The notes under the pieces are model-generated. The model had not been told where the DNA came from, did not search any database, and saw nothing but the letters and a program-made list of their open reading frames with translations. This document shows, one piece after another, positions 1-64,000 of a DNA stretch of 64,000 nucleotides. Both the position numbers and the translations under genes were made by a program. The DNA is from Liolophura sinensis (taxonomy: Eukaryota > Mollusca > Polyplacophora > Chitonida > Chitonidae), in NCBI RefSeq assembly GCF_032854445.1, contig NC_088307.1, forward strand, positions 26,674,046 to 26,738,045. The letters are read 5' to 3'. Numbering within the stretch: the stretch's first letter is position 1; the number at the start of each line of letters is the position of its first letter.

Positions 1-32
1 GTGTTCAGTCAAAAATTAGAGTAATTTTTCAT

Positions 33-282
33 TATCAATAGTGGCTTCAGTTTTCCTCAGGCTTTCACATTTTAGGGTAATAATTCAGGAGTTATGACAG
101 TGTGAAAACAGAATGGTCGGTAATCACAGTTCACACCACTCAGTACCGAGTGTGTCCACCATTGGCATCACAAAGAGCGTGAATTGGGATTCCCGACCAT
201 TCTGTTTTCAGGCTACCACAGCTACTGGATTGCGGTAAACTGTGAAAATCTGGTGGTAATTGAAGCCACGATTGGTAATGGA
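33..282. repeat. Short inverted-repeat (MITE-like) element
   Basis: The two ends are inverted copies of each other: attatcaatagtggcttcag at 33-52 pairs with ttgaagccacgattggtaat at 263-282. A second internal pair (gaccattctgttttca in the right half, its relative near 100-117) runs in direct or partly inverted form. There is no coding capacity. The size and ends fit a non-autonomous DNA transposon. A short tandem of tatcctaactgt follows at 288-320. Confidence 0.5.
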
Positions 283-339
283 TACTTATCCTAACTGTTA
301 TCCTAACTGTTATCCTAACAATATAAAATTAAACCCTGC

Positions 340-1200
340 CTTTACATTTTCGTTAAGCATATTTATGAATACAATCCGAGATCCCTGCAGGCAGATATAG
401 CTGAGATAATGTGATGTCGCTAGTGAAGTATCGCGGCTAAAAGACGTGGTTTTATGGAAGCTGTTTACTGCGTCTTTCAGCCGACACAACTGTCCACGCA
501 AGATATGTATTCAATCAAATCGAGTAACTACTGTAAAAACACACAATAAAAATTAGCCGTTTTAGTCCCCAACTAGCCTTGTTCAAACCATTGTGAATTC
601 GCAAGAATCAAACCCTAACATCACAAAGCTGTCTTAGACTTTAGTCATATGTAGTCATAACTCAGTCATAACAGTTTACAGCTCTAAAATTGTCACTTGC
701 CACAGGCGTTTTTATTTTTATACTTGGTGTTCCTTTAGACTTTCATGACAAAATCGTAAATTATTGCTTAAGTTCAAAAATAAGTTCACGAACTATACCA
801 CAAGGTATGACTAAGTTCGTCTGGGGCCTGAACTGTTATTGCGTATTATAATATTAAAAATTTTCCTTATTGCACTCATGGCAACCGCGGTGCGGTTTGA
901 TTTCGCTAAATTTTTTATTTGCTATTTGATGCCGCATGGATATTATACTTATGTACCAGGGTAGTCTGGTTTATTGCTAGAAGAGAAGCCAATTTAAACC
1001 TCCTTGAAGCCACAGCACCTGGAAAAGTACCTGACAAAACCCCTGACATATAGCTGCATCAGGTCCAACGGGTAATAAAATCATATTTATGACCTTATTT
1101 GGTAAAATCTGGTGGACGACCACCAGAATCCGCTCTGAAGGCGAGGTTCCCGGATACTGTGCAGAACGGTATGGAAAGCATTGTCCTTTGCCACCTGTCA
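340..1200. other. No recognisable feature
   Basis: AT-rich sequence with only short chance open frames on both strands. No splice-bounded exon, SINE or tandem array was recognised. Confidence 0.5.
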
Positions 1201-1201
1201 G

Positions 1202-1207
1202 ATACAT

Positions 1208-1238
<31 letters not shown>

Positions 1239-1430
1239 TTTGATTGGTGTTTTACGCCTTAGATTTATCTTACATGTCGGCGGCCAGCACTGGTGTGTTC
1301 GAAAACCAGGCCAAACCTGAAGGAAACCCACGATCATCCGCCGGTTGCTGGCAGACCTTACCGGGTACGGTCGGAGAGAAAGCCAGCATGAGCTGGACTT
1401 GAACTCACAGCGGCCACCAAACGAGGTAAC
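1202..1430 (-). repeat. SINE family 1 copy (diverged)
   Basis: In reverse orientation, the (attt)n tail at 1202-1238 is followed by gattggtgttttacgcc, then the body (cggcggccagca, cccacgatcatccgc, gagctggacttgaactcac). The tRNA-like head is eroded after about 1425. It is a tRNA-derived SINE fragment inserted on the minus strand. Confidence 0.85.
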
Positions 1431-1956
1431 AATGAAGTCTAATCAGGAGGAGTTGGATTCAAACACGAATGCCGTATGTTGGCTCTTAATGATTCTAAAG
1501 GCCTTTGTGGAGTCGTCTTTATGCCCTATTAGTAACGTTTCTAGAAGATTTGTCTTCCACCGATATGGCGTACAAGTCAGTACGCAACACTCTGCGGTTT
1601 TGACGAGATAATACGTCAAATCACTTCGCGTGAACGCGGTATAAAACACTAAGTGTGACACACTTCTTGACCGCCAATCACAGGACAGGTACACCGTTTT
1701 ATGTGTGTGACAGCATATAGGCGACCTGAACAGAAACGTTCAGTAAGCTTGGGTATTAACTGTAGTTTGTTCCAGTCATCATACGAACAGCCCATAGCTG
1801 TTTTGAAAATAGATCTCGTCATAACAGAACACGGCGTAAGGTTTAAAAGGAAACTACAATTCGGATATTTAATCAAACGTTCTCATTAGTCAAAATGTTG
1901 CTCCTCATATTGTCTTTACACTACTGTCTCCCAGTCCCAGCCCACGGAGAAGTTTG
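1431..1956. other. No recognisable feature
   Basis: Only short open frames on both strands, with no homology I recognise. Confidence 0.45.
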
Positions 1957-2347
1957 GACACCGATATGGTTATAGAAGGGGATAAACACCGATATGGTTA
2001 TAGAGGGGGATAGACACCGATATGGTTATAGAGGGGGATAGACACCGATATGGTTATAGAGGGGGATAAACACCGATATGGTTATAGAGGGGGATAGACA
2101 CCGATATGGTTATAGAGGGGGATAGACACCGATATGGTTATAGAGGGGGATAGACACCAATATGGTTATAGAGGGGAAAGACACCGATATGGTTATAGAG
2201 GGGGATAGACACCGATATGGTTATAGAGGGCGATAGACACCGATATGGTTATAGAGGGGGATAGACACCGATATGGTTATAGAGGAGGATAAACACCGAT
2301 ATGGTTATAGAGGGGGATAAACACCGATATGGTTATAGAGGGGGATA
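1957..2347 (+). repeat. 28-bp minisatellite
   Basis: About fourteen head-to-tail copies of a 28-bp unit containing caccgatatggttatagagg and ending ggggata. Copies differ by one or two bases (for example aaacaccg against gacaccg, and a g-to-c change near 2231). Because 28 is not a multiple of three, no long frame is kept. Confidence 0.95.
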
Positions 2348-2724
2348 AATCTGGTCTTTGAAAATGATCGAATAACAAGAATAACAAAAGTTGGATGATT
2401 TGTGCGGAAAAATGCCTTAGGTATGTGCCGGGTGTGTGTGTTAGGGGGGAGGCTAGTGGGGGGCTTTGGGAGAAGACGCGTCCACTGTTGACATCAGGCA
2501 AATATCAATTCAATATTTCCTGATGGATCTTTGAGAGACTGTTAGCATACACGACTTGGTCAGCATTATGTACATAAAATGTCAGCAGGGCTAAACATAG
2601 TGCAGTTATTATCTTGTTCAGTGAATTGAGACTTACCTCGGTGAATACACACAGGCCTTATATCATTATAATGTACAGGTGCATGTGTGCGTGTGTTATG
2701 ACAATATGTACTAACCCAATTATC
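2348..2724. other. No recognisable feature
   Basis: Unique-looking sequence with a short gtgtgtg run near 2435. No gene or repeat was recognised. Confidence 0.45.
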
Positions 2725-2972
2725 GCCATGGAGGCATCCTCAGTCGGTTAGCACGCTAGCGCAGCGTAATGACCCAGGAGTCTTTCACGCTGGCTTCCTG
2801 TCTCGGGGGAAACCCACGACCATCCGCAGGTTGCTGAAAAACCTTCCCACGTACGGCCGTGGGTTTCCCCCGGGCTCTGCCCGGTTTCCTCCCAACATAA
2901 TGCTGGCCGCCGTCGTATAAGTGAAATAATCTTGAGTACGGCGTAAAACACCAATCAAATAAATAAATAAAT
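2725..2972 (+). repeat. SINE family 1 copy with internal rearrangement
   Basis: The head (cagtcggttagcacgctagc) and tail (gagtacggcgtaaaacacc, then aataaataaat) are on the plus strand. The middle holds a reversed piece: tcgggggaaacccacgacc near 2803 is the complement of the gtcgtgggtttcccccg found in normal copies. The copy looks like a hybrid of sense and antisense SINE sequence. Confidence 0.85.
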
Positions 2973-3247
2973 CATGGAGGCATCCATGACTGAGGTGGGT
3001 AGCGCCCCAGCGCGTCGAAGCGACTCGAGAGACTCTCACCAATGCCGTTGCTGTGGATTCAAGTTTAGCTCATGCAGGTTTCTTCTCCGGTCGTAAGTGA
3101 TAAGTTCTTCCAGCAACCAGCGGATGTTCGTGGGTTGTCCAAGGGTTCTTCCCGGTTTCCTCCCATCCTTTAAAGCTGGTCGCTTTAGTATTAGTTAAAT
3201 AGTGTTGAATACGTGGTAAAACACCATTCATATGAATAAATAAATTA
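2973..3247 (+). repeat. SINE family 1 copy, old, in tandem with the previous one
   Basis: A diverged plus-strand copy starts directly after the tail of its neighbour. It keeps the order gactgaggtgggtagc, ctctcaccaatgccgttgctg, attcaagtttagctcatgc, cccggtttcctccca, then tggtaaaacaccattca and aataaataaa. Confidence 0.75.
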
Positions 3248-3589
3248 TTTTTTATTTATAAGTGCAAAGTATATAATAATTTTAATCGCAATCATCGGTT
3301 GTCTTCATTTTTTTGGAAATAAGTCAAACCCAAAGTCCCCCTTTTGTTTGCAATCATAATGTATTTTACATGTTACGTTCAAATTCACATGTACTCACTA
3401 TGCCGTTTCCACTAGTAACACTTTCGATTATGTGCCCGGACCAGTGAATCAGTTAATTATTAACATATTTTGTGTTAAGCAGTTTGCTTTCCACATACAT
3501 GCGCATGTATATGACAGCAGTCAGGTTTGTGGTTGAAGGAAACCGGGAGGCCTGGAGTAAAAAATTAGCCCTGGTACTTTACAAACATC

Positions 3590-3860
3590 TCAACGGCACT
3601 TTAACTTTCTGGGTCAACGAGACAGCGCTTTCACTGTCTGGATCACCGAACCACCACTTCAACTGGCTGAGCGGACGAATGAGCACTTTAATTATCTGGG
3701 CCACCGAACCAGCACTTTAACTGGTTGAGTGGACGAATGAGCACTTTAATTATCTGTGTCACCGAACCAGCACTTTAACTGGCTAAGCGGACAAATGAGA
3801 ACTTTAATTGTCTTAGCCACTGAACCAACACTTAAGTTGTCTGGGCCATAAAAGTAGAAC
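3590..3860 (+). repeat. 58-bp degenerate tandem repeat
   Basis: Units begin gagcactttaattatctg at 3681 and 3739, with gagaactttaattgtct at 3797, so the period is 58 bp. Each unit also holds accgaaccagcactttaact. Divergence grows towards both edges. It lies just downstream of the last exon of the minus-strand transporter gene. Confidence 0.85.
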
Positions 3861-3924
3861 TTCAGTAGTCTTAGCCACCCAGTAAAACAGATCTTATAGA
3901 AAAATGAACAGTGATCAAAAGAAA

Positions 3925-6900
3925 CTACTTTTTTAGTAGCGTTCCAGAATTCTTCGCACTGTTTAATGTGCCTAGAAACCTTTTATCCGGAACAATCTGA
4001 GCAGTTATAAAAATTACAAGGAATATCAAAGCCATCGCCGCGAAAATCTGAAACATTCTCGGTGTTCCAAAAGCCTGAGTTAAGGCTCCGCTGACAGGGA
4101 AACTTATACCCATCCCAAGGGCGATAAGAGCCTGCATAACCCCTTGGACCTGTGTCTGGAAATGTTCTGGTACCTGATTGCTGAGGTGAGATACGATGGC
4201 ACTCCACTGACAAGCAAACGTCACGCCTGAAACACACAACACAACAGGTAATCAACATGACCGAAATTGGCAAGCCAGGATTTCATTTCATCAACATAAC
4301 AGCTCATTAGAACATCAATGTACAAGTAACAGGTAAATAGAATATCATCGTAGAAGTAACAGGTGAATAGAATATCATCTTTAAAGGTCAACGGAACATC
4401 AACGTAACAGGTCAATGGAACATCAGCCTAACAGGCCGGTAGAACATCAACGTAACAAGCGAATAGAGCGTCATCGCAACAGCTCGGTACGCACGACCGG
4501 GGATGAAGCCAACACGAGCTGGACTTGAGCTCCCAGTGCCCACATTTGTGAGTGGTTCCTTGGTGACTGTGCTGTCCGAGTACGCTAACCGAAAGGCCAT
4601 GGAGAGACCCTCCTATTTAATGCTTGTTCATAGCGTTATCTGTCATAAACGAGAAGGGACAGGTAAAATCCTGCACTTATATGAAGCCGATATCAAATAT
4701 TCCACGAAGATCAATGCATTTCAACTCCATCCACAAGGACTAACTGCCCTTTAGCCTCTCTAGTGCATTGTATTTTTTATACTCAGTGAATGTGCGTTCT
4801 ACTCACTACCGGTTGTTCGAGCATACGAGTTAAATTCTACTTGTATCTAACTACTTGTCTAGGTTTCCAATAAAATCTTAGTAATTACAAATTTGTTGAC
4901 AACCGCTTAGTTATTAAGGATTTTAGAATCGTACACTTGTCGAGTTGGCAGGCAATTTAGTAAATGTTTTTTAAACTGAACCCAGTTGTCTTAGATAAAG
5001 GACATACTCCATTTTATTGTGAGAGCACAACTGCCGGAGATAACATAAATACAGAAGCCAATAGAGGACCTTTTCCTACTACATTACCTCGACCATTTTC
5101 GTACGGAGTGTTGCCTCGATCTTCGTAATGCAGGACGAGGTAGCGAGGCCGGGGATGAAAACACCCCTTTCTTCAAGCAATAGATCGAGATCTCCAACGT
5201 TACAAAATTACTCAATGAGAAAACCACTGTTCAGCGTAAGTTATGAACACGACTATGTTTGAAGATTCCGTACCTTCGACAATTTGGATCAATAGAACGT
5301 ACATGGGATTGACCAGAGCTGCATAAGCCAGAAATCGAACTGCATATGTCGCCATTCCTGCACTGACCAACTTCCAGTGTCCTAACACCCTTATGAGCAT
5401 TGGAGTGATGAAAAACATGAAAAACTCTACTGTTGTAGTTATCAGAACGGAAGCGCCAATTATATAAGGCGATGCGCCTGAAACAAAAAAATATAGCACA
5501 GCTATATAAAATTGTGCAGATCATGGCCAAATAAACGCAAATAAGCAATAGCTGCAGTACATCCATTAAAGTCAAAGTTGTATTGCACACGGACAAAGTG
5601 AATAACACATTTTAAATGGGAGAATATCAAAAAACTGACTGCACGTCAAAGGTAAAAACCTAAATAAACTTCTTAATTACAAGGCACAATGACTGTAGGT
5701 CAACCTTCACAGCTCGGTGTACACGGATATTTTCGTCTGCGACTATATGTAAACTAGAGCATAAGTCAGTGTAGAAGCAACTGCTCGAAGGTTATTGAGA
5801 TGATATACGTACCATAATCACACATACTTCCCGGATCAAAACTGGAAGTTCATACCGCACCGTTCATTTAGGCCCGACTACTAAACACCTGCGCCCTGCT
5901 TGAAGCTTTTACATTGTGGGAGATCTCGCGCTAAACATATTTTGGACATATTGATGCTGAACAGGTCAACGGCCACCATGTTGTCACTGGCATAAATCAG
6001 CATAAGTCTGTTCGCGGTTCAGGATGCATCAATTGCAAAAGTTACGCGTCTACTATCACACGTAATTTGTCGACTCGTGAATAGTGACAATGACAACCTC
6101 GTGGCCGGTGATCTGTTCAGGTGGGCGAATGGGAGGTATATCATTCCTAATGAGTTACAGTGGACAAAAATGATTGAGGGTTTCCGCGTTTCAACGGTTA
6201 CGTGTGATCATTTGCCGGCAATCACACTAATGTCCTTGCTGTGGATTTACTTGCTAAGCTCAACGTCTTAATCATATTATGTTTCACAGTGTTTCTCCTT
6301 CACGCACAGTGCAGTTGTAGCTACGCCGACACTAAATTGAAAGTTTTAGGAACGAACGGCTATAGTCATTCGTTCTGTCTGTGTCTTTCAGTTGGTCAGT
6401 CCTTCGGTCGGCCGGACGGTCAAATCCTGTGCAATCTTCTAATCTGGGCGTTCTGTCTTGTAGCAAGGGCCATTCATCTCAGGAGGGACAATAGTGCAAG
6501 GCGACACAAAATCGTATAAACAGGGGATGTCGCGACTAACGCGAATTTGTCGCAACTCAGTAAATGTGCCATCATACTTTCTGTCGGCTACAAGCAATCA
6601 CCGTCGGAGCAAAATATAAATCTAGTCGCCGTTAATCTAACGCAGGTTAGAAACAGTTTCAGTGAAGCAAGTTTCAGTGAAGATGCGTGAGTTACATTAA
6701 ACTATATATTTATTTATTTTTTCAAGCGTTATACTCAAGAATTTTCGGTGAGTTTTATGTGTAGAACATTGTTCGGGTAAAACCATCCGCTTTTTGCTGG
6801 TTACTGTCGGACTTTCCCACGTGTGTTGCACAGATTAGCACACCATATCGGTGGAAGGCTAGTGGTCTGCAACGAACCTTAAACGGTGCAAAGGGCTACA

Positions 6901-9900
6901 CGAGCATCGTGGACAGTTTTCTCTGACCAAGGCCCCCGGCACATTTGACAGACCGGAAATTTGCATGATTTAATATTCATAGACCGGAAACGATATGTCA
7001 CGTCTCTTACCTATATTCTCCAAATGCCAGCTGAGAAACCCCTGAGTTATTGTCAAGAATACACTGTGAGAGAAAAGAATAAACAACCAAGACAGATTCT
7101 TAAATGTCATCAATAATGCCATGTAGTTTGTTCCGTTGGATATTTCCTCCACAGCCACTGAAATTATACCTCTCCGACCCTGAAAGAAATGCAAAAGCAC
7201 GAATCGTCTATGTTTATAAAGCAAACACAGAAGGCAGCATTTTTCTAAACATTTACAACATTGTGTACTTTCCTCACTGTAAAGAGTAACAACAGTTCTT
7301 TAGACTTACATTTTTTGTAAAAGATATTTAGCATTAAATGTAGATATACTTGATGTATTATAACGTACACACCGAGTTAACAATCAAATTGCTTGAGGAA
7401 AACCACCGTCCTGCGGCAGGTACCTGACAAACCACTGCATATCATTTGCATACAAATTACTTAATTCACTCATCAGTGCACTCTCTTAGATGCACAACAA
7501 TATCCCTGACAAGTGCCAAGGAGACTAATTGTATGGTTGTGGAGATAATCAAAGGATAGGTAAAAGTGTATACATGAATGTAGAGAATATTTTCTCAAGA
7601 ATTCTCCACTTATACAATGGCAATCAATATTATGGGGAATCGGAACCAGCTGGGAGAAATCACCGAAGTGTTGAAAGTTATTGACGAAAAATCCCACAGG
7701 TGACATGTGCACATATGCACACAAGTGCAGTTGGTGGAAGACGGGGGGTGGTCTTCAACGAACGGTTAGATTGTGCAAACGGAATCACGATCGTCGTTTA
7801 CCACTGTAAGAGCAATCACTTTCCGTAGCTAGCATATGAAATGAGACCAGGGGCTTCAAGAAATCTCTACCAGCTTTAGACAATGAATTAGGGATTGAAT
7901 TCCATGTGAAATACAAATGCAGAGAAATTCTAGGAAGTCAGGCAAATCCAAGAGGTATCGAGGTATCCGTCGTTTTCGTATTAGCATTTCCTATATGGGT
8001 GGATTTTCACAAAACAAAATATCTAGTGGACTCTCATTAGAACCACTGTTCGTGAACTGACTAATAAGGTTTTTTGCTGGCTTCCTCTCTGGTCGTATGT
8101 GGGAAGGTCTGTGGATGCAGGTGGGTTTCTCCCTGGCTCTGTCCCATTTCCTCCCAGCGTCGTATAAGTCAAATATTCTTGAGTACGGCGTTCAACACCA
8201 ATCAGATAAATAAATAATAATAAGAATTTATTGTTGAATCAATCGGGCTTCATGTCTCAGGGATGGATGTCAGGGATAGAAAGGCGAAAGTGAACTAATC
8301 ATGTAGTTGATTAATACATGCACTCTCGCCCGGACATTTCCGTGTTCGGGCTGGGTATGGCCTCAGACCCATATTAATTTTTCACACCTATTCCACAAAC
8401 ATTCCATGGCCAAGAATCATGAATGCCTAACTTCCGCAACCTACAAAAAAAGCATCCATGCAAATCTTAGCATAGTCATCTATAGTGTGTCCGATTCCGG
8501 CGTTTCTCAATGTGTTAGCATTTATAGCCCGGTATTATGTTAATGTCGATGTAATTAACCTCATAGCTGTAACTAAAATAAGCTTTTTACAGTCACTATG
8601 TTCAAAGCTAAAATGCAGATCGAGTATGATGTCCAAAATCATGCTTTGAGAAACGGAAATATCTTAGTTTAAATTAAAACAGGACATTAATATAGTTTGA
8701 AATAGTTTAGTCATCATGAACTAAAGAACAAGATTATTGTTTGAAGTATGCAGAATTCCTTTTCCACGAAAGCAATAACTCTTAACCAAAGATGAATTAG
8801 TGTTCTTATTGAACGGAGTGTGTGTGTGGGGGGGGGGGGGAGGGGCTGTGGGGGGGGGGGGGAATTGTTGTGCTTGCTTTGATTTGAAGTAATACAAGAT
8901 GTGAACAATATACCTTAAATACCTTAAATATTCTTGGGATATTGGCAAGCGTGACAGCACCGAAAAAGGCAGTGAGATAGAACATGTAGTGGTAGTCAGT
9001 GCCCTGGACCATTTTTCCGCAGATCAACTGGGAAACCGTGCTGGTCGATACGAGGCTACCAATGGCAATGGCACTGCAAAGATATCATGGATGCATTGGT
9101 TCGCGACAGACTGAGCAAAGCCCACATCATATTGGTGACAACCGCCAGTAACATTTCAGGTGTGGAGATATTCCCATATTCTACTGACATAAAGTATTTT
9201 ATTATTCTAAAGTGGAATTTTTGTGGTTTACTTTTTTTCTGTTGCTTTCTTCGGGGATGTCTTGTGTGTTTAGAGCTCTCATCCTCTTTGTTTAAAGCTC
9301 TAATCCTCTTTGTTTAAAGCTCTCATCCTCTTTGTTTAAAGCTCCCACTCTCAATTTTTCACCTATACCATTGAAGTCATAACCAAGGGTGAAGGAAACC
9401 GGAGTACCTGAGAAAAACTAGCGGAGTACCTGAGAAAAACTACCCTTAGTGACGAACTTTCCCACATAGGACCTACAAATATGTGTGAAAGGCGAACAAC
9501 GTCGAAAATACATCTTCCAAATGAAATAAGTTTTAGGACACCAAGTCACATTGGTATCCGTGGAACACAGTCGTGGAGAGGGAAGCTAAATCTGTTCTTA
9601 ATAAGCCCGTATCGACACTAACATTTCATTCTATAATTTACAGCCGCATATTCTTGGTTATATTCGTCGCCTTTGAAATGTACTTTTTTACTCGCTCTGT
9701 CAAATTTCAATTTACGTGGGTTGTATGCTCGTGATTTTTCTCCCAGTCATAGGGATACAAAAGCCTTGATTGACTTTATTCCTACCACTTGTAATACCTA
9801 TCAACATGCTATGATAAATAATTTACCCGTCTTTCTTGGCAAACAACAACACCTTGTACTTAGACTCACCCAATACCATGACCAAGTGATCCCCAAGCGC

Positions 9901-10438
9901 GGATGTTGCCAATCTTTCCTGAATTTGCGTCTCCAAGGGACTGAAGTGTGACGGCAGTGTGAATGCTGTCGCAAGTGACCGTAGCAAATTGCATGCAAAA
10001 TGCGACGAATGAGAATCCTACCATGTCCACAAAATGCCCAATATCACTTCCTTTGTGTACTAGTTCGAAAACACGATTTGTAGCGGTTGAGTTGGTGGAG
10101 TTTTTCGTGAGGTTTTGTAACGTAACCTCTACGCAAACATCGGAGATATCTGGTAACGGTATAAAAACCATACAAAAAGACGATACCAGAAGAAACACCA
10201 GGCAAGAGCACATGACATTCATTTCACCTTCCAGTCTTCTGATGATAAAGTCACTTAAGAGTCCAGCGACGACACCTCAGGCGGGTAGAAAGGAGAGGAC
10301 AATCCCTATCTCAGCTGGTTGTAATTGGTATTCTTTGAGATACAATGGATAAAAAACGGGAAGGAAACCTATGCAAGCGTATAAAATAAAAAATCCAAGC
10401 CTCAAGGACATCAGCGAATGTTTGGCTGAGTTATCCAT
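3925..10438 (-). CDS. MFSD6-like major facilitator superfamily transporter, five exons, one in-frame TGA
   Basis: Predicted multi-pass membrane transporter of the MFS_1-like/MFSD6 group; its substrate cannot be told from sequence. Exons on the minus strand are 10438-9870, 9073-8914, 7179-7011, 5477-5274 and 4226-3925 (stop TAG at 3927-3925). All phases join (2, 0, 1, 1), giving 468 codons. Donors are GTGAGT, GTATAT, GTAAGA and GTACGG; acceptors end in CAG. The first helix reads GFFILYACIGFLPVFYPLYL, followed by a YQLQPAEIGIVLSFLPA segment like the MFSD6 N-terminal region. Later joins give HLENIG/ASPYIIGASVL and LLIQIVEG/VTFACQWSAI, a typical family stretch. The oddity is a TGA at 10279-10277 directly before GVVAGLLSD, where relatives carry Trp-Gly, so a TGG-to-TGA change is likely. 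The ATG at 10438 is the first in frame; the frame stays open to 10528, so an upstream coding exon joined near 10501 is possible. Family call sure; intactness unsure. Confidence 0.82.
4289..4485. repeat. Degenerate ~24-bp minisatellite in the last intron of the transporter gene
   Basis: Loose repeats of a unit like gtaacaggtcaatggaacat run through the intron between exons 4 and 5. The copies differ in length and sequence. Confidence 0.6.
4490..4610 (-). repeat. SINE family 1 remnant
   Basis: Only the head half remains, in reverse: gacgaccggggatgaagcc-like sequence, then cacgagctggacttgagctc and gtacgctaaccgaaaggcc. It sits in the last intron of the transporter gene. Confidence 0.6.
6700..6822 (-). 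repeat. SINE family 1 remnant
   Basis: Reverse-oriented tail and middle: tatttatttatttt, then ttatactcaagaattttc, then ggtaaaaccatccgc and ggactttcccacg. Strongly diverged. Lies in the intron between exons 3 and 4 of the transporter gene. Confidence 0.5.
8070..8218 (+). repeat. SINE family 1, 5'-truncated copy
   Basis: Begins within the body (gctggcttcctctctggtcg) and runs to the tail gagtacggcgttcaacacca and ataaataataa. Lies in the intron between exons 2 and 3 of the transporter gene. Confidence 0.8.
8818..8863. repeat. Poly-G tract with GT lead-in
   Basis: A gtgtgtgt run is followed by two long G runs separated by agggg and ctgtg. It lies about 50 bp downstream (on the minus strand) of the donor site of transporter exon 2. 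The pattern of four or more G runs could fold as a G-quadruplex; that is inference. Confidence 0.8.
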
Positions 10439-10528
10439 GGTTTTCTGGTACCTCCAAACTCCCCCAATCTCCGTTGACAAATCCAAGTGAGGATTGATTT
10501 TCTTTAAAGTAGTGACAAGTGGAAATTG

Positions 10529-12454
10529 TTATATCTCTTGCCTAACATTGCCAGTGAGCGATGTAGCGATCGTCGAGTGCCTTGCTCTTTGTCAATATAT
10601 ATCGTCTCTGTCCTTTTTGCTTCCTGGAGGTTTGTTCACGGTCAACAAAACAGATTTGATCTTCTCTTTTCAATTCCTCAAAGAAATGGTTTTTGCTTCG
10701 CCCAAAACTTAAAAGAAGAATGTTGTTCGACTGCATGCATCGTTCCCACTCCTAATCTGAAAATTGAAGTATAAGGCAGTTTAGTGGAAGCAGAATATAA
10801 CTAACATCCTTAGCCAACGAAAGTAAATATGGGTTTGTATTTTCCTTTTAGACCATGGTACAATGGTATAAGGAACCTTGAGAATGCCAAACATAACAGC
10901 ACTTGCAAAAAAAATAATGAAATTTCGAGAAAGTAGATCTGTGACAAGATGACAAAAAAGGGTATCGTAATCATGCAAAACAACCAAAAACTCTAACAAA
11001 AGTTACAAAACATGATCACTGTGGTTTACACCCTTTAAAGTGCTGTGTTTGCCGTGACACGTCCATGAAAAATGGATGAAGACATGTCGCGATTCTTCTT
11101 GCGCGCACATGGACAGTACTGAACTCTGCTACACGTTAACTGTCCTTCTTTTGCATCGCGCCTTTCAGGCCGTGGCTCCAGGCCTGTACCCTTCTCACAG
11201 ATCAGTCCATTTTGGCCTAAAATGATGTTGTATGCGCATTAAATGAGTCGCAATGTATCACTCGACATCGTCTCGCGTGTTGCATATTGTAAACTTAGTA
11301 CAATATTCCCTAATGCCTGAAATTAAAAACGTTCCGATGGTTTCGTGATTCTCTTCAAAATAGATACTCTTCTTCAATTTTCATAAATGTAACCGACGTT
11401 TTCAGATTCATTGGTGACCTTCCATGGCGGTTCCTTTTCCATAGCTAATATTCTTTTGAACAGCTCACCTTTTGAAATATAGAGTTTAAGTATAAGCCAG
11501 ACAAGAACACTTATCAGTTTATATCAGACGGAAGCATGTCATCGCTCATATGTGATGACGTACTTGTTCATCCTGCATGTTTAGGCCTACATTGTGTACT
11601 CCTTGGGTCATCAGCTGCGAAACGAGCACAATGTCATTCATTTATTTTCGTATTTCTCACATTGCATGTGCCACTCTCTATATACTCTCCTTCTTTTGAC
11701 ACAAAGATACACGACTTCACGGCAAAGAATGAAGCATATGAAATACTATTAAATATTGTCCGGGAAAATAGTTTGATTTATTTTTTTACAATATGTTTCG
11801 ACCTAGTAAAACACATTTAAACCGTTGGATGTTACTGTAGGCATTTCTGATCACACTGGGACCAGTAATGTCACTTTAGCTTTTTGCCACTTGACACATG
11901 TAGATTGCTAAGATTTCATCATCATTCAAAATGCATCTTCGTTTAGAGCTATAAATGCATTCAACAAATGCAACTTGAAACGAACTATTTGAAGCCAACA
12001 GACCACCACAGAATCCTATGTTTTAAATGTATTTTAGCCGGGTAGAAAAATGCTAAAATAATAAATCAAACTATTTTCCTGGTCAGTGTTTAATTGTCTT
12101 TCATCTCATAAATGCTTTAGTCTTATGTTTTCTTTAATTCTGGCCTTCTGCTATGTTTAAAGATAATATCTTAACAAGGATACATATTTTGAAATTTTTA
12201 AAGGTCACTTAGATCTTTCAGCAAAGTTAATTGTATTTTAGTTCATCATTATTTCCCACTGAAGGATTTTATGAACGTATCTTCGGGAAAATACTTCGTA
12301 TTGTGACTGTACTATTGGTTCCTGCCATCGATGCATAATCTGCAATGTACATGTAGGTCTACTATCAACTATCAGAACTGCAACTATTCCGTGACAAATC
12401 TAACTAAAGACTACTATTACAGCATGGGTAGTACAGTAAATCTAGAGAAGCGAC
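10529..12454. other. No recognisable feature
   Basis: Region upstream of the known part of the transporter gene. It probably holds its promoter or 5' exon, but I could not identify one. Open frames are short and look like chance. Confidence 0.4.
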
Positions 12455-12560
12455 GACGGCGTGATAGGTAGCAAATGATCGCACGTCGATTTACCTTCGT
12501 TATGGTTTTAATTTAATTGCTCATGTAAATGCTTAAATCGTAGCAAATCATAAGCCGGCT
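12455..12560 (+). repeat. Dispersed repeat also found in the LRAT gene introns
   Basis: Carries tgataggtagcaaatgatcg, then ctcatgtaaatgcttaaat and gtagcaaatca. The same order occurs at 25672-25795 (tgatagttggcaaatagtca, then ttcatgtaaatgcataaat). A shorter relative starts at 12768. No coding capacity. Confidence 0.55.
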
Positions 12561-12799
12561 AGTATCATGGTAGTGATGCTAACTGCAGATGTCACTGGTC
12601 TAGAAATATTCCAAAATGCAGTGTTGTCATCAGTTTTAACATTAAAACATTCCAAAGGGACCAAGCATCCGGATTGCTTAGTCCATCAACAGAATCCTGT
12701 TTGATGCAGGAAAACAATATAGTTAAAGATGTAAAGCAAAGAGAATAAAACCAAAATAGCGAGTACTGTGTGATAGCTGGCAAATGGTTACAAATAACC

Positions 12800-12860
12800 G
12801 CTGTAACCCGGAGCAGAAGCTAGCATGAAATGGACTTGAATTCACACCGAGCGTCAGGAA
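12800..12860 (-). repeat. SINE family 1 remnant
   Basis: Contains agctagcatgaaatggactt and gaattcacaccgagcg, the reverse of the head half of family 1. Short and diverged. Confidence 0.4.
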
Positions 12861-12984
12861 TGATTGTTATCTTCTAAACGGAAGAGAAAATTGTTAAGCA
12901 TCTGGAACATAAGAATGGCTGCCATTTGTAAAAGAGTTTCTAGTGGATTGTACTGTCTCTTAGGGATGAATGTAATGTTCTTAA

Positions 12985-13165
12985 ATGAAGAGAACACTGC
13001 TATATATGTTCAACCTCAAGATTACTGCAACAAAGAAGATGTTTTAAGAGACCGTTACGTATGTTCAACTCGATGATTACTGCAATAAAAAAGAGGCTTG
13101 TCTAAAACTTCTCCTTCGTTGCAGTTATTATCGAGTTGCACATACGTAGCAGTTCTCTCTTCAGT
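12985..13165. repeat. Fold-back repeat
   Basis: The left arm around 13044-13084 (cgttacgtatgttcaactcg, then attactgcaa) is matched in reverse by the right arm around 13118-13160 (gttgcagttattatcgagtt, then gcacatacgtag). An extra direct copy of the arm lies upstream at about 12988-13030. Likely a small palindromic element. Confidence 0.6.
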
Positions 13166-13532
13166 AACGAAGCGATTACTCCCAATACCTGTTATTTGTA
13201 CAACTGCCTTTCTTTGGAAATTTCCCTGTTTTTGAGACTATAAAGTTGGATGGAAAGGAAAAATTTTAAAGGCTTCATGAATGCTTCTTTTGTTTGACAC
13301 GATGAAGATCATTTATCTCAGGTCTCTTATAACATTATTTTGTGGATCAAACATCCAGCGTTTGTCAAATCGGACTCCCATCGCGTATCCGGCCATTAGC
13401 CAATAAGGTTGTGTTTTTGTATCTAACCCGTAGTGTTTCGGCAATGTCTTTAGGACAAAATGTTTGTCGGGTACCTCGTACGGTGTGATGCTTTACACAG
13501 GGCATTCCGGTTTCTTCCACCCATAAAACCTG

Positions 13533-13890
13533 CGGCCGGCTTCATGAAGCATACTTAGTATTAAGTAGCCCTTAGCTAAGTGCACTTTATATCTCTACAC
13601 CATACGTCATCATGGTAGTTAAGCACAAACTGGGGCCTCCGTGGCTCAGTCGGTTAGCGCGCTAGCCCAGCGTAGTGACCCAGAAGCCTCTCACCAATGC
13701 GGTCGCTGTGAGTTCAAGACCAGCTTATGCTGGCTTCCTCTCCGGCCGTACGTGGGAAGGTCTGCCAGCAACCTATGAGTGGTCATGGGTTTCCTCCGGG
13801 CTGTGCCCGGTTTCCACCCACCATAATGCTGGCCGTCAAAAAAAAAAAAAGCACAAACTTAGCTAAGTAAGCTTCATGAAACCAGCCTGG
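13533..13890. repeat. Palindromic MITE-like element interrupted by a SINE
   Basis: The ends are inverted: ccggcttcatgaagcatact at about 13534 pairs with gtaagcttcatgaaaccagc at about 13867. The inner parts (cttagctaagtgcac and acttagctaagtaag) also fold on each other. The SINE at 13632-13848 sits inside and splits it. Confidence 0.6.
13632..13848 (+). mobile_element. SINE family 1, 3'-truncated, poly-A ended, with target duplication
   Basis: The copy starts ggggcctccgtggctcagtc and keeps the tRNA-like head, but stops at aatgctggccgtc and ends in a run of about 13 A instead of the usual gagtacggcg tail. It is flanked by 11-bp direct repeats, aagcacaaact, at 13621-13631 and 13849-13859. The target duplication shows insertion by reverse transcription into the surrounding palindromic element. 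Confidence 0.9.
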
Positions 13891-16107
13891 AGCACAGTCA
13901 TACAGGTCGGAAATTCTTTAGCGTGACAATAAAACAATATATATTTCACAAAGCGTCACTTCGTGTAACGCCTCCTGTTTTTTTGTTTAAATAGTTATAG
14001 GGTAGACGACTTTTCCTTTGCATCATTTGTCTTAATTCAAATAATTAAGATTCTGTTTTGATGAAAAGAAAAAAAGAAAAATACACTCGACTACCCGCTA
14101 ACTGTATTGAAATTAAACACGTGTAATTCGTCGCGCGACATTGAGTTTTGAACATATACCTATGGTTATAAAAACTAAACATGCTTTTGGGAATATTTTT
14201 TATTTTTTGCGGTTAAACTCATTTTCCAAACCAGTGGGTCGTAAACAATTCCCAACTCGAAAACAACCATCTGTATACCAGTCGCGCTGCGATGCGAAAA
14301 TAAGACTTTTGCGTAAATCTTCTTGTTAAAGTGAACATGCAGCTAACACCTGAATTTTTTTTGCAATGGCTGAATAGAATTACATTGTAGGTTCACAGTG
14401 ATATTTGAGGTAAGTGTATTTATAATCAGATTACAATTTAATACCTTGTTTAAGTTTAACTAATTAACAAAGGACAATTAACTACCCCCACTCCACCTCT
14501 TTCCGCCCCGTAATTTATTTGAACAAACTTAACAGGAAAGTACAGGAAACGTATTCAGCCATCCGTGTGCCAAATCTTGTCTTGAGTCTCTATATCTGAG
14601 TAGCGAAGTTTATGCTTAATCGGTCTGTCCAGTTAATTAAAACCATCCATGAGAGACTCAAACTTAAACATAAAGTTGATAAGTATGATCAACATCCCGA
14701 AGATTTTGAACAATACTGAAGTTTTCAAAACTGAAAATAATTATTTTACACCTAAGGAAGCGCCACGTATTTCTTTCTCGACAGAAAAGTCTGGTTAAAC
14801 ATTTAGTTACCATTACTAGCCATCAAAGAGTTTTCAATTGATCACTAAATGTGTGATAGGTGTCGCTGTGATTGTAAATCATAACAGTATTATGGAAAGT
14901 ACAGAACAATAATATTGACGCAAGGTCAAGTATTGAATGCGGAGGAAGATTAACTTACTTGGTACCACCTCACAAATCATCCCTTCATACAAGTTTTTTC
15001 TTTGTCTTCATTCCTTGCAGTTTTCCTTACTTATACTCAGTCACCTGTTTATTTTATTTTGGATAGGACTGTCCACTGTTAACAACCGCACGTTCCGTAC
15101 TTTGAAAATCAATGAGAATAGCGCATTTCCACCGTGCTATGTTCAAGCCTAAAGTACATATCCTCACGCGAAAATTTTAGTGGGAGTTTGTGTGATGTGG
15201 ACACTAACAGTGGCAGACAGACACCAATCCTGAGCTGGATTGAGCTAACAGTTTGGCGTACATCTGCAGCCTGAGCGGTCATCAGCAACTCGGTGTGTTG
15301 TCTACTCACATACATAAACCACTGATAATATGTAGGCCGGGATGGAGACTTACTTGTCTGGATATTTCTGATACATGCATGTCAATATCACCTGATGTTC
15401 GGAACCTCAGTGCATCACCCAAAACATCGGTATCGGAGGTAAAGCTTTTGTTGAGCGTTGGATAAGACTTTTTGACAGATAAGGAATGGATCTATAAGTT
15501 GAAACTGGCATTCGTATTCCAGCCGCCAATCAGTATGGAAGTTCCAGGTCAATAATCGCAAAGCCAGTTCCAAAAACGACGTTTAACACAAACCACCAAA
15601 CAATTAAGAAAGTATATAGCGACGCCTTTGACTGGATATGGTTGCCAAAATTATATTCTATTACCCTTTGATTCCTTTTTATTACATATAGCGCACTGCT
15701 TGGCATCGTGCCAAGTGTACATTATCTTGGTCATTAGATGCCCCGATCACGAGACAGAAGCGTTTGACCTCTGGACGGGTCTATTGTAGTTCTATGGGTG
15801 GATGGAGGTTGTTGTTTAAACCGAATAAAGCAGACGACAAATATAAACAAAGAAACAAAATGACGATTGTTTGTGTCGGAGCGAACGTTTGTTTAAATGG
15901 AGAAAGTATCAGGTTACAGATGTTTTTAAGCCCACAGGGACTTTTGAATGCTACACAATAAGAGATATTCTATTACCTGTGAGTCTTTCTTTCACAGGCC
16001 TCTCCTAAACGTCCCAGTTGACCACAAACCATGGTATGGCAATCAACCAATGGGTCACAAACGATCCTATCCATGATGTGTGATATTTCCCGCGATGCAA
16101 ACCTTAG
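13891..16107. other. No recognisable feature
   Basis: AT-rich unique-looking sequence with only short open frames. Nothing recognised. Confidence 0.4.
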
Positions 16108-16479
16108 CCGCCGGTACACTGCGTCCGGGCTACGACAGCCACAGTTCTTGCTGATGCCGGGGTTTCTGTGATGGGCGTTATGTTTGTGACAGGCCATCGC
16201 AATGAATCCAGTGTACGGAGTTATGTCACCAAACTGTCGGTTTCAAAATGCCGTGAAATCAGCAATATCCTGCATGCTTCAAGTGTGTTATCAGAAAATG
16301 CTGAAAGTGAAAATGCCGTTGAGAACACTCCCATGTCGGTCACACCACTCCCAGTGCAAATGCCCGATGCTGTCGACTGTAAGTTACACGTAACAGTAGC
16401 AATACCATCCAAATGGCAAAATCTCAGTTTTCAGTCACGCTTCAAAGTTTTGGAGGGTTGTTTAAAGATGCAACAATAA
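16108..16479 (+). pseudogene. Tyrosine-recombinase C-terminal fragment (Crypton/KIAA1958-like)
   Basis: The plus frame from about 16117 reads HCVRATTATVLADAG, then VTGHRNESSVRSYVTKLS, and ends at a stop at 16479. This matches the end of a tyrosine recombinase: His-x-x-Arg (HCVR), Gly-His-Arg (TGHRN) and the nucleophile Tyr (VRSY). A stop codon lies in the same frame at 16105-16107, so the rest of the catalytic domain is lost or out of frame. About 120 residues remain. It resembles the recombinase part of Crypton-type transposons and host genes derived from them. It is not the same family copy as the element at 34202. Confidence 0.65.
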
Positions 16480-19400
16480 ATAACAGCACAGTTCACATCA
16501 ACTTCACATCACATCATCTCTGGCTGCAGATCGTCCTTTTTAACTCCAAATGCTTGTTTGATGTTTATCCATGTTAAACTGTTGTTGTTGTTTTTTCACA
16601 GCCCCTTTGCTCATATTTTCTCTCCGCAAACGCTATTGTCCGACTGCCGCGAATATATTGCCGTGACCCAGATCTTCAAAATCGGTACATCATGTGACCT
16701 TTATGCTAGTTTAATGTACATATAGCTTTGTGCTGCTTGCGCCATTAGAAATTTAAATTGTGGTAGCCATCCATTGTATTTCACAATGGTATAAACACAA
16801 ATAATATTTATCCCCATGATAACTTGAACAAAAAAGTTATAATATATTTATTTGATTACTTATAATAAGCCCAAACACATATCTATGATGCTGTTATTGT
16901 TTATTATTTATCAACGTATGTTGAGAAATTAACATTGAATTGAAAATGTGAACTCAAGTGTTCCATTATTTTAGCATTGTTACCCAGTTTTCATGAATTT
17001 GATACAGAATACAACAATACCGCAAAGCATTTACGCAAGCAAATCAAATAAAATTCAGTACCAAACTAGTGTTAACCTTATTTTGTGTGTGTTTCAATTA
17101 TTTTTGTATTTTCGTACGTAAGTCAAACTTTAATTACTTTTAAACAGTTGAACTCCCTGCTTCTATTGTCGCTGTGCTGATGCCAGAGGCTTCCAGGTCC
17201 TTCAGCTCTGTCAAACTGAGTTTGAGAAATGTTTGGACTTGCTCGAACCCTCGTAGCCAGCAAGGAGCGACCTCCCGGCTCACTGTCAGTGTGGTCGCTG
17301 TTTGACACCGTGCCTGTCTCACCGAATCCTACCCCGATATAACGGGGTATTTTATTTTATAGTGCTACATTTTATAGTCGGAATTGTTTTCGAGAAACAA
17401 ACGTATTCTTATTTTATTCTATCCTAGTCGTGAAGCACTTCTGTAATACTTATCATTGTATTTTAACACCCCCGGTAAAACACATCATGGTTTTGTCCAG
17501 AATTACGTCACGCCCCTTTAGAAAGTTCGGTCAGACGCGAACCACGTGTCAGGGAAAGTGAGGGCGTTTTTTGCTGTTAATCTACACCGCAATGGCGTTT
17601 TTGTTATTAATTACGAAAATATTTTGCTGCTACCAAGGTAACAGAATAGAAATAATGTTCGCGTCAGGGTAGTCTAACGGTAGTTTGACATACCCTGACA
17701 TGCACATTACTTCTTAGATAGAAAATTAAAACAAATAATTTTAGTGTTTGTAGAATTGCCATTGTTTCTCATTGAAAAGGCTTACCGTACAGAATTACCG
17801 TACAGAATAACTAATCCACTCTCAAACTGAATATGGTTAACGTACAAAGAGACTTCGTGGCTTTATGTTTGGCGACGCCCTATTTGTGTTCACATGGACA
17901 GGGAATGTCATACAAATCTACTTAATGTCTGTGTTTGGTGTAATCCTGCTAAGTGATATGACGATACACTTTAACAACAGTGTTAACTCGCGTGAGAACA
18001 TTCACTTTAATTTCGATCATGCTAACTATTCATTTATGAATGACCTCATGCCAAAAACCGCCTGTATATGGTGTATACATATCTCGCCCAGTGACGTATA
18101 CTAGAACATGTGCATGCATCGACAATTTAATCTACATGCATGTCATAAAACATTGCTGTTAAAATGTTTAAATTAAGGCACTACCATCCATCGCCTCCAG
18201 TCAATGTTTCCGAAATTTGCCAAACAATCCGTCGTTAATTACAAGGTATAATCGTAGCGTGGAAGATTTAGTCTCTATCTATTTACTAAAACCGCCTGCT
18301 GTTTGACGAGCTTAACATGCCTGAAATGCACACACGCATAAGTAATAGTACATGTACTTCGTTTGACATTAAATGGAAATTTTGAAAGTTTTCCTGACAG
18401 AAGGGTTTGGCATGTTAAACACATTCACTAAAGGATGTTTTGCTGCTTTTGTGTAACTTTCACACCATAAACAAACAGCATTTGAACAGCAGCACATTTA
18501 CACATACAGGCCTAAATTATACACCCACAACATTTGAAGAAGTTGAAGAGTCCATATATACTGGAGATATTAATTGAACAATCCATATTCCCTTATTAAA
18601 TCAAATGTCATGGATTTTGAATAACTCGGGAAATTATTGTCTTGTAAGTAAATATCAGACTAGTTGCTGTACTACTTATTACGTGTCAGAATGTTTCTAA
18701 ACATTGGAAATACTGTTATTCTACTAGTTTTGTAAATTTCTTCAGCTTTACTTTAGTATACCCTCTGAGCCGGGCTGATATTTGTAAAAGGTGACTATTT
18801 GGGCTTTTTTTAAAAACAACAGCAACATTTCAACTGGATTTGCGTTATAATCCTCTTAAACGAACACTCTGGATGGCTGTGATTTTGTACAAACTTTGTT
18901 CATGGCCGTCACACATCTTCAATGAAAATGTCTGCATCACATGAGAGATACTTTTAAACAGTGACAAATTTAGAAGCTTGAAATGTACCGCATCCCAGAA
19001 ATGTAAGGCCACGCACTCATTTAAGTCTGGCATCTTACACTTTATGTTTCCTCAGTTTTATATCCTTTAACATTAGGTACGTGAAATGTCAAAGTCTTAC
19101 TCCATTCAACACTTTTTACATTCGCATTTATTCGAGATGTTTTTTTTTCTTTTTTCTGGCCCACCCTAAATAATGATAAGGTCAGGTATGCAGCACTAAA
19201 AATTACCGTCCAAAGTTGCGAAAACATACGTTATTACTTACCTACTTGTAATGATGATCCGTCCAACTAAGAGACACTCAACAATAGTCTCGATAGATCC
19301 TGCTGATAGCCGCACGCAGTTTCAGATCAGCGGTATTTGTCAGAGAATAATTTTGTGTTTGATTGTTTATTTGCGCCTGACTAGACACTATCCGTCAACG

Positions 19401-19936
19401 CCCAGCCTCACTCCAAATGTCGGCTAAACAGTTGTTTTTAACCTACTTTATCATGCAAAACAATTAGTCAGTAAGCTTTTCTCTTCTAATTAAAACGCTT
19501 GGCTTGAAACACAGAACGGATGAAAACTGACCGCCTGTACTGACAGAGGTAAATTGACAAAAGACCGGATTCCAGATTTCACACTATCGTCGTTGCTCTG
19601 GATTTTTTTTTATGCTGCCCTTAATTTTATTTTATTCCTTAATAAACGAGGATTCTGTTTGTGGACTAAGCATTCTATGGTGTACGTGTTTAAATTTATA
19701 AAATTATGCCTCAATAATCATAGGCCAAAGTGCTAATCGTAGATGTGGGCAGTTTGTACACTTTTCGTTTGTTGAAGGCCACCCATCTTCCACCAGTACA
19801 AAGAACAAGTAGTTTTCTAACATGTTGGATGTCCGTGATTTAACCTACAGTTTTATATACCCATAAACACTGACAGCCATCGTGTAGGAGATAAAATATT
19901 GTTCATGACATTTAAAAACAATCAACCAATCGTTTA
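16480..19936. other. No recognisable gene
   Basis: AT-rich sequence with scattered short open frames. A small hairpin (accccgatataacggggt) lies near 17332. No exon or repeat was recognised. Confidence 0.4.
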
Positions 19937-19990
19937 CAATATTCTTGAGTACGGCGTAAAACATTAACCAAATAAATGATTACATAAATC
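19937..19990 (+). repeat. SINE family 1 tail fragment
   Basis: Only the 3' end remains: atattcttgagtacggcgta, aaacattaaccaaataaatg. A 5'-truncated insertion or a relic. Confidence 0.7.
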
Positions 19991-20169
19991 GTTTACTGGC
20001 TAAACCTAGAAAGAGAATGGCCCCTATACATTGTAGACATGTCTTTTAATGTTTTTAATGTGATGAAAACACAGCATTTGATCCATTCCGGGACAGTGAC
20101 ATCTGACCTATAGTAGTTAAGAGCCCTACATTTTTTTACACAACTCTGTCAAGCCAAGCTCACCATCAA

Positions 20170-21480
20170 ATAGTGAGAAACCAGCTATGTAAGTATATGG
20201 AAAATACACATGAAGATTACATTTTGAAGTTTAAATTCTCCGTCGAGTCGGTGTTGGAATGCGCTGAGTTAAACGAATGCATCGGGGTTTTTGTTAAGGA
20301 ATATATCAGAAGATTTCAGAGACTGTCTTATCAATGCATAAGGGAAACTATATTACCGTTGAGAAGGACTTCTTTAATGCGGTGGCATATACATGTAACA
20401 AGGTGGACTGAGATACATGTGACAAGGTAGACTGAGATACATGTAACAAGGTGGACTGAGATATATGGAACAAGGTAATCTAAGGTACATGTAACAAGGT
20501 GGACTGAGATACATGTGACAAGGTAATCTAAGGTACATGTAACAAGGTGATCTAAAGTACATGTAACAAGGTGGACAGAGATACATGTGACAAGGTAGAC
20601 TGAGATACATGTAACAAGGTGGTCTAAGATATATGTAACAAGGTAATCTAAGGTACATGTAACAAGGTGGACTGAGATACATGTGACAAGGTAACCTAAA
20701 GTACATGTAACAAGGTGGTCTAAGATACATGTAAAAAGGTGATCTAAGGTACATGTAACAAGGTGAACTGAGATATATGTAACAAGGTGATCTAAGGTAC
20801 ATGTAACAAGGTGGACTGAGATACATGTGACAAGGTAATCTAAAGTACATGTAACAAGGCGGTCTAATATATATGTAACAAGGTAATCTAAGGTACATGT
20901 AACAAGGTGAACTGAGATATATGTAACAAGGTAATCTAAGATACATGTAACAAGGTGGTCTAAGATACATGTAACAAGGTAATCTAAGATACTTGTAGAA
21001 TGGTGGTCGAAGATATATATACATAGGCGTTTGGAGATACATGTAACAAGGTGGGCTGAGATACATGTGACAAGGTAGAGTAAGATACATGTAACAAGGT
21101 GGTCTAACATACCTGTAATAAAGCGGTGGGAAATACATGTAACAAGGTGGTCGGAAATACATGTAACAAGGTAAACTAAGATACATGCAACAAGGTGGTC
21201 GGAGATAAATGTATCAAGGCGATGGGAGACAGATGTAACAAGGTTATCTCAGTGTAAATTTAGATTGATGCAACGCTGCGAATGGTACGTAACAAAATCG
21301 TCACGATTGGCAGATGTCAAAGTTTATCCCATGCGATATCACATGTTTGAATCGTGCTCCGGTAAACATAACATCCACTTTTTATTACGAAGCCATAGTT
21401 CCAGGAATTCTATTTTTTCGAATGTTAATCTTGTAACTTGTGCAATAAGTTCACGTGTTTTCATATAATATACGTGTGCA
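20170..21480. repeat. Local duplicated unit, copy A (contains the expanded minisatellite)
   Basis: The part 20213-20365 (ttttgaagtttaaattctcc, ggaatgcgctgagttaaacg) matches 23352-23510. The part 21240-21430 (gtgtaaatttagattgatg, gatgtcaaagtttatccc) matches 23562-23700 and 22545-22680. The three places are diverged copies of one sequence block. Only this copy holds the long array. Confidence 0.8.
20388..21250 (+). repeat. 24-bp minisatellite, about 36 copies
   Basis: The unit is of the type acatgtaacaaggtggactg plus agat. The second half of each unit varies between ggactgag, aatctaag, gatctaag and ggtctaag, so several unit variants alternate. A 24-bp period is eight codons, which is why long frames (about 260 codons of Tyr/Cys/Pro- or Leu/Val/Thr-rich repeats) stay open on the minus strand. 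Those frames lack any domain and are a by-product. Confidence 0.95.
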
Positions 21481-21647
21481 AATATCGGCGTCACACTGAC
21501 TGTCGCCATGATTTCCCTCCTGACCTGGACTTTGTAAGTAAGTTTGTAGGTCAACAGATATACATGTATACAGAGTAGGCTAACCGACTCAGTAATAACT
21601 AAGGATCTATGCTGTGCATCTGGGAAGGAATTATCTAGCAACTCCAA

Positions 21648-22100
21648 CTACAACGTTGTAGATTTGAATAGAGTAGGTGTTTGTATTGAGGAAACCCACT
21701 TAGAGATGAACAGTGTGTCAGTACCCTTCAGCCACTGAAGATTGTACAATATCTTTGACATAGTTATGTATACACCGTAGAAGTACCCTTGGTTTTGCTG
21801 CATATTCAGCTCTTTTGCGTTAGACAACAAGTTGACTTCACTATTGAGGTCTTCTCGCCCCGCAGCCCTCTACGCCACCTTCTCTCAAAAGGTTCCTAAC
21901 TCACACCTCTCCCATGCTGGACCGTGTTTTACAGAGTTTTAGATTAATGAGATCTTTGCCTCCAATTGTGTTCCGTATGTCAGCTGACTTAATTCGACAT
22001 ACATGATGATGGATGTTGTCTTGTGAGGCCGACAGATAATTTTTCCTCGTTCTGTGCACATATATGACATGTTCAAGCCACGATTTTACTAAAACACTGC
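21648..22100. other. No recognisable feature
   Basis: Unique-looking sequence between duplicated blocks. Nothing recognised. Confidence 0.4.
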
Positions 22101-22107
22101 TACTCTG

Positions 22108-22175
22108 ACGTTATGTGTGCGTGTGTGTGTGCGTGCCTGTTTGTTTGTGTGTGTATGTGTGTGTGTGTGTGTTGG
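22108..22175 (+). repeat. GT-rich microsatellite
   Basis: Interrupted gtgtgt runs (gtgtgcgtgtgtgtgt, then gtgtatgtgtgtgtgt) across about 65 bp. Confidence 0.85.
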
Positions 22176-22539
22176 AGGAGAAGAGTCTGCATATTGTACT
22201 TTTTTGCCTGTTTCTGACAGTCCATGTCTCATTAAAATCTCATCAAAACTGAGAAGCTATGTCGTTAATGAAAAATGTGCCTAAAGGAAGTGGCTATACG
22301 CGGGGTACTGTTTTTGTTTTTCTATTTGTTTTTGTAGACAGACTTGACCTCTCGTGTGGGCGATAATGCCCATTTTAATCCAAAGGTGTATTTGATTTAA
22401 AATTAAATTCTTTCTGTTATGATAAGACCTTCTCAGGATATTTAGTTCTTGATGAGAGAGAGAAATAAGTCGGTCCTTTGACATACAAATTGGGTTTAAT
22501 AAAATTAGATTTTCTATCGCAATGTAAACTTAGAATAAA

Positions 22540-22860
22540 CTTTCCTAATGCTACATAACAATCGTCACCATTGCCAGATGTCAAAGTTTATGTCAGGCGA
22601 CATCACGTTTGAATCATGTGCCCCGACAAACAAAACATCCAATCTACGACTGAACTTTTTTTTTCGATATCCTAGTTCCAAGAATTTTAATTTCTCATAT
22701 GTGCATTGATCCGTATATATGTACAGGGATTGGTAAACCAGAGCGTCATTTTCACTGTAGCTGTGTACCTGGCTGTTGAGTTATCCAAGCGCGTGCATTG
22801 GTGGGCGTAACTCTTCGAAAACCAGTCAAGTAAAGCTAAGCTTATGTGTAACGGACTTTG
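22540..22860. repeat. Local duplicated unit, copy B (partial)
   Basis: Shares ccagatgtcaaagtttatg, gttgagttatccaagcgcgt and gggcgtaactcttcgaaaac with copy C. The minisatellite part is absent. Confidence 0.75.
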
Positions 22861-23349
22861 GTCTTTTATACAGTATTATGATCTGCATATGTACATGTAC
22901 AAACAAGTAGACCTCTGAGTCCTTGGAGATTTAGGAGGGGAGTGAATGGGGTGGGGTGTACAATGAAAGTTAAATTTGCTTCCCTTTAAATAGTTGTGAC
23001 ACCAGAGTCCACCAACCGTACTGCTTGTGTGGCCTTTGTGACAAGAAGAGATAGACAGGGTTTGTGGGGTCGTTGAAATTTTGTGCATTTATGTACGTCA
23101 TATGTGGAACGTTTGTCAGATACACTGCTCTTCTCCACACTTAGGAGACAATCGTACCAATATTAAACACACTTGTGTATGGCATTACACAACAGGCAAA
23201 TAAATAATTCAATTTCTTTTAATGACTTTTTGAGCCTTTGGTAGTGTGAAGAGCAAACAAGCTCGCTAAGTGATATCATGTATTATATAAAATTTATATT
23301 ATGAATAATGATAAACGAGCTTTATAGGCATATAGAATACACATATTTA

Positions 23350-23870
23350 AATAACATTTTAAAGTTTAAATTGCCCGTTGATTCGGTCTTGGAATGCGTT
23401 GAGTTAAACGAATGCATCAAGGATTTTGTTAAACAATGTATCAGATGGTATGAGAGAATGTTTTATCAATGTATAACTTAAAGTATAATATCGTTGAAAA
23501 GGACTTCTTCAAGTCGATCGGAGATAAATGTGACAGTGCGGTGGGAGATACACGTAACAAGGTTATTGCAGTGTGAATTTAGAATGATGTATAGCTCCTA
23601 ATATTACATTACAATATCACGATTGACAGATGTCAAAGTTTATAGTATGCGAGGTCACAACTGAACATTTTATTCCATACCCTAGTTTCACGAATTTTGT
23701 TTTCTGATATGTGGATTGGTCTGTATATATAGGGATTGTTAAACCAGAACAGGTCATTTTCAGTGTAGCTCAATGCCTGGCCGTTGAGTTATCTAAGCGC
23801 GTGCTTAGGAGGGCGTAAGTCTTCGAAAAGCAGGCAAGTAGGGCTAAGGTTATATGTAATTTTAAGATTT
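23350..23870. repeat. Local duplicated unit, copy C
   Basis: Contains the 5' block (ttaaagtttaaattgcccg, ttggaatgcgttgagttaaa), then only about two minisatellite-like units (gagataaatgtgacagtgcg and gagatacacgtaacaaggtt at 23520-23566). It then continues with the 3' block shared with copies A and B, up to aagcaggcaagtagggcta. Confidence 0.8.
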
Positions 23871-24004
23871 TTTGCACCAGTTTTAAGATTCTGCTGTTAA
23901 TTATCAACTGTGTGTGCAAGGCTTGCTTTTCTGTTGGTACGACACTCCTTGGCATGATTTAATCTTATTTTCGTACTTGCTATACTTTTTTAGTTGTTTG
24001 GTGG

Positions 24005-24095
24005 TTTGTGCTTAACGTTGTTTTGGGAATTGTTCGTGCGATTATTGGCCCAGAACGTCCAGTTTGGTTGACGGTTTATGTACGAAACTTATCAA
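24005..24095 (+). repeat. Short dispersed repeat (family 4)
   Basis: Contains tgcttaacgttgttttggga, gcgattattggcccagaacg and ttggttgacggtttatgtac. Relatives lie at 30087-30185 and 33920-34020. Unknown origin. Confidence 0.5.
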
Positions 24096-24425
24096 CACAA
24101 TTAGCGAACAACAGATAAACTGTAGATTCTCTCGCTATCCCTTGTAACAAAAAGCGGACGACTCCATTATTATGACTGTCTAAACAGTCTTACTTTGGCC
24201 TTCCACCATTGTGAAATTTGTACCCACTTTTCTGGCAGGGAAATTGACCTTATGAGCCTCCATAAAAGGCAAAGGAAGATATTTAAGGCATTTTTGGCGA
24301 CCGGCTTCAAACATTTTGGAACACATCTATCCTTAAAATATTTAGAATCATTTACAAGCAGTCCATTTTAGGAATATTGTAACCGCAAATGCGTCATATT
24401 TTTTCGCTTTTCAGTGACTACAGGA

Positions 24426-27400
24426 ATGGCTTACGCACATAACAGGGATGTGTTGTCGACGTTTCAGCTTGGAGACATAGTAACCTTTGATCGACTTTTA
24501 CACATCCATTGCTGCATTTATGCAGGTAAGTTTATGGTCTCTACTCAGAGTGTTCTGTTCATACAACTTAACCTTAGCTACAACTATACACCTCTATAAA
24601 TCGGTCGTTCCTTCTGTCGATGAACAACTCTTTGACATCGACTTTAACACGCTAACATTGCTAACATCGACAGAAGTTCAAAACTCCATCTGGATACTGA
24701 TTTAATGCATTCAACTAGAACATTCACTGTGCTTAATAAATGGTATAACCATAATCAAAGCTGTCAGTAAACAGCATTTCCCGGATTCAAGCTGTTCGAC
24801 TTGCTTTTATATAGGGTTATTTGCATAGCAGATACGAATTTTACCACAGCTGGGGCCGGGCAAAATAAAGGATATATTGTAATCGGATACTTGGATTGTA
24901 CGTTTGATCTACTGCTGACAGTCATTGTCAGAAAGAACCTATTTGAAGAACCTATTGGCGCAGGCAGTAATATGTACGAAATGAGAAAAACGCGATAAAG
25001 AAGAAAAGGATTGTGCTGGATTTGAACCCGTGGCATTCGTATATCACGTACAACAGGTCTACTACTCAAAAGCAGTACAGCGATATTGCAGCTTTGGTTT
25101 CTTCTACACAGCGAAAGACAGAAGACAGATACAATACATTGTTAAAAGGTTGAGTCCCTTCACTCGGTAAAGTATAAATTTTTGAAACTGTCGTGGAGAA
25201 AAATCCTGCGCTATTTCAGTATCAATGTATTCGTCCAGAAGGAGAATCTTTTTTAAAAGTTTACATTGAAATTCCTTTTGATCACCAAGCCATGGGACCG
25301 AATCACAAAACATAATAAGTCATATTTCTCGTACCTTTTTTCGTAAAAGACGTTGCCTACTTTATTGTTCCATATAGCGACGTTGTTTACGAGAAAGGTT
25401 ACGAAAAGTTGAGTTACAAAGCTTGTTGAAAGTGTGACCAAACGTGTCTGAAGGCTACGAGGCACAACTTTAAGTTCTACGTAAAGCATAGGAAAGTTTT
25501 ATGAATTTCTGACTGACTTTTCACTGTCACTGTTTTGTCGAGAATACTAATAATCCAAATGGTCATCAAGATGATTTTTTCAGAATTTAATTTCACATAT
25601 TTATGTTAGTGCCCTCTGGAAACACAGAAATTATGCTAAACTATAACAGACGAACAGCTTAGAGAGTAAAAGACTGTGATAGTTGGCAAATAGTCACATG
25701 TAACCGTGAAATACGTCCTCTTGTCAATTTACCTAAGTCAGGGTTTTATTATAAGTGTTCATGTAAATGCATAAATAGTAGCAAATTAAACGCCACTTTT
25801 GTCATGTTATTTAATGAAAAAAATCTTTACTTTTCTTGACGACAGGGGATGGAAAGGTTATCCACAAATTGAGCAATGCGACCAAATTATTACCGTCAAT
25901 TTCAACAGTACTACAAACGGTGCTATCTTCATGGAAGATTTCTTTCAGGTGGCTGGAAATAGCAAAGTGAGAATTGGCAACAAGGACGATCTGCTTGAGT
26001 AAGTATGATGAGTGTTCCAGCTGTCTCCCGTCAAGTTCTTGACTTTTTTCTTTAGCAATTTTCCCCAGGTCATTGTGCCAGGGAGACAAAAGGTATAAAT
26101 AATGCACTTATAAATCAAGGTAAACTAACGTAAACCTCATTGTATTAAAATTGATTAAAACTACACAGCCAGCAAATCATATTAAATGGTAAAAAAAACC
26201 CTTGTTGATGCTGTTGTTTCTAAATCACATATTTGATGCTTAAGGGACTTTATTATGAACATATCAGTGAATGATTTCCACTAACCACAGCCTTTATTAT
26301 TTTAGGCCTGTTGGCAACGGAGAGGAAATAGTGTCGAGGGCAAGACGAGTACTAAATGGCGAACCTGGTATTCATGGTTATTACAACCTGTATAGAAATA
26401 ACTGCGAGCACTTTGCTTTCTGGTGCCGCTACAATGTGTCTTTCGGCACGCAGGTGAGTTATATCTCTTCGAAAGTCCATATACACACACCTGTGGCAAC
26501 ATCAGCACAACTCTTTTCAATTCTTTTGGTATTATTTAAACATTTTCACGTGGAGACAGAATAAAACACCAGTTGAGCTTTGCTGAGAAGAGACCGGCTT
26601 TCACGGGTTCCATGTGACTGTTTGCCAAATGTCACACTCTTTGCTGCACTGGTTTTACTTCCCGTGCTGCGGTTTTTACATTCGTATAGGGGATAGATAG
26701 GGATCGATGCGGTGAAGTGGATTGTAAGGCTATAAATGTTAAACTGAAGCATGACTGTTGAGCTGACAACGACTACCCTTGCTTCAATGCCTACATTCTG
26801 GGGAGGAGACTGGAGTAAGTTGAATAAATCCCGTAAGGGTAGCAATAAAAGTGTAAGAGTGACATTTGTATTGCCCCTGGAAATTACTTAAGGGATTCGT
26901 ATTTGAAACACAGATTGGCTGAAAGAAGCAAGGGAACAGTGAGAATTGGATATCCGAAGTCTGCTACATCGCCGGTGAGAGGCGATCTGTTTTGATTAAC
27001 CATGTAAGAGACATAATTATCAGATAGTATATTCTCGTAGTAGCTACGACAGTATGACACTTGGCAAATGGTCACACTAGCCGGTGAAACGGGACTTCAG
27101 TTTACTGTCTGTTATTAGCAAATTTCTTTGGGCCTTCGTGGCCGAGGTGGTTAGCACGCCAGCACGGCGTAATGTCCCAGGGCCCTCAATGCGGTCGTTG
27201 CGAACTCAAGGTGGGAAGATCAGCTTGCAGCCTGCGGATGGTTGCGGGCTTGCCCCGGGTTCTACCCGGTTTAATTACACCACAATACTGATCGCCGTCG
27301 TATAAGTAATATATTCTTAAAATAATTAAGGCGTACAGCACAGACAGTAAAACCAGAGCAGCAACGACAGTGTGACAGTTGGCAGACGGCCAGACGTAAC

Positions 27401-28436
27401 CGGCGAAATACGGCCCCATGTCAGTCCAACTTTATTCTAACTGTTCACTTAAATGCAGACACAGTGGCAATTTACACGCCCCCTGGCACCATGGTCTAAG
27501 CAGAACTAGGTACAAAATTCGGTGATGTTTACAGCGATTAAGTATGGCTTGAAATACAAAAAATCTACCACCTGTTCATGTAAGTGCTTATCTAGAACCC
27601 ACAGAAACGGTCCTGTGTTTTCAGTGTGAAGTGTTTACCGTTTTTTTTCCCGGGTTGGTTGACAATTTAGTGAAAAATCACTTTTGCAGATATTGAAAAA
27701 CCTTTCTGCAACGCAGAGGTTAGAGATTCCTCAAAGGCAAATGGTTTGGATGATAAAGATATCTAAAGCCGAGACAGAAAACCTCAGGGAAGAAGATGAG
27801 CTGTTAAAAAGGGAATATGAATCATTGAAGAAGGAGAAAAAAATGACCAGTAATTTGTTTAATAACGAATGTCTGGGAGGAGAGAAAGATAGGTTGACTG
27901 CTAAGAACGAAGAGCTGAAAGTAGAGATGAGTGAGTTCGAGAACGTGAACGAAGAGTTGAGAGCAAAGCAAGAAATGTTCGAAGGACATGCAAAAACATT
28001 ATCGAGAAGTATAGATACAGCAGGCGGTGACAACGATATGAAATTACTGAGGCTCCAAATGAGAGATGAGGCAAAAAATAACATCGAAAATGCAATCAGT
28101 TTGATAACAGAAAGACGAACATTGAGCAATGAGAAGCAAGAGGTAAAAGCAAAGAGAAAACAGTTGATAGATTTAAAACTAGAGTTGGTCAAGAAGAGAC
28201 AAATCATGATTGAACAGGAGAAAAGAATGCTAGAAGAGGAGCATATGGTGAATCGTAAAATAGAAGATCTGGAAAGGGAAAAAGAAATGTCAAATAACTC
28301 ACTCCCTGATGTTGAGGGAATTAGGATAATGCGAGAATTGCTTGAGAGTGTTGGTCGTTTGTATAATGAAAAGAAGGAGTTGAGAGCAAGGGAACAAAGG
28401 TGGCGCATAGAGATAGAAAATGTAGGCTCTCACTAG
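24426..28436 (+). CDS. LRAT-domain (NlpC/P60-like) thiol acyltransferase with a long C-terminal coiled coil, four exons, one-base phase break in exon 2
   Basis: Exons are 24426-24525 (an acceptor at 24412-24414 means an earlier exon is likely), 25846-25998, 26306-26453 and 27690-28436. LRAT proteins move acyl groups through a Cys thioester. Exon 1 gives FQLGDIVTF and IHCCIYAG; exon 2 begins GDGKVIH; exon 3 gives YRNNCEHFAFWCRYNV. So the family's His (residue 28), second His (residue 40) and Cys of NCEHF are all present. Exon 2 then carries FMEDFFQVAGNSKVRIGN, also typical, but in the next frame: 153 bases cannot join phase 1 to the required phase 2. Exon 3 joins phase 0 to exon 4, about 248 residues rich in Lys, Glu, Arg and Leu, a clear coiled coil ending at TAG 28434-28436. 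A coil of this length on an LRAT domain is unusual. The break may be an assembly error, a polymorphism or decay. Domain call firm; expression unknown. Confidence 0.8.
25672..25795 (+). repeat. Dispersed repeat in LRAT intron 1
   Basis: Shares the order tgatagttggcaaatagtca, catgtaaccgtgaaatacg, ttcatgtaaatgcataaat with 12455-12560 and, in part, with 27045-27100 and 27365-27475. It has no coding content. Confidence 0.55.
27129..27345 (+). repeat. SINE family 1 copy in LRAT intron 3
   Basis: Head ggccttcgtggccgaggtgg ttagcacgcc, body with gcctgcggatggttgcggg and a tail with cgccgtcgtataagtaatat. Diverged. Confidence 0.75.
27365..27475 (+). repeat. Dispersed repeat, further copy in LRAT intron 3
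   Basis: gtgacagttggcagacggcc, cgtaaccggcgaaatacggc and gttcacttaaatgcagaca follow the same order as 25672-25795. Confidence 0.5.
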
Positions 28437-28929
28437 ATTGATAGAGTATATTTGGATGGGGTTCTCTAGTTTAAACCACCCATATACACAGCTCATTTTC
28501 TATACACCTTCTTTACTGAGTAATAATAGGTGTTTTGAATTTCCGTGATACATTCCAGTCTGTTAATGATGGCAAATAGTTTCATTCTCTGACTTCCGTA
28601 AACACATTAGCACTGTGTTTTTGACATTACATGCCGAGGAATGTAACCCTTGAATTTGTGGTATAACGGCTGCCATGTGGAAGGGATTATATTAATAGGA
28701 GAATGAACGATCAACACATACAAACCAGGAATCGATGACGTAACGGACATTGTCATCTCGCTTAATGAATCTTTTTTTTTCCTTTATTATGAACTTGTCC
28801 GTGCAAATCCTGGTATTTCATCGATATGAACAGGTGTTGTAACTGATAAGCTGCCTAGATATTGGTACAGCTCAAGATTCGGTTGAATTATGGAATATTC
28901 TTAGCAGGGCGCTGATTCCGATATACAGT
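28437..28929. other. No recognisable feature (3' flank of the LRAT gene)
   Basis: Likely includes the 3' untranslated part of the gene. I see no convincing AATAAA signal close to the stop codon. Confidence 0.35.
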
Positions 28930-31790
28930 CAGCTGACAGATACTCTCGCTAGCCGAGTGACCATTTCTGTCAATGTATCAGCTGTGATAAAAACTAGTTA
29001 TAGGGCCCAGAGTAACGGTAATTTGACACTTGTGAAGTCCGGAATCCATGCTTCACACAAGAACAGACTAGGCCTCTGTCCAACGGATGTGAAATGTCTT
29101 ACAATTGAAATAGCTCAGGCAGGTACACAAACAATCCTCATAACAACCGTATACAGACCACTTGACTCACCAGTCGCCTGGAAAAGACACTTCAAATGTT
29201 TACCGGTGATCTTAATTTAGATTTAATGAAATAAGCAAACCAAAATGACAGATTAGGGTTACTGAAACTACGAAAACCTTCACAGACCATATATACATTA
29301 CGGACCCAGAGGTGTTTTGTGATAGTGGCGTATTTCCTGCTCAGTGTTGTAGAAGGAGTGGCGGATCCGTCATCATGAAAGAAGACGAACTTCTTTCGGA
29401 AATTCACACACGTGATCACATGCACAATAAGGCCATGGATTCTAAGCATGAAATGGAAGGAAAAATCTGTCGTGCTCAACGAAATCGCGTTCTGGGAATA
29501 CTTCGAAAAACGAAGTCCGAATTTTGGTCCGATCACATAGAGGAATCAAAGGACAATTCAAAGGAATTGTGAAAAACTCTTAAAGAACTTTCAGCCTCAT
29601 AAAACTAAAATATCCTTTGATTTCTTTAATGTAGATGGCGTTACCATATGTAAAAAACCTGACATCGTGAACTATTTATTCAATATTTTAGCAAAATAGA
29701 CAGTGGCATCGGCAAAGGTTTTAATAATCCTTTGCCACAAATGAAAGACAGATTACCGATAAATACTAATGTAGAAATTTCTTCTATTTCGGAAGACTTC
29801 GTTAAAAGTCAGATAAAAGGTATGTCTGGAGGTAAAGCCCAAGGCCTAGATGGAATTTCCGCAAGAATGTTAAAAATTTCTGTTGAACATATTGGTAGAC
29901 CTCTGTCTTTTATCTTCTATCTGTCTATATATACGGGCATATTTGTTGATGACTTGAAGATAGCCAGAGTAACTCCTATCTGTATCACCTGTCTGCCCGT
30001 CATCATAGAAAAGTGATGACCGCTTCTCTCTTGTGTGTTACCGGCTTTATTTCCTATTTGTATAATTTCTTACAAACCTTTGTCTTTGGGAGCTAGTGTT
30101 AAGCGTTGTTTTGGAAATGGATCTTGGGATTATCGACTTGGAACGCCCTTTACGGACTACGAATGGTATACGAATGACGGACATGACGCTTATCCTATTT
30201 ACAAATCCGTTCAGGCCTCTGACTTATGTAACTGCAGGCCAATTTCTGCCCTACATATTGTAAGTAAGATAATAGAAAGACATGTAAATAATTGCTTTTA
30301 TACTTTTTTAGAACAAAACAACTGTTTTATTAGGAACCTATCGGGATTTAGACCCAATCATTGATGTGAAACTGCTCTTAACAATATGGCTGACAGGTGG
30401 TTTAAAAATATCGATGATGGGCTTTTAACTGATGTGGTGTTTTTAGATCTCCGAAAAGCGTTTGGCATCGTCAACCATGCTGTTTTATTACACAAGCTTA
30501 GTGTCTGTTGTGTAAATGGAAATATCTTTAACTGGTATAAATCCTACCTGACAGGTAGGAGACAACATGTAACCTAGAAAGGAACAACATCATTATCAAG
30601 GTGCGTGGTCATTAGAGTTCCCCAGGGGTCCATTTTGGGGCCATTGTTTTTTATCTTATACATTAGCGACCTAACTGACTGTCTGGAATACTCACACAGA
30701 TTTGTATGCTGACGATAGTTCACAGTCTTGTACAGGTAAAAATGTAAACGAAATTCAGACCATGTTATGTGCCAATCTAGAGAATATATCAAACTGGGTG
30801 TTCATAAATAAGTTAAGTCTTTAAACTTGACAAGACAAAATGTATGCTAATTGGATTAACACAGCTGTTAACTCGTGTGCGTCCTTTGTCTCTAATCATA
30901 AATAATGTGGCTATAGAAAATGTTTTGGAATAAAAACTGTTAGGCATCTTTGCTTGACAGCAGACTGACCTGGCACAATCATGTTTTACAATTATGTAAA
31001 AAGATATCAAAAAAACTTGGAGTTTTAAAAACGTGTTAGTCATTTTATGCCCAGAGAAACTGAAATTTTATTGTACAATGCACTTCTCTTTCCACGCCTT
31101 GAGATTTGTTCGACTGTCTGGGGCAATGTCTCAAATCATAGTTTTATCAATAAAATGCACAAATTACAAAAGAGAGCAGCTAGGATTATTCTGTAACCTC
31201 ACCAGATCTTAACTGCAAGAGCAAATCTTTTTAAACAGGTGAACTGGATGCCCATTGGTGACAGGATAAATTTTATGCGTGCAATTCTGACCTATAAACT
31301 GTTTAAGCCTCTCAGTACTTACACTGCTTCAACGTTTCTAAAACTGTACATAACTATAATGCCCGATCCCCTCAAAGCACAATAGGACACAGTATTTTAA
31401 ACGAAGTTTTATTTACTCTGCTACAATTTTATGGAACAGACTGAGTGAGTCTGTGAGATATTGTCCAAATGTTGTGTCCTTTAAACGAGCACATCTAAAG
31501 CAATAATTTAACAAATGAAGTTCTGGTGAAACTATACATCTGTTTTAGATACAGCATATATGTTCTATTTCTACTCGACCCCAAACGATTTACAAATTTG
31601 CTGATGATTTAAAATCTTCACACATATTTCTATCTTATATTATTGTATATATACTGCTCTTTTACTCATACTAATAATGTATATATGTTCGAACAACTAG
31701 TTCTACAACTAATTATGTAACCCTTGGTAAATAAAGGATCTATCTATCTATATATCTATCCATATATCTGTATATCTATCAGTCAGTGCC
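28930..31790 (+). pseudogene. Non-LTR retrotransposon wreck (CR1/Jockey type)
   Basis: Broken pieces in the right order for a LINE ORF2: an endonuclease-like part at 28957-29220 (HASHKNRLGLC, TVYRPLDSP), then reverse transcriptase pieces. These read GKAQGLDGISARMLK at about 29830, CRPISALHIVSKIIERH at 30236, [18 protein letters not shown] near 30430, GVPQGSILGP-like sequence around 30610-30640, and LYADDSSQS with the YADD active site at 30705-30716. Frames change and stops occur (for example at 30361-30363), so it cannot make a full enzyme. The 3' end carries gtaaataaaggatctatcta and a (tatc)n run, as in CR1-like elements. It is interrupted by a short repeat at about 29985-30192. Confidence 0.85.
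29985..30192 (+). repeat. Short repeat nested in the LINE
   Basis: The reverse transcriptase frame breaks after KIARVTPI and resumes at YKSVQASDLCNCRPIS. The stretch between holds the family 4 signature (gtgttaagcgttgttttgga, ttatcgacttggaacgccc, tggtatacgaatga). The edges tcctatct and tcctattt look like a target duplication. Confidence 0.55.
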
Positions 31791-31849
31791 CTCAATGCAA
31801 AGCCAACTTTATTCTGCGCTACGCGTATTATTGACATTACCTGAAAGGA

Positions 31850-32185
31850 GTGAGTGAGTGCTTGGGGTTTAAAGTCGTACTTAACAATTTTTCAGTCATA
31901 TGACGACGAAGGAATCCTCAGAGTGTATGTTATGTACCTCCTTGTTGCTGGACGGATTTCCACCGCTCTTTTATCTAATACTGCTTCACTAAGATGACTT
32001 ACCGAGCCATTATACTGATACGAGTCAAGCAGTAGTTGCACTATCCCCTTCATGCTGAACGCCAAGCGAAGAAGTTACAACTTTCTCTTTTAAAGTCTTA
32101 GGCGTGACTCGACCCAGGATTCACCCTGGATCTACCGCTCATGAAGCAGGCGCTCTACCAACTGTGCTGTCGGGGCCGGTCTAAC
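31850..32185 (-). mobile_element. SINE family 2 copy (tRNA-derived)
   Basis: On the minus strand it starts with a tRNA-like head: cagcacagttggtagagcgc (A box) and cctgggtcgagtcacgcc (B box). It runs through the body to a tail reading ctgaaaaattgttaagtacg, acttta aaccccaagc and (actc)n. A different family from SINE 1. Confidence 0.8.
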
Positions 32186-32369
32186 TGAAAGGAAAATGTC
32201 TTCAGTTCTGATTGCAAGGTCAGTGTCATTAATGCAATATCAGTAACTTTTATGAACAACTAAATCGTAAATTCTATGGTCATATTCAAATCCTCTATTC
32301 CAAAAGACTCCGAAAGCCACAGTCTTGATAATCCCCTGCACAATTCCTCTCAAATTCATTCTTTGAAAG

Positions 32370-32465
32370 ATTGAATGATTGATTGAAGGATTATGGCTTA
32401 ACGCCACATGGGCAATTTTGCAGCCATATCATGGCGAGGTACACTTTTGAATTTTCTGAACAGTA
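32370..32465 (-). repeat. SINE family 3 tail
   Basis: Read on plus: attgattgaaggattatggc, ttaacgccacatgggcaatt, ttgcagccatatcatggcg. The same signature recurs at 52281-52350. Short tails of this type end in attc repeats on the minus strand. Confidence 0.6.
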
Positions 32466-32469
32466 GAAT

Positions 32470-33915
32470 GTCGTGGCCATTTGTAATCTCAAAATGCCCA
32501 CCAAACAGGTAAGAACAAAACTTCTTCCCAGCAAAAGTAACTCGTCGAGTTAACAATAATGGTTTCTTCAGCTGATGTTAAAGATCGTGATGGTCAGTTG
32601 TTTCCCTGATCGGTAAGGCATTAGATGCGATAATACCATCTATATTCCGTAGGGCACAGAGCCACAGGCCCTATTACAGGGTGTAGCAAAGCCACATTTG
32701 AAGTCAACAGTCTCTAGAAATCCTTGAAGGCGTGAGCTTGATAAGGCGTTGACCTTATCCTGCCTACAATATGAAAACGTTGAACATCAGATTGGTCAAA
32801 TTTACCTCGTCGCCTATCTTATTGAATTCTCTCTAAGATATGGTTAAAGTTAAAAGGTTTGTTGCAGCTACGGTTTGGAGTGCATCTCGAGGCGTATGAA
32901 TAAGGCTGTAACATCCCATTTTAACCACTGTGACCTCTGTTTTTCTCCTGCATTCGCCTGTTATATTTCGGCATCTGGTTCTTCAGAACCAACCCAACCA
33001 CGCCTAGGATCAGTCTTGAAGTCCTGCATGCTGCTACAACCAGCCGAAATATAGAGACGGCAGCCTTGAAAAAAATACACCTAAAAGGTATTTAAAAACG
33101 ACCGTGTACTACCTTCTCCATCCCGGAAATATCTATTGTGGATTGCATTCAGATACTATATATACCCGAACTATTTTGCCTTTTAACAAATTTAGTTGAA
33201 CTTGAATGAACAACCATCGCTCCAAACGTGTGACATGCTAACTCATGATCAGGCATCAAAACATGATTCTCGTAAATCAGTTGCGTTTGTTCAGCAAAGG
33301 AAATGCTTTCCCCGCGATGGAAATGTTTGGTCTGCTATCTTCTCTGTTTTCTTCTGTTTATTTTATCTGTCATGTAAATAATAGTTCCTCGCATCATATT
33401 AAGAGAACAGTTTCCTCCGCAACGTAAGCGTCTTTATTGAATCACAGATGGCTGCCATCGTCAATATGTTTCAGAAGACATGTCAGATGGAAAACTATGT
33501 ACACCACGAAGAAAACCTTCAACTGCTAATGGAATTTGTATGAACAGTTTTTCGCTAATGGTTACAAATCTCAAAAATGAAAGCTTTTGAAGTGCTGTAA
33601 AATCGATCGATTACGATGGCATTTTCTCTCACATTATTACCTGAGTAAAGCTTTCAGATAAAATACACAACAATACACACAGTGATTTGGTGAAAGGGTT
33701 CTGCAAGTTGACAATACACCCGAGCGCCCTTGTATGCCTATATGACAGAGATATTGCGATATACCTTTGTGAAGGATGGTCCAAAATTGATCATAGATGT
33801 GTGAAGTGATATCAGCCATTGCACATGGCAGATTTGTACACAGGTGTTTATACCATTTCCAATATATCACGCTGTCGTCGCTACTCTAGTTTTACCCTTC
33901 ATTCTGTAGTCTTCT
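32470..33915. other. No recognisable feature
   Basis: Unique-looking sequence. Short open frames on both strands show no domain. Confidence 0.4.
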
Positions 33916-33919
33916 TTTA

Positions 33920-34020
33920 CTGACAGTTTGTGTTAAACCTTGTTTTGCGAATCACTCTGGCGATTATTTAACCAGAGTGTCCCCATTGGTTGACGGCTGG
34001 TATACGAATGTGAGTTTTGA
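33920..34020 (+). repeat. Short dispersed repeat (family 4)
   Basis: gtgttaaaccttgttttgcg, gcgattatttaaccagagtg and ggttgacggctggtatacga match the signature at 24005 and 30087. Confidence 0.5.
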
Positions 34021-34201
34021 CGTTTTTGGATACTTTGTGGGCGCCAGCTGAATAGGTGGAGCAGGAACAGGTGGATGGATGATTCCACCTCCAAGAAAAC
34101 CTTTCCATCGCTGAGAAAATCTTTAACCCACAGCGGGGACTACATGAGGAGTAGAATTTTCTACCTATGTACAATGCAGCAAAAATCGTTATGTCATTTG
34201 T

Positions 34202-34951
34202 GTGAAGAAATTTTGGACTTTAGGCTGCCGCGAGTGTCATAGCCTATATACAATGACCACAAGTGTGAGATCTACGAGGATCAACAAGCGAAATCGCGTC
34301 ACTTCAGGAAAAAGTTACTCGACAGATCACACAAGGCGTGTATTGGACTCGTTTCTTCATGTAACTGTGACGTCACATGTACGGACTACTTTTTGTTTGT
34401 CAACAAGCAGACGACACAACACGATGTTCGTCCGTGCTCGTCCAGAAAAATCTGTGTCTCCGGACAGTCCGTTCTACCTCACACCAATTCCCAAATGTCG
34501 CCTCAAACCTGATGCAGCTATGTGGTATTACTCCACTCCAATGGGGGAGCATCGTTTGGGAGAGCTATTGAAAGGGAAAGCCGAGGCTGCTGGACTGAAA
34601 GGCCGGAAAACTAATCACTCGGTCCGAAAAACAACCGTCCAAACCCTTGTAAAATCTGGCGTCGCTCCACATAAAATTATGCAGGTCACCGGACACAAAT
34701 CCCTTGCTAGCATCCAGGAGTATGATTCTAAACTAGATGACGTAGAGCAGAAGCAAATGTCCAGTTTACTTCAGGGCAATCGCGCCTTCAGTCAACCATC
34801 TCCCGCGCTTCCACTCCCTAGCCGGTCAGTTCAAGTGCACACAAACGAAGTTTTCACGACTCCGATGCCATCAACTTCCGCACAGAATGCCAAGGATAAT
34901 CAGCTAACTTTGTCAGCAAACTCGTCTGTTCGGTGGCGCAGTTTTCAATGA
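34202..34951 (+). CDS. Tyrosine recombinase of a mobile element (Crypton-like), C-terminal catalytic part
   Basis: A 249-codon open frame. The recognisable part starts near codon 97 (SPDSPFYLTPIP) and runs through MWYYSTPMGEHRLGELL, NHSVRKTTVQTLV, MQVTGHKSLASIQEYDS and a polar, Ser/Pro-rich C-terminus ending FQ at 34951. Catalytic residues seen: His and Arg of NHSVR (around 34616-34627), His of TGHKS (about 34694) and Tyr of QEYDS (34721-34723). The upstream catalytic Arg and the N-terminal DNA-binding region are not visible, so this is a truncated enzyme or one with another exon. The C-terminal coding part and the 900 bases of context downstream recur at 42283-42815 in reverse, which marks it as part of a transposon family rather than a host gene. 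The first ATG in frame is at about 34253. Confidence 0.7.
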   Translation: MKKFWTLGCRECHSLYTMTTSVRSTRINKRNRVTSGKSYSTDHTRRVLDSFLHVTVTSHVRTTFCLSTSRRHNTMFVRARPEKSVSPDSPFYLTPIPKCRLKPDAAMWYYSTPMGEHRLGELLKGKAEAAGLKGRKTNHSVRKTTVQTLVKSGVAPHKIMQVTGHKSLASIQEYDSKLDDVEQKQMSSLLQGNRAFSQPSPALPLPSRSVQVHTNEVFTTPMPSTSAQNAKDNQLTLSANSSVRWRSFQ

Positions 34952-35265
34952 CTGCACTTTTAATTTTCACTGAAACGTCTGCATTCCATTTCTTTACACT
35001 TCTGTTTGTAAAATACCGCTTCAGTCACGTGCGCCTGACCCAGTTTTCCGACAGCCAATGAAAGTGCTTTATTCAGTATTCCATATTCATCCGCAACCGG
35101 CTATCCGCTATTGTTACGCGATATGAAATAATTAGCAGGGTTTTACCCAATTTGTTTAGCGTTCGAGTTTATTTACTTAGGTTTTTGACAAGTGGGTGTA
35201 TAATAAATAGGTTATTGGATTGTATGGTCCTATATGGACGAGTCCTGGGGACGAGGAAAATAAGC
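34202..35265 (+). mobile_element. Tyrosine-recombinase element, copy 1 (partial)
   Basis: Consists of the recombinase frame and a 3' non-coding part shared with copy 2: cagccaatgaaagtgcttt, ttagcgttcgagtttattta, gacaagtgggtgtataataa and the terminal ggttattggattgtatggtc near 35211. The left end was not found. Confidence 0.65.
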
Positions 35266-37356
35266 ACAAAGTGATAAATCCATGCGGAGAAACAGACATT
35301 CGTACATGTATACCAGCGTACACGTAAATCAAAAGGCCAAAATTTAATACCCAACAAACCACGTTTGACACAAACGTGTAATAATTTGCAAATAACGTTA
35401 CTGCATATTTTTGACCTTTTTCCTCTTAAACCATGGTGCTATAGGGCGTGTAATTGGCTAAAAGTCTGGCTAGGGTAAAGTGATGAGAGGCCGTATTTCA
35501 CAGGTTACGAGTCTAATCTGTGAGTCGAAGAAAACATGCGAGAGAGAGGAAATCGTTTTGGTCTTTGAATGAACATTGATCCAGATAAGATGTACCATCT
35601 GGGAAGTTTGTGGATTCCTTTAAATCCAACTTAAGAGATTTTGCAATATATACTCTTTAGTCAAAAGACGGACACAGTTTGTACCCATCTGATTACAAAT
35701 AAACTGGTGATATATGGTTCCATCAGTCCAAATGTAAACATGTATTTTTTTTTCGCAATATACTGGCGTCAACCAGGTGGTTTTCCAAGATTGTTGTCTG
35801 CACATGTGGAGAGTCACACTTATCAATAACGGGGAAAGATGGGAGGAGGTTCAGAGGGAGTGTGGTTCCCACCCTCCGGCGCCCGGGTGCAGACTAAATC
35901 TCGGTCCGAGGGCAAGCATTTTTACATCGACACCCTCTCTTAGTTCTAAGGCCCTTGGTGACAACAAGCCGTCTAAGGTTCTGGTGGTACAGTTTACCCA
36001 ATCCTTTAATGTTATTGCGTGTTAAATGTGTGACAAGACAACATTTAGAATATTTCTAGACCAGTGATGTCTAATAAATTGCAATAAACCTCACTTGATA
36101 TTTTTGTACCTATTTCGGCTTAAGCCGTTGACCTAGTGGGCGCTTAGTTTGCTACATTTGACGACCTATAAGGTCTATCCCATTAGATGTCTCAGCTGGT
36201 GCGCACCGTGCTCTTCATACCTTAATAAAAAGTTGTTCTTTCCACAACACTACTTTTACGCTTCTCCCAATCGGATGATTGAAATGATCGGACTTATAAA
36301 ATGACAACGAAGATACTCCCATATAATAAAACGTGTAGCGCTACGTACGTGAGCCTTTATTGATCTGACACGACCGAGGTGGGTATTGTGTCAGCGCGGC
36401 GCAATGACAGAGGAGCCTCGCTGTCTCGCTTGGCGCACCAGCACTGGGAGGTTAGAGCAAGGAAACATGACCGGTTGGCCTGGTTTCAATATAGTGTGAC
36501 TAGGTCGTGTCTGGTGCCTTGTGTATGATACTTCAGTGGAGGCAGACAGTATATGTACACAAATATAACGACTCATATTCGTCATCTGACTGAAAAATTG
36601 TTAAGTGGGTTGTTTAACACTAAGCATACATACATAAATTTAAATGAAACAAAAGGGTTATATGTCCACTCTAAAAGCAGATTTTATTGAGGGGAAATCG
36701 GGAAAAAAAGGAGATTCCATGTTTTCACCTCCTTGCTACAAGACTGGTACAATTCTAATGACACTAATATCTCCCGGCCATATAGATTTTATTCGTGATG
36801 AGTTTGTTCTGCCCTGTTTAGTGATCACTCTTCTTTATTGTCATTGTGATTTACAATAGCGATATTTCACAGCTTTCATTCACGGACTCCAGCAGACTTT
36901 TACTGAGGTCTATTAGAAACATCTATCCCAAGCAGGTTTGTTTTGTGGCTTACAGAATTTGATGTACAGGTCAAGTTATTGAAGATCAACATCGCGGTAA
37001 GAAACAGGTATCGGACTGAATTCTGTAAGGGGTTAGTTTGAATCGGGCACTTCGGGGAATATCGCATAAAATACTGTTAGTATGTTTTGGGTAGTTTTGC
37101 AATGGAATGGGCGGTAGAGGAAACTGGGGTAAGATGAGCCAAACTCATTAAAAAGTATCCGGATGTAAAGCAAAACACGATGCAGAAGTTCAAAAACATG
37201 CCCTGACCTTTCCTACCTAGTTACATAGTAGCATGTCAACATCACGGAAAATAAACAACAAAACCAATTTTTGCGACACAAGCAAATACTGCTGATACAA
37301 GTGTATGTGCTGCTAAACAGACAATCTAAGAGTTACCTTGGTACAAAGAACATACA
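35266..37356. other. Mostly unassigned; faint SINE remnants
   Basis: A possible family 1 head remnant lies at about 36367-36440 (cgaccgaggtgggtattgtg, cggcgcaatgacagaggagc). Otherwise nothing was recognised. Confidence 0.35.
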
Positions 37357-37620
37357 GGGGGCCTCCGTGGCTCAGTTGGTTAGCGCGCTAGCCCAGCGTA
37401 ATGACCCAGAAGCCTCTCACCAATGCGCTCGCTCTGAGTTCAAGTCCAGCTCATGCTGGCTTCCTGTCCGGCCGTACGTGGGAAGGTCTTTCAGCAACCT
37501 GCGGATGGTCGTGGGTTTCCCCCGGGCTCTGAAAGGTTTCGAGCCACTATAATGCTGGCCGCCGTCGTATAAGTGAAATATTCTTGAGTACGGCGTAAAA
37601 CACCAATCAAATAAATACAA
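37357..37620 (+). mobile_element. SINE family 1, near full length
   Basis: Starts gggcctccgtggctcagttg and has the A-box-like head, a B-box-like gagttcaagtccagctc, and the body through cccccgggctctg. The tail gagtacggcgtaaaacacc is followed by aatcaaataaatacaataaa. One of the best preserved copies. Confidence 0.93.
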
Positions 37621-38061
37621 TAAACCTACCCCAGAGAACAGAGGCACAGAATGTGTATGTTATTAGACTCAGTGAAGTTTTTTTTTACAGGCATTTAACA
37701 CACACCACTCAGCTCGACGTACAATCTATAGAAGGACTGAATTACCTATTGCTGTTGTGAAATATCAATACGCAGCGCTACACACAAAACAGTGGTGATC
37801 ATAGTGGAAAATCCGGAAAGACCGGAAATTTTTGTCACGTAAATATTGAATGCGTTAGTGTTAGGCTCTTTGATATGTCTGCTTATATTTACATACACAT
37901 TTTGAAAGACTTTTCCACGAAATCCATATCTTAAACGAGAAACAGGATAGATAAAATAGACTTCACAGTTAAAGTGATTGTGTGTATGAGTTGTGGGGAT
38001 GTAATGGGCTAAACATCTTTAACCGGGCACGACGTTAATACCCAAGCGCTCACCCCTTAAC
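37621..38061. other. No recognisable feature
   Basis: Unique-looking sequence between two SINE copies. Confidence 0.4.
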
Positions 38062-38332
38062 TGGGCCTCCGTGGCTCAGTTGGTTAGCGCGCTAGCGCAG
38101 CGTAATGACCCAGGAGCCTCTCACCAATGCGGTCGCTGTGAGTTCAAGTCCAGCTCATGCTGGCTTCCTCTCCGGCCGTATGTGGGAAGGTATTTCAGCA
38201 ACCTGCGGTTGGTCGTGGGTTTCCCCCGGGCTCTGCCTGGTTTCCACCCACCATAATGTTGGCCGCCGTCGTATAAGTGAAATATTCTTGAGTACGGCGT
38301 AAAACACCAATCAAATAAATAAATAAATAAAA
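38062..38332 (+). mobile_element. SINE family 1, full length
   Basis: The best copy for a reference. The head is gggcctccgtggctcagttg at 38063; the B box gtgagttcaagtccagc is near 38138; the body holds ggttggtcgtgggtttcccc. The tail gagtacggcgtaaaacacc is followed by (aata)n to 38330. The tRNA-like head implies RNA polymerase III transcription. The separate LINE-like tail implies mobilisation by another element's reverse transcriptase. Confidence 0.95.
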
Positions 38333-38856
38333 CATACAGCCTTTGTATTTGTTCTTCTGCAGTCACAAATTCTTTACGTTGCCAGTCACAAAAGCCTAAA
38401 ATATCCTTGACAGTTATTCTTTCAGAGGAGTCTGAGCCAACAAACAAATGACAAGAAGCACCTGAGCGCATGAACGTAGTTTTCTTTGCCAACAGGAAAG
38501 CTGTATCGTTAATGATGATATTGTTCACAAACTGCCTGAGCCTACCAAACTTAGGGATCTACCCTATATCTACTCTGCTTAAATTCTCGTGTGTCTTACA
38601 TAACGACAATATTAACTAAATACGTTTAACTGCATGAACATTATCCAATCTTTGTAAATGTTTTACTTAAAAATCTGATTTTCTGTTATGCTCTTCAAGG
38701 TATTTCCTTTTTAATTATTGCTCATTTGTCCTTTAGCAGAGTGACAAATTTCACCGTCACGGAGACTGTGTAAAGAGTTGACTAAGTGGTAATTAGCGTA
38801 ATGAAGTAATGAGTAGAGCTTAGAAAATGTAACAAGATATGCATCGTATTCTCAGT
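38333..38856. other. No recognisable feature
   Basis: No exon or repeat was recognised. Confidence 0.4.
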
Positions 38857-38942
38857 AAAGGTCTTCCAACAATCTGCGAATGGTTTTTGGCTTTTCCGGA
38901 GATCTGTCCGGTTTCGTTCCACCATCACGCTGGTCGCAAATT
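38857..38942 (+). repeat. SINE family 1 body fragment
   Basis: aaggtcttccaacaatctgc, tccggtttcgttccaccatc and acgctggtcgcaaa are the middle of the SINE. It merges into the 198-bp duplication. Confidence 0.55.
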
Positions 38943-39293
38943 TTGAGGATAACGCACACACACAACATTAAAGGTGAAAAGCAAATATTCTGCTCCGAAT
39001 TTCACAGGAGAACCGCTAAGCGGTGCAGATCGCTTATATTCCCGCAGAGAAAAGTAAAACTTTGAGAAACCTTGACTTTGACCAAGTCGTCGTGCGGAGA
39101 TCTATCCGGTTTCGTTCCACCATCACGCTGGTCGCAAATTTTGAGGATAACGCACATACACAACATTAAAGGTGAAAAGCAAATATTTGGGTCCGAATTT
39201 CACAGGAGAACCGCTAAGCGGTGCAGATCGCTTATATTCCCGCAGAGAAAAGTAAAACTTTAAGAAACCTTGACTTTGACCAAGTCGTCGTGC
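38898..39293 (+). repeat. 198-bp tandem duplication
   Basis: Two copies, 38898-39095 and 39096-39293, start ggagatctgtccggtttcg and ggagatctatccggtttcg and end gaccaagtcgtcgtgc. They differ by only a handful of bases, so the event is recent. The length is 66 codons, which keeps the same short frame open in both copies. Confidence 0.93.
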
Positions 39294-39912
39294 GTCCATG
39301 TGGTTCATTAGAGAACTACATATCCGGAATACACTGATTTTACATGTCTTACGCTCGTAATGTTGACGAGAAATAAAATACTCATTCAGCAGTCATACAA
39401 ACAGTATTTCGAACAAATAAATCATGGATACCCTTATTCCGTAAAATGCTGATCTCTTTTTGTCTTGGCCGATTAACTCGTTTCCCACAATGACGCACAA
39501 TCTTTGCAACGAATCTTTTTCTATAAGGATCCACAGCCAAGAACAGTTTCAAAATATCAGCGGTGATATGTCGTTTCGTCGTGATACTTGTTTAAAAGGA
39601 AAATTATGTCGAATCGTTATAGTTGCATACAAATCAAATAAACAGTGCCAGAAGAAAACGTCAGTATAACTTTAGGCTTCCGGAAACATTCATCAGAGCG
39701 GGAAAACACTTTTAATCTTATTTTTAATAAACAAACAAATGGGACAATCAATGCAGTGAGCATGGAATAACTTGATTTATTTACGTGGTTGGTGCTTTAC
39801 CAGGTACTCCGAAGTATTTCACTCACTGAATAATTTTATAACTCGAGAAAACAAGTGAAGTGTTAATTGTTGTAAATCCTGTAATTTACGAGCGACGCGT
39901 GGTCGCCTTGAA
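39294..39912. other. No recognisable feature
   Basis: Likely the 3' flank of the minus-strand cysteine-rich gene. No domain or repeat was recognised. Confidence 0.35.
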
Positions 39913-42900
39913 CTAATGGTCTTCATACGGGTAAACTATGAATCCGTATATAAAGTTTGCCAGCAAGTTCGACACGGCCGACCCACATGTTTCTCGTAGA
40001 ATATCGACAAAGCAGCCCATCTGGTCCCGACCGATGCTGAAACGAACAAAAACAAAAATGGTAGTCTTGTATTCATAATGAAGAAATAAGGGATTTCTCG
40101 TCGTGTAGCCTAGTGCTCAATTATAGTAGACACACCCTATATAGTTATTTGTTTATTTGATTGATCTTTTTTGTCATACTCCAGAAAAGTTCACTTATAC
40201 GACGGTGAACAGCATTTTGGTGGGAGGAAACCGGGCACAGAGCGGGATAAACCCACGACCACCTGCAGGTTGCTCAGATGACGATTCATTGTCTAAAGTT
40301 AAAAATATAAGTAAATTAAGACACTTTCTAGTAGACTTACGGTTAGTATTTCTCTGTTTTTGCCAGATTTATGGTGTTTTTGTTTGTATTTAATATGCGA
40401 ATTTACATCTGGCAAATGGAGCGTTCGGCGAGTTTGTGGTTCTACTGCCTGCCTATCAGTCCCTAGAACACATCATATGCCTTGAACAGATGCATTTCCC
40501 GATGCAAATGTTTATAGGATCTTAATGATAGTAAGTGGTAGACGAGGTTCAAGTGGCTATTTGCAAAGTTTGCGGCTCCACCAATATGGCGTGGGTATCT
40601 ATATGGACCGCTTGTATGTAGCTGATTACCTTGCCGAGACACAATATACGTACACACACCTAATAACTCCTCGTCTTCATATGACCCCAAAATTGTTAAG
40701 CACGACGTAAAACCACAGCAAACACTCACACATAAAGACATTCATATAGGTTGATGGTTTATCCGAAATAAATATATAATTAAATAAATAAATGAGTCAG
40801 GAATACGCAGAAAAATCTGACAGTTTTGGTTTTATAAATGTATAGAGTAATTTTAAGCTCTTATTTGACGCTGCTGTAGACGCTCATTTTATCTGCAGAT
40901 GTGTTGTAATATCTTATAGAAAATATTTATCGTAATAACAGAACATATGTCAGATTTACGGTGTTCTGGTCCATGGACAAAGATTTCATGTTATTTAGAA
41001 CTGTCTTGTACCTTATTCAATAGGGAACCGTTCCCGCTCCACAGGTTTGTGTAAAACACACCGTTCTCTGCTGAACTACCTCTTGGCTTTTAAATACTTT
41101 ACTGTCGCCTGGTTTAAACATGATCTCGTCATTTACTGAAGTGGCGTTACTGACCTGGAACGTACATCTTGGTTGATGGGGCTGGTGTCTGTTTCCTTGC
41201 GTAGATTTAAACCGTAATCATTCATTCATTCATTCATTTATTCATTCTTTACGAAATTTGGGCAGACTTGTTTTGTGTGTGTGTGTGTGAGAGGTGTTCT
41301 CTAAGTCTGCAACAATCTGTTATTTAGCTATTTCACCGAGCGGGTAACTTTAAAAACATACTTCATCATCATGTCTTGAAGATTGTCTAAGTTGAGGGTG
41401 GTATTGGCAGCAGCCATCTGCATCGTGTGTATTTCGACAGAATCCCGGACACATCTGTTCACGTTCCTCATTTTTCCCTCCACACAATCTATTTTGTTCT
41501 CCAGTACTGAAAATCAAATTTCACATAGAACGTGTTATTGGTAATATAATAGCGTTTAACGAATATAAACCGATTTTCTGGACTGGTTAACTGATAAAAC
41601 AAAATTTGTATTAAATAATGACATCGTTCCTTGGCCACCTTAAGTGTCAAGATATATTAGACCTCGTTTCCTTTCCTTCAAACTACGCAATATAAGAGTT
41701 GTTTTCATTAAAATACATATTTTCGAGACAAGTCAATGAAAAAGCAAGTAGTAAACCTTGAAATTTACTTTTATTATTTCGCGATGTCCTGAAGCTACGA
41801 CACTTCGCACCTGAACCGACATTCTACATAAGGACTTCATTGTGGGAAATCGCTCGTTGTCAATCGCCTCTTAAGGGAATGCAGACATGTTTATTATTTA
41901 TCCTACCAGCCTTACCATTGATGTTAGAGCACACGTAATCCAGTGTCCGAGAAGCTAGCTGCTGTCGTTTGCGGAACGTGGAAGGGTCGGGTGCAAGAAA
42001 CAACCTTGGGCAAGTGTCCGAAAAATCGTTCACGCAGTGTTCCCCATTAGTTCGACCTGGAGCACTGAGAGAGAGAATAGTACGACAACAAACGAAATTG
42101 ACATAAAGTGTTTTCCATGTGTTTCTCTGCCGACTGACCGCCTGAGCATATCATTACAGAAATGAGCGATGTTCAACTGGCATACACACGCATATTTCGG
42201 GACATTTGAGAGCCTTAGATATCTAAAGATGTTCTTGTCATCAAAAAGACACACGGCATTCTGGACATATCTAAGGATAGTATTTATAGGTTATTGGATT
42301 GTATGGTCCTGTATGAAGGAGTCTTGGGCGCCTAGGAAAGAGACGAGCTTGCGAGTCCCTTTCTGTCGCCCAGGACGAGTCCACACAGGACCATACAATC
42401 CAATAACCCATTTATTATACACCCACTTGTCAAAAACCTAAGTAAATAAACTCGAACGCTAAACAAATTGGGCAAAACCCTGCTAATTATTTCATATCGC
42501 GTAAAAATAGCGGATAGCCTGTTGCGGATGAATATGGAATACTGAGTAGAGCACTTTCATTGGCTGACGGGAAACTGGGTTAGGCGCACGTGGCTGAAGC
42601 GGTATTTTACAAACAGAAAGTTAAAGAAAAGGAATGCAGACGTTTAAGGGAAAATTAAAAGTGCAGTTATTGAAAACTGCGCCACCGAACAGACTTGTGT
42701 AATCTTTACAGGATGAGGACGAAAGAAAAGTAGAGTTTGCTGACAAAGTTAGCTGATTATCCTTGGCATTCTGTGCGGAAGTTGATGGCATCGGAGTCGT
42801 AAAAACTTCGTTTGTGTGTTTTTGTTATTTACAAGACACACGGCATTCTAGACATACCTAAGGATGTTTCTCTCATTTACAATACACACGGCATTCTAGA

Positions 42901-43286
42901 CATACCTAAGGATGTTCTTCTCATTTATAAGACACACGGCATTCTAGACATATCTAAGGATGTTCTTGTCTTTTACAAGACACGGCATTCTACATATATC
43001 CAAGGATGTTCTTGTCATTTATATATCACAGAATGTTCGTAAATATAAAAAAAAAACATTTAGGAGTTTATCAAACTTTCCGGAAGTGTTTACTTGAATG
43101 TTTTATGAAACGAATAAACCGTTATTGCATCCTTGCGGTTAAGCATACGTTTTATTTACCTGCAGTAAGATATAAAGGCATTCACCCTGGGTGTGAAGCC
43201 ATCTGTAGGGCCACTTCCGAAACCAAATGTATTGAAACAAGCCCTAAAGTCCTGTGCCATGTCCAGTGTACACTGATGATACTCTT
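39913..43286 (-). CDS. Cysteine-rich protein of unknown function, four phase-matched exons (5' end missing)
   Basis: Minus-strand exons are 43286-43160, 42064-41916, 41506-41362 and 40036-39913 (stop TAG 39915-39913). Donor/acceptor phases join exactly: 2, then 1, then 2. Joined reading: HQCTLDMAQDFRACFNTFGF; then SYCSAPGRTNGEHCVNDFSD with DTCPRLFLAPDPSTFRKRQQ; then LDYVCSNINVLENKIDCVEG; then GCFVDILRETCGSA. About 180 residues with ten cysteines spaced like a disulphide-bonded secreted protein. The pattern CV..F...C plus paired Cys helices recalls insect 27-kDa haemolymph-type proteins, but I cannot confirm that link. A signal peptide exon is not found. Its introns hold a SINE 1 copy, a SINE 2 copy and a recombinase element. 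The function is not known. Confidence 0.65.
40147..40280 (-). repeat. SINE family 1, partial
   Basis: Reverse copy: gtttatttgattgatctttt, acttatacgacggtgaacag, ggtgggaggaaaccgggcac, acccacgaccacctgcaggt. Truncated inside the body. In the last intron of the cysteine-rich gene. Confidence 0.75.
40490..40740 (+). repeat. SINE family 2 copy
   Basis: Plus-strand tail: cgtcttcatatgaccccaaa, attgttaagcacgacgtaaa, accacagcaaacactcacac. The body before it is diverged. In the last intron of the cysteine-rich gene. Confidence 0.6.
41218..41246 (+). repeat. (attc)n microsatellite
   Basis: attcattcattcattt run directly after taaaccgtaatc, so it may be the tail of a family 3 repeat. Confidence 0.7.
42236..43040 (+). 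repeat. 48-bp tandem array split by a transposon
   Basis: The unit contains acacacggcattctagacat and acctaaggatgttcttctca. Repeats start (at cggcatt) at 42841, 42889, 42937 and 42983. One more unit lies at about 42252 on the far side of the recombinase element, so the array existed before the insertion. It is in the intron between exons 1 and 2 of the cysteine-rich gene. Confidence 0.88.
42283..42815 (-). mobile_element. Tyrosine-recombinase element, copy 2 (truncated)
   Basis: The minus strand matches 34838-35265: the coding tail (cacaaacgaag, actccgatgccatcaacttc, agctaactttgtcagcaaac) and then the 3' non-coding part. At 42287-42412 the terminus folds back on itself: ggttattggattgtatggtc near 42290 pairs with gaccatacaatccaataacc near 42391, with gagtc...gactc inner pairing. 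The enzyme frame is mostly gone. Confidence 0.75.
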
Positions 43287-43730
43287 CTGTAACCAAATTG
43301 CACGTAAGTTACTTAATCGTTAGTTTTATGACTACTGGTTTAATTTAGACTGTATCTGTTTCTAAGGCGGTTGTCAACATTTTGTGTGGTCGAAAATGGA
43401 TAAAACACATGCAAACCTTCATTAGAAACAGTCTATATCGCATTTCTACTGCCAAAGTAGCAAAGTTCTATAAGATAAGCAGACAGACTGACCAATGCCT
43501 GTCAGAAGAATGGAATTAAGGAGGGTCAGAAACAACGAGAAGGAACAGCCTCTTATAAAATACTTCCTCTATGAAAATGTTATTAATGGGAAATTCGCTA
43601 ATAACGGAAGGAGCTACACATATTACTACAAGAACTGTAAGAAAGTACACGAATGTGACATGTTAAGTGAGATTAGCACTTTGTGTGATCGTAGTCGAAG
43701 TCATGCACCTGCATATGGAGGGCCAAATTA

Positions 43731-44983
43731 ACATTTAATCGAGAATTATCGATATCACTAATTCAATTACTGATATCGATTAAAAAATTACTGATATCGA
43801 TAAATATTTATCGATATCGACAATTCATTTATCGAAATCGATAATCCATTTATCGATATCAACAATTGATTTATAGATATCGATATTTTTGTGTTATTTA
43901 TTGATATCGATAAATGAATTAGCAATATCGATAAATAGTGTTTCCGGTTTAGTTTCAATGGAAATGACTGCTCCCCCTATGTTGTTACGCTAGATAAAAC
44001 AGAAGCTTATTGATGATTAAACTGATATTGATATATTACATTGAAATTACATTTGCCTGATCAACCGTTTTCGCCATAAAGCTCCATCAGCAAACCCCAG
44101 TAACAAAATGAATTTATTTGTTTATTCATTTATTTATTTATTTACTTGTTCAAGAATATTTCACATATACATTTGCGGCCAGAAATTTCTTTTCTACTGC
44201 TAAAACACATTTCTAGTTTATTTCTCTTTCGCTTGGTAAACCAGAAACTGATAATTTACACTATATTAGCCGAAGGACTACACGTACTTTACCTGTAAAG
44301 TTAAGTTTTGTTGAGAAATGTGTATAATGGCGTAATGATGCTGACTGGCTTACCTTTGCTGGTATTACTTCTACGCGGTGTAGGTAAGTTAGTCTTCACG
44401 CCGACCGTTTCTGTGATGCCTACATTTGATGATAATGGTGCAGATCATAAATGTATACGGGCCTGTACTTGAAAATCGCGGAGTGCCCTGTTCAGTGAAC
44501 TCACAGTGTCTGTTGACAACGCTGAGTTTATTCGCGTCAAGTTTTCCAAATCCTGGGACAATCTGTTTTTAGGTTATCCAAATTATCAATATTTTGTTGA
44601 AGTGTTCTTTCAACTCGAGATATTGTGTTGTTTAGGACACGAAAAACATCGTCCACATTCGGAAAACCTGTCAGTAGAACTATTTCAAACAACGCCAAAA
44701 TCTCGTGAGATTGTTAGAAGGGAGCTATTATTATCATGCGACTAATGTCCTTGCTTTATCGATATTAATAAAAAGCCATATCTATCGATATCGATAAATG
44801 AATTATCGATATCGATAAATAAAATAACGTTATCGATAATTCATTTATCGATATCGCTAATACATTTATTGATATCGATAAAGATGGCTATTTATCGATA
44901 TCAATAAATTAATTAGCGATGCCTATAATTTATTTATCGATATCGATAATTTAATTTTAATTAAATGTTAATTTGGCCCCTCA
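43731..44983. mobile_element. Non-autonomous element with palindromic subterminal repeats
   Basis: The ends are inverted: gggccaaattaacatttaat on the left pairs with attaaatgttaatttggccc on the right. Next to each end is a cluster of the self-complementary motif tatcgatatcgata in several spacings (43740-43935 and 44755-44960). The middle (about 44000-44750) has no transposase frame that I recognise. Fits a DNA transposon moved by an enzyme supplied elsewhere. The target duplication is not clear. Confidence 0.7.
44354..44419 (-). CDS. Possible further 5' exon of the cysteine-rich gene
   Basis: On the minus strand this 66-bp stretch lies between an AG (ATCAAATGTAG) and a donor GTAAGC. It ends in phase 1, as the next exon (43286) requires, and reads VGVKTNLPTPRRSNTSK. 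It lies inside the palindromic element, so either an exon was captured from a transposon or the match is chance. Confidence 0.22.
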
Positions 44984-45139
44984 TACCTGCAGGGAGGCAT
45001 GGTATTGATGGCGTGACGTGACAAGTAGATAGCTGATGAGAGTCTGAAGCTCGTCTCAGTTTCACGCCATAAATCGCCTTATAGAACATAAACTGCCATA
45101 TATTATTCATTAATAATGAAACCCTTGCGTATGCCTTTT

Positions 45140-45362
45140 TAAAATTTATTTATTTACTTGATGCTTTTACGCCGTACTCAACAATATTAGTATTTCATTT
45201 ATACGACGGCGATCAACAATGTAGTGGGAAGGAACCGGGCAGATCTCGGGGGAAATCCACGAGTATGCTCAGGTTGCTGACATATCTTCCCACCTACGGT
45301 CGGAAAGATGGCCAGCATGAGCTTGACTTGAACTCACAGCTAACCCATTTCCGAGGGCGTGG
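45140..45362 (-). repeat. SINE family 1 copy
   Basis: Reverse copy from aaatttatttatttacttga through acgccgtactcaacaatatt, ttatacgacggcgatcaaca, ggtcggaaagatggccagca to gcttgacttgaactcacagc. The head is eroded. Confidence 0.82.
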
Positions 45363-47715
45363 TAATCCCCCCAGACACGGAGCCCCTAATGCCAATGATA
45401 TCCCTTTACATTGAAGGATTGTCTTTTAGGAAAATATACTTTTAGGAAAGTAATTCTCACGTGTAAGCTGAACCCATCGATAAACATACGGATTATATAT
45501 AATGGCTTTATAAGGCCTATTATTTGTCGTCTGCAACCTGATCTTATAGTAACCTTCACTTAGTTTCCTACGTTATTTGTTGCTTATTTTGGAAAGGGTA
45601 CTAACAAGGTACTAGCAGCAGGGGGCAGGTCAAAACACACACTTGCCAACATATAATACTTTAAATAGTAGTTCGAAGCTAGCGGTTAGCAGTTCGGGGT
45701 GGTAGGGTGGGGGTGGGTGGTGAGGGAGGGTTGGGTGTTTGGGGGGTGGGAGGTGGTAGTCGTTATATTAATGAAATATATGATAGCCTATCTTTTAATT
45801 ACTACCGCACCTGCAGACTTCAAACTTGGCAGCCACAATTCCGAATTACAACACAGAGAGTGGGGGGGGGGACGTTTCTGCAAATACGTTTCTGAATAAC
45901 TGTAGAGTTTATTCACTCCATCACTTCACTTCACTTCATTATTTATCTCCACTAATATCTAGCATATTTGGTATTTTATGGCTCGTAAGGGGCAAATATC
46001 ACTGTGTGTGGTGACACTGAAAAAATCACTGTCCTGGCTTTGTAAACGTTGAAATCCACTGTGCCAAAGCTACAGAAATATTACATGGGAATATGGAAGT
46101 TGACGATTACTATCTCAAATTAACAGGACAGAGTCATCTGACAATGATAAAGTTAACGACTTCTGTTCCTCGGTATCAAATCTCATGCAATTCTTGTGGC
46201 CATTCGTGACAAGGTCTGTGTACATCTGTAAATAACTTCGCCTTTTTTCATGTCTGGGCCATCTGTGTGATGGATAACGGTCACTCCATCGTTTTTTGGT
46301 GCATATTTACTTTGCATTCACTGTTTGCAATGAACAGAACGTCGACAGGGATCCACTTGTTACATATTGTGCGAGTGCCTACGGAAATTACCGAGGGCAA
46401 TGTTTAACCTATTCAAGTTTAAAAAAAACACGTTCAGCTCATTTTCATATTTAATGACGTTTAATATCGCTGGAAAACTAAGTTATAATTCTTGGTCACT
46501 TTTTGCTTGTCAGTAGATGAATTCCGAAATTTCACAGACACGTTTTTTCACCTCATACTGTATCAAATTTCATCAGGGGAGTTGTTAGGCTCGGGATATA
46601 AATAGACTAAAGATTGTGATTAACTGTGAGAAGAGCGTGTAGGTGGGATTTTCGGGGCCAAGTCTATCAGGGTTTGTACAGAACAAACGTGCCATATGGA
46701 ATAGACATCGTTCCTTTCTTTTTCAAGAAGCTAACTTTTTTAGTTGATGAAGTTTTTTATAATGAAGGTTACGGGTCAAAAATTTTAAAACATCAATCCC
46801 ATTTTAAAGATACAGGTTTAACTTACCACCGCGGACGTTTTGGAATAAAACCACCAGGCTTATAATTAGGACAACCATCAATCCATTCAAAGTGAACATG
46901 GCTAAAGATGGAAAAGCTTAGTGAAACTCCGCTCTCTGCAAATCCAGTTGGTCCCAAACTAGCTCTAGTAAGACCCAGTACTGCTTTTATTCGTTTTGCA
47001 AATGTCAGGCCATAATGATTCAGAATGTATAGCACGTAATTGGCTTATTCGAATAGCGTTAAGGCTTACCCTTTCTATACCCTGTATATAGGTTAAACGT
47101 TACCATTTAAAGTAGGTAATAACCGACTCAAGCCTGGCTCAGTGGGTAAAGTGTGTATAATCGACTGAAATCACGTGTCTGACAATTGACAAAGCGATTG
47201 GACGGCCTAAAAAGTACTGCAGATTTGGTTCAGTACAGCATGACATTTCATACAATAATGTCGAGGTAAAAAAATCAAGTGGGTATTTCAGCATACGATA
47301 TGAAACGATATTAAATATCACGGACAATATGTTGATCTTTACTTAAGTCAAATCTAATTGCCACACGAATTAATTAGGATTTAATGTTATTGAAGAGATT
47401 GACCTAGCTCTACCGTTGCACAGACTTAGACAGGCTGTTTTGGTCTACAAAATTGTCTCGTAAAGCAGATTTTGAACATTGTCTTTACATCAAAAAGAAG
47501 TCAAACGACAAAAGAGCCAGCAACCATTAATGAGGCTAATATATATAACGGAACTCGTTTTATCTCCAAGACCATGATTCGAGTATTCATTTAACCTCAT
47601 CAAGGAAAACTGTCGTACTAAAACCCTTTGTTCATAGACTCCTTCTATTTCACACATGACAATATCAATAAATTGCAAAAATCATTTAAAAAATAAGAAA
47701 TATGTATTGTATATT

Positions 47716-47719
<4 letters not shown>
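45363..47719. other. No recognisable feature; G-rich patch
   Basis: A G-rich patch (ggtagggtgggggtgggtgg and on) at 45690-45760. The rest is unique-looking. The 79-codon frame at 46626-46865 has no domain I recognise. Confidence 0.4.
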
Positions 47720-47754
<35 letters not shown>

Positions 47755-47769
47755 CACACACACTGAGGC

Positions 47770-47860
<91 letters not shown>
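47720..47860. repeat. (TA)n microsatellite
   Basis: Two TA runs, about 28 bp at 47720-47747 and about 85 bp at 47773-47859. They are separated by acacacacactgaggccca. The spacer is complementary to gggcctccgtgtg at the far edge. Confidence 0.95.
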
Positions 47861-47861
<1 letters not shown>

Positions 47862-48006
47862 GCCTCCGTGTGTGGGAAGTGGGAAGGTCTGCGGATGGCC
47901 GTGGGTTTCACCCAGGCTGTGCCGGGTTTCCACCCACCATAATGCTGGCCACCGTCGTATAAGTGAAATATTCTTGAGTACGGCGTAAAACCCAATCAAA
48001 AAAAAA
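47860..48006 (+). repeat. SINE family 1 with internal deletion
   Basis: Starts gggcctccgtg, then jumps to tgtgggaagtgggaaggtct, losing most of the tRNA-like head. It ends gagtacggcgtaaaacccaa and tcaaaaaaaaa. Confidence 0.88.
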
Positions 48007-48036
48007 TGTATATATATATAGTTTACTTATACATGG

Positions 48037-48912
48037 GTGTAACGGAAGCAGCTTTCGAATGCTTATGCCAGCAGTAGCTTCAGGAATTTTCCCTTTACCT
48101 TAGTTGGTATAGCGATGGACCCGAGTTCAGAACCTAGTGTGACTGAGGTATTGAAAGACCTTCTAGGCCTGTAAAGTGTTATGTGCACAACTGCCGTCAG
48201 CTTATAAATTTAGCTTGCCACTGTTTACATATGTTGAGTTCAGGGCCTGTTGTCTGCCTCTACCTTAGAATGTTCCAGAATACGCTCGGTTCGGGGCCTG
48301 TTTGTTTACAACAAGTGTTCAAGAATTTTCATATTCTAGACAATTCCACCAGTCTATATAAGACCTATGAAAGCAGGTGAGGGGAGAAAGGAGAATTATT
48401 GAGAGTTTTGGATGCTTTCGCTGTGTATTACTTTAGTAGGCCTTTTGTGCTGAATTTTGGTTGTCTTTATAGCCTCTGGCTTTGTTATATCCTATCTCCA
48501 CCGAGCACTTGTTCAGTCTGAACTTGTATATTTAATTTGTGTTCTTGTGTACACAGTGCTTATTAGTACACGCACCCTGTTTGTGAATTTTGTGTATATT
48601 TTGTCCTACACTCAGTTATTCTGTGGATTTTCCCTCTCATGAATATTGCCTGTGTGCAATTTTTAAGCATTGTGGAGTATATGCGTCCATCTGGACTTGA
48701 CACCGTTGTACATGTAAGTACTTTAGTATTTGTATAGATGCTGCTATCCTTTCTTGTTAAACTTAAGTACTTTAGTATTTGTAAAAGTGTTGTCATCTGT
48801 TCTTGTTAAACCTAATAAATTGTTGTAAAATGAAATCTGCTGGTTTTGGTTACTTTTTGTGCGGCTAAACTGTCGTGTATTTCGAACAAGTCATCTCTTT
48901 ATAATACAGACA
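48037..48912 (+). repeat. LTR-like sequence (possible solo or remnant LTR)
   Basis: Starts tgtaacggaagcagctttcg and has a possible TATA box before taagacctatgaaagcagg near 48356. There are poly-A-type signals (aataaa at 48813) and a short tandem duplication at 48716-48807. The following tttgggtcgtgacaaaagta resembles the start of the inner part of Gypsy-type elements. No target duplication and no gag or pol was seen. Confidence 0.3.
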
Positions 48913-49189
48913 GTTTGGGTCGTGACAAAAGTAACTCGGGCTCATTTTATTGTTCGCTCATCAGCTGCACTCGGCTTGCAACTGTACATATATCCAACGT
49001 GGCGGTTTTGTTCAACTCGATGAACCGGAGCTCCGGGTTTGATGGAATTAGACACAGTTATCAAACAGAGCACCAGCTATCCTGGACACCTCGACAATCC
49101 GACCCAGCATTAAGATAAACTTTAATTCTTGCAAGCTGAACATGGTCATGTGATGATCGGAAAAAAATTTAAGATGAACATACAGGAAG

Positions 49190-50530
49190 TGATTAAATCG
49201 ATGTCATTCAAAACTGAAGGCAAGACAGTCCGAAAACTATTTTTGTTTTTCCCGCTTAGATTATTGCTGCGAAGCATATGATTCGGCGTGTGTTTCTTTG
49301 AAGTCTAAGTTAGATTCTGTTTAATGCACTGCCATACGGGTAATGTCCTCTAGATGTTGTGTAAAGAATGGCCGTTGTATATTAGACGACAATTCCGTAC
49401 TCTAAAGTATGTTGTTAAGCTTAAGTCCAGTAGAAGTAATTCGGCATGTGCCGTGTTGGAATCTTCTGTCTACGATGTCCTCTATTAGGATAATACGAAA
49501 GCTCCTCGTCCGTTTAAGCTTCGTGCTGAAGATATCTATCAAAACTCTGGCGCTGATAAGCTTGTTACACAACGTTGTATTACCCCACCATTTCCACCAT
49601 GGCATATTTTCATACCACAAAGTCCATGTAATTTGTTGTCTCAAATTAAAAAGTCTGATCCCCTGATGTCACTAGATTGTGCTTTGCAGAGTTTTACAGA
49701 TGCCTCCAAATGCAAGCAGACGGGTAAAGTAGCGGCAGCGATATGCACTCCAGAGTTTGGTTGCAGTAAAACATCGAGACAGTCTGACCACGTGCTTTTA
49801 TGCTCTGCAGAACATATAGCTATTCTTTTAGCGTTTCAATTTGTAAATGATTTTAAACTGCTCAAGTCTGTTATATTTAGTGATTCTCTCTCCTCTATAC
49901 AATCCCTAGTCAGTTTCAATGCTGGCAGATCCTTGCCAGTTGTCTATGAAATATTATATATGTATACTGCTCTACTCCGTGAAGGGGTTTATGTTTTTTT
50001 TTGGATTGGGTTCCCAATCATGTTGGCATTTATGGCAATGAACAAGGCTGGGCTAATGCTTGAGAATATCATTAATGTTACTCCCCTTTCTCTTTCAGAA
50101 ACGATGTGCCTGTACAGATTTAATCTTCATCCCATTGGTCTATGTGATTATTGTTTAGTGGATGATGATGTTAAGCATTTGATATTTAACTGCAGACTGC
50201 ACACGCGTGCTAGGGCACTATTATTTGCTGACCTCATTAAAGCTGGTGTCCTTAATCCCTCCATGGAGACAATCTTTAGGCCATAGAATGCTAAGGTCCC
50301 TCAGGCTATTACCTTCTTCCTGATGCGCTGTAATGAGTGTTGCAATTTTTACGGATTACAACCAAGTTAAAACTTAAAGGTGTTGCATGGAAGCACGCAG
50401 ACAACCAGGCAAATTTAACATAGTTTTTCGAGAAACTCGTCACCCATAATGTTTCGCCCACCAAAGTGTGGGCCGTACTTGTAGAAGTCGATAATTATCG
50501 AGTATGACGTAAAGCACTAGTCAGGTTAAC
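49190..50530 (+). pseudogene. Non-LTR retrotransposon 3' half with RNase H (I/Nimb-like)
   Basis: The frame 49633-50286 carries an RNase H core: FTDASKCKQTG (first Asp), LLCSAEHIAILLAF (Glu) and VIFSDSLSSIQSL (second Asp). A zinc-knuckle-like CDYCLVDDDVKHLIFNC ends it. An upstream part in other frames (49390-49630) still reads like the stretch before RNase H. The last Asp region is altered (NKAGLMLE where a G..N..AD motif is expected). The 3' part 50285-50530 is non-coding and ends with cgagtatgacgtaaagcact, which resembles the tail of SINE family 1. Confidence 0.75.
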
Positions 50531-50808
50531 GAGAAGGCGCTCTTCCACATTTTCGTCCATGTATATACATTAAAACATTTTAACAGGGCATTCTCTTTAA
50601 ATTTTACATCTGACACTCTCTTCACTCAGTGAAGGAATCGAGTAGCCAGTTAATGACAACACAAAAATAAACATTGCCAAAAATAATTGAACAAAAATTA
50701 ATACGAAGTGAAACAATATTTTGTGTTATATATTTTAGGCACAACAAATTATGCATGTATGTTAATAGTTGGTGGGAATCCAGTAAACTATATTTACTTA
50801 TTTACTGT

Positions 50809-50888
50809 CTATTGCATCAGAGCTTGCTCGCCACAGCGACGCAGCTCTGTCATTTGGCTCTCAACACAGTCGTATTCGTCCTCCAGCA
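50809..50888 (-). pseudogene. Truncated relative of exon 3 of the cysteine-rich gene
   Basis: After an acceptor-like TATTAG, the minus strand reads LEDEYDCVESQMTELRRCGEQ and stops at TAG 50811-50809. It aligns with LENKIDCVEGKMRNVNRCVRD of the gene at 41506. The acceptor type and phase are the same (two bases, then CTG GAG). It lies 7.5 kb upstream of that gene's known exons on the same strand. No partner exons were recognised. Confidence 0.6.
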
Positions 50889-50944
50889 CTAATAGTCAAA
50901 GTTCTAATATAATTTCTAATAATGTAATTTTGCAGACAGTCTGA

Positions 50945-52280
50945 ACAGGTAAGAGGAATAAAATTTGCATCAAGTGATGATAACTTTTCCAAACGAGATT
51001 ATGTCACGGTATGAGATGTACAATCCACGATTTTGTATTAAAATTATACTGGATTTCAGGGTAAATTAGTAAAATGGAAAGTGTAAGACTAATCACTAAT
51101 AACAACATATCGGTTCTCTAATATTGTTCTGAACAGGTTTGAAAAGGAAAAATTTTACTAAATCATGACGCCTTTTTCCTATAACATTGAAGGATAGGAA
51201 TTCTAAAACGAAAGTAAGCTTATGGTTTAAACGGACACGCCAAAAAAGTAACTGGCAAAATTCGTCCATCTCCTACTTTATATATCTCAATAACACCTTT
51301 TCTGGAAGTCCTGGAAATGACGTCATCATACTGAACTTACCGGAAACGCAGGATCAGCTTAGTGCCCCAGATTTGGACTCCCACCCAACAACAGATGATC
51401 AAGTTGGCGGATTTGAGCTGACGTGGATTTGAAGTGTTCCAGACTGGTGCATACTTTTCATGGAATATCCAAGTTTCTGTTGACATTGTATTAGCTGTGA
51501 AAAGCATGGACAGCCATTTAGGCTACTATAGGCTAGTATGACTACAGTCATCTTAAGAAACTCTACAACTCAAACGCCATAAACGCGTTTCCTAAGCCAA
51601 GTCTGACATCATAAACAGGTGGTAAACTTATGCGATATTATTATGTCAACGGTAATCGGCGGCTAGTTTCAGAAAAGGATTATACCTGGACTGGTTGAAG
51701 CAATGCAAAACATCAAACATCAGTTGACAAAGCTGTAAGTACTGCCCTCTGTACAGCCATTGATAAAATTAACTCCGTCCACTCATCCACTCCACTCCAC
51801 TCTGTCCAGCTCTAATTACGTAGAAATGAAAAGTACCCTTTACAGCGGAACAAAGTGAAAACTGCCGCTCTCTTGGCAAGACGAAGGAAGACCGTTGTAA
51901 CTTTATGAAAATGAAAAAGTCACAAGTTTTATATTAAAATATTATCACAACAACGCAAGTTGACCGGAACGAAAACTGGCCTTATTCAAGATCTCACGCC
52001 AAAGCCTTCATGAACGTGTTAGACAACTCATATTGTTGCCTAATGACGGCAAAGTACACTTCTTTGGACCGGAGACGGAAAAATTTCGTGCCGGGTGACT
52101 CAAGATAGCACGACAAGATATGTAACATCTTGACCAGACGTTAAGGCCCAAGCCGATGTAACGCCTGACAGTGTTGTCCCAGCAAACGACTAACTACTGC
52201 CTCTGTTGCAACCTAGGGCAAAGTCGAGCTGAACTTCACGCAAAGTCACACTGGTTACTGGTACACCTAGTACAACTAAT
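50945..52280. other. No recognisable feature
   Basis: No exon or repeat was recognised. Confidence 0.4.
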
Positions 52281-52420
52281 AGAATGAATGAATGATAATG
52301 GCTTAACGCCACATCGAAAATATCTCAGCCATATCGTGGTGATAGTACATTAGGCCCAACGTGTATAATGACATCTAAATAGGTCTATGGAACCTACAGT
52401 AATCTTAAATGGCCCTCCTG
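52281..52420 (-). repeat. SINE family 3 tail, second copy
   Basis: gaatgaatgataatggctta, acgccacatcgaaaatatct and cagccatatcgtggtgatag match 32370-32465. Confidence 0.6.
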
Positions 52421-54440
52421 TTATCGACTAGTATAACTTGTATTATTATGGAAGTATTGCATAAATAAGTATACAGACGTGAATGTTTTATTAATGTCAG
52501 CATCAAACTGAGAGGAACAGCACCAGAGGTTGGTAAAATATGGCTGCCTGGAGTAGGAAGAAGGTATGGCTTAGCCTCTACAGAACTATGGGTAAGCCCG
52601 CTAGAGCTTGTTCAAACTATACCATATAGTACATTCCATAATACTTGGGGTTTGCCAATTACATGCAAGGTTGAACATCAACGGGCCTAAAGCCATAGCC
52701 ACACGCTTCAGAACATACCAGTCACACGACTCACACCTCAAAACTCCATCTTGGGTGACACAATTTCAAAATAGGGAGTTATTACACGTGTTCAGGCCAC
52801 ACATGTAATCAAACTCATTCTAATTGTTTTATACCACTGCTTGGTGTGTGTATGGTCATTTCCATAAGCAAGTGTTGACATCGGAGGAAGGCTGTGCAAT
52901 TTGCGCTGCGTTTGATTTTGTGTCAAATAAATATTACAGTAAAATTTTAAAGTAGGTCTATTAGAATAGAAATAATGACTCTCTATAGAGCTATTATTTC
53001 TTAACTGAACAGTATTCTGTGGCAAGTTTCTGTATGGTTACAATATGAGAACTTCACTTTGCTGACAAGTGTATACCCTAAACAATTCTTACATTCTTCT
53101 TACAACAATCAACACATTTCCTTTGTGTGTTATCTTTGTTAAGCTTTTGAACCGTATACACCTGGCTTACTAGATTAGACAATAATATTTGAAAGGTCTT
53201 CACCTTAAACCCGTTGCAAATCTTAAACCAGCATGTGCCTCAGCATATGTTTTGTCCGTATTTCACTACTCTGCCTTTATTCCTTTTACGTTTTCTGTCT
53301 CTTCCATTTTTCGCATGTCCGTAAAGAAACCTTACGGAATGGAAGTGTGTTCCAGGCTTTGTAAAATCTTCTTCACTATCGCTCATCAATCGGACTGTTC
53401 TATTTGCGAACGCAACGTACATATAGTGGAAAAGTTGTCCAGATAAGCGCACTGGACCTAAACCGAAATTAGTAATAGTTGTTGACTTTAATGAAAAGGA
53501 TCTGATATATGGTAAGGCGGAGAATCAGTCCCGGTGCAAGAAACTGTGCACCTCAAGAAGCGAAACGGCCTACATCTGTGAGTGATTGCTGCTTACACAT
53601 TCGGAAGGCTACTTCTTTTTTCAGTTCTGTTTTACTCTTCTTTTCTTATTATACGACAAACATGTTACTTATGATGCTCCAAACATGTCGTAAAATCGAA
53701 AAATGGTAGCCTATTCCATTCACAAAATCTTTCCTTGCATTAGACACTGTAGAATTGTAACAATCACTTCTAGCCTCCATCGTAGAAGTGAATATTTTTT
53801 AAGTAAAGCGTTAAACGTAATGGCGTAAAACAGACAAATAAAATTAACCAGTAATTGTGTTTGGCGCAACTTTGCAGCACCTTTATAAAACCTACCCCGA
53901 CAGTAGATCCCCAGTGCTGGGCCTTTCAAACTGCAGATATATAGCTTGATGCCCTCTCAGTCGGTTACGATAATTTAAAACGTCAAAAACTGAAGAAAGA
54001 AGGTAGAAATTTGGTGATCAGCCATCAACATTTCCCTCAACATGGCTAAACAAGAACTCAGGAAAGAAATATAGTCAGCGCCAACATCCACTGTGGACGA
54101 CTTCATTTTGCCTAAGAACTAGTCCTGAAGTTTTCTGTGTTAGGAGGAAAACTGTCGTCGGAAACCGCCGAAGTGCAGTTAGTTCATTTCCGGTAGAACT
54201 CTTCTTCTCAGAAGGTAACGAACACCAAGTTCGTTTTCCGCTTGACGATCGGGAAACCGGAAAGCTGGACGTAAGTTCAGAGTTTACACGAACACGCCGG
54301 TGGTTTTAACGACTGTCCATTGGCTGAGAGGCAACACACCCCCAGCATAAATTTCAGGGTGTTAAAGATGGAGGACGCGATGAACTCAGCGATTTATGCC
54401 AGCTTTGCCGTTTTCAGACTTTACGTGTATGGCGACAAAA
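52421..54440. other. No recognisable feature
   Basis: A faint family 1-like tail near 53806-53850 (gcgttaaacgtaatggcgta). Otherwise unassigned. Confidence 0.35.
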
Positions 54441-54481
54441 AATGGCAAAATTATGCAGCAGGCACCACCAGATAGAAAAAA

Positions 54482-55216
54482 ATGTGCTCTTTTCAGCCAC
54501 AGTCAGTACCATCACGCTCACAGCGACTAATATCGCGTCCACAGTCAATACCACCACGTCCACAGCCACTTCCAGCAAGTCCACCATCCCATGCAGTCAT
54601 TATCACCACGTTCACCATCCTATCCACAACCACAACCACCATGTTCACAACCACTACTACCAAATTCACCACCACTACCACCACGTCCACCGTACCATTA
54701 ACAGCCACAACCAACATGTTCACACCCACTACTACCAAATTAACCATCACTACCACCACGTCAACCATCGGATCCACAGCCACAACCACCATGTACACAA
54801 CCACTACTACCAAATTCACCATCACTACCACCACGTCCACCGTACCATTAACAGCTACAACCACCATGTTCACAACCACTACTACCAAATCCACCACCAC
54901 TACCACCACGTCCACCGTACCATTAACAGCCACCACCACCCTGTCCACGGCCATTACCATCAAGTTCACCATCACTACCACCACGCCCACCATCGGATCC
55001 ACAGCCACTACTACCACTTCCACAGCCACCACTCGGTCACGGAGGCCCAAAATAAGTTTTGAACCGCCAATTATTATGTTATTACTATTCAGAAGCCGTA
55101 AGATAGAATGTAGAAAATTTGACTTATGTCAGACCAAAAAAAGCCAGACAGACTGTTACTCAGTCGCAGTTACAATTTTCTGTTCACTTGTTTATTTGTA
55201 TGTGAAGAAATTGTAG
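54482..55216 (+). CDS. Thr-rich repeat frame, mucin-like if expressed
   Basis: A 244-codon open frame. A Pro/Ser/Arg-rich start (PQSIPPRPQPLPASPPSHA) is followed by about five 25-residue repeats rich in Thr (TTTTKFTTTTTTSTVPLTAT type), then a non-repeat tail with a hydrophobic patch (VAVTIFCSLVYLYV). The stop at 55216 is followed at once by an AATAAA. Thr-rich tandem repeats occur in O-glycosylated mucins, but there is no signal peptide. The frame may be open only because the repeat period is a multiple of three. Confidence 0.3.
   Translation: MCSFQPQSVPSRSQRLISRPQSIPPRPQPLPASPPSHAVIITTFTILSTTTTTMFTTTTTKFTTTTTTSTVPLTATTNMFTPTTTKLTITTTTSTIGSTATTTMYTTTTTKFTITTTTSTVPLTATTTMFTTTTTKSTTTTTTSTVPLTATTTLSTAITIKFTITTTTPTIGSTATTTTSTATTRSRRPKISFEPPIIMLLLFRSRKIECRKFDLCQTKKSQTDCYSVAVTIFCSLVYLYVKKL
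54566..55030 (+). repeat. 75-bp tandem repeat
   Basis: Marker positions at 54641, 54716, 54791 and 54866 (atgttc or atgtac) give an exact 75-bp period, with a fifth unit from 54941. Units hold caccactaccaccacgtcca and ccgtaccattaacagcca. All copies are in one frame. Confidence 0.92.
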
Positions 55217-55300
55217 ACTAAATAAAACAAATGTATGCATTGTTCCCACTGTTGTCATAGGTTTGTCACCTGCTAGCCTTTAATGGCAGGACTGTCTCCG

Positions 55301-55313
55301 TAGACACTAGGAG
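55301..55313. repeat. Target-site duplication, left
   Basis: tagacactaggag, identical to 57433-57445 on the far side of the LINE. Confidence 0.9.
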
Positions 55314-57432
55314 TGAGTGAGTGAGTGAGTGAAAGTTTATACGTCGCTTTCAATAATATTTCAGTTTTATCGCTACAATAAAACGTCAAGTAGTCGATCT
55401 ACTACGGATAATTCATTTACTATTCAGTCAAAAAAAGACACCAGAAGTCACATAACAAACACAGAAGGTAGTCTAAAATCACAGTTTTCCTGCCATACCA
55501 ATGGTAGAGAGAAAATCAAAAATAGTATCACTTTCTACAGAAATAAAAAGTTCTGAAAGAGAGCTCACGTGATAAAGGAATCTCGTACAGGAGCAAAGTC
55601 GCCACAGTCAAGCAATATGTTCTTGACTGTGAACCGTTGATCACAAGCAAAGCAATGAGGAGCATCTTCTCCTTTCAACAAATTCCTGTGCGTAGCACGT
55701 GTGTGACCGATACGACACCTCCTCAAAATGCAATAGCGGAGACGATGCCGTGAAAGGGAAGGCGCTGGACCAACAAACTGACAAATATCATGCAGTTTGT
55801 TGGTTGTCTGGTCACCCCATTGAGGCCTGAAACAAGCGCTTGATATAGGAGCAAATAAGTGAACGCAAGTCCGAATATGGAACGTCAGTTTGAGTAGTAA
55901 CGGAATGCAAAGCTGCCTTCGCGGCTTCATCTGCAGCAGTATCCCCAGGGATACCCATATGCCCGGGCGCCCAACAAAAGACAATGATAAAATCTTCATT
56001 AAGTCGTTTAAACATCTCCCTGTTAGACAAAATGTCTGGATGTACAGGCAAACTAGCCCGAATTGCCTGGAGGCAGGAAAGGGAGTCAGAGCAGATGAGA
56101 AATCTGGTACCTCCTAGCTCTGGAATGGACCGAAGTGCGCACAAAATTGGCTTGGCTTCCGTAGTAAATATAGAACAGGAATTTTGAAACCGAGTTGAAA
56201 TGGTTCTGGGCCCAAGGACAGCGGCAGAAGCCACGCCATCATCATTCTTGGAACCATCAGTGAATATGCGGTGATAAAATGGATACTTTGAACACATATT
56301 ACTAAACTCCTGTTGGTACACTAAAGGGTTGGTGGAAGATTTCTTCAGGGAGGAGAGCGAGGTATCAACCTGAGGCTCAGGACATAACCACGGTGGATCT
56401 TCTTGGATGCGTATGGGGGTGATTGTATCCAGCCCAAGTCCAGCTGCTTGCACATGTTCCTGGATGCGGACACCCGGTGGAGGAACAATGGATGGCTTCT
56501 GAGCATATAGGTCTTCAAATTCCGGATGGAAGACACAATCAATGGCTGGGTTGGATGGATTGGCTCTAAGCTTGGTGATATACTGTAAGGCTAGTTTAGT
56601 TCTTCGAAGCTCCAGGGGAGGCTCGTTTGCCTCAACATACAAACTCTCCACAGGAGAGGTACGGAAAGCACCTAAGCACAACCGTAGGGCCTGGTGATGT
56701 ACAGTATGGAGCTTCTTCAACTGGGAGCGTGACGCACCTCCATAAACACTGCAGGCATAATCTAGCTTAGAACGAATCAGTGCTCGATAGAGCTGAAGTA
56801 GGGTTTCATGACCCCCTCCCCATCGAGCACTAGAGACAACCTTCAAAATATCAAGCGCCTTTAGGCATCTGGCTCTAAGATAATTAATGTGAGATTTAAA
56901 TGTAAGGTGCTTATAGAAGATCACCCCGAGGAATTTTGCCTCCGGCACAAACTTGATGGGGGACCCATCTTAAAATACCTTGGGGTCTTCATGGGGGAAG
57001 TACTTCCGACAAAAGTGTACACAGTTAGTCTTCGACTTGGAGAACTTAAATCCGTTCTCCAGTGCCCAGGCATGGATTTTTTAAAGGCAAATCTGCAGCT
57101 GTCTCTCAATAGTGTGCATACCTTTGCCTCGACAAGAGATACCAAGATCGTCCACAAAAAGTGACGCATTCATACAAGGAGATAAAACTCTGGCAAGGCG
57201 ACTTCTAAGTCCCAAATCCATGCATATCTTTTATAATGCCATATTTCCAAGTAGTGTCATATGCCTTTTCCAGATCAAAAAAGACAGATACGACATGGTC
57301 ACGATTAACGATACCGTTCTTAATAAAGCATTCTAGACGAACAAGGTGATCAACAGTACTGCGATTCTTTCGAAATCCACATTGAATGTCGCTTTCGAAA
57401 GAATCGCAGTACTGTTGATCACCTTGTTCGTC
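55314..57432 (-). mobile_element. RNase H-bearing LINE (I/Nimb-like), 5' truncated, with target duplication
   Basis: A complete insertion unit on the minus strand: a 5' end made of a 44-bp fold-back (57332-57436), then the reverse transcriptase C-terminal half, RNase H, a zinc-knuckle tail, a 3' untranslated part, and an end reading gacgtataaactttcactca, then (ctca)n at 55314-55333. The 13-bp direct repeats on both sides prove target-primed insertion. In reading order the transcriptase part shows GFRKNRSTVDHLVRLECF, FFDLEKAYDTTW and FVDDLGISC (the xVDD active site near 57150). Confidence 0.92.
55565..57330 (-). pseudogene. LINE ORF2 remnant: reverse transcriptase end, RNase H, zinc-knuckle tail
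   Basis: The main open part (56948-55812) starts PEAKFLGVIFYKHLTFKSHI and continues through YRALIRSKLDYACSVYGGAS. RNase H follows with its four acidic residues: FTDGSKNDDG, TTEAKPILCALRSI, FLICSDSLSCLQAI and GDTAADEAAKAAL. After a frame change near 55820 it reads CRIGHTRATHRNLLKGEDAP, then CFACDQRFTVKNILLDC, a CCHC-like knuckle. Upstream (57330-56950) the transcriptase motifs are in more than one frame. So it is a recent but inactive copy. Compared with the fragment at 49190, RNase H is better kept. Confidence 0.85.
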
Positions 57433-57436
57433 TAGA
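57332..57436. repeat. Perfect 44-bp fold-back at the LINE 5' end
   Basis: The arms 57332-57375 and 57393-57436 are exact inverted copies (inner ends cgattctttcgaaa and tttcgaaagaatcg) around a 17-bp loop. The left arm is true LINE sequence (it encodes FRKNRSTVDHLV on the minus strand). The right arm is an added reversed copy. Confidence 0.93.
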
Positions 57437-57445
57437 CACTAGGAG
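57433..57445. repeat. Target-site duplication, right
   Basis: tagacactaggag, identical to 55301-55313. Confidence 0.9.
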
Positions 57446-57734
57446 AAAACTGGGGGAAATGCTGGCGCATGATGTGTCTTCTAAATTTGTCTTATTTGGA
57501 AAGCGAATCCAGGGTAAAGGGGTATTTGAACAACTTGGACTTAGCTGTAAAGTCTTATTTGGTAAGAACACCATCGCTGTTAAATATTTAATATTACGGA
57601 GACTAATAATATTGTTTTAAACGATCATATTACAGGGAGATTTGCATGTAAATCAGTAGGTTTATTATGCCTTGAAAATAGGATGACTGATGGTACTGCC
57701 ATATATAATATTTCTAATTATCAGCACAGTCATG

Positions 57735-57940
57735 CTGGATTCCTCCTCGGCCGAACGTAGGAGGGTCTGGCAGCAGCCTGTGAATGGTCGTGGGCTTCCT
57801 CCAGGTTCTGTCCGGTTTTCGCCCACCAGAATTGCTGGCCGCCTTCGTATAAGTGAAATATTCTTGAGTACGGCGTAAAACACCAATCTTTTAAATAAAT
57901 AAATAAATAAATAAGTAACTAAATAAATAAATAAATAGTT
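57735..57940 (+). repeat. SINE family 1, 5'-truncated
   Basis: Starts at atgctggattcctcctcggc, keeps tgtgaatggtcgtgggcttc and the tail gagtacggcgtaaaacacc, and ends in a long (aaat)n run. Confidence 0.88.
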
Positions 57941-59060
57941 CAGTCCTTGTCTCTTATGTTGGGTATCGTAACGGAAGAACATAAACACACAAAGTCTTAT
58001 TATGTAGTCAACAACGGTTCATTTCTGGTAACTGTAACGTGGAAAGTGACCAAATCGCAGAGGTCTTAGCTAGTCAACTATCCAGCATAATCCTAACTTC
58101 TCCCTCTAACAGACAGCACTCTTTGTATGTAATCTCTAACAATAGAAAGTTCACTTAATCAGGGGTAAGCGTCTGGTTGTCACGATGAATACAAGTTACT
58201 GTGAGTCTGAACAAGCACAGTAGAGACAGGGTGAGTTAATCCTCTTAATCTAAAACAGTAGTCCCTGTGGATAGTCCCTCTCAGGTACTTGGTAGATTAC
58301 AGTAAATGTTATATACTGATTTCATTATGAACTAATTCGGCCCTGTTGTGACTAGGCCCATGTACAATGTATTGCAATTCTTTAACTGGTCATAATAGGA
58401 GGAAACAGGTATTCAAGTTCGTGTACAAAGGTGACAAAGAACGGATGTGGGTTTAGATGTTTTAGTATACTCTGACGTCAGCCCAGACTGACAGGCTCCA
58501 CTGGGTGGAGGGGGGGGGGGGGGGCGGATTTGGAAGAGGTAGTCATACAGCCGCAAGTACAGAAAACTTAATTTGTTTTGTTTTCAGTTGATACATATCA
58601 GGGGTACTCTTTTTTGGCTTCACTGATGCCAATGAATGTTACATATGTTAAACAGTTGTCAATATAATAAGTTTGAAAACTTTTGTGTACAGCAGGAAAT
58701 TATCAGCTCATGTGGGTGACAGGTTGATACCCAGTAAAATCTAAAATGAAGTTTCGATATGGCGTTTGATACATGCAGTAGTGAATGTAATTTTATGATG
58801 GCCAGGTTAGGCAGTTAACATGTAGTAACGGGAATTATTTTAAAATTACTTTTATCTTCCGCTTTCGCGTGTCTGCAGCAGTCTCCTAAAATTTTAGCCC
58901 AGACGAAAAGAGTTAAATGTGAAATTTGCATTTCGTTTAGGTTTCCTAAGGAGCTTTTGTGAATAGTGATTTGGGAAAAATGCTAAAAGAAAAATTATGC
59001 ATTTTCCGGATGCATTTTATGCGCCATTATAACAAAGAAATGTGTAAAACAAAAAGGATT
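57941..59060. other. No recognisable gene; poly-G run
   Basis: A run of about 15 G at 58509-58524. Otherwise unassigned sequence. Confidence 0.4.
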
Positions 59061-59061
59061 T

Positions 59062-59322
59062 TGTTTGTTTATTTATTTATTTGATTGGTGTTTTACGTCG
59101 TACTCAAGAATATTTCACTCGTGCGACGGCGGTCAGCATTATGGTGGGAGGAACCGGGAAGAACCGGGGGAAACCTACGACGATCCACTGGTTGCTGGAA
59201 GACCTTGCCACGTACAGCTGGAGACCTTCCCACGTATGGGCTGGACTTGAACTCACGACGACCACATTGGTGTAAGGTGCCTGGGTCATTACGCTGCTAA
59301 CCAACTGAGCCACGGAGGCACC
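59062..59322 (-). mobile_element. SINE family 1, near full length
   Basis: Reverse copy with a complete head at its right end (actgagccacggaggc near 59305) and its (attt)n tail at 59062. It includes ttgattggtgttttacgtcg, ggtcagcattatggtgggag and ctggacttgaactcacgacg. Confidence 0.93.
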
Positions 59323-59639
59323 AATAAAAGCTTTTAGGTATGTCATTTGTCTCCTTTGGTGGAAGTTGGGAAACAAATTTTTGTACGGTAGAAAAAAAAA
59401 CCCTGAATAAGGGCTTGTTAGCAGAAATCTCCTTTTCTTACACTTTTGTTCCAGTCTGATTTGCTAAATGCTATCAGATCCAGATACACATACCTTAATC
59501 TTAAGTGGCATGCATGTTTCAGTGACGAAACCACAATATATCATTCCCTTTGCTGCCTTTGATAACCGTTGTTTCAATGCTTATTCATTTGGTATGGTCC
59601 TGGCAATAAAGGGACCTAACTCTGACCTATGGTTCTTTT

Positions 59640-59775
59640 TTCTGTATTACCTTACTTATTTGATCGGTATTTCACGCTGTGCTCAAGAATGTTTCAGTCA
59701 TATAACATTGGCCAGTTGTATGGTTGAGGGGAATAGGAGAGTGCCTGGGGAAATCAAGGTCACGGCATACACACG
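59640..59775 (-). repeat. Old SINE family 1-like remnant
   Basis: acttatttgatcggtatttc, acgctgtgctcaagaatgtt and tcagtcatataacattggcc follow the family 1 tail order but are strongly diverged. Confidence 0.5.
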
Positions 59776-59779
59776 TGAA

Positions 59780-61380
59780 AGGTTACAAAATTCCTTTAGT
59801 CATATATTTATTGTAACACTATTTTGTAAACTACATAGTCTACTTTATTAACATGAACATGAAGTGTTACCAAAAATTGACTTTCATGAAATTTTGGTAA
59901 AGTGGGCTAGTCTGGGATGCATTCAATACTCTAGACCCATACTTGGGCTAGATTAGCACGCCGTGGTAGGGTCTTTTCAGAAACCTGGAAATAGGCACGA
60001 CAGCGGGAAAAACACAACTGGATCAAGCGTGATCACATCTGGGCCAGATGAGCAATGGTACCTGGAATCCCACGTCCGGTGTTCGTCTCAAACTAAACCT
60101 AGAAAGTCCACAAAAGTATTCGTCATCGAAATATATGGCCAACGGTTTTACACCAAACCTCATATGGAAGAACAAGGATTTCGTATAAAAAGTTCCAACC
60201 AAATTGGATAAAATACTCTTCATTCAGGACGCTTTCAAATAAAGCTCAACCGAATGATCAAGCCTCAAGCAAAATACAAAACAAAATCGTAGTCCACAGC
60301 TTTTCCGCAGTACGCTGTTTGTAAAGTAATTTTTTATGATATCATTCCAAGAAAAAATATGAAAAATGCTTCTAATGAAAGAAGCGTCAGGTTGTTTAGC
60401 CGATTTCACAAAACAAGGTCTGTTTCCGTTCCTATGTCTAACTAGAAACCGTAGGGAATAATGTCATGTATCTAAGTGAAAATGACAGTTTGGATGACAT
60501 ATCGTCTACCAAGATAGCTAACTGTGGAGAAAAGCGCTATGAATTGTGCAAATCTAATCATCGAAGAAGACATGTATACACCAGCGGTAAAGCATAATGG
60601 TTCCGTGTCAATAATAACAAAGCCAAGTTCCAAAATAAGGTGTGGAAGAATCAAGAAACAGTACAGAAGAGAATAGACGCAGAAAAGCGAAGTGTTCCTC
60701 AAATTACCATGGCAACCGCTTAACAGTAGTCATTTTTCTTTGTCCAGATGCACCATGCATGCCATAACGATTAGATAACAATAGCAGATAGCTTATAAAC
60801 CAATAAATCCCTTAATCAACAAATGATTATCATCCGCTTTACTTCTTCATACCTTTCCAGCATATCTTAAACACTGTTAATGCTAGTGTATGATAAAACA
60901 GGCAAGGCTAGGAGGGCTACCTATTGAATCTATGTGTCGAAACAGACATTTGTACACCTGGTGTCAACCAATAAGGACGTTTCAGGTCACTCTCGCAAGG
61001 CCAATTCCCAAAATCCACGAATAACACAACCCACTAAAAACTAAGAAAGTATGTAAGTTACGAAATAGGACGGAATCATGCAAAGGAAAGAGTCAGCAGT
61101 TTTCAGTGATGTTTCGAAAAGGCAAGGTATGTTCTAGACGACTGAGTGAGATAAGTATTCAAATCGTGTACCATGTTCGAATATCCGTGTGAGAAATCCC
61201 CAGTCGATATTTCCTTATACGGTATGTGTATTACAGCGTCTAGTTTTTCAGTGAAACGTTTAGAGATTTTAGGTATCCACATATAGTTGACACCTGAATG
61301 TTTTGCAATTGTACAACGATACTCGTTCCAAAATGACTGTACTCCATGTATTGCTTTCGATAAGAGAGTTTGTGGGTACA
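59780..61380. other. No recognisable feature
   Basis: Short open frames only. The 82-codon frame at 59963-60211 has no domain I recognise. Confidence 0.4.
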
Positions 61381-61382
61381 TG

Positions 61383-61640
61383 TATTTACTTATTGGTGCT
61401 TTACGTCGTACTCAGAAATATTTCACTCATACGACGGCGGCGTGCATTATGGTGGGAAGAAGCCGGACAGAGTCTGCAGGAAACCCTCGACCATCCTTAC
61501 GTTGCTGGAGGGCTTCCAGGTACGACCGGAGAGGAAACCAGCTTGACCTGGACTTGAACTCACAGGGACTGCATTTGTGAGAGGATTCTGAGTCATTTCG
61601 CCACGCTGGCGTGATAACCATCTTGGCCACGGAGGTCCCT
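61383..61640 (-). mobile_element. SINE family 1 copy
   Basis: Reverse copy with a recognisable head (tggccacggaggtccc near 61622) and body (catacgacggcggcgtgcat, gacctggacttgaactcaca). The tail is shortened (tatttacttattggtgcttt). Confidence 0.88.
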
Positions 61641-64000
61641 GTTTGGTGTGACAGGTTATTGAACACAGATCACCAAAGAAAGTATATGAAAAAAACAAAA
61701 AAAAAAGGACAAAAGACTTTCCCACTTACGACTGGAAAGAAAACCAGTTTGAATTTCACGAGCTCATAGCGATCGCACTTTTGAAACACAAATGGGTTAT
61801 TGTACTGCGATAGGACGCTAACTTCTAGGTGACGGATGTCCCATACAATTCTCATTTCTGCTTTTATCATAACTGTTCATATATCATTTTTGCCCTATGT
61901 TTATACAACCCCAATATTGTCACTGGTTAATCCAAATTAGGCACATATACGTACTTATAGAGAATCAGGGCTTAGATATTTCAAACTGTGATTATAAGGT
62001 GTAATTAATTTTATTAATGAATAAAAAGGTGCTATGCTGGCAATATTTAAGAACACTAAATGGAGGCGTCCAGTGGTAAAGCCTTGACACAGACGTTGAC
62101 ATGTTTTGTGACATAGCCTGATATCATCGGTGTTAGCATAATATAAAGGATCATCACTGTTGAATAAGCTCTTCCATGTACAGCTAGGTGAGATACACCA
62201 CAACTACACCACAACGAACACTTTCTGAAATATTGTCCGGTAATAAGTGGTTACATAATAATATCAAAATTAAAGTCATTTCCCTTCCATAGACCGTGAG
62301 AGGAAGACATGGTGTTTCTTATCAACATAAAAATCAACACAACACGTTCCATTTTCAAAATCAGTAGTCTCCATGATTGCCTGTCAAATGAGATGTATTT
62401 GCTTTGCTGCTTCGTCTATGTAGGGAAACCAAAATACAAAAATAACGAAAAAAATCAAGCAGTTATCAAAGATATAAAAATTACATCGTACATGAAAAGT
62501 AAATTATTCTAGGGCCAGCATTTATGTATATAACAATAATAAACGAGCGACAAAAGCATACATTATTAACTGCCCTTATTTGACTCTTTAAATTCTTCAT
62601 GCTTCAAAAAACACGATCCAATATTTTACAGAGTAATCCGATTAATAAACTACCTGTCGGTTTGATGAGTCAAAACAAACATGCTTACATAACACGTGCG
62701 AGTAAATAGATAAAAAAACATATAAAACCTCAAATATATATTGCCTATAAAATAAGCAGCTAGGAAGGAAATCGAAATTATTTAGTATAAGCGATACACT
62801 CTAAGTAAATCTGATAATAATGTGTTTGTTGGGGATGGTGGAATCATCAAGAAAGATAACGAATTGTAAATTGACATCAGTCGCTACAAGTAGCTGATAG
62901 GAAAAACGCCGATCCACATTCTCATTTTACAAATATATATTGAGGATTTCATCTCAGTGGGTGATTAACCGGGAAACGACAGAGCAGTTCTTACTTTGGA
63001 GGCTCGGTGACATCTGAAAGATAAGAAACAATTTCAGTTAAGGAGTGTTGTATTTTAAGCCGATATTTGTTAAAGGCTTGAGCGTCATGCAGGGACGTAA
63101 GATATAATGTAGTGGAGCGCCTGTGTCGGTACATATCCAATAGTAATTATATAAGTAGAGCTGTTACGTTCCTTACATCCATACCGGTGGTCAAGCCTCA
63201 AGACATTATGAAAATAATACACTGAACTAATTTGACATGATCGGGAAAATTAAGCCTTGGAAAACATTTGTTTACCAACAGATGCTAACTCGCATAACGC
63301 CGAATAGGCGTATTCAACTGCCGAAGTACACAGACAATGGAATATTCAACACATTGAACTCCTATGTACAAATTGTAACAGTATTTACAAAAACAGGCAA
63401 CATGGAAAAAATGCATGACAAACATGAAAAATGATTAACGGGGTTTAAACCCCACACTACCAGATATCATATACAATTCGTCTGGTGTTGAAAACCACCA
63501 CAGCGCCTTGATTAGGTTACGCCTTAGCGATCACCCCACTTGGGTAAGTACGAGCATTTAAGGTTGCTCGACACATGGCGTGCAATCACGCCGCTCTAGT
63601 GTCCCATCTTGTTTGCCTCGGCTCAGTTCAGTTTTGAGAGCTGTCGAGGACAGAGGTCATGTAGGTGACAGGAAATGTTAGGAGACTATAAAGACAAGAA
63701 ATTTTTGTCTAAACAGTTAGAAGGGATAAGCGGTATGGTGTGTTCTTTTCTTTACGACAGATCCCCAACCCAAAGCCATGGCGAAGGAACTCGTAGTAAC
63801 ATTTTTGTGCAGCATCCTAACATCCGTCGCTTCCCTCCTTGAATGTAAGGTGTAAACCTGAATAGGAACTGGAAGCCACGATGTTTCTTTAACGTTTGAA
63901 TTTGGCCTAATAAGAGTAACATGCTTTGGGCTGGTAATGTACATGTGTGAATAGACATTTTTCATATGTTTGGCTATGGCTTTGGACTTGCATTATATTA
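61641..64000. other. No recognisable feature
   Basis: AT-rich, short frames. A tiny acceptor/donor pair on the minus strand near 63015-62995 (CTTTCAG, then GTAAGAAC) could bound a micro-exon, but nothing supports it. Confidence 0.35.

Follow-up and report, generated by a model that had tools for sequence, protein, structure and literature searches.

How did a chiton gene come to carry a long coiled-coil exon behind the exons of an LRAT-family acyltransferase, and does it still encode an enzyme? The gene, referred to here as gene A, lies in the window, the whole stretch of 64,000 nucleotides that was analysed (C13:26674046-26738045; assembly of 609 Mb in 632 contigs). The first-pass annotation had described it as an LRAT-type enzyme with a His/His/Cys catalytic set joined to a coil. 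As judged from the sequence, the difference between a membrane anchor in relatives and a coil in this gene type is real, and the genes that carry the coil are probably decaying or polymorphic here.

All four exons of gene A sit on the plus strand where they had been placed. Exon 1 (24426-24525) contains the start of the LRAT/PLAAT domain (MAYAHNRDVLSTFQLGDIVTFDRLLHIHCCIYA) and the motif HIHCCIY, whose His codon lies at 24507-24509 by translation; it ends at a strong phase-1 donor (CAGGTAAGT) and matches exon 1 of gene B and of two anchor-bearing paralogs, L010 and L011. Exon 2 (25846-25998) encodes GDGKVIH, with VIH at 25857-25865. Exon 3 (26306-26453) encodes NNCEHF with the catalytic Cys motif NCEHF (Cys codon 26403-26405), which aligns with NCEHF of HRASLS2 in phmmer, and ends at a phase-0 donor. 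Exon 4 (27690-28436) encodes a 248-residue coiled coil and a stop, at the place where relatives have a membrane-anchor exon. All three introns begin with GT and end with AG, and their phases are 1, 2, and 0 in order. The matching phase 0 between exons 3 and 4, as annotated earlier, is borne out, and the junction between exon 3 and the coil is of phase 0 in gene B as well. Behind gene A, no AATAAA or ATTAAA hexamer occurs in 28437-30000, and gene B has one soon after its stop. Rfam gave no match at the gathering threshold, and ARAGORN found no tRNA.

The reading frame of gene A is broken in exon 2. The passage from phase 1 to phase 2 requires an exon of 1 mod 3, and exon 2 measures 153 nt (0 mod 3). 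By three-frame translation, the frame that continues from exon 1 (that of 25848, which holds VIH) runs into TGA at 25968-25970, and the remainder of the exon (MEDFFQVAGNSKVRIGN) is read in the frame of 25847, in phase with exon 3. The VIH and DFFQVAGNSKVRIGN parts of the exon thus lie in different frames, which under canonical splicing places the VIH His and the Cys outside one open frame. As assembled, the canonical product of gene A would be a 74-residue fragment. The annotated catalytic set therefore stands insofar as all its motifs are encoded in the DNA of exons 1-3, but VIH and NCEHF occupy different frames, and a complete His/His/Cys enzyme joined to a coil is not supported for gene A as read in this assembly.

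The enzyme type also differs from the one first assigned. Exon 3 of gene A alone reaches 36.5 bits against the Pfam LRAT model (PF04970; cut-off 24.3), neither exon 1 nor either frame of exon 2, taken alone, has a Pfam match at E up to 1, and the spliced gene with XX across the frame break scores 72.7 bits against the same model and cut-off. The top PDB match of the gene A product is 4dpz, HRASLS2 (E 6.6e-12), and PLAAT3 is also among the best solved-structure relatives. Based on these structural relatives, gene A is of the PLAAT/HRASLS type rather than LRAT proper, with which it shares the Pfam family PF04970. LRAT proper has a 30-residue insertion between strands 3 and 4 (PMC5133064), and no sign of this insertion appears in the phmmer alignment of gene A to HRASLS2. 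The typing agrees with PMC5133064, where LRAT proper is held to be absent from invertebrates and invertebrate LRAT-like genes retrieve HRASLS enzymes. With human PLAAT2 and PLAAT3, gene A has in common an LRAT domain with the His, VIH/VVH, and NCEHF motifs (PMC4624172); in contrast to them, it has no C-terminal hydrophobic anchor, ends in the 248-residue coil, and has a broken exon 2 frame. In PMC4624172, the C-terminal anchor is usual in human PLAAT/HRASLS members, and PLAAT5/HRASLS5 is described without it, as is the case for gene A. By analogy with its family, an intact protein would be expected to act as a thiol acyltransferase/phospholipase through Cys-His(-His).

The last exon can be compared with that of the paralogs L010 (C13:1.72 Mb; Pfam LRAT 99.2 bits; last exon VDRFLWAIAGAVGFGVVTLVGAFFGL...) and L011 (C6:4.26 Mb; Pfam LRAT 94.3 bits; last exon VDKAVTFAAVTCVVGAFVGLAMG...), both anchor-bearing and PLAAT-like. 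They share with gene A the intron phases 1/2/0, the exon borders, and the catalytic motifs. Their exons 1-4 are open, exon 2 is 181 nt long in both (1 mod 3, open), and the TM-anchor exon is entered at the same phase-0 junction as the coil. In contrast to gene A, their last exon encodes a TM anchor and a basic tail, and their frames are intact. The KD19 maxima of the last exons are 2.11 (L010) and 2.19 (L011) versus 0.19 (A) and 0.92 (B). The coil exon of gene B opens with a short run of hydrophobic residues (FPFLISLIRLIP, KD12 1.83), which may give gene B some residual membrane contact. For genes A and B, the two cluster copies scanned, the idea that an unnoticed anchor exon serves as a second possible ending was rejected: a scan covering intron 3 plus roughly 2 kb downstream of the gene, up to 30500 in gene A, found no anchor-like exon in either gene and recovered the known one in both L010 and L011. 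Since a coil exon and an anchor exon occupy the same junction among paralogs, the coil probably replaced the anchor, and the simplest reading is that a coil exon took the place of the anchor exon ahead of the duplication of the cluster. That the change would have run from anchor to coil is suggested by the fact that human family members usually have the anchor (PMC4624172).

The charged, heptad-like coil annotated in exon 4 is confirmed. The frame is open to the stop, 41.1% of the residues are charged, and the hydrophobic period is 3.45 residues in the coil exons of both A and B, a value reached by none of 1000 shuffles of each. AlphaFold2, run on the single sequence of gene A exon 4 alone, predicts helices at residues 15-110, 116-201, and 208-247, with a mean pLDDT of 82.5. 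The breaks in this model fall near 111-115 and 202-207, and the second lies within the motif EKxMSNNS common to A and B. Pfam coil-type models match gene A exon 4 below their cut-offs (16.7 bits at best), a PDB profile search with the coil alignment found no match at E up to 0.01, and a phage tblastn search with the coil gave no match. To our knowledge, PLAAT5/HRASLS5 has no long C-terminal coil, unlike gene A.

The encoded coils, of 248 residues in A and 249 in B, align almost end to end at 27-29% identity. Their local score is 173, versus a maximum of 120 in 1000 plain shuffles and 122 in 1000 heptad-block shuffles. Natural coils of the same genome gave maxima of 99 (against A) or 82 (against B) in 15 windows from six other coil pieces. 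These control windows were concatenated myosin-tail-type coil pieces, and six of eight loci (L042, L043, and L046-L051) were kept; L043 and L050 had no frame that satisfied the filter on length and charge and were excluded, and L044 and L045 were not included because they looked repeat-like. The set replaced a control of seven loci (L033-L035 and L042-L045), in which four frames from three loci had passed the filter and L042 alone had the appearance of a true coil. Block shuffles and natural coils together rule out shared composition as the source of the similarity between A and B. By their alignment, the two coils are homologous.

The open frame of the coil was also compared with neutral drift. 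In a simulation of 2000 runs with point substitutions only, the coil was still without a stop in 0.25% of them at 0.2 substitutions per site. The coils of A and B are both open even though they differ at about half of their aligned nucleotides, which neutral drift would hardly permit. The dN/dS values for the pair (NG86 0.74/2.03; YN00 0.90/1.17) are weakly below 1 and saturated; for exon 3 of A and B, dN is 0.29 and dS is 1.23 (NG86). Collectively, the neutral simulation, the heptad test, and the homology to gene B rule out the coil as a chance open frame.

Gene A is one of three neighboring copies. When the Pfam model was searched exon by exon against the assembly, it returned at least six matches from eight candidates: one on C3 (whole domain), those at C13:1.72 Mb and C6:4.26 Mb, and the cluster of A, B, and C. 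Gene B occupies C13:26757315 to 26746973 on the minus strand, with LRAT exons and a coil exon, and gene C lies on the plus strand, with exon 3 at C13:26771772 and a coil-type exon. Similarly, a search with gene C exon 3 gave at least six matches among seven candidates, comprising A, B, C, a second damaged C exon 3, and the two distant genes, L010 and L011. In all three cluster copies, a coil-type exon follows LRAT exon 3 on the same strand, at a distance of 1.2 kb in A, about 1.4 kb in B, and about 1.7 kb in C. The proposal that LRAT exons and coil exon form one gene type is thus supported by their like order and strand in three neighboring copies and by the phase-0 junction in A and B. Exon 3 of gene A is 76% identical to that of C, 57% to B, 57% to L010, and 59% to L011; with B and L010 equally distant from A in this exon, it is the coil and the location that point to a common origin of A and B within the family. 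A genome search with the A coil found itself alone (one match, 10 candidates) and missed B and C, and a search with the B coil found itself and three C6 matches of 17.4-19.2 bits (25 candidates) and missed A. Since the coil queries of A and B failed to find each other, such searches could overlook further coil copies, whether lesioned or intact.

Lesions are present in all three coil copies found and in neither of the two four-exon anchor copies. Exon 2 of gene B is 125 nt long (2 mod 3, where 1 mod 3 is needed), so its shift differs from that of A. Gene C, whose coil contains stops and which lacks a recognizable exon 1 or 2, is a clear pseudogene. A programmed ribosomal frame shift in exon 2 was rejected because A and B require different shifts. 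Given the separate exon 2 shifts in A and B and the pseudogene C, the most likely reading is that the cluster is in decay or that null alleles segregate in it. Against this reading, a separate shift in each of A and B is a coincidence, and it might instead mean that the exon 2 model is wrong alike for both genes.

The account that we find best fitting, and hold with moderate confidence, is that of a PLAAT-type three-gene cluster with a coil in place of the anchor, which is now decaying or segregating null alleles. The last exon, normally a membrane anchor, would have been replaced by a coiled-coil exon of about 250 residues. Based on the coil homology and the open frames, we infer that this replacement predates the split of A and B and that for most of the period after it neither coil lost its open frame. 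The coil would hold the protein in a homodimer or on a partner or scaffold, and membrane insertion through the tail would have been lost. A gene type long kept by selection would then have been broken recently, or would be broken in this haplotype.

The strongest competing explanation is that gene A is a working LRAT-coil enzyme, its exon 2 shift being an assembly error or a rare allele in a gene that is functional in most individuals. Much of the gene would suit this: the rest of it is intact, with strong splice sites, an open coil, and every catalytic motif in the DNA, and the domain reaches the above 72.7 bits once X residues bridge the break. Molluscs are, moreover, highly heterozygous. 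Assembly quality bears on the point directly. Stops lie inside 12 of 49 HSP70 matches, which counts on the side of error; these stops are presumably exon edges running into introns. Against error, five HSP70 copies cover positions 1-597 of the model, each in a single stop-free frame, the other matches being exon-sized or partial. One partial HSP70 match adjoins a frame of 42,745 aa, presumably masked sequence. Additionally, eight consecutive haemocyanin beta-sandwich domains, a run typical of mollusc haemocyanin, lie in one stretch of C8; all eight exceed the Pfam cut-off, and all eight units are in stop-free open frames of 429-529 aa. The run also supports the molluscan origin assumed in the first-pass annotation. 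Together, these open HSP70 and haemocyanin frames make frequent indel errors, and hence an assembly error in exon 2, unlikely. Furthermore, two separate errors would be required, one in A and one in B, and no second haplotype copy was present among the 40 of 7355 candidates scored in a whole-genome DNA search. We therefore regard a working gene A as rather unlikely.

Unusual splicing could instead save the frame, with an acceptor before 25857 in A and a donor 4 nt earlier in B, yielding an enzyme without VIH that would work through a Cys-His dyad. Both products would be open end to end (378 residues in A and 371 in B) and keep 55.1 and 56.9 bits, respectively, against the Pfam LRAT model. However, on an approximate consensus score, these sites fall far short of the neighboring ones (-13.4 vs 5.9 in A and 3.1 vs 11.0 in B), the A product falls below the VIH-containing read (55.1 vs 72.7 bits), and in-frame alternatives nearby are probably frequent by chance. 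Rescue by splicing thus appears improbable for this cluster. That the coil exon is part of another transcript and stands behind the LRAT exons by chance is least probable of all, for the coil exon has the same place and strand in three of three cluster copies, its phase-0 acceptor is common to A and B, and the two coils are homologous along their length.

Among the listed titles and abstract openings of the open literature on LRAT or PLAAT/HRASLS, no report of an LRAT/PLAAT-coil fusion was found. At the same level, searches on LRAT with coiled coils in molluscs and on LRAT domain architecture or expansion found no literature, and the literature retrieved for the LRAT domain with coiled coil was unrelated by title. 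A living mollusc PLAAT subfamily, in which the anchor was traded for a coil by a last-exon swap to give a scaffold-bound acyltransferase, the shifts being allelic or spliced around to a dyad-only enzyme, is a tentative possibility, doubtful on balance. A lineage with the anchor exon replaced by a coil at the same junction would be a ready-made natural test of anchor function, and the swap would exemplify the relocation of an enzyme through replacement of its last exon. If the cluster is decaying, as in our preferred account, it would show the end of such a natural experiment.

The introns of gene A also carry dispersed repeats, both on the plus strand, as seen in the whole-genome DNA search with 40 of 7355 candidates scored. 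The repeat in intron 1 (25640-25797) has partial-stretch matches of 72-93%, and that in intron 3 (27318-27539), which precedes the coil exon, has longer matches of 74-81%.

The coil exon of the window's LRAT-type gene (27690-28436, +) is overlapped on the opposite strand by an open frame of 232 residues (27734-28429, -), which is probably a by-product of the exon's Lys/Glu-rich codons. Immediately 3' of the coil exon lie fragmented pieces (28843-31385, +) that we take to be LINE-like reverse transcriptase; two of these found no match in the Pfam search. Two further long open frames, at 55815-56969 (-) and 49489-50283 (+), resemble the end of a LINE reverse transcriptase and RNase H, and neither has a Pfam match at E 0.01.

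In gene C, the pseudogene of the cluster, exon 3 is present twice (C13:26771516-26771909), with approximately 250 bp between the copies, one of which is degenerate. In both anchor-type paralogs, L010 (C13:1717182-1721688, minus strand) and L011 (C6:4262728-4267002, minus strand), exon 3 is followed on its 3' side by tandem repeats similar to the exon end (SWSEQVRRHH-like), and these copies are numerous in L010.

Elsewhere in the window, exons of an MFS transporter occupy 3928-10276 (-), where two of three pieces exceed the Pfam cut-off (MFS_1_like, MFS_1); the transporter is probably MFSD6-like. Tyrosine-recombinase-like open frames occur at 34148-34948 (+), with Phage_integrase above its cut-off (28.2 bits) and DUF3504 under its own (26 bits), and at 16108-16476 (+), with Phage_integrase under the cut-off (20.4 bits). 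Both frames possibly represent Crypton or DIRS elements. Finally, 20389-21244 is a minisatellite of 35.7 copies of a 24-bp unit; two open frames on the minus strand, 305 and 279 codons long, span it.
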